From contig JAOAAJ010000073.1 of assembly GCA_026418935.1 (NCBI GenBank), positions 1 through 64,000 on the forward strand: a stretch of DNA of 64,000 nucleotides, given 5' to 3'. Below are positions 1 through 64,000 of the stretch, piece by piece. Source of the DNA: Caloramator sp. Its GTDB lineage: Bacteria; Bacillota; Clostridia; Clostridiales; Caloramatoraceae. The notes below the pieces were generated by a model. That model saw only the letters and a list, made by a program, of their open reading frames with translations. It was not told the origin of the DNA and searched no databases. The first letter of the stretch is position 1, and the number at the start of each line of letters is the position of its first letter. Both the position numbers and the translations under genes were made by a program.

Positions 1-19
1 AGATGTGTATAAGAGACAG
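1..19 (+). other. Tn5 mosaic end / Nextera adapter sequence (library artefact at contig edge)
   Basis: First 19 nt are AGATGTGTATAAGAGACAG, identical to the Tn5 mosaic end used in tagmentation libraries. Confidence 0.95.
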
Positions 20-724
20 AAATTAGAGGCAGAATGTGAGATATACACAGATGTTGATGGTATATATAGTGTTGATCCACGTCTTTATAGGGATGCAAAG
101 AAGATTGAAAATATAAGTTATGAAGAGATGCTTGAACTTTCAAGCCTTGGAGCTCAGGTTATGCATTCAAGGTCTGTGGAACTTGGGCAAAAATACAATA
201 TACCCATTTATGTTGGACTTAGCTGTAGTGATATTAAGGGAACGTATATAAGGGAGGTAGAAGATATGGAAACTAAACCAGTAACAGGACTTGCAGTTTC
301 TGATGAGGATGTGTCAATAACTTTGATTGATATTGATTATGATATATGCACCCTTTCAAGTATATTTGAAGCCATTGCAGCAAGAAAGATTAATGTAGAT
401 ATGATAAGCCAAACAGCACCCCAAAATGGAAGTGTAAATATATCCTTTACTATACCAAAGGCAGATTTAAATGAATGTTTAGAGGTCATTAGAGTATATA
501 CAATGAAAAAACCTATTATAGATGAGAATATAACAAAATTTTCAATTGTAGGTATTGGAATGAAAACAACATCAGGTGTTGCAGCAAGGCTGTTTAAGGT
601 GTTTAAGGATAACAATATTCAGGTTAAAATGATTACTACATCAGAGATAAGAATTACTTGTACTATAAATAGAGAAGATAAATTAAAGGCAGTTGAACTT
701 GTTGCAAAGGAATTTAATCTATAA
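20..724 (+). CDS. Aspartate kinase, C-terminal part with ACT domains (5' truncated)
   Basis: CEIYTDVDGIYSVDPR and two ACT-like repeats (ALAVSDEDVSITLI..., FSIVGIGMKTTSGVAARLF); the ORF-track start MYKRQ is adapter-derived. Confidence 0.9.
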   Translation, partial: KLEAECEIYTDVDGIYSVDPRLYRDAKKIENISYEEMLELSSLGAQVMHSRSVELGQKYNIPIYVGLSCSDIKGTYIREVEDMETKPVTGLAVSDEDVSITLIDIDYDICTLSSIFEAIAARKINVDMISQTAPQNGSVNISFTIPKADLNECLEVIRVYTMKKPIIDENITKFSIVGIGMKTTSGVAARLFKVFKDNNIQVKMITTSEIRITCTINREDKLKAVELVAKEFNL

Positions 725-735
725 GATATGCAGAT

Positions 736-768
736 ACTATAGAAAGAAAAACTTTCTATAGTTTTTTT
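736..768 (+). terminator. Rho-independent terminator after aspartokinase
   Basis: ACTATAGAAAG-aaaaa-CTTTCTATAGT followed by T-run. Confidence 0.85.
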
Positions 769-871
769 ATTTCAGAAAAAGAAATCTATAATTTTATGTT
801 TTTCTAAATTTTAACCTAAGGTTAACAAACATTTATAATTTTTTGTTGCAAAAGTCATATAAAAGTATTAT

Positions 872-893
872 TATATGATTAAAGAATCATATA
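872..893. promoter_or_regulatory. Perfect inverted repeat, candidate ArsR operator
   Basis: TATATGATT-aaag-AATCATATA immediately upstream of the thioredoxin-arsR-acr3 operon. Confidence 0.5.
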
Positions 894-914
894 CTTAATA
901 TGGAAGGTGATTTT

Positions 915-1226
915 ATGAAATTACAGGAAATAAATAAGATAAACTTTGAAGGAATGGAAAACAGCATAACTGGAGTATTAGAACTTTATACAACTACTTG
1001 TCCAGTTTGTGTACAATTGAAGCCAGTACTTGAGGAAGTAGCAAAGGAAATAGAAAATGTTAATTTTTATACAATCAATGCACAGGAGAATATGTCAGTT
1101 GCAAGAAAGTTTAAGGTTATGAGTGTACCTACTACACTTATTTTAAAAAACGGTGAGGTTGTAGAAAAAATAGTGGGATTTAAAAATAAAGAAGATTTAA
1201 AACAAATAGTACAAAAACATTTTTAG
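915..1226 (+). CDS. Thioredoxin family protein (CPVC active site)
   Basis: Thioredoxin fold pattern, TTCPVCVQLKPVLEEVA, VMSVPTTLIL; SD GGAAGGTGA places start at 915. Confidence 0.85.
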   Translation: MKLQEINKINFEGMENSITGVLELYTTTCPVCVQLKPVLEEVAKEIENVNFYTINAQENMSVARKFKVMSVPTTLILKNGEVVEKIVGFKNKEDLKQIVQKHF

Positions 1227-1234
1227 GTGATGAT

Positions 1235-1600
1235 ATGGAGTTAGTAAATGTTTTAAAGGCTCTTTCAGATGAAACAAGATTAAGGATAATAAATCTTCTT
1301 ATGGTGAAAGAACTTTGTGTATGTGAACTTGAGGTGCTTCTTGGACTTAATCAGTCCAACGCCTCAAGGCATCTAAATAAACTTTCTTCTGCTGGCATTT
1401 TAAAGAGCTATAAAAAGGGACAGTATGTATACTATTTTATAAACTCTGATTTTATAGAAAAATACCAAAGTTTATATGAAACTCTTAGACAAAATTTTAA
1501 CAAATATGATATACTACAAAACGATATAAATAATTTAAACAAATATATTTTAAGTGGTATATCATGTGAAGATTTAAAGGAAGGTAAATTAAAATTTTAA
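1235..1600 (+). CDS. arsR: ArsR/SmtB family transcriptional regulator
   Basis: LSDETRLRIINLLMVKELCVCELEVLLGLNQSNASRHLNKL winged-helix with ELCVCEL metal-binding motif. Confidence 0.93.
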   Translation: MELVNVLKALSDETRLRIINLLMVKELCVCELEVLLGLNQSNASRHLNKLSSAGILKSYKKGQYVYYFINSDFIEKYQSLYETLRQNFNKYDILQNDINNLNKYILSGISCEDLKEGKLKF

Positions 1601-1613
1601 GGGAGGTAAGTTT

Positions 1614-2654
1614 ATGGAAAAGAAAAAGGGATTAGGATTTTTTGAAAGGTATTTATCTATTTGGGTTGCCTTATGCATAGTTGTTGGTATTTTAATAGGT
1701 AAATATATTCCTATAATACCAAAAACATTAAGCAGATTTGAGTACGCCAATGTTTCAATTCCTGTGGCAATTTTAATATGGCTTATGATTTATCCAATGA
1801 TGCTTAAAATTGATTTTTCAAGTATAGTAAATGCTACTAAAAAACCAAAGGGACTTATAGTTACTTGTGTTACAAACTGGTTAATAAAGCCATTTACAAT
1901 GTACTTATTTGCATACTTTTTTATAAGAATAGTTTTTAATAAATTCATTCCAGACAACCTTGCTACAGAATATATAGCAGGAGCAGTTCTTCTTGGTGCA
2001 GCACCTTGTACAGCGATGGTTTTTGTATGGAGTTATTTGACTGATGGAGATGCAGGATATACACTTGTACAAGTTGCAGTAAATGATTTAATAATACTTG
2101 TTGCATTTACACCAATTGTTGCATTTTTACTTGGTGTAAGCAATGTTAAAGTACCATATAATACTCTATTTCTATCAACTATTTTATTTGTTGTAATACC
2201 ACTTACTTTTGGCTACTTAACAAGAAGAAGTGTAATTAAAAATAAAGGACTTGACTATTTTGAAAATGTATTTTTAAAGAAGTTTAATAACGTAACAATA
2301 GCTGGACTGCTATTAACCTTAATTATAATATTCTCCTTCCAAGGAGAAATAATAATAAATAATCCTTTCCACATTATTTTAATAGCAGTACCACTTACAA
2401 TTCAAACCTTCTTTATATTTGGATTTGCATATGCTTGGGCAAAGATATGGAAGCTTCCACACAATATTGCAGCACCAGCATCTTTAATTGGTGCAAGTAA
2501 TTTCTTTGAACTTGCTGTTGCAGTTGCAATATCACTTTTTGGTTTAAAATCAGGAGCAGCTCTTGCAACTGTTGTTGGGGTTTTAACAGAAGTTCCAATA
2601 ATGTTAACTCTTGTTAGAATTGCCAACAATACAAGGCATTGGTTTAATAAATAA
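1614..2654 (+). CDS. ACR3-family arsenite efflux transporter
   Basis: 10-TM protein with GAAPCTAMVFVWSYLTDGD motif typical of Acr3. Confidence 0.95.
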   Translation: MEKKKGLGFFERYLSIWVALCIVVGILIGKYIPIIPKTLSRFEYANVSIPVAILIWLMIYPMMLKIDFSSIVNATKKPKGLIVTCVTNWLIKPFTMYLFAYFFIRIVFNKFIPDNLATEYIAGAVLLGAAPCTAMVFVWSYLTDGDAGYTLVQVAVNDLIILVAFTPIVAFLLGVSNVKVPYNTLFLSTILFVVIPLTFGYLTRRSVIKNKGLDYFENVFLKKFNNVTIAGLLLTLIIIFSFQGEIIINNPFHIILIAVPLTIQTFFIFGFAYAWAKIWKLPHNIAAPASLIGASNFFELAVAVAISLFGLKSGAALATVVGVLTEVPIMLTLVRIANNTRHWFNK

Positions 2655-2663
2655 TGTATAGAA

Positions 2664-2697
2664 AGTCCAATTAGTTATATTAGCTAATTGGACTTTT
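2664..2697 (+). terminator. Terminator after acr3
   Basis: AGTCCAATTAG...CTAATTGGACT then TTTT. Confidence 0.8.
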
Positions 2698-2783
2698 GTT
2701 ATTAAAAGTAAAACGCATATGTGAATATGATAAAAACAATAAATTGGAAAATAGATTAAAGCATAGTATAAAAATGATATTAA

Positions 2784-2812
2784 TTGACTTTAATATTTAA
2801 TTATTTTATAAT
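2784..2812 (+). promoter_or_regulatory. Sigma-A-type promoter
   Basis: TTGACT-17 nt-TATAAT upstream of 2845 ORF. Confidence 0.7.
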
Positions 2813-2844
2813 ATAGTTATAAAATATCGAAGGGAGATGTTTCT

Positions 2845-3084
2845 ATGCAAATTAAAATACTTGGTTCAGGTTGTGCAAATTGCAAAAAGCTTGAGGCAAA
2901 TGCAAAAGAAGCTGTAAAGGAACTTGGAGTTGAAGCAGAAGTTATTAAGGTTGAGGATTTTAAAGATATAATGAAGTATGGAGTTATGAGAACTCCTGCT
3001 ATAGTAATAAATGAAAAGGTTAAGATGTTTGGTAAGGTTTGTACAGTTGAAGAAATAAAGAACTATATAAAGGATGAGATGTAA
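2845..3084 (+). CDS. Thioredoxin family protein (redox-active disulfide type)
   Basis: MQIKILGSGCANCKKLEANAKEAVKELG; MRTPAIVINEKVK. Confidence 0.88.
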   Translation: MQIKILGSGCANCKKLEANAKEAVKELGVEAEVIKVEDFKDIMKYGVMRTPAIVINEKVKMFGKVCTVEEIKNYIKDEM

Positions 3085-3155
3085 AAAATATGTTAAAATT
3101 ATAACTTTTCAAAATATATTGAAATTGATTCTGCTATTTTGGTAAAATAAAAATA

Positions 3156-4752
<1,597 letters not shown>

Positions 4753-4800
4753 TTGATTTTTAATCTAATATATGGTAAAATATAATAAATAGAATATTTT

Positions 4801-4867
4801 GGCGAGAGTTGAGAGCCGTGAAAATAGGCCACATAGGTGGTCCTGTTTTCACGGCTTAATTTTTTAA
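4801..4867 (+). promoter_or_regulatory. Leader hairpin, second candidate GlpP antitermination target
   Basis: GGCGAGAGTTGAGAGCC then GCCGTGAAAA...TTTTCACGGC and T-rich tail; conserved 5' motif shared with 3156 leader. Confidence 0.55.
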
Positions 4868-4881
4868 GGGGAGGTTTTTAT

Positions 4882-6306
4882 ATGTATGATGTGGCAGTTA
4901 TTGGTGCAGGTATAGTTGGGACAAGTATAGCAAGGGAATTATCAAGATATGACCTAAATGTAGTAGTTATTGAAAAAAGTAGTGATATAGCAAATGGTTC
5001 TACTAAGGCAAATAGTGGAATAGTACACGCTGGCTATGATGCAAAGGAAGGAACCTTAAAGGCTAAATTTAATGTTTTAGGAAGTGAGATGTACGAGAGG
5101 ATATGTAGGGAATTAGATGTTCCCTATAGGAGAAATGGTTCTTTGGTACTTGCCTTTAATGATGAGGATATGAAGCATATAGAGATGCTTTATAAAAGAG
5201 GATTAACAAATGGAGTTAAAGAGCTTGAGGTGATAGATAAAAATAAGGTTTTATCTTTAGAGCCAAACCTTCAAGACAACGTAGTAGGTGCTCTTTATGC
5301 AAAAACAGGAGCAATAGTATCCCCCTTTGAACTTGCTATTGCCCTTGCAGAAAATGCAAATCAAAATGGTGTAGAGTTTATGCTTACAACCAAAGTTATT
5401 AAGGTTTATAAGGAGAAGGATATATTTGTAATAGAAACAAATAAGGGGACAGTAGAGTCCAGATATTTAGTTAATGCTGCAGGACTTTTTGCAGATGATA
5501 TAAATGATATGCTTGGAGGAGAAAAGTTTAGGATAATACCAAGAAGAGGGGAATATTGCTTATTTGATAAAGCTGTAGGAGGAATAGTTACAAGAACTAT
5601 ATTCCAAACACCTACAAATAAGGGAAAGGGAATATTAGTATCTCCAACTGTACACGGTAACTTATTTGTTGGTCCAAATGCGGTTGAGATGGATAGAAAA
5701 GATGATGTTTCAACAACAAAGGAAGGGCTTGATGAGGTATTAAAGGGAGGAAGTAGGAGTGTTAAAGGATTAAATGCAAGGGATATAATAACATCCTTTA
5801 CAGGTATAAGAGCAACACCAGATAAGAGGGATTTTATAATAAATATACCAACTAAAAATGCAGTTAATGCAGCAGGAATAGAATCACCAGGCCTTACTGC
5901 ATCTGTTGCAATTGCTCCATATGTAGTATCACTTCTTGAGGAACAGGGACTTAGGTTGATAAAGAAGGAGAATTTTATAGCAACAAGGCAAAATACAAAA
6001 TTGTTTATAAATATGTCGGAGGATGAAAAGAGGGAAGTATTAAGTAAAAATCCAATGTATGGAAGGATAATCTGTAGATGTGAGCACATCACAGAGGGAG
6101 ATATAGTAAGTGCCATAAGAAGACCTCTTGGAGCAAGAAGTGTAGATGGTGTTAAAAGAAGGGTAAGAGCTGGAATGGGAAGATGTCAAGGAGGCTTCTG
6201 TATGCCAAGGGTTGTGGAAATACTTGCAAGGGAACTTAATATACCTTTAACTGAAGTAAAAAAATCTGATGAGGGTAGCTTTATTTTGACAGGTAAGACA
6301 AAGTGA
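4882..6306 (+). CDS. NAD(P)/FAD-dependent oxidoreductase, anaerobic glycerol-3-phosphate dehydrogenase (GlpA-like) with BFD-like [2Fe-2S] domain
   Basis: DVAVIGAGIVGTSIARELSRYDLNVVVIEK; C-terminal CRCEHITEGDIVSAIRR...GMGRCQGGFC. Confidence 0.9.
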   Translation: MYDVAVIGAGIVGTSIARELSRYDLNVVVIEKSSDIANGSTKANSGIVHAGYDAKEGTLKAKFNVLGSEMYERICRELDVPYRRNGSLVLAFNDEDMKHIEMLYKRGLTNGVKELEVIDKNKVLSLEPNLQDNVVGALYAKTGAIVSPFELAIALAENANQNGVEFMLTTKVIKVYKEKDIFVIETNKGTVESRYLVNAAGLFADDINDMLGGEKFRIIPRRGEYCLFDKAVGGIVTRTIFQTPTNKGKGILVSPTVHGNLFVGPNAVEMDRKDDVSTTKEGLDEVLKGGSRSVKGLNARDIITSFTGIRATPDKRDFIINIPTKNAVNAAGIESPGLTASVAIAPYVVSLLEEQGLRLIKKENFIATRQNTKLFINMSEDEKREVLSKNPMYGRIICRCEHITEGDIVSAIRRPLGARSVDGVKRRVRAGMGRCQGGFCMPRVVEILARELNIPLTEVKKSDEGSFILTGKTK

Positions 6307-6320
6307 TGGGAGGAGAAAAG

Positions 6321-7583
6321 ATGAAGAAGGATTTGGTTATAATAGGTGGTGGGCCTGCAGGGCTTGCGGCAGCAATTGAGGCAAAGAAAAATGGAATAGA
6401 TGATATATTAATATTAGAGAGGGATAAAAGGCTTGGTGGCATACTTCAACAGTGTATACACAATGGATTTGGGCTTCATATATTTAAAGAACAGCTTACG
6501 GGACCAGAATATGCCCAAAGGTTTATAGATGAAGTAGAAAAGTTAGGAATTGAATATAAGCTTGATACTATGGTGCTGAATTTATCAGAGAATAAACATA
6601 TTACAGCACTAAACCCAAGGGATGGAATTATTGAAATAGATGCAAAGGCAGTAATACTTGCTATGGGATGCAGGGAGAGAACAAGGGGAGCTTTAAATAT
6701 ACCAGGAAGTAGACCAGCTGGGGTATTTACTGCAGGTGCAGCCCAAAGATTTGTGAATATGGAAGGGTATATGGTAGGGAAAAAGGTTGTAATTTTAGGG
6801 TCAGGTGATATTGGGCTTATAATGGCAAGAAGAATGACGCTTGAAGGTGCAGAGGTTAAGATGGTTGTAGAACTTATGCCATACTCAACAGGGCTTAAAA
6901 GAAATATTGTTCAGTGTCTTGAGGATTTTGATATACCTCTTTTATTTAACCATACTGTTATAAAGATTCACGGCAGGGAAAGAGTAGAGGGAGTTACAAT
7001 TGCAGCAGTAGATGAAAATAGAAGACCTATTGAGGGAACTGAACAGTATGTAGAGTGCGATACACTTTTATTATCTGTTGGGTTGATACCAGAGAATGAG
7101 CTATCAAGGGAGGCAAATATAAAAATAAATTTTATAACTTCGGGTGCCTATGTAAATGAGCTTATGGAGACAAGTGTAGATGGAATTTTTGCCTGCGGAA
7201 ATGTTGTTCACGTTCACGATTTAGTAGATTATGTTACAGAGGAGAGCTATCTTGCAGGATATGGTGCTGCAAAATATATAAAGGGAGAATATATTAAGGA
7301 TGAAACTGGATTTAATACAAAGACAGGTTTTGGAATAAGATATGTAGTTCCAAATAGAATAAATCCGAAGAATGTTAAGGACAAAGTAAACTTCTATATG
7401 AGGGTAAATGATGTATATCATAATGTTGATTTAGTTGTAAGAGATGGAGAAAGAATTGTTTATAAAGCAAGGAGAAATCACGTTTCACCTGGAGAAATGG
7501 AAAATGTAAAGCTTTCAAAGGAAGTTTTAGAAAAGGTGGAAGGTAGTGAGCTTGTATTTGCTTTAGAGGAGGTGGCAAAATGA
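6321..7583 (+). CDS. NAD(P)/FAD-dependent oxidoreductase (GlpB-like partner)
   Basis: MKKDLVIIGGGPAGLAAAIEAKKNG; VVILGSGDIGLIMARR; GIFACGNV. Confidence 0.88.
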   Translation: MKKDLVIIGGGPAGLAAAIEAKKNGIDDILILERDKRLGGILQQCIHNGFGLHIFKEQLTGPEYAQRFIDEVEKLGIEYKLDTMVLNLSENKHITALNPRDGIIEIDAKAVILAMGCRERTRGALNIPGSRPAGVFTAGAAQRFVNMEGYMVGKKVVILGSGDIGLIMARRMTLEGAEVKMVVELMPYSTGLKRNIVQCLEDFDIPLLFNHTVIKIHGRERVEGVTIAAVDENRRPIEGTEQYVECDTLLLSVGLIPENELSREANIKINFITSGAYVNELMETSVDGIFACGNVVHVHDLVDYVTEESYLAGYGAAKYIKGEYIKDETGFNTKTGFGIRYVVPNRINPKNVKDKVNFYMRVNDVYHNVDLVVRDGERIVYKARRNHVSPGEMENVKLSKEVLEKVEGSELVFALEEVAK

Positions 7584-7942
7584 TAAGGAAGATGACCTGT
7601 ATAAGCTGCCCCTTGGGATGCCAGCTTGAAGTTGAAGTTGATGAAAATATAAAAGTATCAGGGAACAAATGCAAAAGAGGAGAAGAGTATGCAAAGAATG
7701 AAATAACAAATCCAAAAAGAATTATAACTTCAACTATAAAGGTTTTAGGAGGAGATAGACCTCTTGTTTCAGTAAAAACAGATAAAGAGGTACCAAAGAG
7801 CCTGATATTTGAGATAATGAAGGAGATAAATAAAGTAGAGGTTGTAGCACCAATTGAAATTGGGGATGTTATTATAGAGGATGTTTTAGGAACAGGTGCT
7901 AATGTTGTGGCAACATCTAAGGTATTAAGAAATGGAGCTTAA
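7580..7942 (+). CDS. DUF1667 domain-containing protein
   Basis: MTCISCPLGCQLEV...SGNKCKRGEEYAKNEITNPKRIITST; 4-nt overlap with upstream gene. Confidence 0.88.
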   Translation: MIRKMTCISCPLGCQLEVEVDENIKVSGNKCKRGEEYAKNEITNPKRIITSTIKVLGGDRPLVSVKTDKEVPKSLIFEIMKEINKVEVVAPIEIGDVIIEDVLGTGANVVATSKVLRNGA

Positions 7943-7959
7943 AAGGCTCCATTTCTTAA
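7925..7959. terminator. Bidirectional hairpin between convergent genes
   Basis: TTAAGAAATGGAGC-ttaaaag-GCTCCATTTCTTAA. Confidence 0.7.
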
Positions 7960-8756
7960 TATAAATTATCGTTTATAACTTTAGGCTGAAGATAAAACCA
8001 AAAACCACCAAAACCTGAAACACCATTTTTACTTGCCATTGCAGTTATTTTAACAGAATGTTTTTCAGTAACTACTATTGGTATGAAGAAATTTTGAGTA
8101 AAGTTTACACTATTTATACCTATTATATCTGTTATAAATAAAATGTTATTTCCTCCATTTATTTGTTCAAAGTTTTTATAAACACATAAATAAAACTTAC
8201 AATAACCTCCATTGGATGAAACTGTAAGTTGGTTTATAAGCATAGTATATCCTTTAGGAACGTGCGCTACAGCTTTAAAGGATTGATTAAATCCTGCATT
8301 TATGGTTGAAAAGGTTTGAGAGCCTGTAGGATTTTGAAGTGTTATATTACCAGAAGCTGAGCCATTTGAACCAACCTGAATTACATAGAAGGCTTCAATA
8401 TGACATATATCCTGTGCATTTAAATTTACTGGGGTTGTACCATTTAATTGAACTATTTCTGATTTCAAATCCCAATTTTCATTTAAATAAACAATTCTCA
8501 CTTTTTGTGCACCAGTTCCATTTATACTATCATTATTACTGGTAGAAACAACCCTTGCACCAGTTGGCCCTTGAGGTGGACTTGAACCATCATCTAATGT
8601 TTGCATTTGTGTTTGACTTATATTGTTTTTTTCACCATATCTATAACCAGCAAGGTATCCTTTCACTTGCCCATTTACTATTGCAGTTGTAATATTAGTT
8701 GAAACAACTGAAAGTTTAGAATCGTAAAAATCACAAGGCCAATTTATATTTGTCAT
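7956..8756 (-). CDS. Hypothetical protein resembling phage structural/virion proteins
   Basis: NNDSINGTGAQKVRIVYLNENWDLKSEIVQLNGTTPVNL resembles a motif recurrent in phage virion proteins; beta-rich remainder. Confidence 0.55.
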   Translation of the reverse strand: MTNINWPCDFYDSKLSVVSTNITTAIVNGQVKGYLAGYRYGEKNNISQTQMQTLDDGSSPPQGPTGARVVSTSNNDSINGTGAQKVRIVYLNENWDLKSEIVQLNGTTPVNLNAQDICHIEAFYVIQVGSNGSASGNITLQNPTGSQTFSTINAGFNQSFKAVAHVPKGYTMLINQLTVSSNGGYCKFYLCVYKNFEQINGGNNILFITDIIGINSVNFTQNFFIPIVVTEKHSVKITAMASKNGVSGFGGFWFYLQPKVINDNLY

Positions 8757-8834
8757 TTTACTTTACCCCCTTTTGTATATTTATCTAATTTATAAAATGA
8801 AAAAAATTAAGTGTTTGTGAATAAAGTTTTATTA

Positions 8835-8866
8835 ACAAAAACGAGATAGCATTTTGCTATCTCGTA
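8835..8866 (-). terminator. Terminator of minus-strand FAD oxidoreductase
   Basis: ACGAGATAGCA-ttt-TGCTATCTCGT; T-run on minus strand. Confidence 0.75.
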
Positions 8867-10059
8867 AAGCTGTATAGATGTATATCTTTATGCACTTTAC
8901 CTTCTGCAATCATATCCCTTATTATTTGACCTGCAATTATTGAATACAGTATCCCGTTTGAGCCATATCCAAGTGCAAAATAGAAGTTTTTGAACTTTTG
9001 ATGCTGACCTATATATGGAAGCCCATCCTTTGTATCCCCAAATAGTCCGTGAAATTTAAACTCAACTTCAAAGTTAATGTTTGGAAACATTTGGCGAAGT
9101 TTTTCTTCAAGTTTTTTATACTTGTCTTCTATTATGATTTGTGGAGGATTGTTTAGTGCTATATCTTCTCCACCAATTATAATCCTATTGTCCTGTGTTG
9201 TTCTAAGGTAATTATAGGGGCTACAGTCGTTTCTTATTATACATCTATTGTACCATCCATCAAAATCATTTACAGGTTTTGTTGCTATAGTAAAGCTGGT
9301 GTTTAATGTTACTATATTTTGCTTTAATAAATTTTTAGCCTGATAACCTGTTGCAACAACTACCTTTTGTGCAGTTATTTTTTTATGTTTATCTGTGTAG
9401 AGTATGACTTTGTTGTTTTTATATTGATATTTTAATATAGCAGTATTTTCATATACTATAAGTCCCCTACTTTGGCTGTCCTTTATAAGTTCGTGGGCAA
9501 ATCTATAGGGGTCAATTTCAGCACCACCACATTTTGAGTATATTGCAGCCTCAATTGGGAAGGAGAATTTATCTTTAGCTGAGTTCTTATCTAAAAATTC
9601 AATATCAAAGTCTGCTGCCCTTCGTATTTTATACTCTTCTTTAAACTTTTGTACCTTTGCCTTATTCTGTGTAAAATATAGGCTCTCTCTTCTTGTAAAG
9701 TCGCATTTATCCTTTAGTGTTTTTACAATCCTTTCAATTTCATAAACAGCAGCTTCATTTGCTTTATAGGCCTTTAGGGCATTTACTATACCTATCTGCT
9801 TTTCCAGTTCTAAAACATCGTAGTCTACTTCATATTGGAGTATTGAGGTTGATGCACTTGTACTTCCATATCCTATTATGTTTTTGTCAACAAGTATTAT
9901 TTTTTTGCCTAAAAAAGAAAGATAATAACTTAAAATAGCACCAGTTACTCCTCCGCCTATGATTAAAATATCGCAGTCCTCGTTTTTACTTAGGTATGTA
10001 TATTTGTTTAAAACAGGATTTTTATTAGTCCAAATAGGATTATAGGAGACGAGTTTCAT
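8857..10059 (-). CDS. FAD-dependent oxidoreductase (DAO family)
   Basis: CDILIIGGGVTGAILSYYLSFLGKKIILVDKN; GGEDIALNNPPQ; FYFALGYGSNGILYS. Confidence 0.88.
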   Translation of the reverse strand: MKLVSYNPIWTNKNPVLNKYTYLSKNEDCDILIIGGGVTGAILSYYLSFLGKKIILVDKNIIGYGSTSASTSILQYEVDYDVLELEKQIGIVNALKAYKANEAAVYEIERIVKTLKDKCDFTRRESLYFTQNKAKVQKFKEEYKIRRAADFDIEFLDKNSAKDKFSFPIEAAIYSKCGGAEIDPYRFAHELIKDSQSRGLIVYENTAILKYQYKNNKVILYTDKHKKITAQKVVVATGYQAKNLLKQNIVTLNTSFTIATKPVNDFDGWYNRCIIRNDCSPYNYLRTTQDNRIIIGGEDIALNNPPQIIIEDKYKKLEEKLRQMFPNINFEVEFKFHGLFGDTKDGLPYIGQHQKFKNFYFALGYGSNGILYSIIAGQIIRDMIAEGKVHKDIHLYSFTR

Positions 10060-10118
10060 TGTATCAACTCCCTTCTCCTATATTTTTATACCTGTCATAT
10101 CAAATTATTCATTTTTGT

Positions 10119-11357
10119 CTAACTTAATGTGTTAATTATAAAATAGTAGGAGTTTAAAAGATATTCTTCGTTGTATTTTTCAGAGAGCTTATTTAAAAAC
10201 GTTTTTGCCTTTGTATATTCCTTTGAGGATAAAAGCTGATGAAATTTTACAAATTCCTTATCGTTTGCCTTATCCTTAAAATATCCCCATACGTGCTGAA
10301 GTGTATTTTTAACTGCACCTTCATTAAAGGGAAGGGATAAGGCATAGTCTATTGTTTTATAGAATTCAAGCATATTGTTTTGGTTATTTATTATATTGCT
10401 GCATTTTTTATAGAGTGCATAGTCCTTTTCCATAACGACATATTTATACTTTGCCCATTCATCATACATTACTGATTTTTTTATAGGATTGATTGTATTT
10501 ATGCACTTTATTGCAGATATATCCTTATCCTTAGTTTCAAGCATAATATCACAGTTAAATTTACTTGCGATTTCATAAAACTCTAAAAAGTTTTGGATTG
10601 ATACATAATCGGAATGAGCTCCTTTTTGTTTTGTAGGAGATTGGTCTGAATAGTGTAGCTTCATTGGGCCATCTTCTTCTTTCCAAGTTTTTGAACACTT
10701 TGTTAGTATCGTTTCAATATTATCAACAGTTGGGTTTATGTTGTGGTGAAGTATATCAAAAACAACGGGTATTTTTATTTTATTAGATATATCTAAAACT
10801 TCATCTATGTTAAAATTCTTTTCATCATTTTCTATTACGAGTCTTTTTTTTGATGATGTACTCAGCCTATTAAAGTTTTGGCAAAACCTATCCATAGCAG
10901 AGGTTTTATCCTTATATACCCCTCCTATATGAAGTACAACCTTATGGGAAAAATCAAGTTCTAAGCTGTCTAAAAAACGTGTGTGGTACTCTATTTCTCT
11001 AATGGAGTTTTCTACGATTGAATTGTCAGGGGAATTTATTATGGTATATTGTCCAGGGTGCATAGATACTCTTATATTATTGTCTTTTATGTATTCACCT
11101 ATTTTAAACAGTAAGTCTTTAAATTCAACATCCCAACTATATGTATTTATTTCGTGTCCACCAAAGGGTATTATATCAGAGCTTATTCTAAATAGATAAA
11201 TTCCCTTTGAAATGTTATACTCCAATATTTTAAGTAAATCTAAAAGATTTTGTTGAGTTGCTTCATATAGTTTTTCTTTGCTAAAATTTTTAATCATAAA
11301 TCCTCTATTAGTTCTGTATTTAACTCCAATAGGAATGCATGCGTATCCTATCTTCAT
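10119..11357 (-). CDS. uvsE: UV DNA damage repair endonuclease UvsE
   Basis: MKIGYACIPIGVKYRTNRG; RISSDIIPFGGHEIN; RVSMHPGQYTIINSP; VVLHIGGVYKDK. Confidence 0.93.
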   Translation of the reverse strand: MKIGYACIPIGVKYRTNRGFMIKNFSKEKLYEATQQNLLDLLKILEYNISKGIYLFRISSDIIPFGGHEINTYSWDVEFKDLLFKIGEYIKDNNIRVSMHPGQYTIINSPDNSIVENSIREIEYHTRFLDSLELDFSHKVVLHIGGVYKDKTSAMDRFCQNFNRLSTSSKKRLVIENDEKNFNIDEVLDISNKIKIPVVFDILHHNINPTVDNIETILTKCSKTWKEEDGPMKLHYSDQSPTKQKGAHSDYVSIQNFLEFYEIASKFNCDIMLETKDKDISAIKCINTINPIKKSVMYDEWAKYKYVVMEKDYALYKKCSNIINNQNNMLEFYKTIDYALSLPFNEGAVKNTLQHVWGYFKDKANDKEFVKFHQLLSSKEYTKAKTFLNKLSEKYNEEYLLNSYYFIINTLS

Positions 11358-11467
11358 AATATGCCTCCCTTCTTATTTGAATTTTAGCACAAAATACAAA
11401 ATAGTTGTATTGATATTATTTGACTACTTGGTATAATTAATTATGTATGAAGGAAGGAGTGGATAGA

Positions 11468-12799
11468 ATGAAGTTTTTAGTTCCAATGGTTGTAGGTGCA
11501 TTAATAGGATACATAACTAATTATCTTGCAATAAAAATGCTCTTTAGGCCACACTATGAAAAAAGAATATTTGGTATTAAAATTCCCTTTACACCAGGCC
11601 TTATACCAAAGGAAAAGGAGAGAATTGCAAAGAGTGTAGGGGAGGCAGTTGGAACGCATCTTTTATCAACCGATGTGTTTGTAGATGCCCTTTGTAGTAA
11701 GCAAGTAAAGGAACAGGTTGTTGAATGGCTAAAGGATAGATTTTATTCTTTAAAAAATTCCTCAAGGAATATATATGATTTACTAATTATATTAGGGGAT
11801 AAGAGAGATAAAGTTATAGATAATATCAAAAAAAGTTTTACAGATGTTGTTGTAGAATTAATAAGAAGTGATAACAATAAGATACTTTCAATTATAAATG
11901 AACAGATAGACTTAAAGGATGTAATGTTGTCAATATTAGATAATTTAGACGTTAGGACAAAAATTAAGAATGTTATAGAGAATATATCAGAAAGAGATCA
12001 AACATTAAGGGAAGTAATGCCAAGTTCTATAGATGGTTCAATAAAGATATATATATACTCAAATAAGGATAAAATTGCAAAGGGACTTATAGAGGCACTT
12101 TCAAAGGATAATGTTAAAGAGAAAATATCCCATTCTGCATCAAGAATGGTTGAAAATACACTTGGTAAATTTGCTGCTATGTTTTTGAGCCCTGAACTTA
12201 TAGGTGAAAAGATAATATCTTCTATACAGGGTTATGTAAGTAATGAAGAAAATCATCACGACATAGCTATGATGGTAATTGCACTCTATGAAAAGCTCAC
12301 AGAAACTAAGGTTAATGATATATTTATGTCCTTCTCCGAAGATTCAAGAAAGGATATTGAAGATAAGCTTTCAAATATAATTGAAAGTTATGTAAAGGAT
12401 TTAGTTTATGGATTTAACGTAGAAGAAGGATTAAACAAAATAATTCATAATGGTGAGATGTATAAGGTTGTAAATATGGCTGTTTCATATTTAATAGATG
12501 GTTTTATTAATATGAAACTTACAAATTTATTAAATAACATTGAAGAAAATGAACTGGAGGCATTGTTTAATGCTTTAGATGATGTATTTGAAGAGTTTAT
12601 AAAGGATAAGGCATCAAAGATAATAGGATTAATTGATGTATCAAAGCTTGTTGAGGATAGAATAAACAGTTTTGATGTTGCCTTTGCAGAAGAGATTATA
12701 TTAGAAGTTGCAAGTAAAGAATTATCTGCAATAACGTGGCTTGGTGCACTTTTAGGTGCAATTATGGGAATAATATCACCACTACTACAAATGCTCTAA
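11468..12799 (+). CDS. DUF445 family membrane protein
   Basis: ALIGYITNYLAIKMLFRPHYEKRIFGIKIPFTPGLIPKEKERIAKSVGEAVG. Confidence 0.9.
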   Translation: MKFLVPMVVGALIGYITNYLAIKMLFRPHYEKRIFGIKIPFTPGLIPKEKERIAKSVGEAVGTHLLSTDVFVDALCSKQVKEQVVEWLKDRFYSLKNSSRNIYDLLIILGDKRDKVIDNIKKSFTDVVVELIRSDNNKILSIINEQIDLKDVMLSILDNLDVRTKIKNVIENISERDQTLREVMPSSIDGSIKIYIYSNKDKIAKGLIEALSKDNVKEKISHSASRMVENTLGKFAAMFLSPELIGEKIISSIQGYVSNEENHHDIAMMVIALYEKLTETKVNDIFMSFSEDSRKDIEDKLSNIIESYVKDLVYGFNVEEGLNKIIHNGEMYKVVNMAVSYLIDGFINMKLTNLLNNIEENELEALFNALDDVFEEFIKDKASKIIGLIDVSKLVEDRINSFDVAFAEEIILEVASKELSAITWLGALLGAIMGIISPLLQML

Positions 12800-12812
12800 T
12801 ATGGAGGCTGGT

Positions 12813-14501
12813 ATGTTAAAGGAATTTATAACTGATCTAAAAGAGACCTATGAGGCGATTAAAGAAAAAGGGAATGTAATAGGAAGATTTATTGATAAGT
12901 GGAAGATAGATGGATATATTGGTGAGTTTTATGAAAATATTAAGAATATAGAGGAGAAAAAAACAACGGGGAGTTTTTATACTCCAAAAGTAATAGTTGA
13001 TTTTATAACCAAAGACTTAGCAGAAAAAATTGATAGTTTGAAGGATGTAAGAATATTAGACCCCTCCTGTGGAGGGGGATATTTTCTAATAGGGATGTAT
13101 AATGCTCTATTAGAAAAGGGATTTGATAAGAAGGATATTATGGATTCACTATACGGTTATGACATAGATGAGAACGCAGTTATGATTACAACACTTGAGC
13201 TTTATAGATTAAGCGGGATTTTGCCAAAGAATATAATAAAAAAAGATTTCTTATTTGAAGACAATTTAAGTTATAACTACATAATTGGAAACCCACCTTA
13301 TATCGGGCATAAGATGATAGATAAGGATTATAGGGCAAAATTAAAGGAGAAATATTCAGAGGTGTTTTCAGATAAGGCAGATTTAAGCTATTGCTTTATT
13401 AAAAAATCAGTAGATTATTTAAAGGAGAAGGGAAGGCTTATATTTTTTACATCAAGATATATGCTTGAGGCACTTTATGGTGAAGGTATAAGGGAATATA
13501 TATTAAAATGTGGTTCAATAGAATCTATAGTTGATTTTTATGGGGTAAGGCTTATAAAGGGTGTAGGAGTAGATAATATTATTTTAAGCTTTATAAAATC
13601 TATGGATTTAAATAGTATAAAATATTTTAGATTAAATAGGGATGCAAAACATAAGGGTCAGGAGGTTTTTGATGATATAAAAAGGGGTGAAAAAAAATAT
13701 CATTTCTTTTTTAGGGTAGATAGAAGTAATTTAAAAAAGGATGGATGGATATTTTTAGACGAAGTAGGGATAAGTATATTAAATAAAATAAAGGGAGTAG
13801 AACTTGGAACAATATGTAGTAGTTTTCAAGGTATAATAACAGGTTGTGACAAGGCTTTTATTTTAAGTAGAGAAGAAGTAGAAAAATATAATATAGAGAA
13901 GGACTTAATAAGAAGGTGGATTAAAAGTAGCCACATAGATAAATTTAAAGTAGCTCCTACAAATGAGTTTATTATATATAGTGATATGATTAAAAATGAA
14001 GAAGAATATAAAAATGCAATAGAATATATATCAAATTATAAAGAAAAACTCCTTCAAAGAAGAGAATGCAAAAAGGGAGTAAGAAGGTGGTTTGAGCTCC
14101 AATGGGGAAGAAATAGGGAGGATTTTGAGGGAAAAAAGATAATATATCCCTATAAATCAAATACAAATAGGTTTGCTATTGACGAAGGAAGCTTCTACAG
14201 TGCAGATGTATACAGCTTAAAGATCAATGATATGTTTAAGGAAGTTTATTCCTATGAATTTATTGTTGGTGTACTAAATAGTACTATATATGATTTTTAT
14301 ATAAAAACAATGGCAAAGAAGTTAGGAGATGATATTTATGAATATTATCCTAACAAGATATTAAAGCTAAAAATTCCAAACTATATAAAGGAAATTGAGG
14401 ATATAGTAAAATCAAATAAGAATGATAAGGAAAAGATAAAAGAGATTGACGACATATTATGTCAATATTTCGGAATAGAGTGCCACCCAAGTGAAATGTG
14501 A
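12813..14501 (+). CDS. Solitary N6-adenine DNA methyltransferase, CamA-like (Eco57I-type MTase plus target recognition domain)
   Basis: TGSFYTPKVIVDFI; DPSCGGGYF (motif I); IGNPPYIGHK (motif IV); C-terminal TRD SSFQGIITGCDKAFILS, RRECKKGVRRWFELQWGR, KKIIYPYKSNTNRFAID; no endonuclease domain visible; SD GGAGG favours start 12813. Confidence 0.88.
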   Translation: MLKEFITDLKETYEAIKEKGNVIGRFIDKWKIDGYIGEFYENIKNIEEKKTTGSFYTPKVIVDFITKDLAEKIDSLKDVRILDPSCGGGYFLIGMYNALLEKGFDKKDIMDSLYGYDIDENAVMITTLELYRLSGILPKNIIKKDFLFEDNLSYNYIIGNPPYIGHKMIDKDYRAKLKEKYSEVFSDKADLSYCFIKKSVDYLKEKGRLIFFTSRYMLEALYGEGIREYILKCGSIESIVDFYGVRLIKGVGVDNIILSFIKSMDLNSIKYFRLNRDAKHKGQEVFDDIKRGEKKYHFFFRVDRSNLKKDGWIFLDEVGISILNKIKGVELGTICSSFQGIITGCDKAFILSREEVEKYNIEKDLIRRWIKSSHIDKFKVAPTNEFIIYSDMIKNEEEYKNAIEYISNYKEKLLQRRECKKGVRRWFELQWGRNREDFEGKKIIYPYKSNTNRFAIDEGSFYSADVYSLKINDMFKEVYSYEFIVGVLNSTIYDFYIKTMAKKLGDDIYEYYPNKILKLKIPNYIKEIEDIVKSNKNDKEKIKEIDDILCQYFGIECHPSEM

Positions 14502-14534
14502 AATGTCACTTTTCACTTGAGTGGCACTTTTTTT
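14480..14534 (+). terminator. Terminator overlapping methyltransferase 3' end
   Basis: GTGCCACCCAAGTGAAA...TTTCACTTGAGTGGCAC then T7. Confidence 0.9.
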
Positions 14535-14576
14535 GTTTGATTTTTTGATAAAAGTAGTATAATATAATATAATATA

Positions 14577-14590
14577 CGAACAGATGTTCG
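14577..14590. promoter_or_regulatory. LexA (SOS) box upstream of dinB
   Basis: CGAACAGATGTTCG, full match to Firmicutes CGAAC-RNRY-GTTCG pattern. Confidence 0.9.
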
Positions 14591-14602
14591 GGAGGCGATG
14601 TT

Positions 14603-15853
14603 GTGAGAAATATTTTACATGTTGATTTGAATGCTTTTTATGCTTCTGTAGAACAGGCAGAGGATAAAAATCTTCAAGGGAAACCAGTTGCAGTTGCGGG
14701 GGATAAAGAAAAGAGGACAGGTATAATACTTACAGCCTCCTATGAGGCACGAAGATATGGTGTAAAAACAGGTATGACAATAGGGGATGCACTTAAATTA
14801 TGCAAAGATTTAATATTAGTTAAGCCTAATTTTAGAAAATATGTAGAGTATTCTAATAGGGTTATGGATATTTTAAGGACTTTTACACCAGATGTTGAGG
14901 TTTTTAGTATAGATGAAGCTTGGCTTGATGTATCAGGGTGTGAAGAATTATTTGGAGATGGTGTAGAAATAGCTGATTTAATAAGAAAAAAAATACGAGA
15001 GGAGATTGGAATTACAGCAAGTGTAGGAGTGTCCTACTGCAAACTAATGGCTAAGATGGCATCTGATTTAAAAAAGCCTGATGCAACTAATATAATCGAT
15101 GAGAAGGATGTTCCAAACATAGTTTGGCCTATGCCAGTTGAGGAACTTTTTGGTGTTGGAAGGAGAATGAAAAGAAGGTTAAATGAACTTGGCATTTTTA
15201 CAATAGGAGATTTAGCAAATACACCTTTAAACCTTTTAACTAAAAATTTTGGTAAAGTTGGAAGGTATTATTGGAACTATGCCAATGGAATTGATTTTTC
15301 AAAGGTAGAAAGTGATTATGATTGTATAAAGGGAGTAGGTAATTCTATAACAACACCAAGGGATTTAGTTAATGTTAAAGAAATATCTGAGGTATTTATG
15401 GTTTTAGCAGAAAGTGTGGGAATGAGGTTAAGAAGGATGGGATTTGAAGGTAATGTAGTTGAGGTAATATTTAGAAATAGTGGATTTGAAACCGTTGTAA
15501 GAAGACATAAAATAAATGGATATATAGATACAACGGTTGACATACATAGGGAGGCATTAGATTTATTTTTGAAAAATTGGGATGGAAGGAGTAAAATAAG
15601 GCTTCTTGGGATTAGAGTAACAGGGATTAGGGAAAAACAAAAATTTGAACAGATAAGTTTATTTGAAGATGAAAGGAAGAAAAAGAGAGAGAAGCTGGAC
15701 ATGTGTTTAGATACTATAAGAGAAAAATATGGAAAATATTCTGTTTTTCGTGCTATAACAATGCAAAATGATAGCAATAAAATGATAAGGGTTTTAGATA
15801 AAGATGAGTGGATACCTATGAATTCCTTTAATAAAGGTGGTGGAAGGATATGA
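14603..15853 (+). CDS. dinB: DNA polymerase IV (Y family)
   Basis: GTG start after GGAGGCGATG; ILHVDLNAFYASVEQ; VFSIDEAWLDVSG; TASVGVSYCKLMAKMASDLKKPD. Confidence 0.96.
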   Translation: MRNILHVDLNAFYASVEQAEDKNLQGKPVAVAGDKEKRTGIILTASYEARRYGVKTGMTIGDALKLCKDLILVKPNFRKYVEYSNRVMDILRTFTPDVEVFSIDEAWLDVSGCEELFGDGVEIADLIRKKIREEIGITASVGVSYCKLMAKMASDLKKPDATNIIDEKDVPNIVWPMPVEELFGVGRRMKRRLNELGIFTIGDLANTPLNLLTKNFGKVGRYYWNYANGIDFSKVESDYDCIKGVGNSITTPRDLVNVKEISEVFMVLAESVGMRLRRMGFEGNVVEVIFRNSGFETVVRRHKINGYIDTTVDIHREALDLFLKNWDGRSKIRLLGIRVTGIREKQKFEQISLFEDERKKKREKLDMCLDTIREKYGKYSVFRAITMQNDSNKMIRVLDKDEWIPMNSFNKGGGRI

Positions 15854-16089
15854 AGCTCTTAAGAGAGAAGGCTAACGTTTTAGTGTTGTTTCAAGATACA
15901 ATAATGAACCCAATTATGATAATGTGTAGTATGGGAGTATTTAAAGTAAACAGGGTAGTTAATATTAATAAAGAACGCAGATATTTAAGGGATTGCTATA
16001 CTTTTTTATGCTATGTTGAGGGAAGAGAAGAGCCAATTGAGCTTAGATGGGATATAGAAGGTAATATATGGTTTTTAGAAAAATTCTAA
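15850..16089 (+). CDS. Hypothetical 79-aa protein coupled to dinB
   Basis: ATGA overlap with dinB stop; intact ORF. Confidence 0.65.
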   Translation: MKLLREKANVLVLFQDTIMNPIMIMCSMGVFKVNRVVNINKERRYLRDCYTFLCYVEGREEPIELRWDIEGNIWFLEKF

Positions 16090-16146
16090 AAAATAGTTAA
16101 CAAAACTATTATGAATAATTATAATTAACTTAGAGGGGGTGAAGTT

Positions 16147-16572
16147 ATGATAGAGGCGATAAAGGCAGGAACAATAAGGGGGGCAAAAAAAGGTTTAGAG
16201 ACAACATTAAAAATAGGTAAAATATTGGTTCCTATATATTTTATAGTTACATTTATAAAATATACTCCTATAATAAATTATATTGCTATAGTTTTTAAAC
16301 CTATTATGCATTTAGTTGGACTTCCAGGTGAAGCGGCACTGCCATTTGTTGTAGGAAATGCAATAAATTTATATGCAGGAATAGGAGCGATTTTAGCTTT
16401 AACACTAACTCCAAAGGAGATAACAATTATATCAGTTATGCTATGCTTTTCCCACAGCCTATTTTTAGAAACAGCTTTGTGTAAAAAAATAGGTGTTTCT
16501 GCTACGTTTATGGTAGTTTTAAGACAAATACTTGCATTTATAGCAGGTATTATATTGAATATTATTTTATAA
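16147..16572 (+). CDS. Nucleoside recognition (Gate) domain membrane protein
   Basis: Hydrophobic; AALPFVVGNAINLYAGIGAILALTLTPKEITII; SD AGAGGGGGTG. Confidence 0.75.
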   Translation: MIEAIKAGTIRGAKKGLETTLKIGKILVPIYFIVTFIKYTPIINYIAIVFKPIMHLVGLPGEAALPFVVGNAINLYAGIGAILALTLTPKEITIISVMLCFSHSLFLETALCKKIGVSATFMVVLRQILAFIAGIILNIIL

Positions 16573-16584
16573 GAGGTGAGTTGT

Positions 16585-17061
16585 TTGATTATAGATATTT
16601 TAAAGGAAGCATTTTTAGGGAGTATGTCCTCAATGTGGACAGTCATTAAGATAGTAATTCCTCTTATGATAGCTATTGAAATAGTAAAGGAATTGAACCT
16701 ATTAAATAAAATTTGTGGTATATTTAAACCTCTTACTAAGCTTTTAAAGGTATCAGAAACAACTATTTTACCACTATTTTCAGGTTTGTTTTTTGGATTG
16801 GTATACGGTGCAGGACTTATAATAGATGCAGCAGAAGAGGGAAATATAACCAAAAAGGATATGTATCTTGTGGCGGTATTTTTAGGGGCATGTCACGCAA
16901 TTGTTGAAGATACACTTATATTTGTTCAAATAGGTGCCAATGGATGGATTATATTCTTTGTTCGATTGATTGCAGCCTTTATAATAACGTACATTTTTGG
17001 ATTTATTTTTGAAAAATCAACTACGGCAAAGAGAATTATACATAAAGAAATAGCAGGCTAA
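16585..17061 (+). CDS. Nucleoside recognition (Gate) domain membrane protein, second half of pair
   Basis: LPLFSGLFFGLVYGAGLIIDAAEEG...CHAIVEDTLIF; TTG start after AAGAGGTGAG. Confidence 0.72.
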   Translation: MIIDILKEAFLGSMSSMWTVIKIVIPLMIAIEIVKELNLLNKICGIFKPLTKLLKVSETTILPLFSGLFFGLVYGAGLIIDAAEEGNITKKDMYLVAVFLGACHAIVEDTLIFVQIGANGWIIFFVRLIAAFIITYIFGFIFEKSTTAKRIIHKEIAG

Positions 17062-17077
17062 GATACCTGCTATTTTT
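17048..17077. terminator. Bidirectional terminator between convergent genes
   Basis: AAATAGCAGG-ctaagata-CCTGCTATTT. Confidence 0.8.
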
Positions 17078-17918
17078 ATTCTCCTATAACTTCTTTTATG
17101 TATTTTGGAAGTACAAAGCAAGCCTTATGTATTTCTGGAGTATAGTACTTAGTATCCATTTCTGGAATCTTTGTAACATCTACTTGAGTTGGGTCATATT
17201 TCTTTGAGCCTACTGTAAAGCTCCAGTATCCACCTGGATAAGTTGGAATTGCAGCCATAAATAGTTTAGTTACAGGGAATATAGCCTTTGCGTCGCTAAA
17301 TACCTTTCTTACTGTATCTGGTAAGAAGAATGGAGTTTCTGTTTGAGCAACAAATATTCCATCTTCTGTTAGTGCTTCATATATATCCTTGTAGAAGTTT
17401 CCTCCAAATAGACCTTCAGCAATGCTAAATGGGTCAGTTGAGTCAACTATAATTACATCAAATTCATTTTTGTGTTCTTTAACATATTTTATTCCATCGC
17501 CTATGAATACTTCACATCTTGGGTCATCAAGTGCACAGCTTATTTCTGGTAGATACTTTTTACAAGCATCAACAACATCCTTATCTATTTCGCAAAGAAC
17601 AGCCTTTTCAACTGACTTATGCTTTAGTATTTCTCTTATTGCACCACCGTCTCCACCACCAACAACTAAAACCTTCTTTGGATTTGGGTGCGTAAATAGT
17701 GGAATGTGTGAAATCATTTCATGGTAAACAAATTCATCTTTAATTGTTGTTTGAACTATACCGTCAAGTATAAGCATTCTTCCGAATACTTCTGAATCAA
17801 CAATTGCCATGTCTTGGTATTGAGTTTGCTTTCTAAGAAGAGTTTCTTTAATCTTGTAGGACATAGCTACGCCTTCGCCTTCAAGTTGCATTTCTTTCAG
17901 CCACATATCCATTGGCAT
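17076..17918 (-). CDS. speE: Spermidine synthase
   Basis: [52 protein letters not shown]. Confidence 0.96.
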
Positions 17919-18070
17919 TAAAATCGCCTCCTTTTTGGGATTTTAGATACAAATAGCATTTTAGCATTAATTAGGATTAATTACAATATTCATATCAAAA
18001 AAAATATAGTACAATAATATACACAACATATCTTATGTAAGATAATAGCAAAATATTCGGAGGTGTCCTT

Positions 18071-18463
18071 ATGGAGTTTAGTTTAAAAACGTCAAAGATG
18101 CAGGAGTTTATTAACATAACTAACCAAGTTAGAGAGGTTGTAAGAAAAAGTGGCATAAAAAATGGATTGGCAGTTATATTTATTCCCCATACAACTGCAG
18201 GTATAACTATAAATGAAAATGCTGATCCAGATGTTGTAAGGGATATGATAGCTACACTTGATAAGGTTTATCCTGTAAAGGGTGACTATTGGCATATGGA
18301 GGGTAATTCCCACGCACATATTAAAGCATCACTTATGGGATCTTCCTGTAGCGTAATAATAGAGGATGGTGACTTAAAACTTGGAACTTGGCAGGGAATA
18401 TATTTTTGTGAATTTGATGGGCCAAGAACAAGAAAATTTTATGTAAAAATATTAAATGGATAG
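18071..18463 (+). CDS. YjbQ/UPF0047 family protein (secondary thiamine-phosphate synthase-like)
   Basis: IFIPHTTAGITINENADPDVVRDM; HMEGNSHAHIKASLMGSS; LGTWQGIYFCEFDGPR. Confidence 0.92.
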   Translation: MEFSLKTSKMQEFINITNQVREVVRKSGIKNGLAVIFIPHTTAGITINENADPDVVRDMIATLDKVYPVKGDYWHMEGNSHAHIKASLMGSSCSVIIEDGDLKLGTWQGIYFCEFDGPRTRKFYVKILNG

Positions 18464-18507
18464 TGTTGACAATGTTTATTAAAGAATATATTATATAATA
18501 AGAGTGG

Positions 18508-18634
18508 TTAAAGGGGAGTAGCTGCCCGCTTTGGGTTGATAAAGTCAACATACTGGCCTTTGGCCTGGCTTTATCGGACGTTCGTCAAGTGAGACCTTTA
18601 ACACAATGCTTTGCATTGTGTTAAAGGTCTTTAA
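18508..18634 (+). promoter_or_regulatory. yybP-ykoY (manganese) riboswitch with terminator
   Basis: AAAGGGGAGTAGC...GTCAACATACTGGCC...GGCTTTATCGGACG...GAGACCTTT aptamer core; terminator GACCTTTAACACAATG-ctttg-CATTGTGTTAAAGGTC. Confidence 0.92.
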
Positions 18635-18668
18635 TTTTGTATAAAATAAAAAAGAAGGAGGAATGTAT

Positions 18669-19337
18669 ATGGCATTACTTAAAGCATTTTTATTTGTACT
18701 TGTTGCAGAAATGGGAGATAAAACACAGCTCCTTGCTATGGCCTGTGCAAGTAAATATAAACTTAAGCAGGTTATTACAGGTGTGTTTGCAGCAACACTA
18801 CTTCTAAATGCTCTTGCTGTTTTAATTGGAACATATCTTGGAAGTTATATCAAATTTGAGTATGTAAAATTTGCAGCAGCCTTTCTATTTATAGGTTTTG
18901 GACTGTGGGGACTAAAGGAGGAAGAAGAGGAAGAAAATGTTGAAGGAGAAGCTTGTAGCTTGAAGGAGGATAGGTTTGGTCCAATTATAACAGTAGGAAC
19001 AACTTTTTTCTTAGCGGAGCTTGGAGATAAGACACAAATAATGACTTTAACCTTTGCTGCACAAGAAAAGGCACCAATATTGGTTTTAATAGGTGCAACA
19101 TTAGGTATGATAGTAGCAGATACTTTAGGAATAGCAGGAGGAACATTAATATCTAAATATCTTCCAGAAAAGTATATAAAGCTTGGAGCAGCATTCATAT
19201 TTATTGTATTTGGTATTACAACCCTCTATGAAGTTTTACCAGTTAAGCATTTAACAGTAACTAATCAAGTAATTTTCTATGTAGTTTTAATTCTACTTGT
19301 TTATTTAATAGGTTTTAGAAGAAAAAATGAAAAGTAA
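18669..19337 (+). CDS. TMEM165/GDT1 (UPF0016) family cation exporter
   Basis: Two E-x-G-D-K-T motifs: VAEMGDKTQLLAM and LAELGDKTQIMTL. Confidence 0.93.
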   Translation: MALLKAFLFVLVAEMGDKTQLLAMACASKYKLKQVITGVFAATLLLNALAVLIGTYLGSYIKFEYVKFAAAFLFIGFGLWGLKEEEEEENVEGEACSLKEDRFGPIITVGTTFFLAELGDKTQIMTLTFAAQEKAPILVLIGATLGMIVADTLGIAGGTLISKYLPEKYIKLGAAFIFIVFGITTLYEVLPVKHLTVTNQVIFYVVLILLVYLIGFRRKNEK

Positions 19338-19347
19338 TTAAGTATAA

Positions 19348-19376
19348 GAAGGAAAATTTTATCTTATGTAGAATTA
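19348..19376 (+). promoter_or_regulatory. SigH-type promoter of spoIIA operon
   Basis: GAAGGAAAA-11 nt-GTAGAATTA fits RNAGGAWWW-N11-RNNGAATWW. Confidence 0.7.
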
Positions 19377-19447
19377 TATAGATAAGCCGCCAGAGAAAAG
19401 TATTATTAGAGGCATAAAGTTTAAAAAATAGTTTTGGGGGGATGGGT

Positions 19448-19783
19448 ATGCAGCTAAAGTTTAGTGTAGAAGATGGGTGCCTAATTGTTGAGATGCATGG
19501 TGAACTTGACCACCATTCGGCAGAAGGGGCAAGAATAAAAATTGATAATAAAATTGAAGAGCTTGGAATTAATAAGTTAATATTTGACTTTGCAGGGGTT
19601 AATTTTATGGATAGTTCAGGTATAGGGGTTATAATTGGAAGGTATAAAAAATTAAAGGACTATGATGGAAAAGTAGCAGTTGTAAATCTTAAGCCTCAGA
19701 TAAAAAAGATATTTGAACTAAGTGGTTTATTTAAAATTTTAAGTGAGTTTGAAAGCACCAAAGAGGCTCTTTTAAATCTATGA
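19448..19783 (+). CDS. spoIIAA: Anti-sigma F factor antagonist
   Basis: STAS domain [24 protein letters not shown]; operon with spoIIAB and sigF. Confidence 0.96.
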
Positions 19784-19796
19784 TGGGGGGGATATT

Positions 19797-20222
19797 ATGT
19801 TTAAAAATGAGATGAAATTGGAGTTTCCAAGCAAATCAGTTAATGAATCCTTTGCAAGAGTGGTAGTAGCGGCTTTTGCATCACAACTTGACCCTACTTT
19901 AGAAGAGCTTTCAGATGTAAAAACTGCGGTATCTGAGGCTGTTACAAATGCTATTATACATGGTTATGAGGATGCAGAGGGAATTGTAACATTAAGATGT
20001 AAAATTGAAGATAATAAGTTGACTATAGAAGTTGAAGACAATGGTAAGGGAATAGAAAATGTTGAACTTGCAAGGCAGCCTCTTTATACTTCAAGACCTG
20101 AACTTGAAAGGTCAGGTATGGGCTTTACAGTTATGGAAACATTTATGGATAGTGTAGAGGTATATTCGGAGCTTGGAAAGGGAACTAAAGTGATTATGAC
20201 AAAAACTTTTAAATCGGCCTGA
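19797..20222 (+). CDS. spoIIAB: Anti-sigma F factor
   Basis: HATPase: [43 protein letters not shown]. Confidence 0.97.
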
Positions 20223-20238
20223 TATATGGGGGTAAAAT

Positions 20239-20991
20239 ATGAAAGAGGGTTTGGAGGATGTAAAGGTTAATTCTTTGGAGGATTTTAGGGAGCTCATAGT
20301 AAAAAGCCAAGCGGGGGATAAAGAGGCAGAGGAAAAGCTAATAAAGAACAACATAGGATTAGTAACGAGTATAGTTAAGAGATTTTTAAATAGAGGTTAT
20401 GAATATGAAGACCTATTTCAAATAGGTTGTATAGGCCTTATAAAGGCAATTAAAAAGTTTGATGTTTCATATGATGTAAAGTTTTCCACATATGCTGTAC
20501 CTATGATACTTGGTGAAATTAAAAGGTTTATGCGTGATGATGGTATAATAAAGGTAAGTAGAAGCGTAAAGGAAACTGCAAGAAAAGTTAAGCTTGCAAA
20601 GGATAAATTAGCCAAAGAATATGGGAGAGAGGCTACAATCGAAGAGATTGCAAATGAGCTTAGTATAACAACAGAAGAAGTTATATTAAGTATGGATAGC
20701 TTGAATTCACCAGAATACCTATATGATACAGTTCATCAAGATGATGGGGCAGCAGTACTTTTAATAGATAGAGTAAGTGAAGATAAGGATTATGGTGAAG
20801 ATATAGTTGATAGAGTGGCATTAAAGGAACTTATTCAAAACTTGGAACCAAGAGATAGGCAGGTAATTTTTTTAAGGTATTTTAAGGACTTAACCCAAAG
20901 CCAAATTGCTGAAATATTGGGTATATCACAGGTTCAGGTTTCAAGAATCGAAAAGAGAGTTTTAACATATTTAAAAAAGGCAATGGAGTAG
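20239..20991 (+). CDS. sigF: RNA polymerase sporulation sigma factor SigF
   Basis: Sigma-70 regions 2-4; position after spoIIAB. Confidence 0.97.
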   Translation: MKEGLEDVKVNSLEDFRELIVKSQAGDKEAEEKLIKNNIGLVTSIVKRFLNRGYEYEDLFQIGCIGLIKAIKKFDVSYDVKFSTYAVPMILGEIKRFMRDDGIIKVSRSVKETARKVKLAKDKLAKEYGREATIEEIANELSITTEEVILSMDSLNSPEYLYDTVHQDDGAAVLLIDRVSEDKDYGEDIVDRVALKELIQNLEPRDRQVIFLRYFKDLTQSQIAEILGISQVQVSRIEKRVLTYLKKAME

Positions 20992-21013
20992 GTAATATTC
21001 CATTGCCTTTTTG
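20979..21013 (+). terminator. Terminator at end of spoIIA operon
   Basis: GGCAATGGA-gtaggtaatat-TCCATTGCC then TTTTT. Confidence 0.75.
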
Positions 21014-21060
21014 TTTTATTTTTCTCACTTTTGGAGAAAATATTAATGGAGGTGTATAGA

Positions 21061-21204
21061 ATGTATTATAAGGCAAAAAAAGTAGATGCTATTAATTTTA
21101 AACAACCAGAGGATAAGGAACATAGATTTGATTATAACAACACATCCTTTAATATGATTTCAGGCTTAAGGGGACAAAACGAAAATATAAAGGATGGAAG
21201 GTGA
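21061..21204 (+). CDS. Small ORF (47 aa) between sigF and spoVAC
   Basis: MYYKAKKVDAINFKQPEDKEHRFDYNNTSFNMISGLRGQNENIKDGR; SD TGGAGGTG; not in ORF track because below length cutoff. Confidence 0.6.
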   Translation: MYYKAKKVDAINFKQPEDKEHRFDYNNTSFNMISGLRGQNENIKDGR

Positions 21205-21208
21205 TTTT

Positions 21209-21670
21209 ATGGAACATACTAATGAAGAGAGACTTAAAAAAGAATTTCAGGATATGGTAAAAAAGAGTGCTCCAAGCTCAAACTTTTTAAAGGACTGCTT
21301 GGCGGCTTTTGTTGTAGGAGGATTTATCTGTGTTATTGGTCAATTTGTTATGAATTTCTTTATTGGTCTTGGAATTCCTAAAGAGGATGTAGGTTATTAT
21401 GTAGCTACTATAATGGTCTTTTTAGGTGCATTTTTAACAGGACTTGGTGTTTATGATAATATTGGAAAATTTGCAGGAGCTGGTTCAATAGTTCCTATTA
21501 CAGGATTTTCAAATTCCATTGTTGCACCAGCTATGGAGTTTAAAAGAGAAGGTTTTGTTTTTGGTGTTGGTGCAAAGATGTTTGTCATTGCAGGTCCAGT
21601 TTTGGTATATGGAATTTCAAGTTCAGTTATTGTAGGAATTATATATTACATAATAAACCTTTTTAAGTAA
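21209..21670 (+). CDS. spoVAC: Stage V sporulation protein AC
   Basis: SpoVAC/AE family membrane protein; locus order; SD GGAAGGTGA before 21209. Confidence 0.95.
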   Translation: MEHTNEERLKKEFQDMVKKSAPSSNFLKDCLAAFVVGGFICVIGQFVMNFFIGLGIPKEDVGYYVATIMVFLGAFLTGLGVYDNIGKFAGAGSIVPITGFSNSIVAPAMEFKREGFVFGVGAKMFVIAGPVLVYGISSSVIVGIIYYIINLFK

Positions 21671-21684
21671 GGAGGAATTTTGCT

Positions 21685-22701
21685 ATGGGGGAAAAGAGAG
21701 TAGGTGAACAAACTATAGCCTTTAAAAACCCTCCATCTATAATATCGACAGCAGCAATTGCAGGTCCTAAAGAGGGAGAAGGACCACTGAGAGATTATTA
21801 TGATGTTATTTTGCAGGATGATTTGTTTGGAGAAGAGAGTTGGGAAAAGGCAGAAAGTAAAATGCAAAAGGAAGCAGTTAGACTGGCTTTAGAAAAACTA
21901 AAGATAGATGAAAAGGACATAGATTATATATTTGCAGGAGATTTACTCAATCAGCTTATGGCATCAAGCCTTGCAGCAAGGGATTATAAGATACCCTTTT
22001 TTGGGCTGTATGGTGCTTGTTCAACTTTAACAGAATCTATGAGTCTTGCTTCTATGGCAGTTGATGGTGGATATGCAGATTATGTTATAGCTTCAACTTC
22101 AAGCCATTTTTGTTCTGCAGAAAGACAATTTAGATTTCCTTTAGAGCATGGAAATCAAAGACCACCAACTTCACAGTGGACAGTTACAGGTGCAGGAGCA
22201 GCTGTTATATCAAGTAAAGGTAATGGACCATATATTACTTATGTTACAACAGGAAGAGTTGTTGATTTTGGAATAAAGGATGCAAATAATATGGGGGCAG
22301 CAATGGCACCAGCAGCTGCAGATACAATTCTTAGACATTTTAAAGATACAGGAAGAACAAACAAAGATTATGATTTAATTATAACTGGAGATTTAGGTAA
22401 AGTAGGAATGGAACTTACTTTAGATATATTAAAAAAACAAGGATTTGATATGAGTACAAACTATTCGGACTGTGGAGTAAAGGTATTTGATTTAACACAG
22501 CAGGATGTACATTCAGGAGGAAGTGGATGTGGCTGTTCTGCTATTGTCTTTTGTGGATACCTTTATAAGCAGATTATGGAGGGAAATCTAAATAAAATAC
22601 TATTGATTTCAACAGGAGCACTTTTAAGTCCAACTAGTACAATGCAGGGTGAATCAATTCCTGGTATTGCACATGCAGTTGCAATAGAAAGGGGAGTTTA
22701 G
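21685..22701 (+). CDS. spoVAD: Stage V sporulation protein AD
   Basis: Thiolase-like fold: FFGLYGACSTLTESMSLA; YSDCGVKVFDLTQQDVHSGGSGCGCS. Confidence 0.96.
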   Translation: MGEKRVGEQTIAFKNPPSIISTAAIAGPKEGEGPLRDYYDVILQDDLFGEESWEKAESKMQKEAVRLALEKLKIDEKDIDYIFAGDLLNQLMASSLAARDYKIPFFGLYGACSTLTESMSLASMAVDGGYADYVIASTSSHFCSAERQFRFPLEHGNQRPPTSQWTVTGAGAAVISSKGNGPYITYVTTGRVVDFGIKDANNMGAAMAPAAADTILRHFKDTGRTNKDYDLIITGDLGKVGMELTLDILKKQGFDMSTNYSDCGVKVFDLTQQDVHSGGSGCGCSAIVFCGYLYKQIMEGNLNKILLISTGALLSPTSTMQGESIPGIAHAVAIERGV

Positions 22702-22702
22702 T

Positions 22703-23059
22703 ATGGATTATTTAAGGGCATTTATAGTTGGAGGAACAATATGCTTAATAGGACAAATATTAATGGATAAAACAAATTTAACTCCAGCAAGGATACTTGT
22801 TAGTTTTGTTACAGCTGGAGTAATACTTGGTGCAATAGGTATATATGAGCCTATAGTTGAATATGGAAAGGCTGGGGCCACAGTTCCACTACCAGGTTTT
22901 GGATACTCTCTTGCAAAGGGAACAATAAAGGAAGTAGAAAAATATGGTTTGATAGGTGCATTTACAGGTGGAATAAAGGCAACTTCTGCAGGTATTGCAG
23001 CAGCAATATTTTTTGGATATCTAATGGCAATAATATTCAACCCAAAGGCTAAAAGTTAG
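22703..23059 (+). CDS. spoVAE: Stage V sporulation protein AE (membrane part)
   Basis: DYLRAFIVGGTICLIGQILMDKTNLTPARILV; VPLPGFGYSLAKG. Confidence 0.94.
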   Translation: MDYLRAFIVGGTICLIGQILMDKTNLTPARILVSFVTAGVILGAIGIYEPIVEYGKAGATVPLPGFGYSLAKGTIKEVEKYGLIGAFTGGIKATSAGIAAAIFFGYLMAIIFNPKAKS

Positions 23060-23069
23060 GAGTGATATA

Positions 23070-23645
23070 TTGAAAAAGAAGGTTATTATAGTAACGGATG
23101 GCGATTTAGTTGCACAAAGGGCAGTGGAAGCTGCTGCAAAGAATATAGGTGGTAGATGTATATCAAGATCAGCAGGGAACCCAACTCCAATATCAGGAAG
23201 AGAAATAGTAGAGTACATAAAACAGGCAAAATATGACCCAGTAGTTGTTATGGTAGATGATAGAGGAGATACTCATAAGGGTGATGGAGAAGAGGCAATG
23301 GAATATATATTAAATTGTGGAGAAGTAGATGTTTTAGGGGTTATTGCTGTAGCATCTAATACAAATGGTGTTAGAGGTATAAAAGTTGATTATTCAATAG
23401 ATAGAAATGGCAACATAGTTAAAAAGGGTGTAGATAAAAGCGGAGTTGTCAAAGATGATAAAATAGTTAAGGGAGATACAGTAGATGTCTTAAATGATAA
23501 GAGAGCTCCTATAATAATCGGAGTTGGTGATATAGGTAAAATGGATGGATTTGATAATGTTGAAATAGGAGCTCCTATAATTACAAAGGCTATGGAAGAA
23601 ATTATAAGAAGAAGTGATAGAGCTGATTCAAAAGAGGAAGAATAA
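23070..23645 (+). CDS. Stage V sporulation protein AE, soluble SpoVAEa-type
   Basis: VIIVTDGDLVAQRAVEAAAKNIGGRCISRSAGNPTPISG; TTG start after AGGAGTG. Confidence 0.88.
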   Translation: MKKKVIIVTDGDLVAQRAVEAAAKNIGGRCISRSAGNPTPISGREIVEYIKQAKYDPVVVMVDDRGDTHKGDGEEAMEYILNCGEVDVLGVIAVASNTNGVRGIKVDYSIDRNGNIVKKGVDKSGVVKDDKIVKGDTVDVLNDKRAPIIIGVGDIGKMDGFDNVEIGAPIITKAMEEIIRRSDRADSKEEE

Positions 23646-23673
23646 ACAAAAGTTTCATAAAGGAATGTTTTAG

Positions 23674-23713
23674 AAAGAGCTCAAGATACTTTAAAAGTTT
23701 CTTGAGCTCTTTT
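23674..23713. terminator. Bidirectional terminator
   Basis: AAAGAGCTCAAGA...TCTTGAGCTCTTT. Confidence 0.8.
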
Positions 23714-23728
23714 AAAATTATATGATAT

Positions 23729-26044
23729 TTATCTCGTAGGTGGTGGCGTTGTATTATTGTTTCCTTGATTATTTCCTTGATTATTTCCATTATTTTGGTT
23801 ATTACCTTGATTATCTGTAGGATTTTGTCCTGTATTTTCTTCGTTAGTAGTATCACTATTAGTACTTTCTTCGTTTGTTACATCACCATTTTGGTTGTTT
23901 TGTTCATCATTAGGAACAGGATTAACTGGTAATGAATGTATATCACAATATTCAGTAGGTTCTGTACCGCTTAAATAATATTCTACATATTTATTTGGGC
24001 ATGTTTCTGTAGCAAGTTTTCCACTTTGAGCACAAATAGTAGCTTCAACAACGCCATCTGGTTTGCTAAATTGTTTTATTGGAAGTCCTCTATGTGCTTC
24101 AAGCATTATAGCCTTCCAAATTGGAGTTGCATTTAAACTGGATACTTTAATATAGTTAACTTCTGGTTCTCTTGTTGAACCAACCCAAACAGCACAAGTA
24201 TAATATGGTGTAAATCCTACAAACCAACCATCTAAGTTATCTTGTGTTGTACCAGTCTTTCCACCTGTTGGCATAGCACCAAGATTAGCACTTTTAGCAA
24301 GACCATTTTTAACAACGCTTTGAAGTAGTTGATTCATTATAAAAGCTGTATCTTGAGAAATAGCTCTTCTTTGTGTTGTACTTTTTTCTAAAACAATATT
24401 TCCATTTCTGTCTTCAACCTTTGTATATAAAATTGGAGAAGATATAATACCATTATTTGCAAAGGCAGTATAGGCAGCTGCCATTTCAATAGGTCTTGCT
24501 CCAAAGGTTAGCTGACCTAATGCAAGAGTAGCATAATCTTTATCTGATTTAATAAGTGTTGTTAATCCAAATTTTTTAGTGGCGTAATTAAAGCTTGCAT
24601 CTAATCCAAGTCTGTATAATATTTTGGTAGCAATAGTATTTTTTGATTGTTCAAGTGCATATCTTACGGTCACAGGTCCAACACATTTTTTATCATAGTT
24701 ATAAGGAAACCAATTTTTACCTAATTTATTGTAAATTTCAATAGCTTCTTCGTCATCTCTTGAGTCATTTATGATTGTTGAAGGTGTTATTACTTTATTT
24801 TCAATAGCTGGCGTATAAACTGTTAATGGTTTTATAGAAGAACCTGGAGGCATTTTTGCATTTTCACCAGCTGCATAGTTAAAGGAACCAGCACTAAGCC
24901 CGCGACCTCCTATTATAGCCCTAACTTCTCCATTTAAATCCATTACAACAGCAGCAGCTTGAGGATTAGGCTTTGGATTTTCATTTTCTTTAAGTTTTTC
25001 TTTATTTATCTTTATAGGTATGCTTTTATAAAATTTATCATTATCTATAATCTCTTGTGCTTTTTCTTGTAGTCTTGTATCTATTGTAAGATAAATTTTA
25101 TATCCACCATCTTTTAATTTTTGCTTTGCATCTTTTTCATCTATATCATATTTTTTAGCAAAATCTTCAGCTATTTCATCTAATGCTGCCTCTATAAACC
25201 AATGGTATTTTGAATAGTTACCAGTTAGTTTTGTTTTCTCTTTATTTAAGCTTGCAACAATATCTTCATTTAATGCCTTTTGATATTCTTCTTCAGATAT
25301 ATACCCATTTTCAAACATTTTTTTTAGTACAATTCTTTGACGGCTCAAATAGTTATCTGGGTTTTCCTTATTTTTTTTACTATAGGGATTATAGATACCT
25401 GGATTTTGTGTTATTGCTGCAATAAAAGCAGCTTCTGCAATAGTAACCTCTTCAACATCCTTATCAAAATAATATCTTGATGCTTCTTGCACTCCATATA
25501 TATTAGGCCCAAGATAAATTGTATTTAAGTATGCTTCTAATATTTGGTCTTTGCTTAGCTTTCTTTCAATTTGAATTGCAAGATACATTTCTTGTATTTT
25601 TCTTACATAGCTCTTTTTTTGAGTAAGTGCATAGTTTCTTACAAGCTGTTGAGTTATAGTTGAACCACCTTGTGATTTTGAGCCAGATTTTATATTAGCT
25701 AAAACTGCACCAAAAACTCTTTTAATATCTACGCCGTGGTGTTTGTAAAAACGTTCATCTTCTATAGAAACATAAGCATATTGCATATGTTTTGGTATTT
25801 GTTTGATTGAGACAATTTTTCTATTTTCACCACTGTGCCAGTTTGCAATTGGATTTCCATCCTTGTCATAGAATTCAATAGATTGTTTTAAATTATCGAG
25901 TATATTTACATCTATCTCTGGGACTTCACTAACTATTTTTATTACAGCACCAATTGCAGCTGCACTTAACATAAGGGCTACAATGACGAAAATCAAAAAT
26001 ATATTTCTTATTATATTCCCTTTTTTGCGTTTCTTTTTAGCCAT
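23729..26044 (-). CDS. Penicillin-binding protein 1A (transglycosylase/transpeptidase)
   Basis: SIEDERFYKHHGVD; GGSTITQQLVRN; PPGSSIKPLTVYTPA; GGKTGTTQDNLDGWFVG; N/Q/G-rich C-terminal tail. Confidence 0.95.
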   Translation of the reverse strand: MAKKKRKKGNIIRNIFLIFVIVALMLSAAAIGAVIKIVSEVPEIDVNILDNLKQSIEFYDKDGNPIANWHSGENRKIVSIKQIPKHMQYAYVSIEDERFYKHHGVDIKRVFGAVLANIKSGSKSQGGSTITQQLVRNYALTQKKSYVRKIQEMYLAIQIERKLSKDQILEAYLNTIYLGPNIYGVQEASRYYFDKDVEEVTIAEAAFIAAITQNPGIYNPYSKKNKENPDNYLSRQRIVLKKMFENGYISEEEYQKALNEDIVASLNKEKTKLTGNYSKYHWFIEAALDEIAEDFAKKYDIDEKDAKQKLKDGGYKIYLTIDTRLQEKAQEIIDNDKFYKSIPIKINKEKLKENENPKPNPQAAAVVMDLNGEVRAIIGGRGLSAGSFNYAAGENAKMPPGSSIKPLTVYTPAIENKVITPSTIINDSRDDEEAIEIYNKLGKNWFPYNYDKKCVGPVTVRYALEQSKNTIATKILYRLGLDASFNYATKKFGLTTLIKSDKDYATLALGQLTFGARPIEMAAAYTAFANNGIISSPILYTKVEDRNGNIVLEKSTTQRRAISQDTAFIMNQLLQSVVKNGLAKSANLGAMPTGGKTGTTQDNLDGWFVGFTPYYTCAVWVGSTREPEVNYIKVSSLNATPIWKAIMLEAHRGLPIKQFSKPDGVVEATICAQSGKLATETCPNKYVEYYLSGTEPTEYCDIHSLPVNPVPNDEQNNQNGDVTNEESTNSDTTNEENTGQNPTDNQGNNQNNGNNQGNNQGNNNTTPPPTR

Positions 26045-26287
26045 AGTAAACCTCCTTTAGAGTCAACTTACTTACATTATAACATTATACTATATTTAAT
26101 TCTACAATATAAACATATTGATAGATTTTAAGATGTAAAAGAATTATTAATAATGTTTTAATTGCCTTTATTTAAGACTTAAATAGCATTATAATCTAAT
26201 AGGTGTCAAGAATAATAACTATGTTATTTGTTAAAGCTAATTTTAGAGTGAGAAGGAATTAAAGCAAATTTTATTGGAGGAGTAGAC

Positions 26288-27709
26288 ATGAAGGAATTTA
26301 TTTTTAATGCAACGTTTGTATTTCAAATAATAGTTTTTATAATATCATCCTATTATATGATTATTTCCTTTTATGGATTAAAATTAAAAAAGGAAGATGA
26401 CAATGAGGTAGAACCACAAAAATCCTTTGCATTGATTGTTGCAGCCCATAATGAAGAGATGGTTATTGCACAAATAGTAGAAAGCTTAAAAAATCTTGAT
26501 TATCCTAAGGAACTATATGATATATTTGTTATTGCTGATAATTGCACAGATAATACAGCAAAAATAGCCAGAGAACATGGGGCTCAGGTGTTTGAGAGAT
26601 TTGATTCTACTAAACGTGGTAAGGGATATGCACTTGAGTGGATGTTTAACAATATATTTGAAATGGATAAAAAATACGATGCAGTAGTTGTTTTTGATGC
26701 AGATAATTTAGCTTCAAGAAATTTCTTAAAGGAAATGAATAAAAAGTTGGTTGCAGGTTATAAGGTTGTTCAAGGATATATTGACAGCAAAAATCCAAAT
26801 GACTCTTGGATTACACATTCATATTCAATAGCCTTCTGGAGTGCAAACAGGCTTTTCCAAGCTGCAAGATGGAAATTAGGTCTTTCTAATCAAATTGGTG
26901 GAACAGGTTTCTGTGTTGACACAGAACTTCTTAAGAGATTTGGTTGGGGAGCAACTTGTTTGACAGAGGACTTGGAGTTTACATGTAAATTGGTTTTAAA
27001 TGGATATAAAGTTGGTTGGGCACATACTGCTGTTATTTATGATGAAAAGCCACTTACTTTGAAGCAATCATGGAATCAGAGAAAAAGATGGATGCAGGGA
27101 TTTGCAGATGTAGCAACAAGATATTTTACTAAACTTATGAAAAAGGCAATTAAAGATAGGGATTTTGTAGCCTTTGACTGTGCACTATATACTGTTCAAC
27201 CTTTTATAATTCTTTTATTAGGTATGTCATTAATATTAACTTACCTACAAACACATTCAGAAAATGGTTTAAATATATTTATAATACAGTATTTATTTAC
27301 ACCAATTGTATGGAAGCTATTTAGTGTATTTCAGTTTATGTTTACTCCAATTGTAATGGCTTTAGAGAGAAAACTATCAAAAAAGATGTTAGCATTTTTA
27401 GGGCTTTATTCATTAAATGTATTCTTAATGGATAGGGTAATTACAAGAGGAGATAACATGGTAAAAATTACATTATTAAATTTAGCATATATAGGAATAG
27501 TTTCAGCTGCAATATTAAGTGTTGAAGGAATAAAAGGATTTAAGGTATATATATGGTACTTATTATATGGTATCTACACAATAACATGGATACCTATAAC
27601 AGTACAAGGAATTATAGATAAAAACAAAAAAGAATGGAGCCATACTAAACATACAAGACAAATTAGTATTAGTGAAATTGAAGGAATTGATGGTTCAACA
27701 GCCGCATAA
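26288..27709 (+). CDS. Glycosyltransferase family 2, membrane-anchored
   Basis: VAAHNEEMVIAQIVESL; DNCTDNTAKIAREHGA; VVFDADNLAS; QRKRWMQGF. Confidence 0.93.
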   Translation: MKEFIFNATFVFQIIVFIISSYYMIISFYGLKLKKEDDNEVEPQKSFALIVAAHNEEMVIAQIVESLKNLDYPKELYDIFVIADNCTDNTAKIAREHGAQVFERFDSTKRGKGYALEWMFNNIFEMDKKYDAVVVFDADNLASRNFLKEMNKKLVAGYKVVQGYIDSKNPNDSWITHSYSIAFWSANRLFQAARWKLGLSNQIGGTGFCVDTELLKRFGWGATCLTEDLEFTCKLVLNGYKVGWAHTAVIYDEKPLTLKQSWNQRKRWMQGFADVATRYFTKLMKKAIKDRDFVAFDCALYTVQPFIILLLGMSLILTYLQTHSENGLNIFIIQYLFTPIVWKLFSVFQFMFTPIVMALERKLSKKMLAFLGLYSLNVFLMDRVITRGDNMVKITLLNLAYIGIVSAAILSVEGIKGFKVYIWYLLYGIYTITWIPITVQGIIDKNKKEWSHTKHTRQISISEIEGIDGSTAA

Positions 27710-27738
27710 GAAGTTGCAATAGCAACTTCTTTTTTTTA
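27709..27738 (+). terminator. Terminator after GT2
   Basis: AGAAGTTGC-aata-GCAACTTCT-TTTTTTT. Confidence 0.9.
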
Positions 27739-27783
27739 TAAAAAGAACATAAATTTTAATAGGAATAAATTTAGGAGGAAATA

Positions 27784-28419
27784 ATGAAATTTTTTAAAAA
27801 GGTTTTTATAGTATTTATTATTATATTTATTATGTTTATAATAAATATCTATCTTTTAGATAGAGCTCTCAAACCAATAATTTTAGCTTACTGTGACGCA
27901 GAGGCAAGGGGTATTGCATTAGAAACTATAAATGAGACTATACGAACAGAGTTTAAAAATAAAATATCCTATGATGATATCATAACAGTTAAAACGGATA
28001 AAGATGGAAACATTGTTATGATACAGGCAAACTCAGTTGAACTTAATAGAATAGGTTCAGAAATTTCGCTTTCTGTGCAGGATAGAATAAGAAGTATAGA
28101 AGGAAGAAAAGGTTCAATACCAATTGGAGTTGTACTTAAAAATGATATACTTGCAAATTATGGTCCTAAAATCCCATTTAAAATGAAACCAGTAGGTTCT
28201 GTTAATACAAACTATAGGTCAGAATTCCAAGCAGCAGGCATAAACCAAACACGCCATATTATATATCTTGATATAAAGGCAAGCGTTCAAGTGATAGTTC
28301 CTTTTGCCAGAAATAACGTTTCAGTTACAACCAGCGTTCCAATATCCGAAAGCATTATAGTAGGAAAAGTCCCAGAAACCTATGCAAACTTAGATTTTAT
28401 GAAGGATATAACAAAATAA
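27784..28419 (+). CDS. yunB: Sporulation protein YunB
   Basis: N-terminal TM; RALKPIILAYCDAEARGIALETIN; GPKIPFKMKPVGSVNTNYRSEF. Confidence 0.9.
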   Translation: MKFFKKVFIVFIIIFIMFIINIYLLDRALKPIILAYCDAEARGIALETINETIRTEFKNKISYDDIITVKTDKDGNIVMIQANSVELNRIGSEISLSVQDRIRSIEGRKGSIPIGVVLKNDILANYGPKIPFKMKPVGSVNTNYRSEFQAAGINQTRHIIYLDIKASVQVIVPFARNNVSVTTSVPISESIIVGKVPETYANLDFMKDITK

Positions 28420-28440
28420 GTCTGCAAAATGCAGACTTAT
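28418..28440. terminator. Bidirectional terminator
   Basis: AAGTCTGCA-aaa-TGCAGACTT. Confidence 0.75.
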
Positions 28441-28964
28441 TTATTTTCCCAATTAAATATATATGGCTTGTTTCTATAATAATCTCCATAGTTTAATCCA
28501 TAACCAACTACAAAAACATCTGCAATTGTAAAGCACTTATAGTCAGGAGTTAGTTCAACCTTTCTTCTTTCTGGTTTATCAAGAAGAACACAGGATTTAA
28601 TGCTTGCAGGATTATATTTTTTTAGATATTCCATAACAAACTTCATTGTTATACCAGTATCTACTATATCATCAACAACAAGAACATCAAAACCTTCAAT
28701 GTTATCTGCTATTTCGTGAACTACCTTTACATTGCCTGATGATTCTTCGCTATGTCCATAGCTTGATGTGGTCATAAATCCTATTTTTACAGGAACAGAT
28801 ATGTGTCTTACTAAGTCAGCTGCAAATATGAAACTTCCTCTTAATAGAGATAGAACATATAGCTTTTTATCTTTATAATCATTTGAAATAATAGCACCAA
28901 GTTCAGCAACCTTTGATTGTATTTCGTCAGCTGTTATCAATATGTTTTCCTTTTTATTTTCCAT
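28437..28964 (-). CDS. hpt: Hypoxanthine phosphoribosyltransferase
   Basis: LYVLSLLRGSFIFAADLVRH; VLVVDDIVDTGITMKF; start at MENKKENILI. Confidence 0.95.
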   Translation of the reverse strand: MENKKENILITADEIQSKVAELGAIISNDYKDKKLYVLSLLRGSFIFAADLVRHISVPVKIGFMTTSSYGHSEESSGNVKVVHEIADNIEGFDVLVVDDIVDTGITMKFVMEYLKKYNPASIKSCVLLDKPERRKVELTPDYKCFTIADVFVVGYGLNYGDYYRNKPYIFNWENK

Positions 28965-29184
28965 CACTGTCCCTCCATTAAATTTGTATATTAAAGATAA
29001 TATAAAATATTGTTTAAAAAAAGTCAAGAATTCAAGTGTAAAATTTAAAATTAGAGTGTTGATTGTTTTTGCAATATATTTTTCAACAGTTCAAATGAAT
29101 AAAAACATATATCGGTATACCTTGAGAGGATAAGAGGTTGATGATATAATTAATATTTAGTATATACTTAAAGGGGTTGATTGT

Positions 29185-30993
29185 ATGATATATGGTAACA
29201 TAGAAGGAATAAAGAAACAGCATATAAATAGGTTAGAAGAATTGTATGAATTAAATTGTGAAAAAGATATCTTAATTTCAACAAACATTTTAGATATAGT
29301 TTGTGAGATTTCACAAGCAATTAATCGAGAAGTTGCAGTATATATAAACAGAAGAGGTAAGATAGTTAATGTTTTAGTTGGAGATAACTTTACTGCACCA
29401 CTTGAGTTTATGAGTGAAAAAAGGAGTGAAAGAGGATTAAATGGTATACGTTGTATACATACACATTTAGCAGATGACTCAAGATTATCAACACCAGATA
29501 TTACAGCTTTAATTGAAATGAAGTTTGATACAATGGTTGCAGTAGCTGTTGTTGATGGAAGGCCAAAAAGTTTTTCCTTTGGTTATTTAAAGGTAGAAGA
29601 AGGATTATTAAAAAATGAAGCCTATGTTGAGGGACCGTATTGTATTGATGAAATTGATAATATATGTTTTTCAGATATTGTAAATGAAATAGAAAGACAA
29701 ATAGAATATACAGCCCATGAAGTGCATAAGAGTGACAAAGAAAGGGTAATTTTAGTAGGATGTAAATCAGAAGATGGATATTCTGTAGAGGAATCATTAG
29801 AGGAACTACAGGAACTTGCCGAGACTGCAGGGGCTTTAGTTTTACATAAAGTTATACAGAATAAAGCAAAAATTGATCCTGCATATTATATAGGTTCAGG
29901 CAAGGCAAGAGAAATAGCCCTTTTAAGACAAAGTCTAATGGCTGATACAGTTATATTTGATGATGAATTAAATGGTGTTCAGACAAGAAATCTTGAAGAG
30001 GTAATTGGTTGTAAGGTGATAGATAGAACGACATTAATACTTGATATATTTGCACAGCGTGCAAAATCAATGGAGGGGAAGCTACAGGTTGAACTTGCAC
30101 AGCTTAAATATAGATTGCCAAGGCTTATAGGATTAGGACACGTTTTATCACGAACAGGTGGTGGAATTGGAACAAGAGGACCAGGTGAAAAAAAGCTTGA
30201 AATAGATAAAAGACATATAAGAGAAAGAATATATGACCTTGAGAATGAATTAGATAGGGTTAAAAAAATAAGAAGTGTTCAAAGAGAAAGAAGAAAACAA
30301 AATGAAATTCCTGTTGTTGCCTTTGTTGGATATACAAATGTAGGAAAGTCAACGCTGAGAAACAAACTTTGTGAATTTTACGGAAAGGACAAGGAGAAGG
30401 TATTTGAAGCTAATATGCTATTTGCAACACTTGATACAACAACAAGAATTATTACGCTACCAAGTGGCAGAGATGTACTTTTTTCAGATACTGTAGGTTT
30501 TATTAGAAAATTACCTCATGATTTAGTTGAAGCATTTAAATCAACCCTTGAAGAGGTTGTTGAAAGTGATTTAATTGTCCATGTAGTAGATGGTTCAAAT
30601 GAAAATGCAATGGTTCAGATAGAAACAGTTAATAGGGTATTAAAAGAAATTGGAGCACAAAATAAAGAGATGATTTTGGCAATCAATAAAATAGATGCAG
30701 CCAAAGAAGAAAATGTATGTGCGATAAAGGCAAAATATCAAAATTGCGTAGAGATTTCAGCACTTAAGGAGATAAATTTAGATTTATTCTTAAAAGAAGT
30801 AGAGAAAAGAATATTTTCTGCAATTATACAAGAGACTTTACTTGTACCCTATAAGGATGCAAGAATAGTATCAGAACTTCATTCATTAAACTGTGTTAAA
30901 AAAGAAGAATATAAAGAAGATGGTATAGAGATATTGGTTGAGGGAACAGAGGATATTATTAATAGATATAAAAAATATTTACAAATTAATTAG
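29185..30993 (+). CDS. hflX: GTPase HflX
   Basis: Glycine-rich GTRGPGEKKLEIDKRHI; GYTNVGKST; DTVGFIRKLPH. Confidence 0.96.
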   Translation: MIYGNIEGIKKQHINRLEELYELNCEKDILISTNILDIVCEISQAINREVAVYINRRGKIVNVLVGDNFTAPLEFMSEKRSERGLNGIRCIHTHLADDSRLSTPDITALIEMKFDTMVAVAVVDGRPKSFSFGYLKVEEGLLKNEAYVEGPYCIDEIDNICFSDIVNEIERQIEYTAHEVHKSDKERVILVGCKSEDGYSVEESLEELQELAETAGALVLHKVIQNKAKIDPAYYIGSGKAREIALLRQSLMADTVIFDDELNGVQTRNLEEVIGCKVIDRTTLILDIFAQRAKSMEGKLQVELAQLKYRLPRLIGLGHVLSRTGGGIGTRGPGEKKLEIDKRHIRERIYDLENELDRVKKIRSVQRERRKQNEIPVVAFVGYTNVGKSTLRNKLCEFYGKDKEKVFEANMLFATLDTTTRIITLPSGRDVLFSDTVGFIRKLPHDLVEAFKSTLEEVVESDLIVHVVDGSNENAMVQIETVNRVLKEIGAQNKEMILAINKIDAAKEENVCAIKAKYQNCVEISALKEINLDLFLKEVEKRIFSAIIQETLLVPYKDARIVSELHSLNCVKKEEYKEDGIEILVEGTEDIINRYKKYLQIN

Positions 30994-31046
30994 ATGTATA
31001 TTGAAAAATTTATAAATATTTTGTATAATAAAAAATGTAAATTTAA

Positions 31047-31122
31047 TGCCGAGTCGCCAAAGTGGTAAGGCACCTGACTCTGGATCAGGCATGTGTGGGT
31101 TCGAGTCCTACCTCGGCAGCCA
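31047..31122 (+). tRNA. tRNA-Gln (anticodon CTG), CCA encoded
   Basis: TGCCGAG/CTCGGCA acceptor stem, CCTGA-CTCTGGA-TCAGG anticodon arm, GGGTTCGAGTCC T arm, GCCA 3' end. Confidence 0.96.
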
Positions 31123-31227
31123 TAATGATGTATAGGTAGAGATTGTTAATTTTTAGTAAATCTCTACCTTTTTTATTTTTAGTATGGTAAAATTTAATTA
31201 GTTAATTATTAAAAAAACAGTAATAAT

Positions 31228-32241
31228 TTAAAATTTGGACTTTATTAAACGAATGAAATAAAAATAAATTATAAGATGTATAGTAAGTAGTATATTAGTA
31301 ATAAAAAGAGATAAACTTAAATTATATTCAAAGGGTAGTGTAGGGTTTATAATGTGTGCTTTTCTTAATAGAGATAAATTTTCATTGTTTAAAAGAGAAT
31401 CGCCTGTCATATATAAAGTTTTAGAAATCCCTAATAAATCACATAGCGTAGGTGCAATATCTATTTGTTTAATGCTTTTAGGTAGCTTTAAATAGGTACG
31501 CTTACTAATAAAAATAAAAGGAGTTAAGAATGTATTTTCTTCAAAATTAGTATGTCCTCCAAAGTTTTGATGCCCATGATCAGAAGTTATTATTATATCA
31601 TAGTTGTATTTGTTTACTTCTTTATAGAGTTTGTATATTTCATAATCAATTTTATTAGCAGTATTTTTATACTGAATAGAATTTCCACCAAAGGAATGTC
31701 CAGCATTATCTACTGACATAGGATGAACTATTAAAAAATTTGGGTTAAAACTATTAACTACTGAAATTGCATCATTAAAGGTTGTTCCATCTCTAATAAA
31801 ATAAGTTTTTTTATAGTAAAAGCTAAAGGGGAAAAGTTCATCTATCCAAAAATAACCACATAGTGCTGTTTTTAATTTTTGACTTATGGCCAAATCTGAT
31901 GCAGAAAGTATTGGAGATGGAATGTGTTGGTTATTAGATGAAATACCACTTATATGAGTTGGTGCTCCAGTTAAAATTCTCATATAGCCTGCTCTTGATA
32001 AAGTTGGTTTATCTGCAATTGAAATAGTAAATTGTGCATTATTATTTTCAATTAAATTGTGAATAAAGGGCATATTATTTAATGCATCAACTCTAAGACC
32101 ATCTACAATAATTAAACATACCTTTTTATTAGATGGTTTAGATTTTGTAGTTATATCATAAAAGGTATATTTAAATAAAGATATTGTAGAATTTAAAATT
32201 AATATATATAATATTAAAGTTAATTTTATATAATTAGACAT
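31228..32241 (-). CDS. Alkaline phosphatase superfamily membrane-anchored phosphohydrolase
   Basis: VCLIIVDGLRVDALNNMPFI; VDNAGHSFGGNS; IITSDHGHQNFGGHT; N- and C-terminal TM segments. Confidence 0.85.
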   Translation of the reverse strand: MSNYIKLTLILYILILNSTISLFKYTFYDITTKSKPSNKKVCLIIVDGLRVDALNNMPFIHNLIENNNAQFTISIADKPTLSRAGYMRILTGAPTHISGISSNNQHIPSPILSASDLAISQKLKTALCGYFWIDELFPFSFYYKKTYFIRDGTTFNDAISVVNSFNPNFLIVHPMSVDNAGHSFGGNSIQYKNTANKIDYEIYKLYKEVNKYNYDIIITSDHGHQNFGGHTNFEENTFLTPFIFISKRTYLKLPKSIKQIDIAPTLCDLLGISKTLYMTGDSLLNNENLSLLRKAHIINPTLPFEYNLSLSLFITNILLTIHLIIYFYFIRLIKSKF

Positions 32242-32349
32242 AAAATCATCTCCTGTTTGTTTAATATTAATTTTTGTAAAAGTAACTATTTTATTTTATA
32301 GATTTATAGGTTTATTTGCTTAAGATATTAAGAAAAGGGAGGTATTATA

Positions 32350-33018
32350 ATGAATGGTAAATTTATACCTGAAATTAAAGGGGCTTTGAGAAGTCACTTG
32401 ATAGAAGTTCCTCCAGTAATTAGAGAAGCAAGTGGTATAGTGATTTTTGGTAAAAGAATAAAATCATTGGTTTTTACAACCGATGTTGCAATAATTAGAA
32501 ATACAAATGCAGATGCTGTTATCGCTGTTTATCCATTTACTCCACAACCTGTAATTACCCACGCAATAATGCAATCGGCTGATGTACCTGTATTTTGTGG
32601 TGTAGGTGGAGGTATAACAACAGGTAAAAGAGTTGTTAATTTAGCCCTTGATGCTGAGTTTCAAGGTGCAATAGGAGTCGTTGTTAATGCACCAACTTCA
32701 AATGAAACTATAAGGCAAATGAGGGAAACAATCGATATACCAATTGTTGTAACTGTAGTTTCAGAAAGGGAAAATTTTAGGGAGAGACTTGAAGCAGGAG
32801 CAACTATATTTAATGTTTCAGGTGCTAAGAATACTGCAAAGATTGTAAGAAAAATAAGAGAGGAATTTCCAACTGTGCCCATAATTGCAACAGGTGGGCC
32901 CACAGAGGAGACAATAAGAGAGACAATACTTGCAGGTGCAAATGCTATTTCATATACTCCACCAACAACAGCTGAAATTTTTGGAAGGATAATGGATAGA
33001 TATAGAGAAACTTTTTAA
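32350..33018 (+). CDS. Predicted TIM-barrel protein of unknown function (often annotated 'hydrolase')
   Basis: VPVFCGVGGGITTGKRVV; GVVVNAPTSNETIRQMRETIDIPIVVTVV; IIATGGPTEETIRETILAGANAISYTPP. Confidence 0.75.
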   Translation: MNGKFIPEIKGALRSHLIEVPPVIREASGIVIFGKRIKSLVFTTDVAIIRNTNADAVIAVYPFTPQPVITHAIMQSADVPVFCGVGGGITTGKRVVNLALDAEFQGAIGVVVNAPTSNETIRQMRETIDIPIVVTVVSERENFRERLEAGATIFNVSGAKNTAKIVRKIREEFPTVPIIATGGPTEETIRETILAGANAISYTPPTTAEIFGRIMDRYRETF

Positions 33019-33043
33019 AGAACACCAACTGGTGTTCTTTTAT
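33017..33043 (+). terminator. Terminator
   Basis: AAAGAACACCA-act-GGTGTTCTTTTA. Confidence 0.75.
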
Positions 33044-33103
33044 TTTAGTTGTATAAAAAATAAAATAATGAATATATTTAATTAAAGGAAAGGAGGAGTA
33101 AAA

Positions 33104-33769
33104 ATGAAAAGAAAAGTTAGTATATTGGTACTTTTATTAATACTATTTACAGCGACAATAGTAAGTGCACATAAGCCTATATTTGAAGGTAAAGACACAA
33201 CAATTAATTCCCCAATAATTATTGACGACCATACAATCTCATATGCTATATATGCATCTCTTGATGACAAAAATGATGTGGACTTCTATGAATTTGAAGC
33301 AAAGGAAGGAGAAAATTTTTATATAGAAATGCTTGTACCAAAAATAAAAAAGAATATAGGCTTTGAACCTAATTTTGCAATATTGAGTAAGGAATTTTCA
33401 GTAAAACATGAAGTACCTTTTAGTGTTCCTAATGGATATGGGGTTATAAATGTTGTATATCCTAAGGACTATAACAATGAATTTTATGAGAAATTTACAC
33501 AGACAACATATATAAAGGCACAGTCTATAAGTGGAATTATAAATAAAAGTGGTAAATATATAATAGCAGTTTATTCTACTACAAAGGGAGGAAAGTATAC
33601 ACTTGCAATAGGAAAAAAAGAAAAATTTGGAATAAAAGATTTTTTAACTTTTCCTTATATATACTTTAAAGTAAAATACTTTTTTAGTCCTGTATTTACC
33701 TCGTTAGGTTTAGCTGTCTTTATAATTTTTATTATAGGACTAATTAGAATCAAAAGAAGTAGGAGATGA
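33104..33769 (+). CDS. Secreted/membrane hypothetical protein with signal peptide and C-terminal TM
   Basis: N-terminal signal VSILVLLLILFTATIVSA; C-terminal LAVFIIFIIGLIRIKRSRR. Confidence 0.7.
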   Translation: MKRKVSILVLLLILFTATIVSAHKPIFEGKDTTINSPIIIDDHTISYAIYASLDDKNDVDFYEFEAKEGENFYIEMLVPKIKKNIGFEPNFAILSKEFSVKHEVPFSVPNGYGVINVVYPKDYNNEFYEKFTQTTYIKAQSISGIINKSGKYIIAVYSTTKGGKYTLAIGKKEKFGIKDFLTFPYIYFKVKYFFSPVFTSLGLAVFIIFIIGLIRIKRSRR

Positions 33770-33773
33770 TAAA

Positions 33774-34004
33774 ATGTTTATTTGTCCTGTTTGCAATGGT
33801 ATTGTTGATTATGTTGCTATATGCCCTAACTGTAAAAATCCTATGAAGTTATTAGATAAAGTTGAATACTATTATGATGATTATGCATTAAACCTTGAAC
33901 AAAAGACATTGGAGGATGTTAAGGATATATATTGTAATCACTATTGTTTTTGTGAGGAGTGTAATAAAACTGTTATTGTTAAAGTTGATAAGGTCAAAGA
34001 ATAA
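33774..34004 (+). CDS. Small zinc-ribbon-like hypothetical protein
   Basis: CPVCN...CPNC and CNHYCFCEEC clusters. Confidence 0.7.
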   Translation: MFICPVCNGIVDYVAICPNCKNPMKLLDKVEYYYDDYALNLEQKTLEDVKDIYCNHYCFCEECNKTVIVKVDKVKE

Positions 34005-34077
34005 ATTGTTTATTTATAATTTTTTTGCTATAATTAAATAAAATTTTTTAGTTTAAATTATTAAAGTTGGGGGTGGA

Positions 34078-34965
34078 GTGATGAACATAAGATTATATCA
34101 AGAGGCATACTTAAGCGTAGAAAAAAAGTTAAAGGCAAACTCAAGTATATTATGTGCAATGATTTATGGTAGTTTAGTAAATGGTGATTTGTGGGAAAAG
34201 TCTGATATAGATTTTTTTGTAATAACAAAGGAACAGAATAAAAATGAAATAGTACAAACAAGATATGCAAATATAAAAATAAACATTCAATATGTATCAA
34301 GGGATATTTTTTTAGAACAGTACAACCACTATTTAAAGGGTGGTACATTTCATAAAGCAGTATTTAGTGGAAAGATATTGTTTTGTTTAGATGATGAATT
34401 AATGACAGTCTTAAATGAAATAAAGTTTTATACAGATAGAGAGAGAAATATAAGAAACATAGAGATATTGTCAAATCTTCTTAATTCAATACATTATGTG
34501 AATAAATATTTAAAAACACATAAATATGAAACCGCCTATCAATGGTGTGTGGATCTCGTAAAATACTATGCAAGACTTTTAATGAGTGTAAAGGGGCATA
34601 TGACAGATAAAGATATTCTCTCCTTTGCAGTAAATATGGATTTGTCTGTTAAAGAAATGTTTGATGAATTGACAGAAGGAAGTGAACTTAAAGAAAGAGT
34701 AGAAAATGTGTTAAATATAGCTGAAAATTTTGTGGAGGATAATATTGAGATTTTATGTACACCAATTATTGAAGTGCTAAAGACTACTCAAAGGCCTTTA
34801 TCAGTTCAAGAAATAAAAAATTTACCTTTATTTAATCAAATAGATGGAGATTTGAGTAAAGTTTTAAATAAGTTGGTTGAAAAGGGATCAATAATAGAAA
34901 CAACAAGAAAATATACAACTTATGGAGAAGAATATTTAATAGATGAGATTGTATATACAGCATAG
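34078..34965 (+). CDS. Nucleotidyltransferase (MNT)-helical (HEPN-like) fusion with C-terminal wHTH-like segment
   Basis: MIYGSLVNGDLWEKSDIDFFVI NTase motif; helical middle; SVQEIKNLPLF...VLNKLVEKGSIIE wHTH-like. Confidence 0.7.
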   Translation: MMNIRLYQEAYLSVEKKLKANSSILCAMIYGSLVNGDLWEKSDIDFFVITKEQNKNEIVQTRYANIKINIQYVSRDIFLEQYNHYLKGGTFHKAVFSGKILFCLDDELMTVLNEIKFYTDRERNIRNIEILSNLLNSIHYVNKYLKTHKYETAYQWCVDLVKYYARLLMSVKGHMTDKDILSFAVNMDLSVKEMFDELTEGSELKERVENVLNIAENFVEDNIEILCTPIIEVLKTTQRPLSVQEIKNLPLFNQIDGDLSKVLNKLVEKGSIIETTRKYTTYGEEYLIDEIVYTA

Positions 34966-35011
34966 GTTGATGTATAATATTAGTTGTTACAAATGAATTG
35001 GGGGTAATATT

Positions 35012-35857
35012 ATGAAAAAAATAAAAATATTTGCAGATAGTGCATGTGATTTAGATTTAGATTATTTAAAAGAATTAGATATTGAAATGATACCTATGAC
35101 TGTAGCCTTTGGAGATGAAATATATGAAGATAGAGTTACAATAACAACAAAGGAGTTTTATGAAAAATTAAGAACCATAAAGGATTTACCAAAAACTTCT
35201 CAAATACCACCTTCAAAATTTGTGGAGAGATTTAAAGAATTTTTAGATAAGGGCTATCACATACTTTATGTAGCCTTTTCTTCAAGACTGAGTGGTACAT
35301 ACCAATCAGCTTGTATTGCCAAGGATATGCTTGAGACAGATGATATTACAGTAATTGATTCAAAGGGGGCTTCTGTTGGTCTGGGCTTAATTGTAAGAGA
35401 AGCAGCTCTAATGGTTAAACAAGGTAAAACATTAGATGAAATTGTAGATAGAGTAATCTATATGAGAGATAGAATGGAACACATATTTGCTGTTGGAAAT
35501 CTTGATATGTTAAAAAGAGGAGGAAGAATATCAACTGCACAAGCTGCAATAGGTACCCTTTTAAATGTAAAGCCAATTCTTCAATTTAGTGATGGATATA
35601 TAATTCCTTATGATAAGGTAAGAGGAGAAAAGGGAATAATTAAAAAGGTTATAGAAACTATGAAGGAAAGAGGATATGACCTTGAAAATCAAGTAATTGG
35701 TATGAACTTTTCAAATAATTTTGATTTCTGTTTACAACTTAGAGATGAAATACAGAAAGAATTTAATATTAAAGAATTTGTTATATATGAAATTGGAGCA
35801 GCAATAGGAAGCCATGTGGGAGAAGGGACAACATCAGTTTTCTTCTTGAGAAAGTAG
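35012..35857 (+). CDS. DegV family (fatty-acid-binding) protein
   Basis: IKIFADSACDLDLDYLKELDIEMIPM; SSRLSGTYQSA; LDMLKRGGRIS. Confidence 0.95.
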   Translation: MKKIKIFADSACDLDLDYLKELDIEMIPMTVAFGDEIYEDRVTITTKEFYEKLRTIKDLPKTSQIPPSKFVERFKEFLDKGYHILYVAFSSRLSGTYQSACIAKDMLETDDITVIDSKGASVGLGLIVREAALMVKQGKTLDEIVDRVIYMRDRMEHIFAVGNLDMLKRGGRISTAQAAIGTLLNVKPILQFSDGYIIPYDKVRGEKGIIKKVIETMKERGYDLENQVIGMNFSNNFDFCLQLRDEIQKEFNIKEFVIYEIGAAIGSHVGEGTTSVFFLRK

Positions 35858-35866
35858 AGGGATTAT

Positions 35867-37282
35867 ATGAAAAAACACTATCCTATTTCAGTAAATAAAA
35901 ATGGTGTAGAACCTCTTTATGTACAGGTTTTTGAGGAGCTAAAAAAATTAATAGAGATAGGTACACTAAAGGCAGATGAAAAGCTTCCTTCAATAAGAGA
36001 ACTTTCAAAAAGTATAGGAGTTAACAATGTTACTATTGTAAATGCCTATAGGATGCTTGAACAGGAAGGTTTGGTGTATTCGAAAGTTGGAAGCGGCACC
36101 TTTGTTAGAGGTAATAATACTCTAAAACAAGAACCTCAAATAAGAAAAGAATATAAAAACAATGAAAACATAAAAATTAATTTATCTAATTCAATGCCAA
36201 ATCCGAACTACTTTCCTGTAGAAGAATTTAAAAATGTTATAAATGAAGTATTAGATAGGGATGGAGGATTTGCTTTTACTTATCAAGAACCTAAGGGCTA
36301 TTTCCCATTAAGAGAGAGTTTGAGTGAATACTCAAGGGAGATGGGCATAGAAGCAAATATAAATGATATAAATATTATATCTGGAGCACAGCAAGGGATA
36401 GATATTATTTCAAAGACACTTTTAAAGTTTGGTGATAATGTTGTTGTAGAGTGTCCAACCTATACAGGAGCAGTTGCAGTATTTAGATCAAGGGGTGCAA
36501 ATGTTATTGAAGTACCTATAGAAAGTGAAGGGATAAACTTAGAAATTTTAGAAGATGTGGTTAAAAAGAATAAAATAAAATTACTATATATAATGACAAA
36601 CTTTCAAAATCCCACTGGATATACATATTCAGAGGATACAAAATTGAGTCTTATATATTTAGCTAACAGATATGGTTTTTATATAATTGAAGACGACTAT
36701 ATGTCTGAACTAAGGTTCTATGGTGAAAATACTCTACCGATAAAATCAATTGATAAAAACAACAGAGTTATATATTTGAAGAGTTTTTCAAAGATTTTTA
36801 TGCCAGGAATAAGATTAGGGTATGTTATCTCTCCTAATAACATGAGTATGGACATTCAAAGTGTAAAATATTCAACAGACATATCAACTTCTGGACTTAT
36901 GCAGAGAGCCTTTGATTTATATTTAAGAAAAAGGTTATGGCATAAGCATATAAACTTTTTAGTGGAAAAATACAAGGATAAATACGATTTTGTTGTTGAA
37001 TATATTAATAAAAATGCTGATTTTATAGATTTTGTAGAACCTCAAGGCGGTATAAATTTTTGGTGTAAAACTGATATGGACTCGTCAATTTATGCAAGTC
37101 TATTAAAGGATGAAGGTATAACAATTGCTCCAGGAAGTGCATTTTATTTAGATGATGTAAATACAAATTACTTTAGAATGAGTTTTGGTACTTGCAGCAA
37201 AGAAGAATTAAAATTTGCATTGGATAAAATGAAGGAAGTATACTTTAGATGTAAAAAAGGGAATATCTTTAGTTTTATATAA
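35867..37282 (+). CDS. MocR/PdxR-type regulator: GntR wHTH fused to PLP aminotransferase
   Basis: LYVQVFEELKKLIEIGTLKADEKLPSIRELSKSIGVN plus FQNPTGYTYS, YLKSFSKIFMPGIRLGY. Confidence 0.93.
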   Translation: MKKHYPISVNKNGVEPLYVQVFEELKKLIEIGTLKADEKLPSIRELSKSIGVNNVTIVNAYRMLEQEGLVYSKVGSGTFVRGNNTLKQEPQIRKEYKNNENIKINLSNSMPNPNYFPVEEFKNVINEVLDRDGGFAFTYQEPKGYFPLRESLSEYSREMGIEANINDINIISGAQQGIDIISKTLLKFGDNVVVECPTYTGAVAVFRSRGANVIEVPIESEGINLEILEDVVKKNKIKLLYIMTNFQNPTGYTYSEDTKLSLIYLANRYGFYIIEDDYMSELRFYGENTLPIKSIDKNNRVIYLKSFSKIFMPGIRLGYVISPNNMSMDIQSVKYSTDISTSGLMQRAFDLYLRKRLWHKHINFLVEKYKDKYDFVVEYINKNADFIDFVEPQGGINFWCKTDMDSSIYASLLKDEGITIAPGSAFYLDDVNTNYFRMSFGTCSKEELKFALDKMKEVYFRCKKGNIFSFI

Positions 37283-37283
37283 T

Positions 37284-37321
37284 AAAAAGTGCCTTGAAAC
37301 ATAAGTTCTTGGCACTTTTTA
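37284..37321 (+). terminator. Terminator
   Basis: AAAAAGTGCC...GGCACTTTTT. Confidence 0.75.
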
Positions 37322-37330
37322 TGTACAGCA

Positions 37331-37525
37331 TTACTTATTTATAGCTTCGTTTAAATCCTTTACCATAGCTTCAACATCGATACCATGAGCAAGAGCACCT
37401 TGTTCAAGTGTTTCGAATCTTGCAGCCATGCATCCTAAACAGTGCATACCATACTTAAAGAATACGTCAGCTGTTTCAGGATATTTGTTAACTATTTCAA
37501 TTATTCCCATATCTTTAGTTATCAT
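37331..37525 (-). CDS. DUF1858 domain-containing protein
   Basis: MITKDMGIIEIVNKYPETADVFFKYGMHCLGCMAARFETLEQGALAHGID. Confidence 0.92.
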   Translation of the reverse strand: MITKDMGIIEIVNKYPETADVFFKYGMHCLGCMAARFETLEQGALAHGIDVEAMVKDLNEAINK

Positions 37526-37617
37526 TTTTGCACCTCCAACATTGATAAATTTCTTTAAATATATTATCATATTAAATTGATAATTACAAATATGTTTATA
37601 TTAATTTAGGTGATGTT

Positions 37618-38280
37618 ATGAAGAATTTATCTTGGGAAAATATTGATTTATTAAGTGATGCTGATATTAGCTACCTTCTTTATAAAGAGGGAAAGGGTAT
37701 TAATACTATATCAAAAATTAGAGGGATTGAAAAAAATACAGTTGAAAGACAAATAATTGAATGTAGAATAAAATACAGAACTCATGAACTTGGAGATAAT
37801 CCTGAAAAGATAATAAATAGTCTATTTAAATGTAATAGAAAGGAAAGAGTTATTCTTTTAGAGGAATTGGATGATAAAAAGAAAAAAGCCCTTGAAAATT
37901 ATGCTATAGATAATCTTTTTTCAGTAAATAGGGATGAATGCCTTTTTCTTATATGGCTTCTTGGTGAACTAAAATCTAAAAGGGCAATTCAGCCTATTAT
38001 GGCGTTTTTAAAATGTACAGATGGAAATATAAAAAGGATATGTTGTTCATCTTTAGCTAAAATTGAAGCACAGGAAGCAGAAGATGCGTTGATTTTTGTT
38101 TTAAATGATAAAAGACCACAGGTTAAACAATATGCAATAAAGGCACTTGGAAGAATAAAAAGCAAAAAAGCTATTAAATATTTGCAGGGAATTTTAAAGG
38201 ATAAAAATGAAAAAGAATATATAATTAGAGCAGCAGAGATAGCTTTAAAGGAAATAGAAGGGAGCAAATACGATGTCTAA
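37618..38280 (+). CDS. HEAT-repeat domain protein
   Basis: RAIQPIMAFLKCTDGNIKRICCSSLAKI; QVKQYAIKALGRIKSKKAIKYL. Confidence 0.85.
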   Translation: MKNLSWENIDLLSDADISYLLYKEGKGINTISKIRGIEKNTVERQIIECRIKYRTHELGDNPEKIINSLFKCNRKERVILLEELDDKKKKALENYAIDNLFSVNRDECLFLIWLLGELKSKRAIQPIMAFLKCTDGNIKRICCSSLAKIEAQEAEDALIFVLNDKRPQVKQYAIKALGRIKSKKAIKYLQGILKDKNEKEYIIRAAEIALKEIEGSKYDV

Positions 38281-38932
38281 AGACTTTTTTACTGTTAAAA
38301 AACAAGTGGAAGTTGAGATGGAGGAGAGACGTTCTATTTTTATATGTAATATAAAGAGAGTATTAAATGAAGATGAGGCAATGGATTTTATAAATGAAAT
38401 AAAGGCAAAATATAAGGATGCTACCCATAATGTATATGCTTATATCACAAACAACGGAATCTCTATGAGATATTCCGATGATGGGGAACCACAGGGTACT
38501 GCAGGACCTCCAGTTCTTGAAGTTTTGAAAAGAGAAAATCTGAACAACGTAGCAGTTGTCGTTACAAGATATTTTGGTGGAATTCTATTAGGAGCTGGTG
38601 GTTTAGTAAGAGCCTATGGGGCATCTTGTAAGCAAGGTGTAGATGCAGCAGGAAAAGTAAAGGAATCTGAAGCTGTAATATTTGATATTGTATGTGATTA
38701 TGATAAATATGGTAAAGTTAATAATTATTTAAGCAAAAGAAACATAATAATAAGGAATACAGAGTTTACTGATGTAGTAACTTTAGAAATAATGGCCTTC
38801 AACAACGAATTTCAGAAAATTCGACAAGATTTGATTGAAATGTTTAATGGTAATGATATAATAAAAGTAAAAGAAGAAGGCGTTACTTGCTTTGTTGATG
38901 CAGAAGGTAAAATTATGGAGGTGCCAGCATGA
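38273..38932 (+). CDS. YigZ/IMPACT family protein
   Basis: RYSDDGEPQGTAGPPVLEVL; VVVTRYFGGILLGAGGLVRAYG. Confidence 0.95.
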   Translation: MSKDFFTVKKQVEVEMEERRSIFICNIKRVLNEDEAMDFINEIKAKYKDATHNVYAYITNNGISMRYSDDGEPQGTAGPPVLEVLKRENLNNVAVVVTRYFGGILLGAGGLVRAYGASCKQGVDAAGKVKESEAVIFDIVCDYDKYGKVNNYLSKRNIIIRNTEFTDVVTLEIMAFNNEFQKIRQDLIEMFNGNDIIKVKEEGVTCFVDAEGKIMEVPA

Positions 38933-39300
38933 TAGAAGAATTTAAAAATATGAACACTTGGGCAGTTATAGGAAGTGTTTCAAATAAAGAAAAATTTGCA
39001 TATAAAATATATAGCTTTTTAAAGAATAAGGGATACAAAGTATATCCAGTAGATCCATCAGGTAAGGAAGTAGATGGACAAAGAACATATATTTCACTTA
39101 AGGATCTGCCTGAAAAACCTGATGCTATTAATATGGTTATAAATCCTGTAAGAGGTGAAAGGTATATAGATGAGGCAGCAGAAGTTGGAATAAAATATGC
39201 ATGGTTTCAACCAGGAGCTGAAAGTTTTGAGGTAATAGAAAAGGCAAAAGAATATGGTATGCAGGTTGTTTATGGTAGATGCGTTATGGTTGATTTTTAG
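38929..39300 (+). CDS. CoA-binding domain protein
   Basis: WAVIGSVSNKEKFAYKIYSFLKNKGYKVYPVDP; WFQPGAES. Confidence 0.9.
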   Translation: MIEEFKNMNTWAVIGSVSNKEKFAYKIYSFLKNKGYKVYPVDPSGKEVDGQRTYISLKDLPEKPDAINMVINPVRGERYIDEAAEVGIKYAWFQPGAESFEVIEKAKEYGMQVVYGRCVMVDF

Positions 39301-39382
39301 TTTAAAGCCCCTCATATCTTGAAAATAGACAATTTACATGGTAAAATATATATTCGGATTTTAAGTTAAGGGGGCATAAAAA

Positions 39383-40123
39383 ATGGCTGGTCATTCAAAA
39401 TGGGCTAATATAAAGCATAGAAAAGGTAAACAAGACGCAATAAGAGCAAAAATTTTTACAAAGTTAGGTAAAGAAATTGCTGTTGCAGTAAAGGAAGGCG
39501 GAGCAAATCCTGAAGCAAACTCAAGACTAAGGGATGCAATAGCAAAGGCAAAGGCAAACAATATGCCAATGGATAACATTGAAAGAGCAATAAAGAAGGC
39601 TTCAGGAGAATTAGGAAATGTAAACTATGAAGAGATAGTTTACGAAGGATACGGCCCAAATGGAGTTGCAGTTATTGTTCAGGCACTTACTGATAACAGA
39701 AATAGAACTGCAAGTGAAGTAAGGCATACATTTGAAAAGTATGGTGGAAACCTTGGAACAACAGGTTGTGTTTCCTTCTTATTTGAAAAGAAGGGAGTAC
39801 TTATAGTTGAAAAGAAGGATGAAATTGATGAGGATGAACTTATGATGTTGGCACTTGATTCTGGTGCAGAAGATTTTTCATCTGAGGAAGATGTTTATGA
39901 AATAATTACGTCTCCAGAGGATTTTTCAACTGTAAGAGAATCTTTAGAAAAGAATGGAATAGAATTTGCTTCTGCAGAAGTATCAATGGTACCAACAACC
40001 TATGCAAGCATAAGTGGAGAAGCAGCTGAAAAGTTTGAAAAAATGCTTGATAAACTTGAAGAAAATGATGACGTTCAAAACGTTTGGCATAATGCAGAAT
40101 TCCCAGAAGGATGGGGAGAATAA
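39383..40123 (+). CDS. YebC/PmpR family transcriptional regulator/translation factor
   Basis: [32 protein letters not shown]. Confidence 0.97.
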
Positions 40124-40187
40124 TTTTTGATTTATATGAATAAAATAATAGTTTAGTGGTTATAATATCCCTCTAAGGAGGGATATT

Positions 40188-40754
40188 ATGCTTTATAGAA
40201 AAGTTTACATATTTATAGCAATTATATTGATTTCTATAGCAAGTTTTTTTGCAGGTTATTTTACAATGCAAAGATATGTAGGAAAGCAGAACAAAAAGGA
40301 CAATGTTGTTGCAAAAACAGCAGTTCAACTGCCTGAACACGTTATTAATGAAAAAACAAAAATTACAAAAAAGGATATTTACACAAGGGCAGGGTATTTT
40401 GCAATTGAAGAAAACATTGTTCCTAATGACGAATTACTTGGGGCAAATAAGGAATATGCAGAAAACTATTTTAGACGACAAGGTTATAATGTTGAGTACT
40501 TTACATCAGAAAATGTTATTATCACAAAGAATATTGATAATGCTTGGCCACCAAAAGTATTTATAGCACTTGCAAACGAAGGAAAGGTATATATTTATCA
40601 AACAGATGAATACGGAAATCTACAGTTAAAGGAACCAACTGAAATAAGTATTGAAAGTTTACCTCAACAGGAACAAGAGGACTTAAAAAGAGGAATAATA
40701 AAAAGGACATATGAGGAGATGGAGGATTTTATCCTCGAAGATTTAGATTCATAG
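40188..40754 (+). CDS. BofC-like (C-terminal domain) protein
   Basis: N-terminal TM, C-terminal BofC-type domain [47 protein letters not shown]. Confidence 0.7.
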
Positions 40755-40784
40755 GATGCAAACTCTTTGCATCCTCTTTTTTTT
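40753..40784 (+). terminator. Terminator
   Basis: AGGATGCAAA-ctc-TTTGCATCCT-CTTTTTTTT. Confidence 0.9.
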
Positions 40785-40800
40785 CTGCTATAATCAAATT

Positions 40801-40814
40801 CGAACAAATTTTCG
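40801..40814. promoter_or_regulatory. Probable LexA box upstream of ruvCAB
   Basis: CGAACAAATTTTCG, one mismatch to CGAAC-N4-GTTCG. Confidence 0.65.
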
Positions 40815-40828
40815 TACAGGAGGCTTTT

Positions 40829-41323
40829 ATGATAATATTAGGTGTAGACCCTGGAATTGCTATTGTTGGAATAGGAATAATTGAACATAAACAAAATAAG
40901 TTTAATGTTTTAGACTATAGAGCTATTACAACCACAACTAAGAATACTGTTCCTCAAAGGCTTGAAATAATATACGATGAATTAAATGAAATAATTAATA
41001 CATATAAACCAGATGCATTTGCTCTTGAGGAACTATTTTTTAACCAAAATGCCAAAACAGCAATAACTGTTGGTCAAGCAAGAGGTATAGCTGTTTTAGC
41101 AGCTCAAAAGAGTAAAATACCAATTTATGAATATACTCCTCTTCAAGTAAAGCAAGCAGTTGTAGGATATGGACGAGCTGATAAAAAACAGATACAGCAA
41201 ATGGTTAAGGTTTTATTAAATTTAAAGGAAATACCAAAACCTGATGATGTTGCAGATGCACTTGCTATTGCAATATGTCATGCTCACACAAATAATACGA
41301 GTAATTTTTTTATGATGAGATGA
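40829..41323 (+). CDS. ruvC: Crossover junction endodeoxyribonuclease RuvC
   Basis: [41 protein letters not shown]. Confidence 0.97.
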
Positions 41324-41333
41324 GGTGAAATAT

Positions 41334-41933
41334 ATGATATACTACATTAAGGGAATAGTAGATGAAATACTTGATGATGGTGTAGTTTTAGAATGTAATG
41401 ATATTGGATATAAGATTTGTATGACCCATAGAGATATTCAAAAACTACAAAATCAAATAGATAAAGTAAAAATATATACATATCAGCAAATAAAAGAGGA
41501 TGAAAATGTACTGTATGGTTTTTTAAATAAAGAAGAGTTAAATATATTTAAGATGTTGATTTCTATATCAGGCGTAGGACCAAAGGCTGCGGTTTCAATT
41601 TTATCAACGGTGACAGCTTCGGATTTTATATTGGCGGTTGTTACTAATAATGAAAAGATGATTGTTAAAGCACAGGGAGTAGGAAAGAAAACTGCACAAA
41701 GAATAATATTAGAACTTAAGGATAAGTTTAAGGATGTAGATTTAACACAAAGAGAACAGGATGAAGAACTTATTAATATTAATGGTTTAGATGAAAATGA
41801 GGCAATTGGTGCTCTTATGGCATTAGGATATTCAAGAAAAGAAGCTTTCTATGCAGTATCAAAGGTATTAAGTCAAGCAGATTCATTAGAGGATATAATA
41901 AAGCTTTCACTTAAGGTATTAATGAAAGGTTAG
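41334..41933 (+). CDS. ruvA: Holliday junction helicase subunit RuvA
   Basis: GVGPKAAVSILS; GVGKKTAQRIILELKDK; position after ruvC. Confidence 0.96.
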   Translation: MIYYIKGIVDEILDDGVVLECNDIGYKICMTHRDIQKLQNQIDKVKIYTYQQIKEDENVLYGFLNKEELNIFKMLISISGVGPKAAVSILSTVTASDFILAVVTNNEKMIVKAQGVGKKTAQRIILELKDKFKDVDLTQREQDEELININGLDENEAIGALMALGYSRKEAFYAVSKVLSQADSLEDIIKLSLKVLMKG

Positions 41934-41943
41934 GTGAATAAAT

Positions 41944-42945
41944 TTGGAGGATAGAATAGTAGCTTCAAATCTAAAATATGAAGACATAGATATAGAGGGA
42001 AGCTTAAGACCTAAAACATTAAGTGAGTATATAGGACAAAGTGAGGTAAAAGAAAAGCTTGACATTTTTATTAAGGCAGCTAAAAATAGAAGAGAATCAT
42101 TGGACCATGTATTATTATATGGACCTCCAGGTCTTGGTAAAACAACCCTTGCAGCTATAATAGCAAATGAGATGGGAGCAGGCCTTAGAATTACATCAGG
42201 ACCTGCAATTGAAAAGGCAGGAGATTTAGCAGCTATTCTTACAAATTTAGGTGAGAATGATGTACTGTTTATTGATGAAATACATAGAATTAATAGAAGT
42301 GTTGAAGAGATATTATATCCTGCTATGGAGGATTTTGCCCTTGATATTATAATAGGAAAGGGACCAAGTGCACGTTCAATTAGAATTGATTTGCCAAGAT
42401 TTACATTAATAGGTGCAACTACAAGGGCAGGAATGTTGACATCACCCTTAAGAGATAGATTTGGTGTAATTTGTAGGCTTGAATATTATAACGTAAAGGA
42501 TTTAACTCAGATTATAATGCGTTCTTCAAAAATACTTAAGACTGAAATAACATTAGAGGGAGCAACAGAAATAGCAAAAAGGTCAAGAGGTACACCAAGA
42601 ATTGCAAACAGATTATTAAAAAGGGTTAGAGATTTTGCAGAGGTTAAAGGTGATGGTATTATAGACTATGATATTGCAGTAAAGGCATTAGATTTATTAG
42701 ATGTAGATGCATTAGGGTTAGATAATTTAGATAGAAAGATACTGCTTACAATAATAAATAAATTTGGAGGAGGACCTGTTGGCCTTGATACATTATCCTA
42801 TTGCATAGGAGAATCAAGTGATACAATTGAGGACGTATATGAACCTTATCTTTTACAGATTGGATTTATAAGTAGAACTCCAAGGGGAAGAATAGCAACA
42901 GAAGCAGCATATAAACATTTAAATATACAAAAAAACAATGAATAA
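41944..42945 (+). CDS. ruvB: Holliday junction helicase subunit RuvB
   Basis: [39 protein letters not shown] start. Confidence 0.98.
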
Positions 42946-42986
42946 TTATTGTTACAATTACTAACTTTATATTTAGAGGTGATTAA

Positions 42987-45159
<2,173 letters not shown>

Positions 45160-45170
45160 TCATAAATAAT

Positions 45171-45207
45171 TAAACCACCCTCATATAATTAATATGGGGG
45201 TGGTTTA
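45171..45207 (+). promoter_or_regulatory. Hairpin sequestering the SD of the downstream gene
   Basis: TAAACCACCCTCATA-taattaa-TATGGGGGTGGTTTA directly abutting ATG at 45208. Confidence 0.55.
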
Positions 45208-45597
45208 ATGTCAAAGCAGGATGTTAAAGAAAATATACCAATAATCTATTTAAAATCAATTATAAGAGGAATAATATTATCAATTGTTTTACTTTTAATT
45301 ACAGCTATAGTATTCCATTATTCTAATTTAGATCCAAAACATATAGATACAGTAACATTTATAATAACAGTACTTAGTATTGTATATGCATCTTTATATG
45401 GTTGTTTTAAAATTAAAACAAAGGGATATCTACATGGTGGAGTAATAGGAGTACTTTATATGGTTGTTGTTGGAATGGTATCCTTGTTTGTACAAAAGGG
45501 TAATATTCATTTTAGAGGATTAATCATTATGCTCATTATGTCATTGGCTATAGGTATTTTCTCAGGACTTATAGGAATTATATTGGCAGACAAATAA
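45208..45597 (+). CDS. TIGR04086-like four-TM membrane protein
   Basis: Hydrophobic 129 aa; YLKSIIRGIILSIVLLLI...YASLYGCFKIKTKGYLHGGVIGVLY; adjacent to SCIFF locus. Confidence 0.78.
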   Translation: MSKQDVKENIPIIYLKSIIRGIILSIVLLLITAIVFHYSNLDPKHIDTVTFIITVLSIVYASLYGCFKIKTKGYLHGGVIGVLYMVVVGMVSLFVQKGNIHFRGLIIMLIMSLAIGIFSGLIGIILADK

Positions 45598-45724
45598 AAA
45601 GAAAAATTGTCATAGCTAAGTTAATATTAACATTTTATGCACAAAATACTTTTTACTCTTGAGTATAGACATTTGTTATGTTATAATCATAAAAGTGTAA
45701 AGCATAAAAAAAGGAGGAGTAGAC

Positions 45725-45865
45725 ATGAAGCATATAAAGACAATAAACATGGGTGCTCTTAAGAACAGCATAGCAAAACCAGGATGCAAAGAGTGTGCAA
45801 ACTCATGCCAATCAGCTTGTAAAACTTCTTGTACAGTTGCAAATCTTGAATGCGAGAATAGATAA
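45725..45865 (+). CDS. scfA: SCIFF (six-cysteine) RiPP precursor peptide, 46 aa
   Basis: MKHIKTINMGALKNSIAKPGCKECANSCQSACKTSCTVANLECENR; SD AAGGAGGAG; absent from ORF track due to size; followed by maturase. Confidence 0.95.
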   Translation: MKHIKTINMGALKNSIAKPGCKECANSCQSACKTSCTVANLECENR

Positions 45866-45872
45866 TCTATGG

Positions 45873-45896
45873 CAGTAACTTATGTTACTGCTTTTT
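45873..45896 (+). terminator. Intergenic hairpin between SCIFF precursor and maturase
   Basis: GCAGTAAC-ttat-GTTACTGC-TTTTT. Confidence 0.75.
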
Positions 45897-45923
45897 AACT
45901 ATAATATAAGGAGGAAAAAAACG

Positions 45924-47282
45924 TTGAAATTACACAAATTTAAACAAATGGAAATGAACATAGTAATAGACGTAAATAGTGGAGCAATTCATGTTGTTGA
46001 TGATATAGTGTATGATGTTTTAGATTATTATAAATTTAAAAACTTAGATGAAATTGTTTCAGATTTTAAAAATAGATATACTGAAGAACAAATAAAAGAA
46101 GCATACGATGAAATAAAGCAGTTAGAGGAAGAAGGTCTTCTTTATACATATGATCCATATAAAAATATAGTATTAAATGATAATGGACCATCATATATAA
46201 AGGCTATGTGTTTAAATATAGCACACGATTGTAACCTAAAATGTAAATACTGCTTTGCTTCAGAGGGGGATTATAAGGGTGAAAGAAAGCTTATGTCTCC
46301 TGAAGTAGGTAAGAGAGCAGTAGATTTTGTTATAGAAAACGCTGGTCCAAGAAAAAACGTTGAGATTGACCTATTTGGTGGAGAACCATTGATGAATTTT
46401 AAAACTGTTAAAGAAATTGTAGAATATGCAAGAAAAAGAGAAAAAGAAACAGGAAAAAATATAAGATTTACAATAACAACAAACGCTACATTACTTAATG
46501 ATGAAATAATGGAATTTATTGATGAAAATATGGGAAATGTAGTTTTAAGCATAGATGGAAGAAAAGAAGTTAATGATAAAATTAGAATAAGATATGATGG
46601 TACTGGTACCTTTGATGATATATTACCTAAAATAAAGACAATGGTAGAAAAAAGAAAAGACGGCAAACAATATTATGTGAGAGGAACATTTACAAGAGAA
46701 AACCTTGATTTTTATAATGATGTTATGATGTTAGCAGATGAAGGCTTTAAGGAAATATCAATTGAACCTGTTGTTCTTGAAGACAAGCATCCCCTTTCAT
46801 TAAGAGAAGAGGATTTAGATACAATATTTGAACAATATGATAAATTAGCAGAAGAAATAGTCAATAGGCAAAAACAAGGCAAAGGATTTAAATTTTATCA
46901 TTTCAATATAGATGTTAACGGAGGACCTTGTGTATATAAAAGGATATCAGGCTGTGGCGCAGGATATGAATATGTTGCTGTAACTCCAGATGGAGATATA
47001 TATCCTTGCCATCAATTTGTTGGAAATGAAGAATTTAAATTAGGAAATGTATTTGATGGTTTATCAAATTATGAACTTATAAAAACCTTTAAAAATGGAC
47101 ATATATATAATAAGCCAAAATGTATGGAATGTTGGGCAAGATTCTATTGTTCAGGAGGATGCCAAGCTAATAACTACAGCTTTAATAAAGATATACACAT
47201 ACCATATGAACTTGGATGTCAAATGATGAAAAAGAGGGTTGAGTGTGCAATAGCTATAAAGGCTAAACTTATGGAGGAATAA
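45924..47282 (+). CDS. scfB: SCIFF radical SAM maturase (SPASM)
   Basis: CNLKCKYCFASEG radical SAM motif; GCGAGYEYVAVTPDGDIYPCHQFVG and CMECWARFYCSGGC auxiliary cluster motifs; TTG start after AAGGAGG. Confidence 0.95.
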   Translation: MKLHKFKQMEMNIVIDVNSGAIHVVDDIVYDVLDYYKFKNLDEIVSDFKNRYTEEQIKEAYDEIKQLEEEGLLYTYDPYKNIVLNDNGPSYIKAMCLNIAHDCNLKCKYCFASEGDYKGERKLMSPEVGKRAVDFVIENAGPRKNVEIDLFGGEPLMNFKTVKEIVEYARKREKETGKNIRFTITTNATLLNDEIMEFIDENMGNVVLSIDGRKEVNDKIRIRYDGTGTFDDILPKIKTMVEKRKDGKQYYVRGTFTRENLDFYNDVMMLADEGFKEISIEPVVLEDKHPLSLREEDLDTIFEQYDKLAEEIVNRQKQGKGFKFYHFNIDVNGGPCVYKRISGCGAGYEYVAVTPDGDIYPCHQFVGNEEFKLGNVFDGLSNYELIKTFKNGHIYNKPKCMECWARFYCSGGCQANNYSFNKDIHIPYELGCQMMKKRVECAIAIKAKLMEE

Positions 47283-47284
47283 AT

Positions 47285-47785
47285 ATGATAAGAAACTATT
47301 TTGAAAAACTTCCTAAAATTGCACAGGATGTATTTGTTGCTGAATCAGCAGATATTATAGGTGACGTAGAAGTAAAAGAAGGAAGTAGTATATGGTATAG
47401 AGCAGTTTTGAGAGGAGATATAAATAAAATTTCTGTTGGTAAATGTGTTAATATACAGGATGGTTGTGTTTTACACTCTGATAAAAATGCTCCAACAATA
47501 ATTGGGGATTTTGTTACAATAGGACATAATGCAATAGTTCATGGTGCACAGGTTAAGGATAGATGCCTTATTGGAATGGGGGCTGTTATATTAAATGGAG
47601 CAGTTATAGGAGAAGATTCAATAGTAGCAGCAGGTTCTGTAGTTACACAGGGAAAAGAAATGCCTCCAAAAAGCTTGATAATGGGGACCCCAGCAAAGGT
47701 TATAAGACAGCTTACAGATGAAGAAGTTGATCATATAAAGCAGTCAGCGATGAATTATTTGAGCCTTGCTCGAGATTACAAATAA
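47285..47785 (+). CDS. Gamma carbonic anhydrase family protein
   Basis: Left-handed beta-helix; RAVLRGDINKISVGKCVNIQDGCVLH; IGHNAIVHGAQVKDRCLIGMGA. Confidence 0.95.
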   Translation: MIRNYFEKLPKIAQDVFVAESADIIGDVEVKEGSSIWYRAVLRGDINKISVGKCVNIQDGCVLHSDKNAPTIIGDFVTIGHNAIVHGAQVKDRCLIGMGAVILNGAVIGEDSIVAAGSVVTQGKEMPPKSLIMGTPAKVIRQLTDEEVDHIKQSAMNYLSLARDYK

Positions 47786-47889
47786 GTAAATAGGGGGCCT
47801 GTCCCCTTTTTTATATATTGTTAAAATCTTTTTACTAAAATTAGCAGGAATTTTAAAGTAAGTGTAGAATAAATATAAGAGGTGGAGTT

Positions 47890-48549
47890 ATGGTTACATT
47901 AAAGGATGTAAAAAATAATGAAGAAGTAAGAGCTTATATGGAACAGGGTGATAAATTTTTAGGATCAATGGGATTTACTGAACACAGCTTAAGACATGCA
48001 ACCATAGTATCTAATATTGCTTCTAATATCTTAAGAAATTTAGGATATTCTGATAGAGAAGTTGAACTTACAGCAATTGCAGGTTTTTTACACGATATTG
48101 GAAATGTTGTGAGTAGACATGACCATGGACAGACTGGTGCAATACTTGCAATGAGAATATTAAAGGAAATGGGAATGGAATACAATGAAATTGCATATAT
48201 TGCTTCAGCAATAGGTAATCACGAAGAAGAGTATGGTCATCCTGTAAATGATATTGCGGCTGCACTTATTATAGCAGATAAAACAGATGTACATAGAGGG
48301 AGGGTGAGAAACAAGGAATTTGCAACATTTGATATACACGACAGAGTTAACTATGCAGCAGAAAAGTCAGAAGTAGAAATTATTAAAGATGAAAGGATTA
48401 TAAGATTGAATCTTAAAATAAATATAGAAATCTGTCCAGTGATGGAATACTTTGAAATCTTTTTAGCAAGAATGATGATGTGTAGAAAGGCTGCTGCATT
48501 TTTAAACACAAACTTTCAACTTGTAATTAACGATGCACGATTGTTGTAA
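47890..48549 (+). CDS. HD domain-containing phosphohydrolase
   Basis: GFTEHSLRHA...GFLHDIGNVVSRHDHG...GNHEEEYG. Confidence 0.92.
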   Translation: MVTLKDVKNNEEVRAYMEQGDKFLGSMGFTEHSLRHATIVSNIASNILRNLGYSDREVELTAIAGFLHDIGNVVSRHDHGQTGAILAMRILKEMGMEYNEIAYIASAIGNHEEEYGHPVNDIAAALIIADKTDVHRGRVRNKEFATFDIHDRVNYAAEKSEVEIIKDERIIRLNLKINIEICPVMEYFEIFLARMMMCRKAAAFLNTNFQLVINDARLL

Positions 48550-48568
48550 TCTGAAAGGGGGATTTTAA

Positions 48569-49807
48569 ATGCAAGTTAAGACAAAAAGCAGATTAAAGTT
48601 TTTAATTTCAACTGTATTAATAGTTCTTTTTGCCTACATACTATCATCTGGACTTATAGTAGGTGATTACAAGATAAGTTCAATTGGAGAAATAACAAAA
48701 TTAGGACTTGACCTTAAAGGTGGAGTTTACATTGAAGAGGAAATAAAGGGAGATAATGTTTCAAAGGAAACAATAGAGAGAACAAAACAACTTATAGAAC
48801 TAAGAGTTAATGCATTAGGTGTAAATGAATCAGTTGTTACTGTTACTCAACAAAACAGAATAAGAATAGAAATTCCAGGTGTTTATGATGCAGAAAATGC
48901 ACTTAAACAAATAGGAAAAACTGGAAAACTAACTTTTAGAGGACCTAACAATGATGTTGTTATAACAGGTGAAGATATAAAGGATGCTACAGTTGGAGTT
49001 AATCAACAAACAAACCAACCAGTTGTTCAGTTAAAGTTAAATGAAGCTGGAACTAAGAAGTTTGCTGAAGCAACTCAAAAATATGTAGGTCAAGTTATAT
49101 CAATATATATGGATGAAGAACGTGTATCAGCACCAGTTGTAAAAAGTGTTATAACAACTGGAGAGGCTATAATAGAAGGAAGTAAGGACATAGAAGAAGC
49201 AAAGAGACTTGCAGGCATTATAAAATCAGGTGCACTTCCTGTAGAATTAGTTCCTGCAACAGTTAAAACAATAGGGCCTTCACTTGGTGCAGATGCCATT
49301 CCAACAAGTAAAAAAGCTGCTATAATTGGTATAGCATTAGTAATGCTATTTATGGCTATATACTATAGAATTCCAGGAATTATAGCTGACCTTGCACTTA
49401 CAGTTTATATAATGCTTACAATGCTTATTTTTACAACAGTGTTAAAGGGAACGCTTACACTACCTGGTATTGCAGGTTTACTATTATCAATAGGTATGGC
49501 TGTTGACGCCAATGTTTTAATATTTGAAAGAATAAAGGAAGAATTAAAACTTGGAAAATCACTAAGAACTGCAGTGGATGCAGGTTTTAGCAGAGCATTA
49601 CCATCAATACTTGATTCAAATATTACTACAATCATTGCAGGATTAGTTCTAATGTGGCTTGGTTCAGGTCAAGTTAAAGGTTTTGCCCTTACCCTTGTAA
49701 CAGGTGTTATATGTTCAATGTTTACAGCAATTACTGTAACAAAGTTCCTATTGAAAAACTTTGTTAATTCCAATTGGATTGACAACAAAAAAATGTATGG
49801 AGCGTAA
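48569..49807 (+). CDS. secD: Protein translocase subunit SecD
   Basis: LGLDLKGGVYIEEE; SIGMAVDANVLIFERIKEEL. Confidence 0.97.
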   Translation: MQVKTKSRLKFLISTVLIVLFAYILSSGLIVGDYKISSIGEITKLGLDLKGGVYIEEEIKGDNVSKETIERTKQLIELRVNALGVNESVVTVTQQNRIRIEIPGVYDAENALKQIGKTGKLTFRGPNNDVVITGEDIKDATVGVNQQTNQPVVQLKLNEAGTKKFAEATQKYVGQVISIYMDEERVSAPVVKSVITTGEAIIEGSKDIEEAKRLAGIIKSGALPVELVPATVKTIGPSLGADAIPTSKKAAIIGIALVMLFMAIYYRIPGIIADLALTVYIMLTMLIFTTVLKGTLTLPGIAGLLLSIGMAVDANVLIFERIKEELKLGKSLRTAVDAGFSRALPSILDSNITTIIAGLVLMWLGSGQVKGFALTLVTGVICSMFTAITVTKFLLKNFVNSNWIDNKKMYGA

Positions 49808-49821
49808 GGGGAGGGATTTAA

Positions 49822-50685
49822 ATGTTAAAAGTAATTGAAAGAACTAAAATATGGTTTTCTATATCACTTTCAATAATAATTGTTGGAATGTTGATGTGGA
49901 CCTTTAAGGGGTTAAATTTAGGAATAGATTTTAAAGGTGGAACCGTAGTTACTATTAAAATGGACAAAGAACCAGACAATAGTGCATTAGAGGAAATAAG
50001 AAAAATATCAGCAAAATATGATTCATCAGCACAAGTACAAAAGGTTGGAACTGATGAGGTTACTATAAGAGGAAATGCTATATCTGATGAACAAATTCCT
50101 AAGCTATATAAAGAAATAAAGGACAAATTTAATTTAAAGGAAGAGAAACCAAGATATACAGATAGAATTGGACCATCAATAGGTAAAGAATTAAGAAGAA
50201 ATGCTATCTATTCATCATTAGTTGCAGTTGCATTAATGCTAATTTATATTTCATTAAGATTTGAGTTTAAGTTTGGTGTAGCTGCAGTAATTGCATTAGT
50301 ACACGACGTTTTAATAACAATAGCTGTTTATGTGTTTTTACAAATTCCTGTAAATAGTAGTTTTGTGGCTGCTATCCTTACTGTTTTAGGTTATTCAATA
50401 AACGATACAATTGTTGTTTTTGATAGAATAAGAGAAAATAGCAAAAAGGGTATATTCAATAACAGAAAAGAACTTGTTAATGGTAGTGTAACTCAAACAC
50501 TTACAAGATCAATAAACACAGTTTTAACAACATTGTTTACAATAACAGCTCTTTATATATTTGGAGTATCTTCTATTAAGGAATTTGCACTACCACTTAT
50601 TGTAGGTATATTAAGTGGTACATATTCATCAATATTCATAGCAAGCCCAATTTGGTATGTATGGACTGAAAAGAAGATGGCATAA
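49822..50685 (+). CDS. secF: Protein translocase subunit SecF
   Basis: GLNLGIDFKGGTVV; VLGYSINDTIVVFDRIREN. Confidence 0.97.
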   Translation: MLKVIERTKIWFSISLSIIIVGMLMWTFKGLNLGIDFKGGTVVTIKMDKEPDNSALEEIRKISAKYDSSAQVQKVGTDEVTIRGNAISDEQIPKLYKEIKDKFNLKEEKPRYTDRIGPSIGKELRRNAIYSSLVAVALMLIYISLRFEFKFGVAAVIALVHDVLITIAVYVFLQIPVNSSFVAAILTVLGYSINDTIVVFDRIRENSKKGIFNNRKELVNGSVTQTLTRSINTVLTTLFTITALYIFGVSSIKEFALPLIVGILSGTYSSIFIASPIWYVWTEKKMA

Positions 50686-50716
50686 AAAATAGTCAGGTTA
50701 ATCCTGACTATTTTTT
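50684..50716 (+). terminator. Terminator after secF
   Basis: AAAAAATAGTCAGG-ttaat-CCTGACTATTTTTT. Confidence 0.9.
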
Positions 50717-50790
50717 CTTTTCCCCATTGAAATAGTTTAATAACTAATTTATAATATATATGTTTCAACTATAATGAGGGGAAAAGTGCT

Positions 50791-53163
50791 ATGAAGAAGT
50801 GGGTTATAAAAAAAGTAGAACAAGTTAACCAAAATCTTCACAAAAACAGAATAATAAGTGCTCTATTGAATTCAAGAGGGATAAGTCTACCTAAGGAGGC
50901 TCTTGATTTTTTAAACCCCAAAATAGAAAACCTTTTAAATCCATATCTTTTAAGGGATATGGATAGAGCAGTTGAAAGAATTGATTTAGCAATAAAAAAA
51001 AGAGAAAAGATTGTTATTTACGGAGATTATGATGTTGATGGTATTACAAGTACATCAATCTTGATGAGAGCCTTTAGAAAATTAGGTGTGGATGTTTCCT
51101 TTTATATTCCTGATAGATTAAATGAAGGATATGGTATTAATAAAGATGCAATAGATTATATTAAACAGCTTGCAACTGATTTAATTATAACTGTTGATTG
51201 TGGTATTACAGCTGTTGAAGAAGTAGAGTATGTAAAACAACTTGGAATGGATATTATTATAACAGACCACCATGAATGTAAAGAAGTAATTCCAGATACT
51301 TATGTAATAAATCCTAAAAGGCAAGATTGTACATATCCAAATAAAAATTTAGCTGGATGTGGAGTAGCCTTTAAATTGGTTCAAGCACTTTGGATGAAGT
51401 ATAATTTATCAGGGTTTGAAGAGTTATTAGATTTATGTGCAATAGGAACAATTGCAGATATTGTTGAAATAACAGGAGAAAACAGAATTATTGTAAGTCA
51501 AGGGATAAAAAAGCTTCAACATAGCGAAAAGTGTGGGATAAAGGCGTTAAAAAGTGTAGCAGGTATAAGTGACGTTACATCCTATGGTATTGCATTTCAA
51601 ATTGCACCAAGAATAAACGCAGTTGGAAGATTAAGTGATGCAAGGATTGCAGTTGAATTGTTTACAACAACTGATGAAGATAAGGCAATGCAGATTGCTA
51701 AATACCTTGACCAGGAAAATAGAAGCCGTCAAAAGATAGAGGAAGAAATATTAAATGAATCCCTTATAATGATACAAAACAAATTTGATTTAACTAAAGA
51801 TAGAGTAATAGTTCTATCATCTCCCTTTTGGCATGTTGGTGTAGTAGGAATAGTTGCCTCAAGGTTAGTGGAACGTTTTCATAGACCAGTAATTCTTCTT
51901 TGTGAAGACAAAGAAGGAATGTGTAAAGGTTCAGGTAGAAGTATCGAGGGATTTAATCTATTTGAAAATCTTTTAAAGTGTGATGATATATTAGTTAAGT
52001 TTGGAGGACACGAACTGGCTGCTGGCTTAACAGTAGAAAAGTCTAAAATTGATGAGCTAATTAGAAGACTGAATGAATATGCAAAAGAAATGGATGTTGA
52101 AATGTTTTTGCCTAAATTATATATAGATTTAGAGATGTCCACAGAAGATATAACTTTTGAAACAGCAGAGGAAATTAAAAAATTAGAACCCTATGGATTT
52201 GGGAACCCATCCCCAATATTTTATATGGAAAACTTGAAGGTTGTTTCAAAAAGAGCAGTTGGAAGTAACAACAAACATTTAAAGCTTCTTTTAGATAAAG
52301 ATAATATGACTTATGATGGTGTATATTTTAATGGATATGAAGAGCTAAAGGATAAAGAATGGGATAATATTGATGTAGTATTTAATCTAGATATAAATGA
52401 GTGGAATAATACAAGAAATTTGCAATTATTAATTAAAGCAGTTAGACCTCATTTTAAATGGGTTTCAGAGTATTTTAAAAGCAATTATTATAGATATTTA
52501 AAATTCATTGATAATAATATACTATCTTCTTCTAATATAGATAGTATCAATTTTATCCCTAAAAATGAAAATTTCTTAAAGGAGTTTGTTTATTTTAAAA
52601 AGGGATATATTCTTGTTTCTTCAAAAAAATCCTTAGATGAATTAAAATATTTTATAGATTTTTATAAGGTTAATTTTTCTAAAAATGATGGTTTTGATGC
52701 ACAAATTATAGTATGTCCAAATGTAGATGAAATTGACTTTATGAATTCAGAAGTGCTTATATATGATTTCTTGCCAGGTATATATGAATATGAAAGAGTT
52801 TTAAACAGTGCAAAGAAAGTATATAATTTTTATGAAGAGGAAACACTTGTTTTAATAGATGATTTTTTTGAAGATATTAAAATTAATAAGGAAATTTTAT
52901 TTAAGGTTTATAGTGATCTGTTATATAATGAGATTGTAGGTACAGTTGATGAGCTTGCTATTAAATACAATATAAATCCTTATCAGATGTATAAAATTAT
53001 ATTAGCTTTAAAAAACAGTGAGGTTGCAAAGGTTTTTATAAAAAATGATTTATTAAAATTAGTCAAATTCAAATCCAATTTTAAATCTATTGTGGTTGAA
53101 GATTATAATAAAAAAATTGAGGGTTTAAAAAACCTATTCAATAAAGTTAAATGGGAGGTATAA
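50791..53163 (+). CDS. recJ: Single-stranded-DNA-specific exonuclease RecJ
   Basis: [34 protein letters not shown]. Confidence 0.96.
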
Positions 53164-53165
53164 AA

Positions 53166-53684
53166 ATGAATTTAGTTGAAAAAATAAGAATAATAGAAGA
53201 TTTTCCAAAGAAAGGTATAAGCTTCAAAGATGTTACAACACTATTAAAAGATGGAGAAGCTTTCAAATTTGCTGTAGATAAGATGATCCAATATGCAAAG
53301 GATAAGAATATAGATTTAGTTGTTGGACCAGAAGCAAGAGGATTTGTATTTGGAACTCCAGTTGCATATGGATTAGGGGTTGGCTTTGTTCCTGTAAGAA
53401 AGCCTGGTAAGTTACCAGCTGATACTCTAAAGTATGAGTATGATTTAGAGTATGGAAGTGATTGTCTTGAAATACATAAGGACGCGATAAAGCCAGGACA
53501 AAGGGTTCTAATCGTTGATGATTTACTTGCAACAGGTGGAACAATTGCTTCAGTAGCAAATTTAGTAGAACAACTTGGCGGAGAAGTAGTAGGAATGTGC
53601 TTCCTTATAGAATTAACTGGATTAAACGGTAGAGAAAAACTTGCTAAGTATAATGTTGAGTCACTCATAAAGTATGAATTTTAA
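53166..53684 (+). CDS. apt: Adenine phosphoribosyltransferase
   Basis: [44 protein letters not shown]. Confidence 0.97.
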
Positions 53685-53738
53685 TGTCGAAAAAAATTGC
53701 AATTAAATTAAAATTGATATATAATTAATAAAAATAGT

Positions 53739-53762
53739 ATGGCTGGTATTGATACCAGCCAT
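53739..53762. repeat. Perfect palindrome upstream of relA
   Basis: ATGGCTGGTAT-tg-ATACCAGCCAT, no T-run. Confidence 0.7.
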
Positions 53763-53792
53763 ATATTATAAACAAGAGAAGTGAGGGCGGCT

Positions 53793-55964
53793 ATGCTTGA
53801 TGTAATTATTGATAAAATAAAAAAACAAAAGTTAGATGTTGATATAGATTTAATAAAGCGTGCTTATGAACTTGCTGAAAAGGCACATAAGGATCAATTT
53901 AGAGAGTCAGGTGAGCCTTATTTAATGCATCCAGTGGAAGTTGCATTAATTACTATAGAACTTGGGCTTGATACTGATACTATTTGTGCTGCTCTTTTAC
54001 ATGATGTGGTTGAGGATACAGAATATACATATGAAGATATCAAAAATATGTTTAATCCACAGATTGCCTTTTTAGTTGAAGGTGTTACTAAACTTGGTAA
54101 AATTGAATATAAATCAAAGGAAGAACAACAGGCAGAAAACATTAGAAAGATGCTTGTTGCTATGGCAAGTGATGTTAGAGTAATTTTAATTAAACTTGCA
54201 GATAGGCTCCATAATATGAGAACGTTAAAATACCTACCACCACATAAACAAAAGGAGAAGGCCCAAGAGACCTTAGACATATTTGCACCTTTAGCCCATA
54301 GATTAGGTATTTCTAAGATTAAATGGGAACTTGAAGATTTATGTTTGAGGTATTTAAAACCAGATGAATATTATGATTTGGTTAATAAAGTACAGAAAAA
54401 AAGAGTTGAACGTGAAAAAGAATTAAATGAAATTATAGAAATATTAAAAAGCAAGTTATCACAATCAGGAATTATAGCAGATATAGAGGGACGCCCAAAA
54501 CATTTTTATAGTATCTATAGAAAGATGGTATTTAAAAATAAAACATTTGACCAAATATTTGACCTATTGGCAATAAGAGTTATTGTTGATACAGTTAGGG
54601 ATTGTTATGCTGCTCTTGGCATTGTCCATACATTATGGAAACCTATACCAGGTAGATTTAAAGACTACATTGCAATGCCAAAGCCTAATATGTATCAATC
54701 CCTTCATACAACTGTTATAGGACCAGGCGGTCAACCCTTTGAAATACAAATAAGGACTTGGGAAATGCATAGAACTGCAGAATATGGTATTGCAGCCCAT
54801 TGGAAATATAAAGAGGGAATTACCAGTGATGATTTAGGAGATAGATTAAAATGGTTAAGAGAAATTATTGAATTCCAAAAGCAGACAAGTGATGCCAAGG
54901 AGTTTATGGAAACTGTAAAAATAGATTTGTTTTCTGATGAGGTGTTTGTATTTACACCAAAAGGAACAGTTATTGATTTACCAATAGATTCTACGCCCAT
55001 CGATTTTGCCTACAGAATTCATACTGATATAGGTAATAAATGTGTTGGTGCAAAAGTAAATGGCAAAATGGTACCCCTTGATTATAAATTAAAGACAGGG
55101 GACATTGTAGAAATAATTACATCAAGTACATCTAAGGGACCAAGTAGAGATTGGCTAAATATAGCAAAAAGTTCACAGGCTAAAAGTAAAATAAAACAGT
55201 ATTTTAAGAGAATTTATAAAGAAGAAAATATAGAAAAAGGTAAAGAGCTAATAGAAAAGGAACTTAGAAGACAAAAGATTCCATATTCCGATGCAATGAA
55301 GTCTGATGTAATAGATGTTGTTTTAAAAAGATTTAACTATGCACAAATAGATGATATCTACGCTACAATAGGAAGCGGTGCACTATCAGCTTCATTAGTT
55401 GTTGGAAAAATAAAAGAAGAATTATTTAAAGATAAGGAAAAAGAAGAAGTAAAAAACATTGCTGAAGTTGAACAGAAAAAATATACGCAAAGAGAAAGAA
55501 AACGCGAAGGTGTTAAGCAGGGAATTGAGGTAAAGGGTGAAAAGGATTTATTAGTTAGATTTGCAAAATGCTGTAATCCTGTTCCTGGCGATGAAATAAT
55601 AGGATTTATAACTAAGGGTAGAGGCGTTTCCATTCATAGAAAGGATTGTACAAACTTCAAACATCTATCAGAAGTTGAACCCGAAAGAGTTATTGAAGCA
55701 AGGTGGACTGGAGAACATACATCTTCCTTTGTAGCAGATATACAAATAGAAGCAACGGATAGAACAGGCCTTCTTGCAGATATAACAAACACAATAGTTA
55801 ATGCAAAGGTTTCAGTGAAAGCAATTAATGCAAGAACAAATAGAAAAAATACAGCGACAATACACCTATCTTTGGAAGTATTAAATACAGAACAGTTAGA
55901 AAAGATTATGAGGGATTTTAGAAAATTGACTGGTGTTATAGATGTATATAGAAACAGAAATTAG
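53793..55964 (+). CDS. RelA/SpoT bifunctional (p)ppGpp synthetase/hydrolase
   Basis: HD hydrolase [11 protein letters not shown]; synthetase [24 protein letters not shown] and ACT domains. Confidence 0.97.
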
Positions 55965-55974
55965 GGGTGATTTT

Positions 55975-56424
55975 ATGAGAGCTGTTGTCCAAAGAGTAAA
56001 TAATGCAAGTGTTGAGGTAGAGGGAAATATAGTAGGAAGTATTGAAAAGGGTATATTGGTATTATTAGGAGTAGAAGAAATGGATACAGAAGAGGACATA
56101 AAATATTTAGCAGAGAAGGTATGTAACTTAAGAATATTTGATGACGAAGAAGGAAAAATGAATTTATCACTAATTGATGTTGCTGGAGAGCTTTTGGTTG
56201 TTTCACAATTTACACTTTATGGTGATTGCAGAAAGGGTAGAAGGCCCAATTATATGATGGCTGCAAAGCCAGATTATGCTGAAAAGATGTATTTAAGTTT
56301 TGTAGAAGAATGTAAAAAATATATAAAAAAAGTTGAAAAAGGGCAATTTCAAGCATATATGAAGGTAAAGCTTGAAAATGATGGACCAGTTACATTACTT
56401 TTAGACAGCAAGAAAAACTTTTAG
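55975..56424 (+). CDS. dtd: D-aminoacyl-tRNA deacylase
   Basis: [35 protein letters not shown]. Confidence 0.97.
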
Positions 56425-56435
56425 GAGTGATTAGA

Positions 56436-57053
56436 ATGATAGTTAAAACATATGAAATGGGATATTTTCAGACTAATTGCTATTTAGTTATAGATGATGA
56501 AACAAATGAAGCATTTTGCGTAGACCCAGGTGGAGATACAACGGAACTTATTGAAGATATAAAATCTATGAACTTTAATTTAAAATATATAATATTGACT
56601 CACGGACATGCAGACCACATAGCAGGAGTAAAAAAATTGAAGGATGAAACAGGCGCTTTAGTAGTTGCCAACAAAAAGGATTCTTATTTAATAAATGGTG
56701 GGACTATAGAGTTAATACCTATATATTCAAATATGAAGCTTTTTGATGTTGATTTATATGTTAATCAACAAGATGTTTTAAAGGTTGGAAATTTAGAACT
56801 TAAAATATTAGAGACACCAGGACATACGCCAGGAGGTATCTCAATATTAGTAGGTGATTCGGTATTTACAGGAGATGCTCTATTTAGAGGTTCAATAGGA
56901 AGAACTGATTTCCCAAATGGGGATAGAGAAGAGCTAATAAATTCAATTAAACAAAATCTTTTGGTTTTAGATGATAAGATAAAGGTATATCCAGGACATG
57001 GAATATATACAACTATTGGACTTGAAAAAAGATTTAATTCTTTTTTAAAATAA
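56436..57053 (+). CDS. MBL fold metallo-hydrolase
   Basis: LTHGHADHIAGVKKL; TPGHTPGGISILV; YPGHG. Confidence 0.95.
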   Translation: MIVKTYEMGYFQTNCYLVIDDETNEAFCVDPGGDTTELIEDIKSMNFNLKYIILTHGHADHIAGVKKLKDETGALVVANKKDSYLINGGTIELIPIYSNMKLFDVDLYVNQQDVLKVGNLELKILETPGHTPGGISILVGDSVFTGDALFRGSIGRTDFPNGDREELINSIKQNLLVLDDKIKVYPGHGIYTTIGLEKRFNSFLK

Positions 57054-57115
57054 TTTGAATATATGGACATCAAAGTGGGAACAATGTATTTGAATTTATA
57101 AAAGGAGAGGTTAAT

Positions 57116-57298
57116 ATGAAAAAAAAGAGAACAAATGGTTATTCAGAATCTTATGTTAACCCACTTGATGAATTAGACTATGAAAGATATTCAGAAATGA
57201 TGGAAAATGGCTATACTGATAAAGATATAGCAAAAGAGCTCAAGGTTAGTGAGAATTTTGTAAAAAGATTAAGGCAGGAGACAAAAAAGTATTTGTAG
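57116..57298 (+). CDS. Small HTH-like protein (60 aa)
   Basis: YSEMMENGYTDKDIAKELKVSENFVKRLRQET; SD AAAGGAGAGG; abuts hemZ. Confidence 0.7.
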   Translation: MKKKRTNGYSESYVNPLDELDYERYSEMMENGYTDKDIAKELKVSENFVKRLRQETKKYL

Positions 57299-57307
57299 GT
57301 GTATAGG

Positions 57308-58723
57308 ATGGCAAGAGTAGGACTTATAGGACATGATTTTAGATATGAAGTATTTCAGATACTAAATCTTTTTTACGAAAAGGAAGAAATACAATTTTCT
57401 AAGGATAATTATGATATAGAAAGTATTTTAAATGAAGAGCAGGTCTTGTTTAAAATAGGTGAAATAACAGAAAAAGAATATGTTGATAAAAATGACATTA
57501 AGTCAATAAAAAATTCTTTAAAAAGAACTGCTCTTAAGGCACTTAGTAAATATTTTAATAAAAATATTCCCTGGGGAATATTGGTTGGAATAAGACCAAC
57601 TAAAATAGTACATGAACTCAAAAAAAGAGGAGACAGTTTAGCAGAAATAAAAAAACATTTAATAGATTATTACCTTTTAAATGAGGACAAGGCTAATTTA
57701 ACAATAGAAGTTGCAGAGAATGAATCTAAATTCTTGAGCGTAGTACAAAATAAAGTAAGCCTTTATGTTGGTATTCCCTTTTGCCCAACAAGATGTGTCT
57801 ACTGCTCCTTTGCATCAAATTCAATATATAGTAACGAAAAATTAGTAGAGACCTATGTTGATACACTTCTAAAGGAGTTTGATTCTATTTTAAGATATCT
57901 AAAGAGTCATAATATATCAATAGATACTTTATACTTCGGTGGAGGTACACCCTCATCTTTAAGTGCTGAACAAATAGATAGGTTACTTAACAGAGTTTCA
58001 AGTTATGTAAACCTTAATTCATTAAGAGAATTTACCTTTGAAGCAGGAAGACCAGATTCAATTGATGAAAATAAATTAAAGCTACTTAAGGACTATGGTG
58101 TAACAAGAATTAGTATAAATCCACAGACAATGAATGAGGAGACATTAGTTAAAATAGGACGAAGACACTCAACCAAAGATATAATTGACAAATTTAATTT
58201 GGCTCGAGAGATTGGTTTTGACAATATTAATATGGATATAATAGTTGGGCTTCCTGATGAGAATTTAGGTTCAATAAATAAAACTATGGAAGCGCTTAAA
58301 AAGCTTTCTCCAGAAAGTATTACAATACATACAATGGCAATAAAAAGAGCTTCAATACTAAATGAGATAGAGTATAAAAATAAAACAGATAATATAGTTT
58401 CAATGTACAACTATGCTGCTAATTGTTGTAGAGATATGGGTATGATTCCATATTATATGTATAGACAAAAAAATATGGTAAGTCCATTAGAGAATGTTGG
58501 ATATAGTAAAAGAGGTAAAGAGTGTATTTATAATATACAAATGATTGCAGAGAATATTTCAATAGTATCTTTAGGTGCAGATGCAATTACAAAAATTGTT
58601 TATAATGAAGAAAATAGAATAGAAAGAGTTGCTAATGTAAAGGATGTCAGGGAGTATATAAATAGAATTGATGAGATGGTACAGAAAAAGATAGAGGCTT
58701 TAGATGATGTGTTTGCAAAATAG
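57308..58723 (+). CDS. hemZ: Coproporphyrinogen dehydrogenase HemZ-like radical SAM protein
   Basis: YVGIPFCPTRCVYCSFASNS; LYFGGGTPSSLS; ISINPQTMNEETL. Confidence 0.92.
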   Translation: MARVGLIGHDFRYEVFQILNLFYEKEEIQFSKDNYDIESILNEEQVLFKIGEITEKEYVDKNDIKSIKNSLKRTALKALSKYFNKNIPWGILVGIRPTKIVHELKKRGDSLAEIKKHLIDYYLLNEDKANLTIEVAENESKFLSVVQNKVSLYVGIPFCPTRCVYCSFASNSIYSNEKLVETYVDTLLKEFDSILRYLKSHNISIDTLYFGGGTPSSLSAEQIDRLLNRVSSYVNLNSLREFTFEAGRPDSIDENKLKLLKDYGVTRISINPQTMNEETLVKIGRRHSTKDIIDKFNLAREIGFDNINMDIIVGLPDENLGSINKTMEALKKLSPESITIHTMAIKRASILNEIEYKNKTDNIVSMYNYAANCCRDMGMIPYYMYRQKNMVSPLENVGYSKRGKECIYNIQMIAENISIVSLGADAITKIVYNEENRIERVANVKDVREYINRIDEMVQKKIEALDDVFAK

Positions 58724-58760
58724 AGGTAAGGAACTCAATAGAGTTCCTTACCTCTATTTG
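58716..58760. terminator. Strong bidirectional terminator (20-bp stem)
   Basis: CAAATAGAGGTAAGGAACTC-aata-GAGTTCCTTACCTCTATTTG. Confidence 0.85.
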
Positions 58761-59508
58761 ATATAAGGTATATAATTGAAATCAAAATTCCAATTACGCT
58801 GATTATCTGTGCAGTTCTAAAGGGCCCTATCATAAGACTATCAGTTCTTAAGGCTTCTATAAAAAATCTACCAATAGAATATAAAAGAATGTATATGAAA
58901 AATATTTTTCCACGTTTAGTTATAATATATCTTATTATAAACATTAAAAATATGAACGTAATAAGATTCCAGATAGATTCATAAAGAAAAGTTGGATGAT
59001 AGTATTTTCCATCTATAAACATTCCTCTTTGTATAAATTCAGGAAATTTGCTTATAAACTCTTTAGATACTTCACCTCCGTGGGCTTCTTGATTAAAAAA
59101 GTTTCCCCATCTACCTATTGACTGTGCAAGAACTATTGAAGGTGCAGCTAAATCAAGATAGGTTAATAGGTTTATTCTTCTCCTTTTAGAGTATATGTAG
59201 GCAGCAAGTATACCAAATATTATTCCACCGTGGATAGCAAGTCCACCTTGTCTTATGTTTAAAACATCTATTGGATTATGTAGATAAAGTTTATAATTAA
59301 ATATTACATAGTATAAACGTGCACCAATTATTCCAAAGGGCAGTGAAATTAAAGCACAGTCGATAAATTTGTCATAATCAACATTTAAAAATTTAGAATT
59401 AATTTTAGCAATAATGAGTGCAACAAGCATACCAGTTGCTATTAAAATTCCGTACCACCTTATTGCTATTCCAAACAGATTGAAGGCTATAGGATTCAAT
59501 TGCATCAC
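58735..59508 (-). CDS. lgt: Prolipoprotein diacylglyceryl transferase
   Basis: [41 protein letters not shown]. Confidence 0.97.
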
Positions 59509-59652
59509 TCCTTTTTGATGATAATTTTATTTTAACATATAATTTTAAAAAAAGAATAATAATTTTATAAGGATTAATTGACTATAAATTCTTAGTTAGT
59601 TTACATATTTAACCAGATAATCTATAATAAGAAGTAGAATGGAGGTGATAGT

Positions 59653-59784
59653 ATGAGAACTTTTTTATTTTATTTATGGTTAGCACTAATAATATTAGGT
59701 GTTTATGTTGCTATTCTTTCAATTAAGTTTTTGATAAGAGCAATAGAGGCATTAGATATTTACATAAGAAAAAACAAAGAATAA
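59653..59784 (+). CDS. Small single-TM protein (43 aa)
   Basis: MRTFLFYLWLALIILGVYVAILSIKFLIRAIEALDIYIRKNKE; SD TGGAGGTGATAGT; below ORF-track cutoff. Confidence 0.65.
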   Translation: MRTFLFYLWLALIILGVYVAILSIKFLIRAIEALDIYIRKNKE

Positions 59785-59892
59785 TAGAAAATATCAAAGG
59801 ATTACCAATACAATTTTTTACGGTGCTAATAAAAATATATTTATATTATTTAACTGATTTTTTATAAAATAGTTAATTAAAGGGATGGTATT

Positions 59893-61197
59893 ATGGATAT
59901 AGTTATAGTAATCTTATTAATTGTAATAATTGTATTGCAGATATTAGTCATCTTAAAACAAAAGAACACCTTAGATATAGAAAAGCCTTTAAGAAATTTA
60001 TCACAAACTTTAGAGGATAGAATAAATAATACTATTAAGGATGAAATGGGAAGAAATAGGGAAGAATTAAATAAAAATTCAAGCCAAAATAGAATGGAGA
60101 TATCACAAAGCATCAAAGGCTTGACAGATAGTTTGAATACGCAAATAACAAACATAGGAAATATGCAAAATAAGCAGCTTGAAGTTGTAAGTAATCAACT
60201 GATCGAATTTTTAAAGAAAAATCAAGATGGGCTTGATAAAATAAGGCAAAGTGTAGAGGAAAAGCTAACACAAATTCAAAATGATAATAATAAAAAACTT
60301 GAGGAAATGAGGCAAACTGTAGATGAAAAGCTTCATTCAACTTTGGAAAATAGGTTATCTCAATCCTTTCAAAATATAAGTGAAAGGCTTGAGGCACTTT
60401 ATAAACAACTTGGTGAAATACAAAGTTTAACAACGGGTGTAAATGATCTAAAGAGAGCTCTTACTAATGTAAAAGTTAGAGGTATATGGGGAGAAGTTCA
60501 ACTTGCGAATATAATATCTGATATACTTACAAAGGAACAGTATGAAGAAAATGTTGCTATTAAAAAGGGTAGCTTAGATAGAGTAGAATTTGCTGTTAAA
60601 CTTCCAGGTAAGGAGGATTTAAATAGATGTGTCTATCTTCCAATAGATGCCAAGTTTCCTCAGGAGGACTATCAAAGGCTTCTTGATGCACAGGAGGAGG
60701 GTAATAAGGAAGGTGTAGACTTGGCAAGAAAACAATTACAAAATAGAATTAGACAGGAGGCAAAAAGTATTTTTGAAAAATATATAGACCCACCAAATAC
60801 TACAGACTTTGCAATAATGTTTTTACCTACAGAGAGCTTATTTGCAGAGGTTATTAGAGATGTAGGATTGATTGAAACATTGCAGAGGGACTATAAGGTT
60901 ATAGTAACAGGTCCAACAACAATATCTGCACTTTTAAATAGTCTTCAAATGGGATTTAGAACGCTTGCAATAGAAAAAAGGTCAAGTGAGGTTTGGGCAC
61001 TTCTTGGTGCTGTTAAAACAGAGTTTACTAAGTTTGGAGAAATATTAGAAAAGACACAGAAAAAATTACAGGAGGCAAGTAATACAATAGAAACAGCAGC
61101 AAAGAAAACAAAGACTATTGAAAAGAAACTAAAATCGGTTCAGGAACTTCCTGTTGAAGAGAGTGAAAGAATTTTAATAGAGGAAGAGGATAAATAG
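59893..61197 (+). CDS. rmuC: DNA recombination protein RmuC
   Basis: Coiled-coil N-terminus; VRGIWGEVQLANIISDIL; LPIDAKFPQEDYQRLLDA. Confidence 0.95.
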   Translation: MDIVIVILLIVIIVLQILVILKQKNTLDIEKPLRNLSQTLEDRINNTIKDEMGRNREELNKNSSQNRMEISQSIKGLTDSLNTQITNIGNMQNKQLEVVSNQLIEFLKKNQDGLDKIRQSVEEKLTQIQNDNNKKLEEMRQTVDEKLHSTLENRLSQSFQNISERLEALYKQLGEIQSLTTGVNDLKRALTNVKVRGIWGEVQLANIISDILTKEQYEENVAIKKGSLDRVEFAVKLPGKEDLNRCVYLPIDAKFPQEDYQRLLDAQEEGNKEGVDLARKQLQNRIRQEAKSIFEKYIDPPNTTDFAIMFLPTESLFAEVIRDVGLIETLQRDYKVIVTGPTTISALLNSLQMGFRTLAIEKRSSEVWALLGAVKTEFTKFGEILEKTQKKLQEASNTIETAAKKTKTIEKKLKSVQELPVEESERILIEEEDK

Positions 61198-61290
61198 AAA
61201 GTTATTAAATTATAATAAAATAAAAGTATATTACTTGACAGCTTATATTTGTATTTGTATAATAAAGCTAAAATTTATATTTAAATACTA

Positions 61291-61510
61291 TGAAGGGGAA
61301 GAGTAGTTTCCAAACACTTTACAGGGAGAAACTGCCTTTGATTGAGAGCAGTTTTAAAGTTAAGGGAGATGAAGGACACCCTGGAGTTTGTACCTGAATT
61401 AAGTAGGGATACACGCATTCTGCGTTAAAGAATTAAGTGGGCTATGCCAATTAGGGTGGCACCGCGGGAATAATACCCGTCCCTTGCTTTAGGGACGGTT
61501 TCTTTTTTGA
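61291..61510 (+). promoter_or_regulatory. T-box leader of hisS-aspS
   Basis: AGGGTGGCACCGCGGG T-box sequence at 61453; terminator CCGTCCCT-tgcttt-AGGGACGG-TTTCTTTTTT; specifier region GGACACC at 61374. Confidence 0.95.
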
Positions 61511-61533
61511 TAGAAAGTTAAAGGAGGGATAAT

Positions 61534-62784
61534 ATGTTAATTACAAAGGCACCAAAGGGTACAAGAGACGTTTTACCAAAAGATGTTTATAAATGGCAGT
61601 ATATAGAGCAAAAGGTTAGAGAAGTTTGTTCTTATTTTGGATTTTCAGAAATAAGAACACCAACCTTTGAACATACAGAACTTGTTCAAAGAGGCGTTGG
61701 AGAAACAACAGACATATTTCAAAAGGAAATGTACACATTTTTGGATAAGGCAGGAAGAAGTATAACTCTAAAGCCAGAGGGAACAGCTCCTGCAGCAAGA
61801 GCCTTTTTAGAAAATGGTCTTTATTCAGAGGTTCAACCAACTAAACTTTTCTATATAACACCAGTATTTAGATATGAACAGGTACAAAAGGGAAGATTAA
61901 GAGAGCATCATCAGTTTGGTGTTGAACTATTTGGTTCAAGTGATGCTTCTGCAGATGCAGAAGTTATATCTCTTGCCTTTACATTTTTCAATAAGTTAGG
62001 ATTACAGGACTTAACTGTTAACATAAACAATATAGGATGCCCAAATTGTAGACCAAATTACAATAACGCTCTTAAGGAATATTTGAAGGAAAATTTTGAT
62101 AGTTTATGCCCAACCTGTAAAGAAAGATATGAAAGAAATCCTCTAAGAGTGCTTGATTGTAAGAATGATACTTGTAAAAAGATTGCTGAGGGAGCGCCAG
62201 TTGTAATCGATTATATTTGTGATGAATGTAAAACTCACTTTGAGGATTTAAAGTCAGAATTGGATGCATTAAATATTAATTATGTTGTTGACCCATACAT
62301 AGTTAGAGGATTAGATTACTATACAAAAACAGTTTTTGAAATAATATCAGAGGATATTGGAGCAAAGAGCACTGTATGTGGCGGTGGAAGATATGATAAT
62401 TTAATCGAAGAGATAGGTGGAACAAAAACACCAGCTGTTGGATTTGGACTTGGAATTGAAAGATTAATACTTATGCTTGAGTCAAAAGGAATTGAAATAC
62501 CAAGTAATAAACCTAAATTAATTTATATTGCAAGCTTAGGAGAGAGGGCAAAGAAGGCTTCATCAAAGATAGCCTTTGATTTAAGAAGAGAAAGTATAAG
62601 TGTTGAAAAGGATTTAATGAATAGAAGTTTAAAGGCACAAATGAAATATGCAAATAAGATAGGGGCAGATTATGTAATTATTATTGGAGATAATGAATTA
62701 GATAAAGGCATAGTTAAAATTAAAAATATGGCAAATGGAGAAGAAAAGGAAACATCTATTGAAGAAATTAAACTTAATTTATAA
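61534..62784 (+). CDS. hisS: Histidine--tRNA ligase
   Basis: APKGTRDVLPKDVYKWQYIEQ; FRYEQVQKGRLREHHQFGVE; VRGLDYYTKTVFEI. Confidence 0.98.
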   Translation: MLITKAPKGTRDVLPKDVYKWQYIEQKVREVCSYFGFSEIRTPTFEHTELVQRGVGETTDIFQKEMYTFLDKAGRSITLKPEGTAPAARAFLENGLYSEVQPTKLFYITPVFRYEQVQKGRLREHHQFGVELFGSSDASADAEVISLAFTFFNKLGLQDLTVNINNIGCPNCRPNYNNALKEYLKENFDSLCPTCKERYERNPLRVLDCKNDTCKKIAEGAPVVIDYICDECKTHFEDLKSELDALNINYVVDPYIVRGLDYYTKTVFEIISEDIGAKSTVCGGGRYDNLIEEIGGTKTPAVGFGLGIERLILMLESKGIEIPSNKPKLIYIASLGERAKKASSKIAFDLRRESISVEKDLMNRSLKAQMKYANKIGADYVIIIGDNELDKGIVKIKNMANGEEKETSIEEIKLNL

Positions 62785-62800
62785 TTGAGGAGGGTAAAAA

Positions 62801-64000
62801 ATGGCAGAAGCGTTAAACGGTTTAAAAAGAACCTGCATGTGTGGGGAAGTATTTGAAGACAAAGTAGGTAGCAAAGTAACAGTAATGGGATGGGTTCAAA
62901 GAAGAAGAGATTTAGGTGGACTAATATTTGTTGATTTAAGAGATAGAACAGGAATTGTTCAAGTTGTTTTTGGAGATGAGATAAACAAAGAAGCCTTTGA
63001 AAAGGCACATTCTATAAGAAGTGAGTATGTGCTTGCAGTTACAGGAGAAGTTGTTTTAAGAGAGTCACCAAATCCTAATATGCCAACTGGTAAAGTAGAA
63101 ATAAAGGCAGATGCATTAAAAATCCTTTCTGAATCAGAAACACCACCAATATATATAAAGGAAAACTTAGATGCATCAGAGGCTATAAGGTTAAAATATA
63201 GATATTTAGATTTAAGAAGACCTGACCTTCAAAGAAATTTAATGATAAGACATAAGGCTGCAAAGGTTGTTCGTGATTTCTTTGATGAAAATGGATTTTT
63301 AGAGATAGAAACACCATATTTAACAAAAAGTACTCCAGAGGGTGCAAGAGATTACTTGGTTCCAAGTAGAAATTTCCCAGGAAAATTCTATGCACTTCCT
63401 CAATCACCACAAATATTTAAACAACTTCTTATGATATCAGGTTATGATAGATACTTCCAAATAGTAAGATGTTTTAGAGATGAAGACTTAAGAGCGAATA
63501 GACAGCCAGAGTTTACTCAAATAGATATTGAAATGTCCTTTGTTGATGTAGACGATGTTATCTCTATGAATGAAAAGTTTATTCAAAGGCTTTTTAAGGA
63601 AGTTAAGGGAATAGATGTAGAAATACCATTTATAAGGATGCCATACAAAGAGGCTATGGAAAGATATGGTTCTGATAAACCAGATATTAGATTTGGTATG
63701 GAATTAAAGGATTTAACTGATATTGTTAAGGATTCTGATTTTAAGGTATTTAAAGATACTGTTGCAGCAGGAGGACACGTTAGAGCAATTAATGCAGAAG
63801 GCTGTGCTGATTTTGGTAGAAAAGAGATAGACAGATTAACAGAGTTTGTGAAGACCTATGGAGCAAAGGGACTTGCGTGGATAGCTCTTAAGGATGGAGA
63901 AATAAAGTCACAAATAGCGAAGTTCCTAAAGGAAGAAGAAATAAATGCAATAATTGAAAAGACACAGGCAAAGGATGGAGACCTAATACTAATTGTTGCT
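62801..64000 (+). CDS. aspS: Aspartate--tRNA ligase (3' end beyond window)
   Basis: TCMCGEVFEDKVGSKVTVMGWVQRRRDLGGLIFVDLRDRTGIVQVV; RYLDLRRPDLQRNLMIRHK; FTQIDIEMSF; open at window end. Confidence 0.97.
   Translation, partial: MAEALNGLKRTCMCGEVFEDKVGSKVTVMGWVQRRRDLGGLIFVDLRDRTGIVQVVFGDEINKEAFEKAHSIRSEYVLAVTGEVVLRESPNPNMPTGKVEIKADALKILSESETPPIYIKENLDASEAIRLKYRYLDLRRPDLQRNLMIRHKAAKVVRDFFDENGFLEIETPYLTKSTPEGARDYLVPSRNFPGKFYALPQSPQIFKQLLMISGYDRYFQIVRCFRDEDLRANRQPEFTQIDIEMSFVDVDDVISMNEKFIQRLFKEVKGIDVEIPFIRMPYKEAMERYGSDKPDIRFGMELKDLTDIVKDSDFKVFKDTVAAGGHVRAINAEGCADFGRKEIDRLTEFVKTYGAKGLAWIALKDGEIKSQIAKFLKEEEINAIIEKTQAKDGDLILIVA

Follow-up and report, generated by a model that had tools for sequence, protein, structure and literature searches.

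A SCIFF ranthipeptide operon from the Caloramator/Thermobrachium group and a conserved hairpin between its precursor and maturase genes

Described SCIFF systems and the operon in the window

SCIFF peptides and their maturases have been described before, as has their presence in nearly all Clostridia (PMC8326336, PMC8172795). Both thioether formation and a role in cell–cell signalling have been reported for relatives (PMC8326336, PMC8172795, PMC8102284). A crosslink from Cys32 to Thr37 or Thr34 has been reported for CteA of the CteA/CteB pair (thermocellin; PDB 5wgg/5why) from Clostridium (Acetivibrio) thermocellum, and a Cys32–Thr37 thioether for Tte1186a of the Tte1186a/Tte1186 pair from Caldanaerobacter subterraneus (PMC8326336); published accounts disagree on which residue is the SCIFF crosslink acceptor (PMC8326336). 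According to the citation of Chen 2020 in PMC8102284, gene disruption in C. beijerinckii led to the proposal of a signalling or sporulation role, and C. ljungdahlii was studied as well.

The window, by which we mean the whole stretch of 64,000 nucleotides that was analysed, comes from a 2.01-Mb draft genome with a single scfA copy. This genome falls within the Caloramator/Thermobrachium group, its nearest named relatives by ScfB identity being Caloramator proteoclasticus (95%) and Thermobrachium celere (91%). Both curated models and synteny identify the locus as a SCIFF ranthipeptide operon. The scfA gene (45725–45865, + strand) starts with ATG and encodes 46 residues ending in ...KPGCKECANSCQSACKTSCTVANLECENR, with cysteines at positions 21, 24, 28, 32, 36 and 43; this is the peptide that a sequence-only reading had described as missing from the ORF track, an absence that its length would explain, 46 residues being below a usual 60-residue ORF cut-off. 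The six cysteines lie within about 45 residues that include Cys32, Thr34 and Thr37. The translation matches TIGR03973 with 78.3 bits (E 2.9e-22; cut-off 50 bits) and PF13165 with 77.1 bits (E 9.3e-22; cut-off 27 bits), both above cut-off, so that the ORF is not due to chance, and this upholds the earlier assignment as a SCIFF precursor. A leader of about 20 residues precedes the six-cysteine core, and residues 1–21 align with the CteA leader (PDB 5wgg_B); this alignment is weak (E 0.052), as expected for 21 residues. The host peptide shares with CteA the leader pattern MKHIK..N...LK.S....GC as well as the six-cysteine layout, the latter being common also to Tte1186a by its published description. 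By analogy with CteA, mature ScfA would be a ranthipeptide with a non-alpha thioether (PMC8326336). Of the two names in the earlier "sactipeptide/ranthipeptide-type" label, ranthipeptide is that of the current class.

The scfB gene (45924–47282, +) encodes a predicted radical SAM/SPASM maturase of 452 residues that aligns end to end with CteB (PDB 5wgg, E 2.6e-188), the two gene pairs being of the same type. It scores 687.9 bits against TIGR03974 (cut-off 425) and matches PF04055 and PF13186, and its score of 740.6 against the exception model NF040492 (not_ScfB, which describes ScfB-like orphan maturases) lies below the cut-off of 855; these profile results identify it as a bona fide ScfB. The radical SAM motif CNLKCKYC (CxxxCxxC) places cysteines at 103, 107 and 110, and the full set of SPASM cysteines occupies positions 344, 362, 400, 403, 409, 413 and 432, in agreement with the maturase and motifs originally proposed. 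The start is probably the TTG at 45924, preceded by a Shine–Dalgarno sequence in the GGAGG region (45910–45914, +), and not the ATG at 45882 of the mechanical ORF, which sits within the loop of the hairpin described below and would give 466 residues. TTG is the commonest scfB start among relatives (51 of 80 loci), and scfA starts with ATG in 74 of 80.

The gene order queA–tgt–TIGR04086–scfA–scfB–secD is widely kept: among 74 loci with full flanks, queA, tgt and secD are each present in 66 and TIGR04086 in 58. In the window the conserved neighbour, a TIGR04086/DUF3792 membrane protein recognized by profile matches and found in 62 of 80 related loci, is encoded at 45208–45597 (+). Two genes between scfB and secD, encoding a gamma-carbonic-anhydrase-like hexapeptide protein (47285–47785, +) and an HD-domain protein (47890–48549, +), are a local feature of close relatives (3 of the 74 loci). 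Upstream of scfA, a consensus scan detected a promoter-like site, TTGAGT-17-TATAAT with a TG before the −10 (45659–45687, +; 10 of 12 matches). Shuffled sequence contains sites of this kind about equally often, making this one a candidate only, and conservation of an scfA promoter found no support: the consensus appears in 9 of 78 loci, a control region giving 3. Elsewhere in the window, in ordinary arrangements, a T-box leader (RF00230, 130 bits; 61281–61487, +) stands upstream of an ORF resembling histidyl-tRNA synthetase (61534), after which comes one resembling aspartyl-tRNA synthetase, and a Mn2+ riboswitch (yybP-ykoY, RF00080, 50.2 bits; 18501–18631, +) precedes an ORF for a GDT1/UPF0016-like membrane protein (18663–19337).

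Core sequence across Clostridia

SCIFF was found in 111 of 112 related genomes and in 322 of 388 genomes sampled across the class Clostridia, bearing out the near-universality stated in the sequence-only reading. The suggestion that KPGCKEC may be a variant of the usual core needs refining: in 80 named loci from Clostridiaceae and relatives, the core reads PGCKECANS in 74, PGCRECANS in 3 and other forms of the same type in 3, so that PGC(K/R)EC is the ordinary form of the Clostridiaceae/Caloramator lineage and not peculiar to the host. In other Clostridia families GCGEC is present in all 72 readable loci, mostly as GCGECQTS. The host core, PGCKECANS...TVANLECENR, differs from the GGCGECQTS...TVANQSCE type of those families.

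Natural five-cysteine SCIFF precursors, in which Cys36 is replaced by alanine (KTSATVAN), occur in 6 of the 80 loci, namely L036:2807, L037:2807, L038:2803 and L039:2807 (Caloramator, Fervidicella), L106:2782 and L111:2765. These six, like the other named loci, retain Cys32, Thr34 and Thr37, which published work has assigned to crosslinks (PMC8326336, PMC8172795). The C. beijerinckii and C. ljungdahlii operons (L098 and L080) share the six-cysteine core type and the hairpin stem of the host; knock-out data exist for these two species, those of C. beijerinckii linking SCIFF to sporulation and Agr in the account given by PMC8102284, whereas the host is known from sequence alone.

A hairpin between scfA and scfB

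Between the scfA stop and the scfB Shine–Dalgarno sequence lies a hairpin (45871–45892, +) that is absent from the sequence-only reading. It reads G-GCAGTAAC-TTAT-GTTACTGC-T followed by TTTTAACTAT; its arms, taken at full length, are GGCAGTAAC-TTAT-GTTACTGCT, then TTTTAAC, and the 8-bp stem considered below is GCAGTAAC/GTTACTGC. Of 200 shuffled versions of the scfA–scfB intergenic region, 199 fold less well than the native sequence (z −3.75). A scan for GCAGTAAC-N(3-15)-GTTACTGC gave a single hit in the 2.0-Mb genome and hits in 76 of 112 related genomes, most of which have exactly one copy, placed directly after scfA; the reversed pattern, used as a control, is present in 1 of 112. As an unbiased measure of stem sharing, we counted all perfect 8-bp stems with loops of 3–15 nt in 80 orthologous loci (574 kb): the GCAGTAAC/GTTACTGC stem is present in 71 of them, and the next most shared stem, its own shifted versions aside, in 7.

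Nine loci lack the exact stem. In three (L056, L065, L081) both arms survive, separated by insertions of up to ~70 nt in the loop; of the others, one (L082) shows a compensatory change from G-C to A-U, one (L100) carries a single G-U and one (L111) has a shifted stem with G-U pairs, leaving two decayed stems (L048, L099) and one locus with none (L058). In L109 the stem is retained 167 nt past the scfA stop, beyond an insertion. The loops of the scfA hairpin range from 3 to ~70 nt, and the retention of both arms over these spacings argues for an RNA stem and not a DNA operator. Inserts in or next to the loop (L056, L065, L081, L109, L209, L214) often have an inverted repeat of their own and are possibly MITE-like elements.

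Pair counts over 38 distinct sequences showed six of the eight inner pairs to be invariant, an invariance that is partly selection because the sequences were picked from loci in which the motif is intact or only slightly altered. The outer pair next to them is formed in every sequence, as GC in 16, AU in 14 and GU in 8. Time has thus sufficed for compensatory change at the outer pair, and the inner stem seems, from these sequences, to be held by something beyond pairing.

Hairpins at this place are not confined to one family. We compared the 90 nt after scfA with the 90 nt before it and found a hairpin stabler than 95% of shuffles after the gene in 74 of 80 Clostridiaceae loci (before it, 7 of 79) and in 58 of 72 loci from other Clostridia (before it, 1 of 27), the median z after scfA in these 72 being −3.12. 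The stems of other families occupy the same place with a different, family-typical sequence: f9, for example, has GAAGGGC/GCCCTTC, f29 has GCAGCG/CGCTGC, and f28, f55 and f77 have AGTGAAA types. In the comparison with the CteA/CteB system, the GCAGTAAC stem of the host stands against the AGTGAAA type of f28/f55. By pattern count, the exact Clostridiaceae stem is close to background beyond the Clostridiaceae/Caloramator order, turning up in about a dozen of some 373 genomes there, against 7 of 388 for a control pattern.

Scattered GCAGTAAC/GTTACTGC hairpins away from scfA were seen in a few related genomes (L203–L208); several resemble ordinary terminators with T runs after the stem, and one lies shortly past the end of an apparent tRNA gene. 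A regulon built on the repeat was rejected, as most genomes have one copy of the repeat and it almost always lies at scfA, and these further copies are scattered and in several cases terminator-like. A search of Rfam 15 returned no match for the hairpin, its single hit being a chance-level one on the other strand elsewhere (E 3.7). In a literature search that most subscription papers lay outside, we found no description of SCIFF with a hairpin, and the literature searched held nothing relevant on an inverted repeat of the nisA–nisB type.

Role of the hairpin

Intrinsic terminators and attenuators occur between RiPP precursor genes and those for their modifying enzymes. As in such systems, the stem-loop here stands right past the precursor stop with the enzyme gene downstream on the same strand; the host hairpin differs in a stem that is nearly invariant across Clostridiaceae and in a U tract that is often poor. 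In the window the stem is directly followed by a U tract (TTTTTAAC), and a plain intrinsic terminator fits both the window and many families. Against it, the tail is mostly only moderately U-rich, 59 of 71 loci having 4–5 T in 7 and the other 12 being poor, with 2–3 T, so that termination is not certain and processing or stabilization of the scfA mRNA is a serious candidate too. We interpret the element as most likely an attenuator or processing hairpin that would set precursor above enzyme. Taken as a whole, a SCIFF operon of a Caloramator/Thermobrachium-group bacterium with a hairpin setting precursor over enzyme is probably the right account of the locus. Counting against it are the few occurrences of the GCAGTAAC/GTTACTGC stem elsewhere as an apparent terminator, the dispute over the crosslink acceptor (PMC8326336) and the recovery of the scfA promoter consensus in so few loci (9 of 78 only).

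In the mechanism we propose, ScfA would be translated from its ATG start, and ScfB would bind its leader through an N-terminal recognition domain. The radical SAM and SPASM clusters of ScfB would, by homology and on the model of CteA/CteB and Tte1186a, form the thioether from Cys32 to Thr37 or Thr34. The hairpin past the scfA stop would end or stabilize most transcripts after scfA, yielding far more precursor than enzyme, and the weak TTG start of scfB would act in the same direction. The constraint on the Clostridiaceae stem sequence suggests that something may recognize it.

That recognition could be the main role of the hairpin, which would then be a protein-binding RNA element, for instance through ScfB autoregulation or a dedicated factor, acting on scfB translation or on the decay of scfA mRNA, termination being a lesser effect. 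The near-invariant inner 8 bp beside a freely covarying outer pair, the U-poor tail in several species and the arms retained around large loop insertions (L056, L065, L081) all favour this account, but it has no candidate binder, and the different stems of other families with the same gene pair imply that binding by ScfB would vary by lineage; we consider it rather unlikely. Far less probable is a DNA operator for a dimeric regulator, to which a perfect, near-invariant inverted repeat found mostly once per genome would be suited: dimer operators require fixed spacing, the repeat lies downstream of scfA with no recognizable promoter there, and the widely varying spacer led us to reject it. Sactipeptide and ranthipeptide-type maturases also serve bacteriocins, and the SCIFF product might on that ground be a diversifying bacteriocin instead of a conserved signal or cell function. 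We judge this very improbable, given a core almost invariant across dozens of species, the nearly universal single-copy occurrence of SCIFF and the presence of neither a transporter nor an immunity gene adjoining scfA/scfB.

The SCIFF system itself is already known, and this operon, one among hundreds already modelled, adds little. The hairpin that we favour as setting precursor over enzyme offers a defined and readily mutated point of entry to the control of SCIFF expression. More tentatively, it may be a previously undescribed RNA structure shared by Clostridia, with a Clostridiaceae form, GCAGUAAC/GUUACUGC, that is read by sequence by a trans-acting factor coupling SCIFF precursor and maturase production, a proposal we hold as possible and short of probable. 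Nearly all Clostridia retain SCIFF, yet little is known of what the peptide does, and if the stem is indeed recognized by sequence, its binder could lead to SCIFF physiology.
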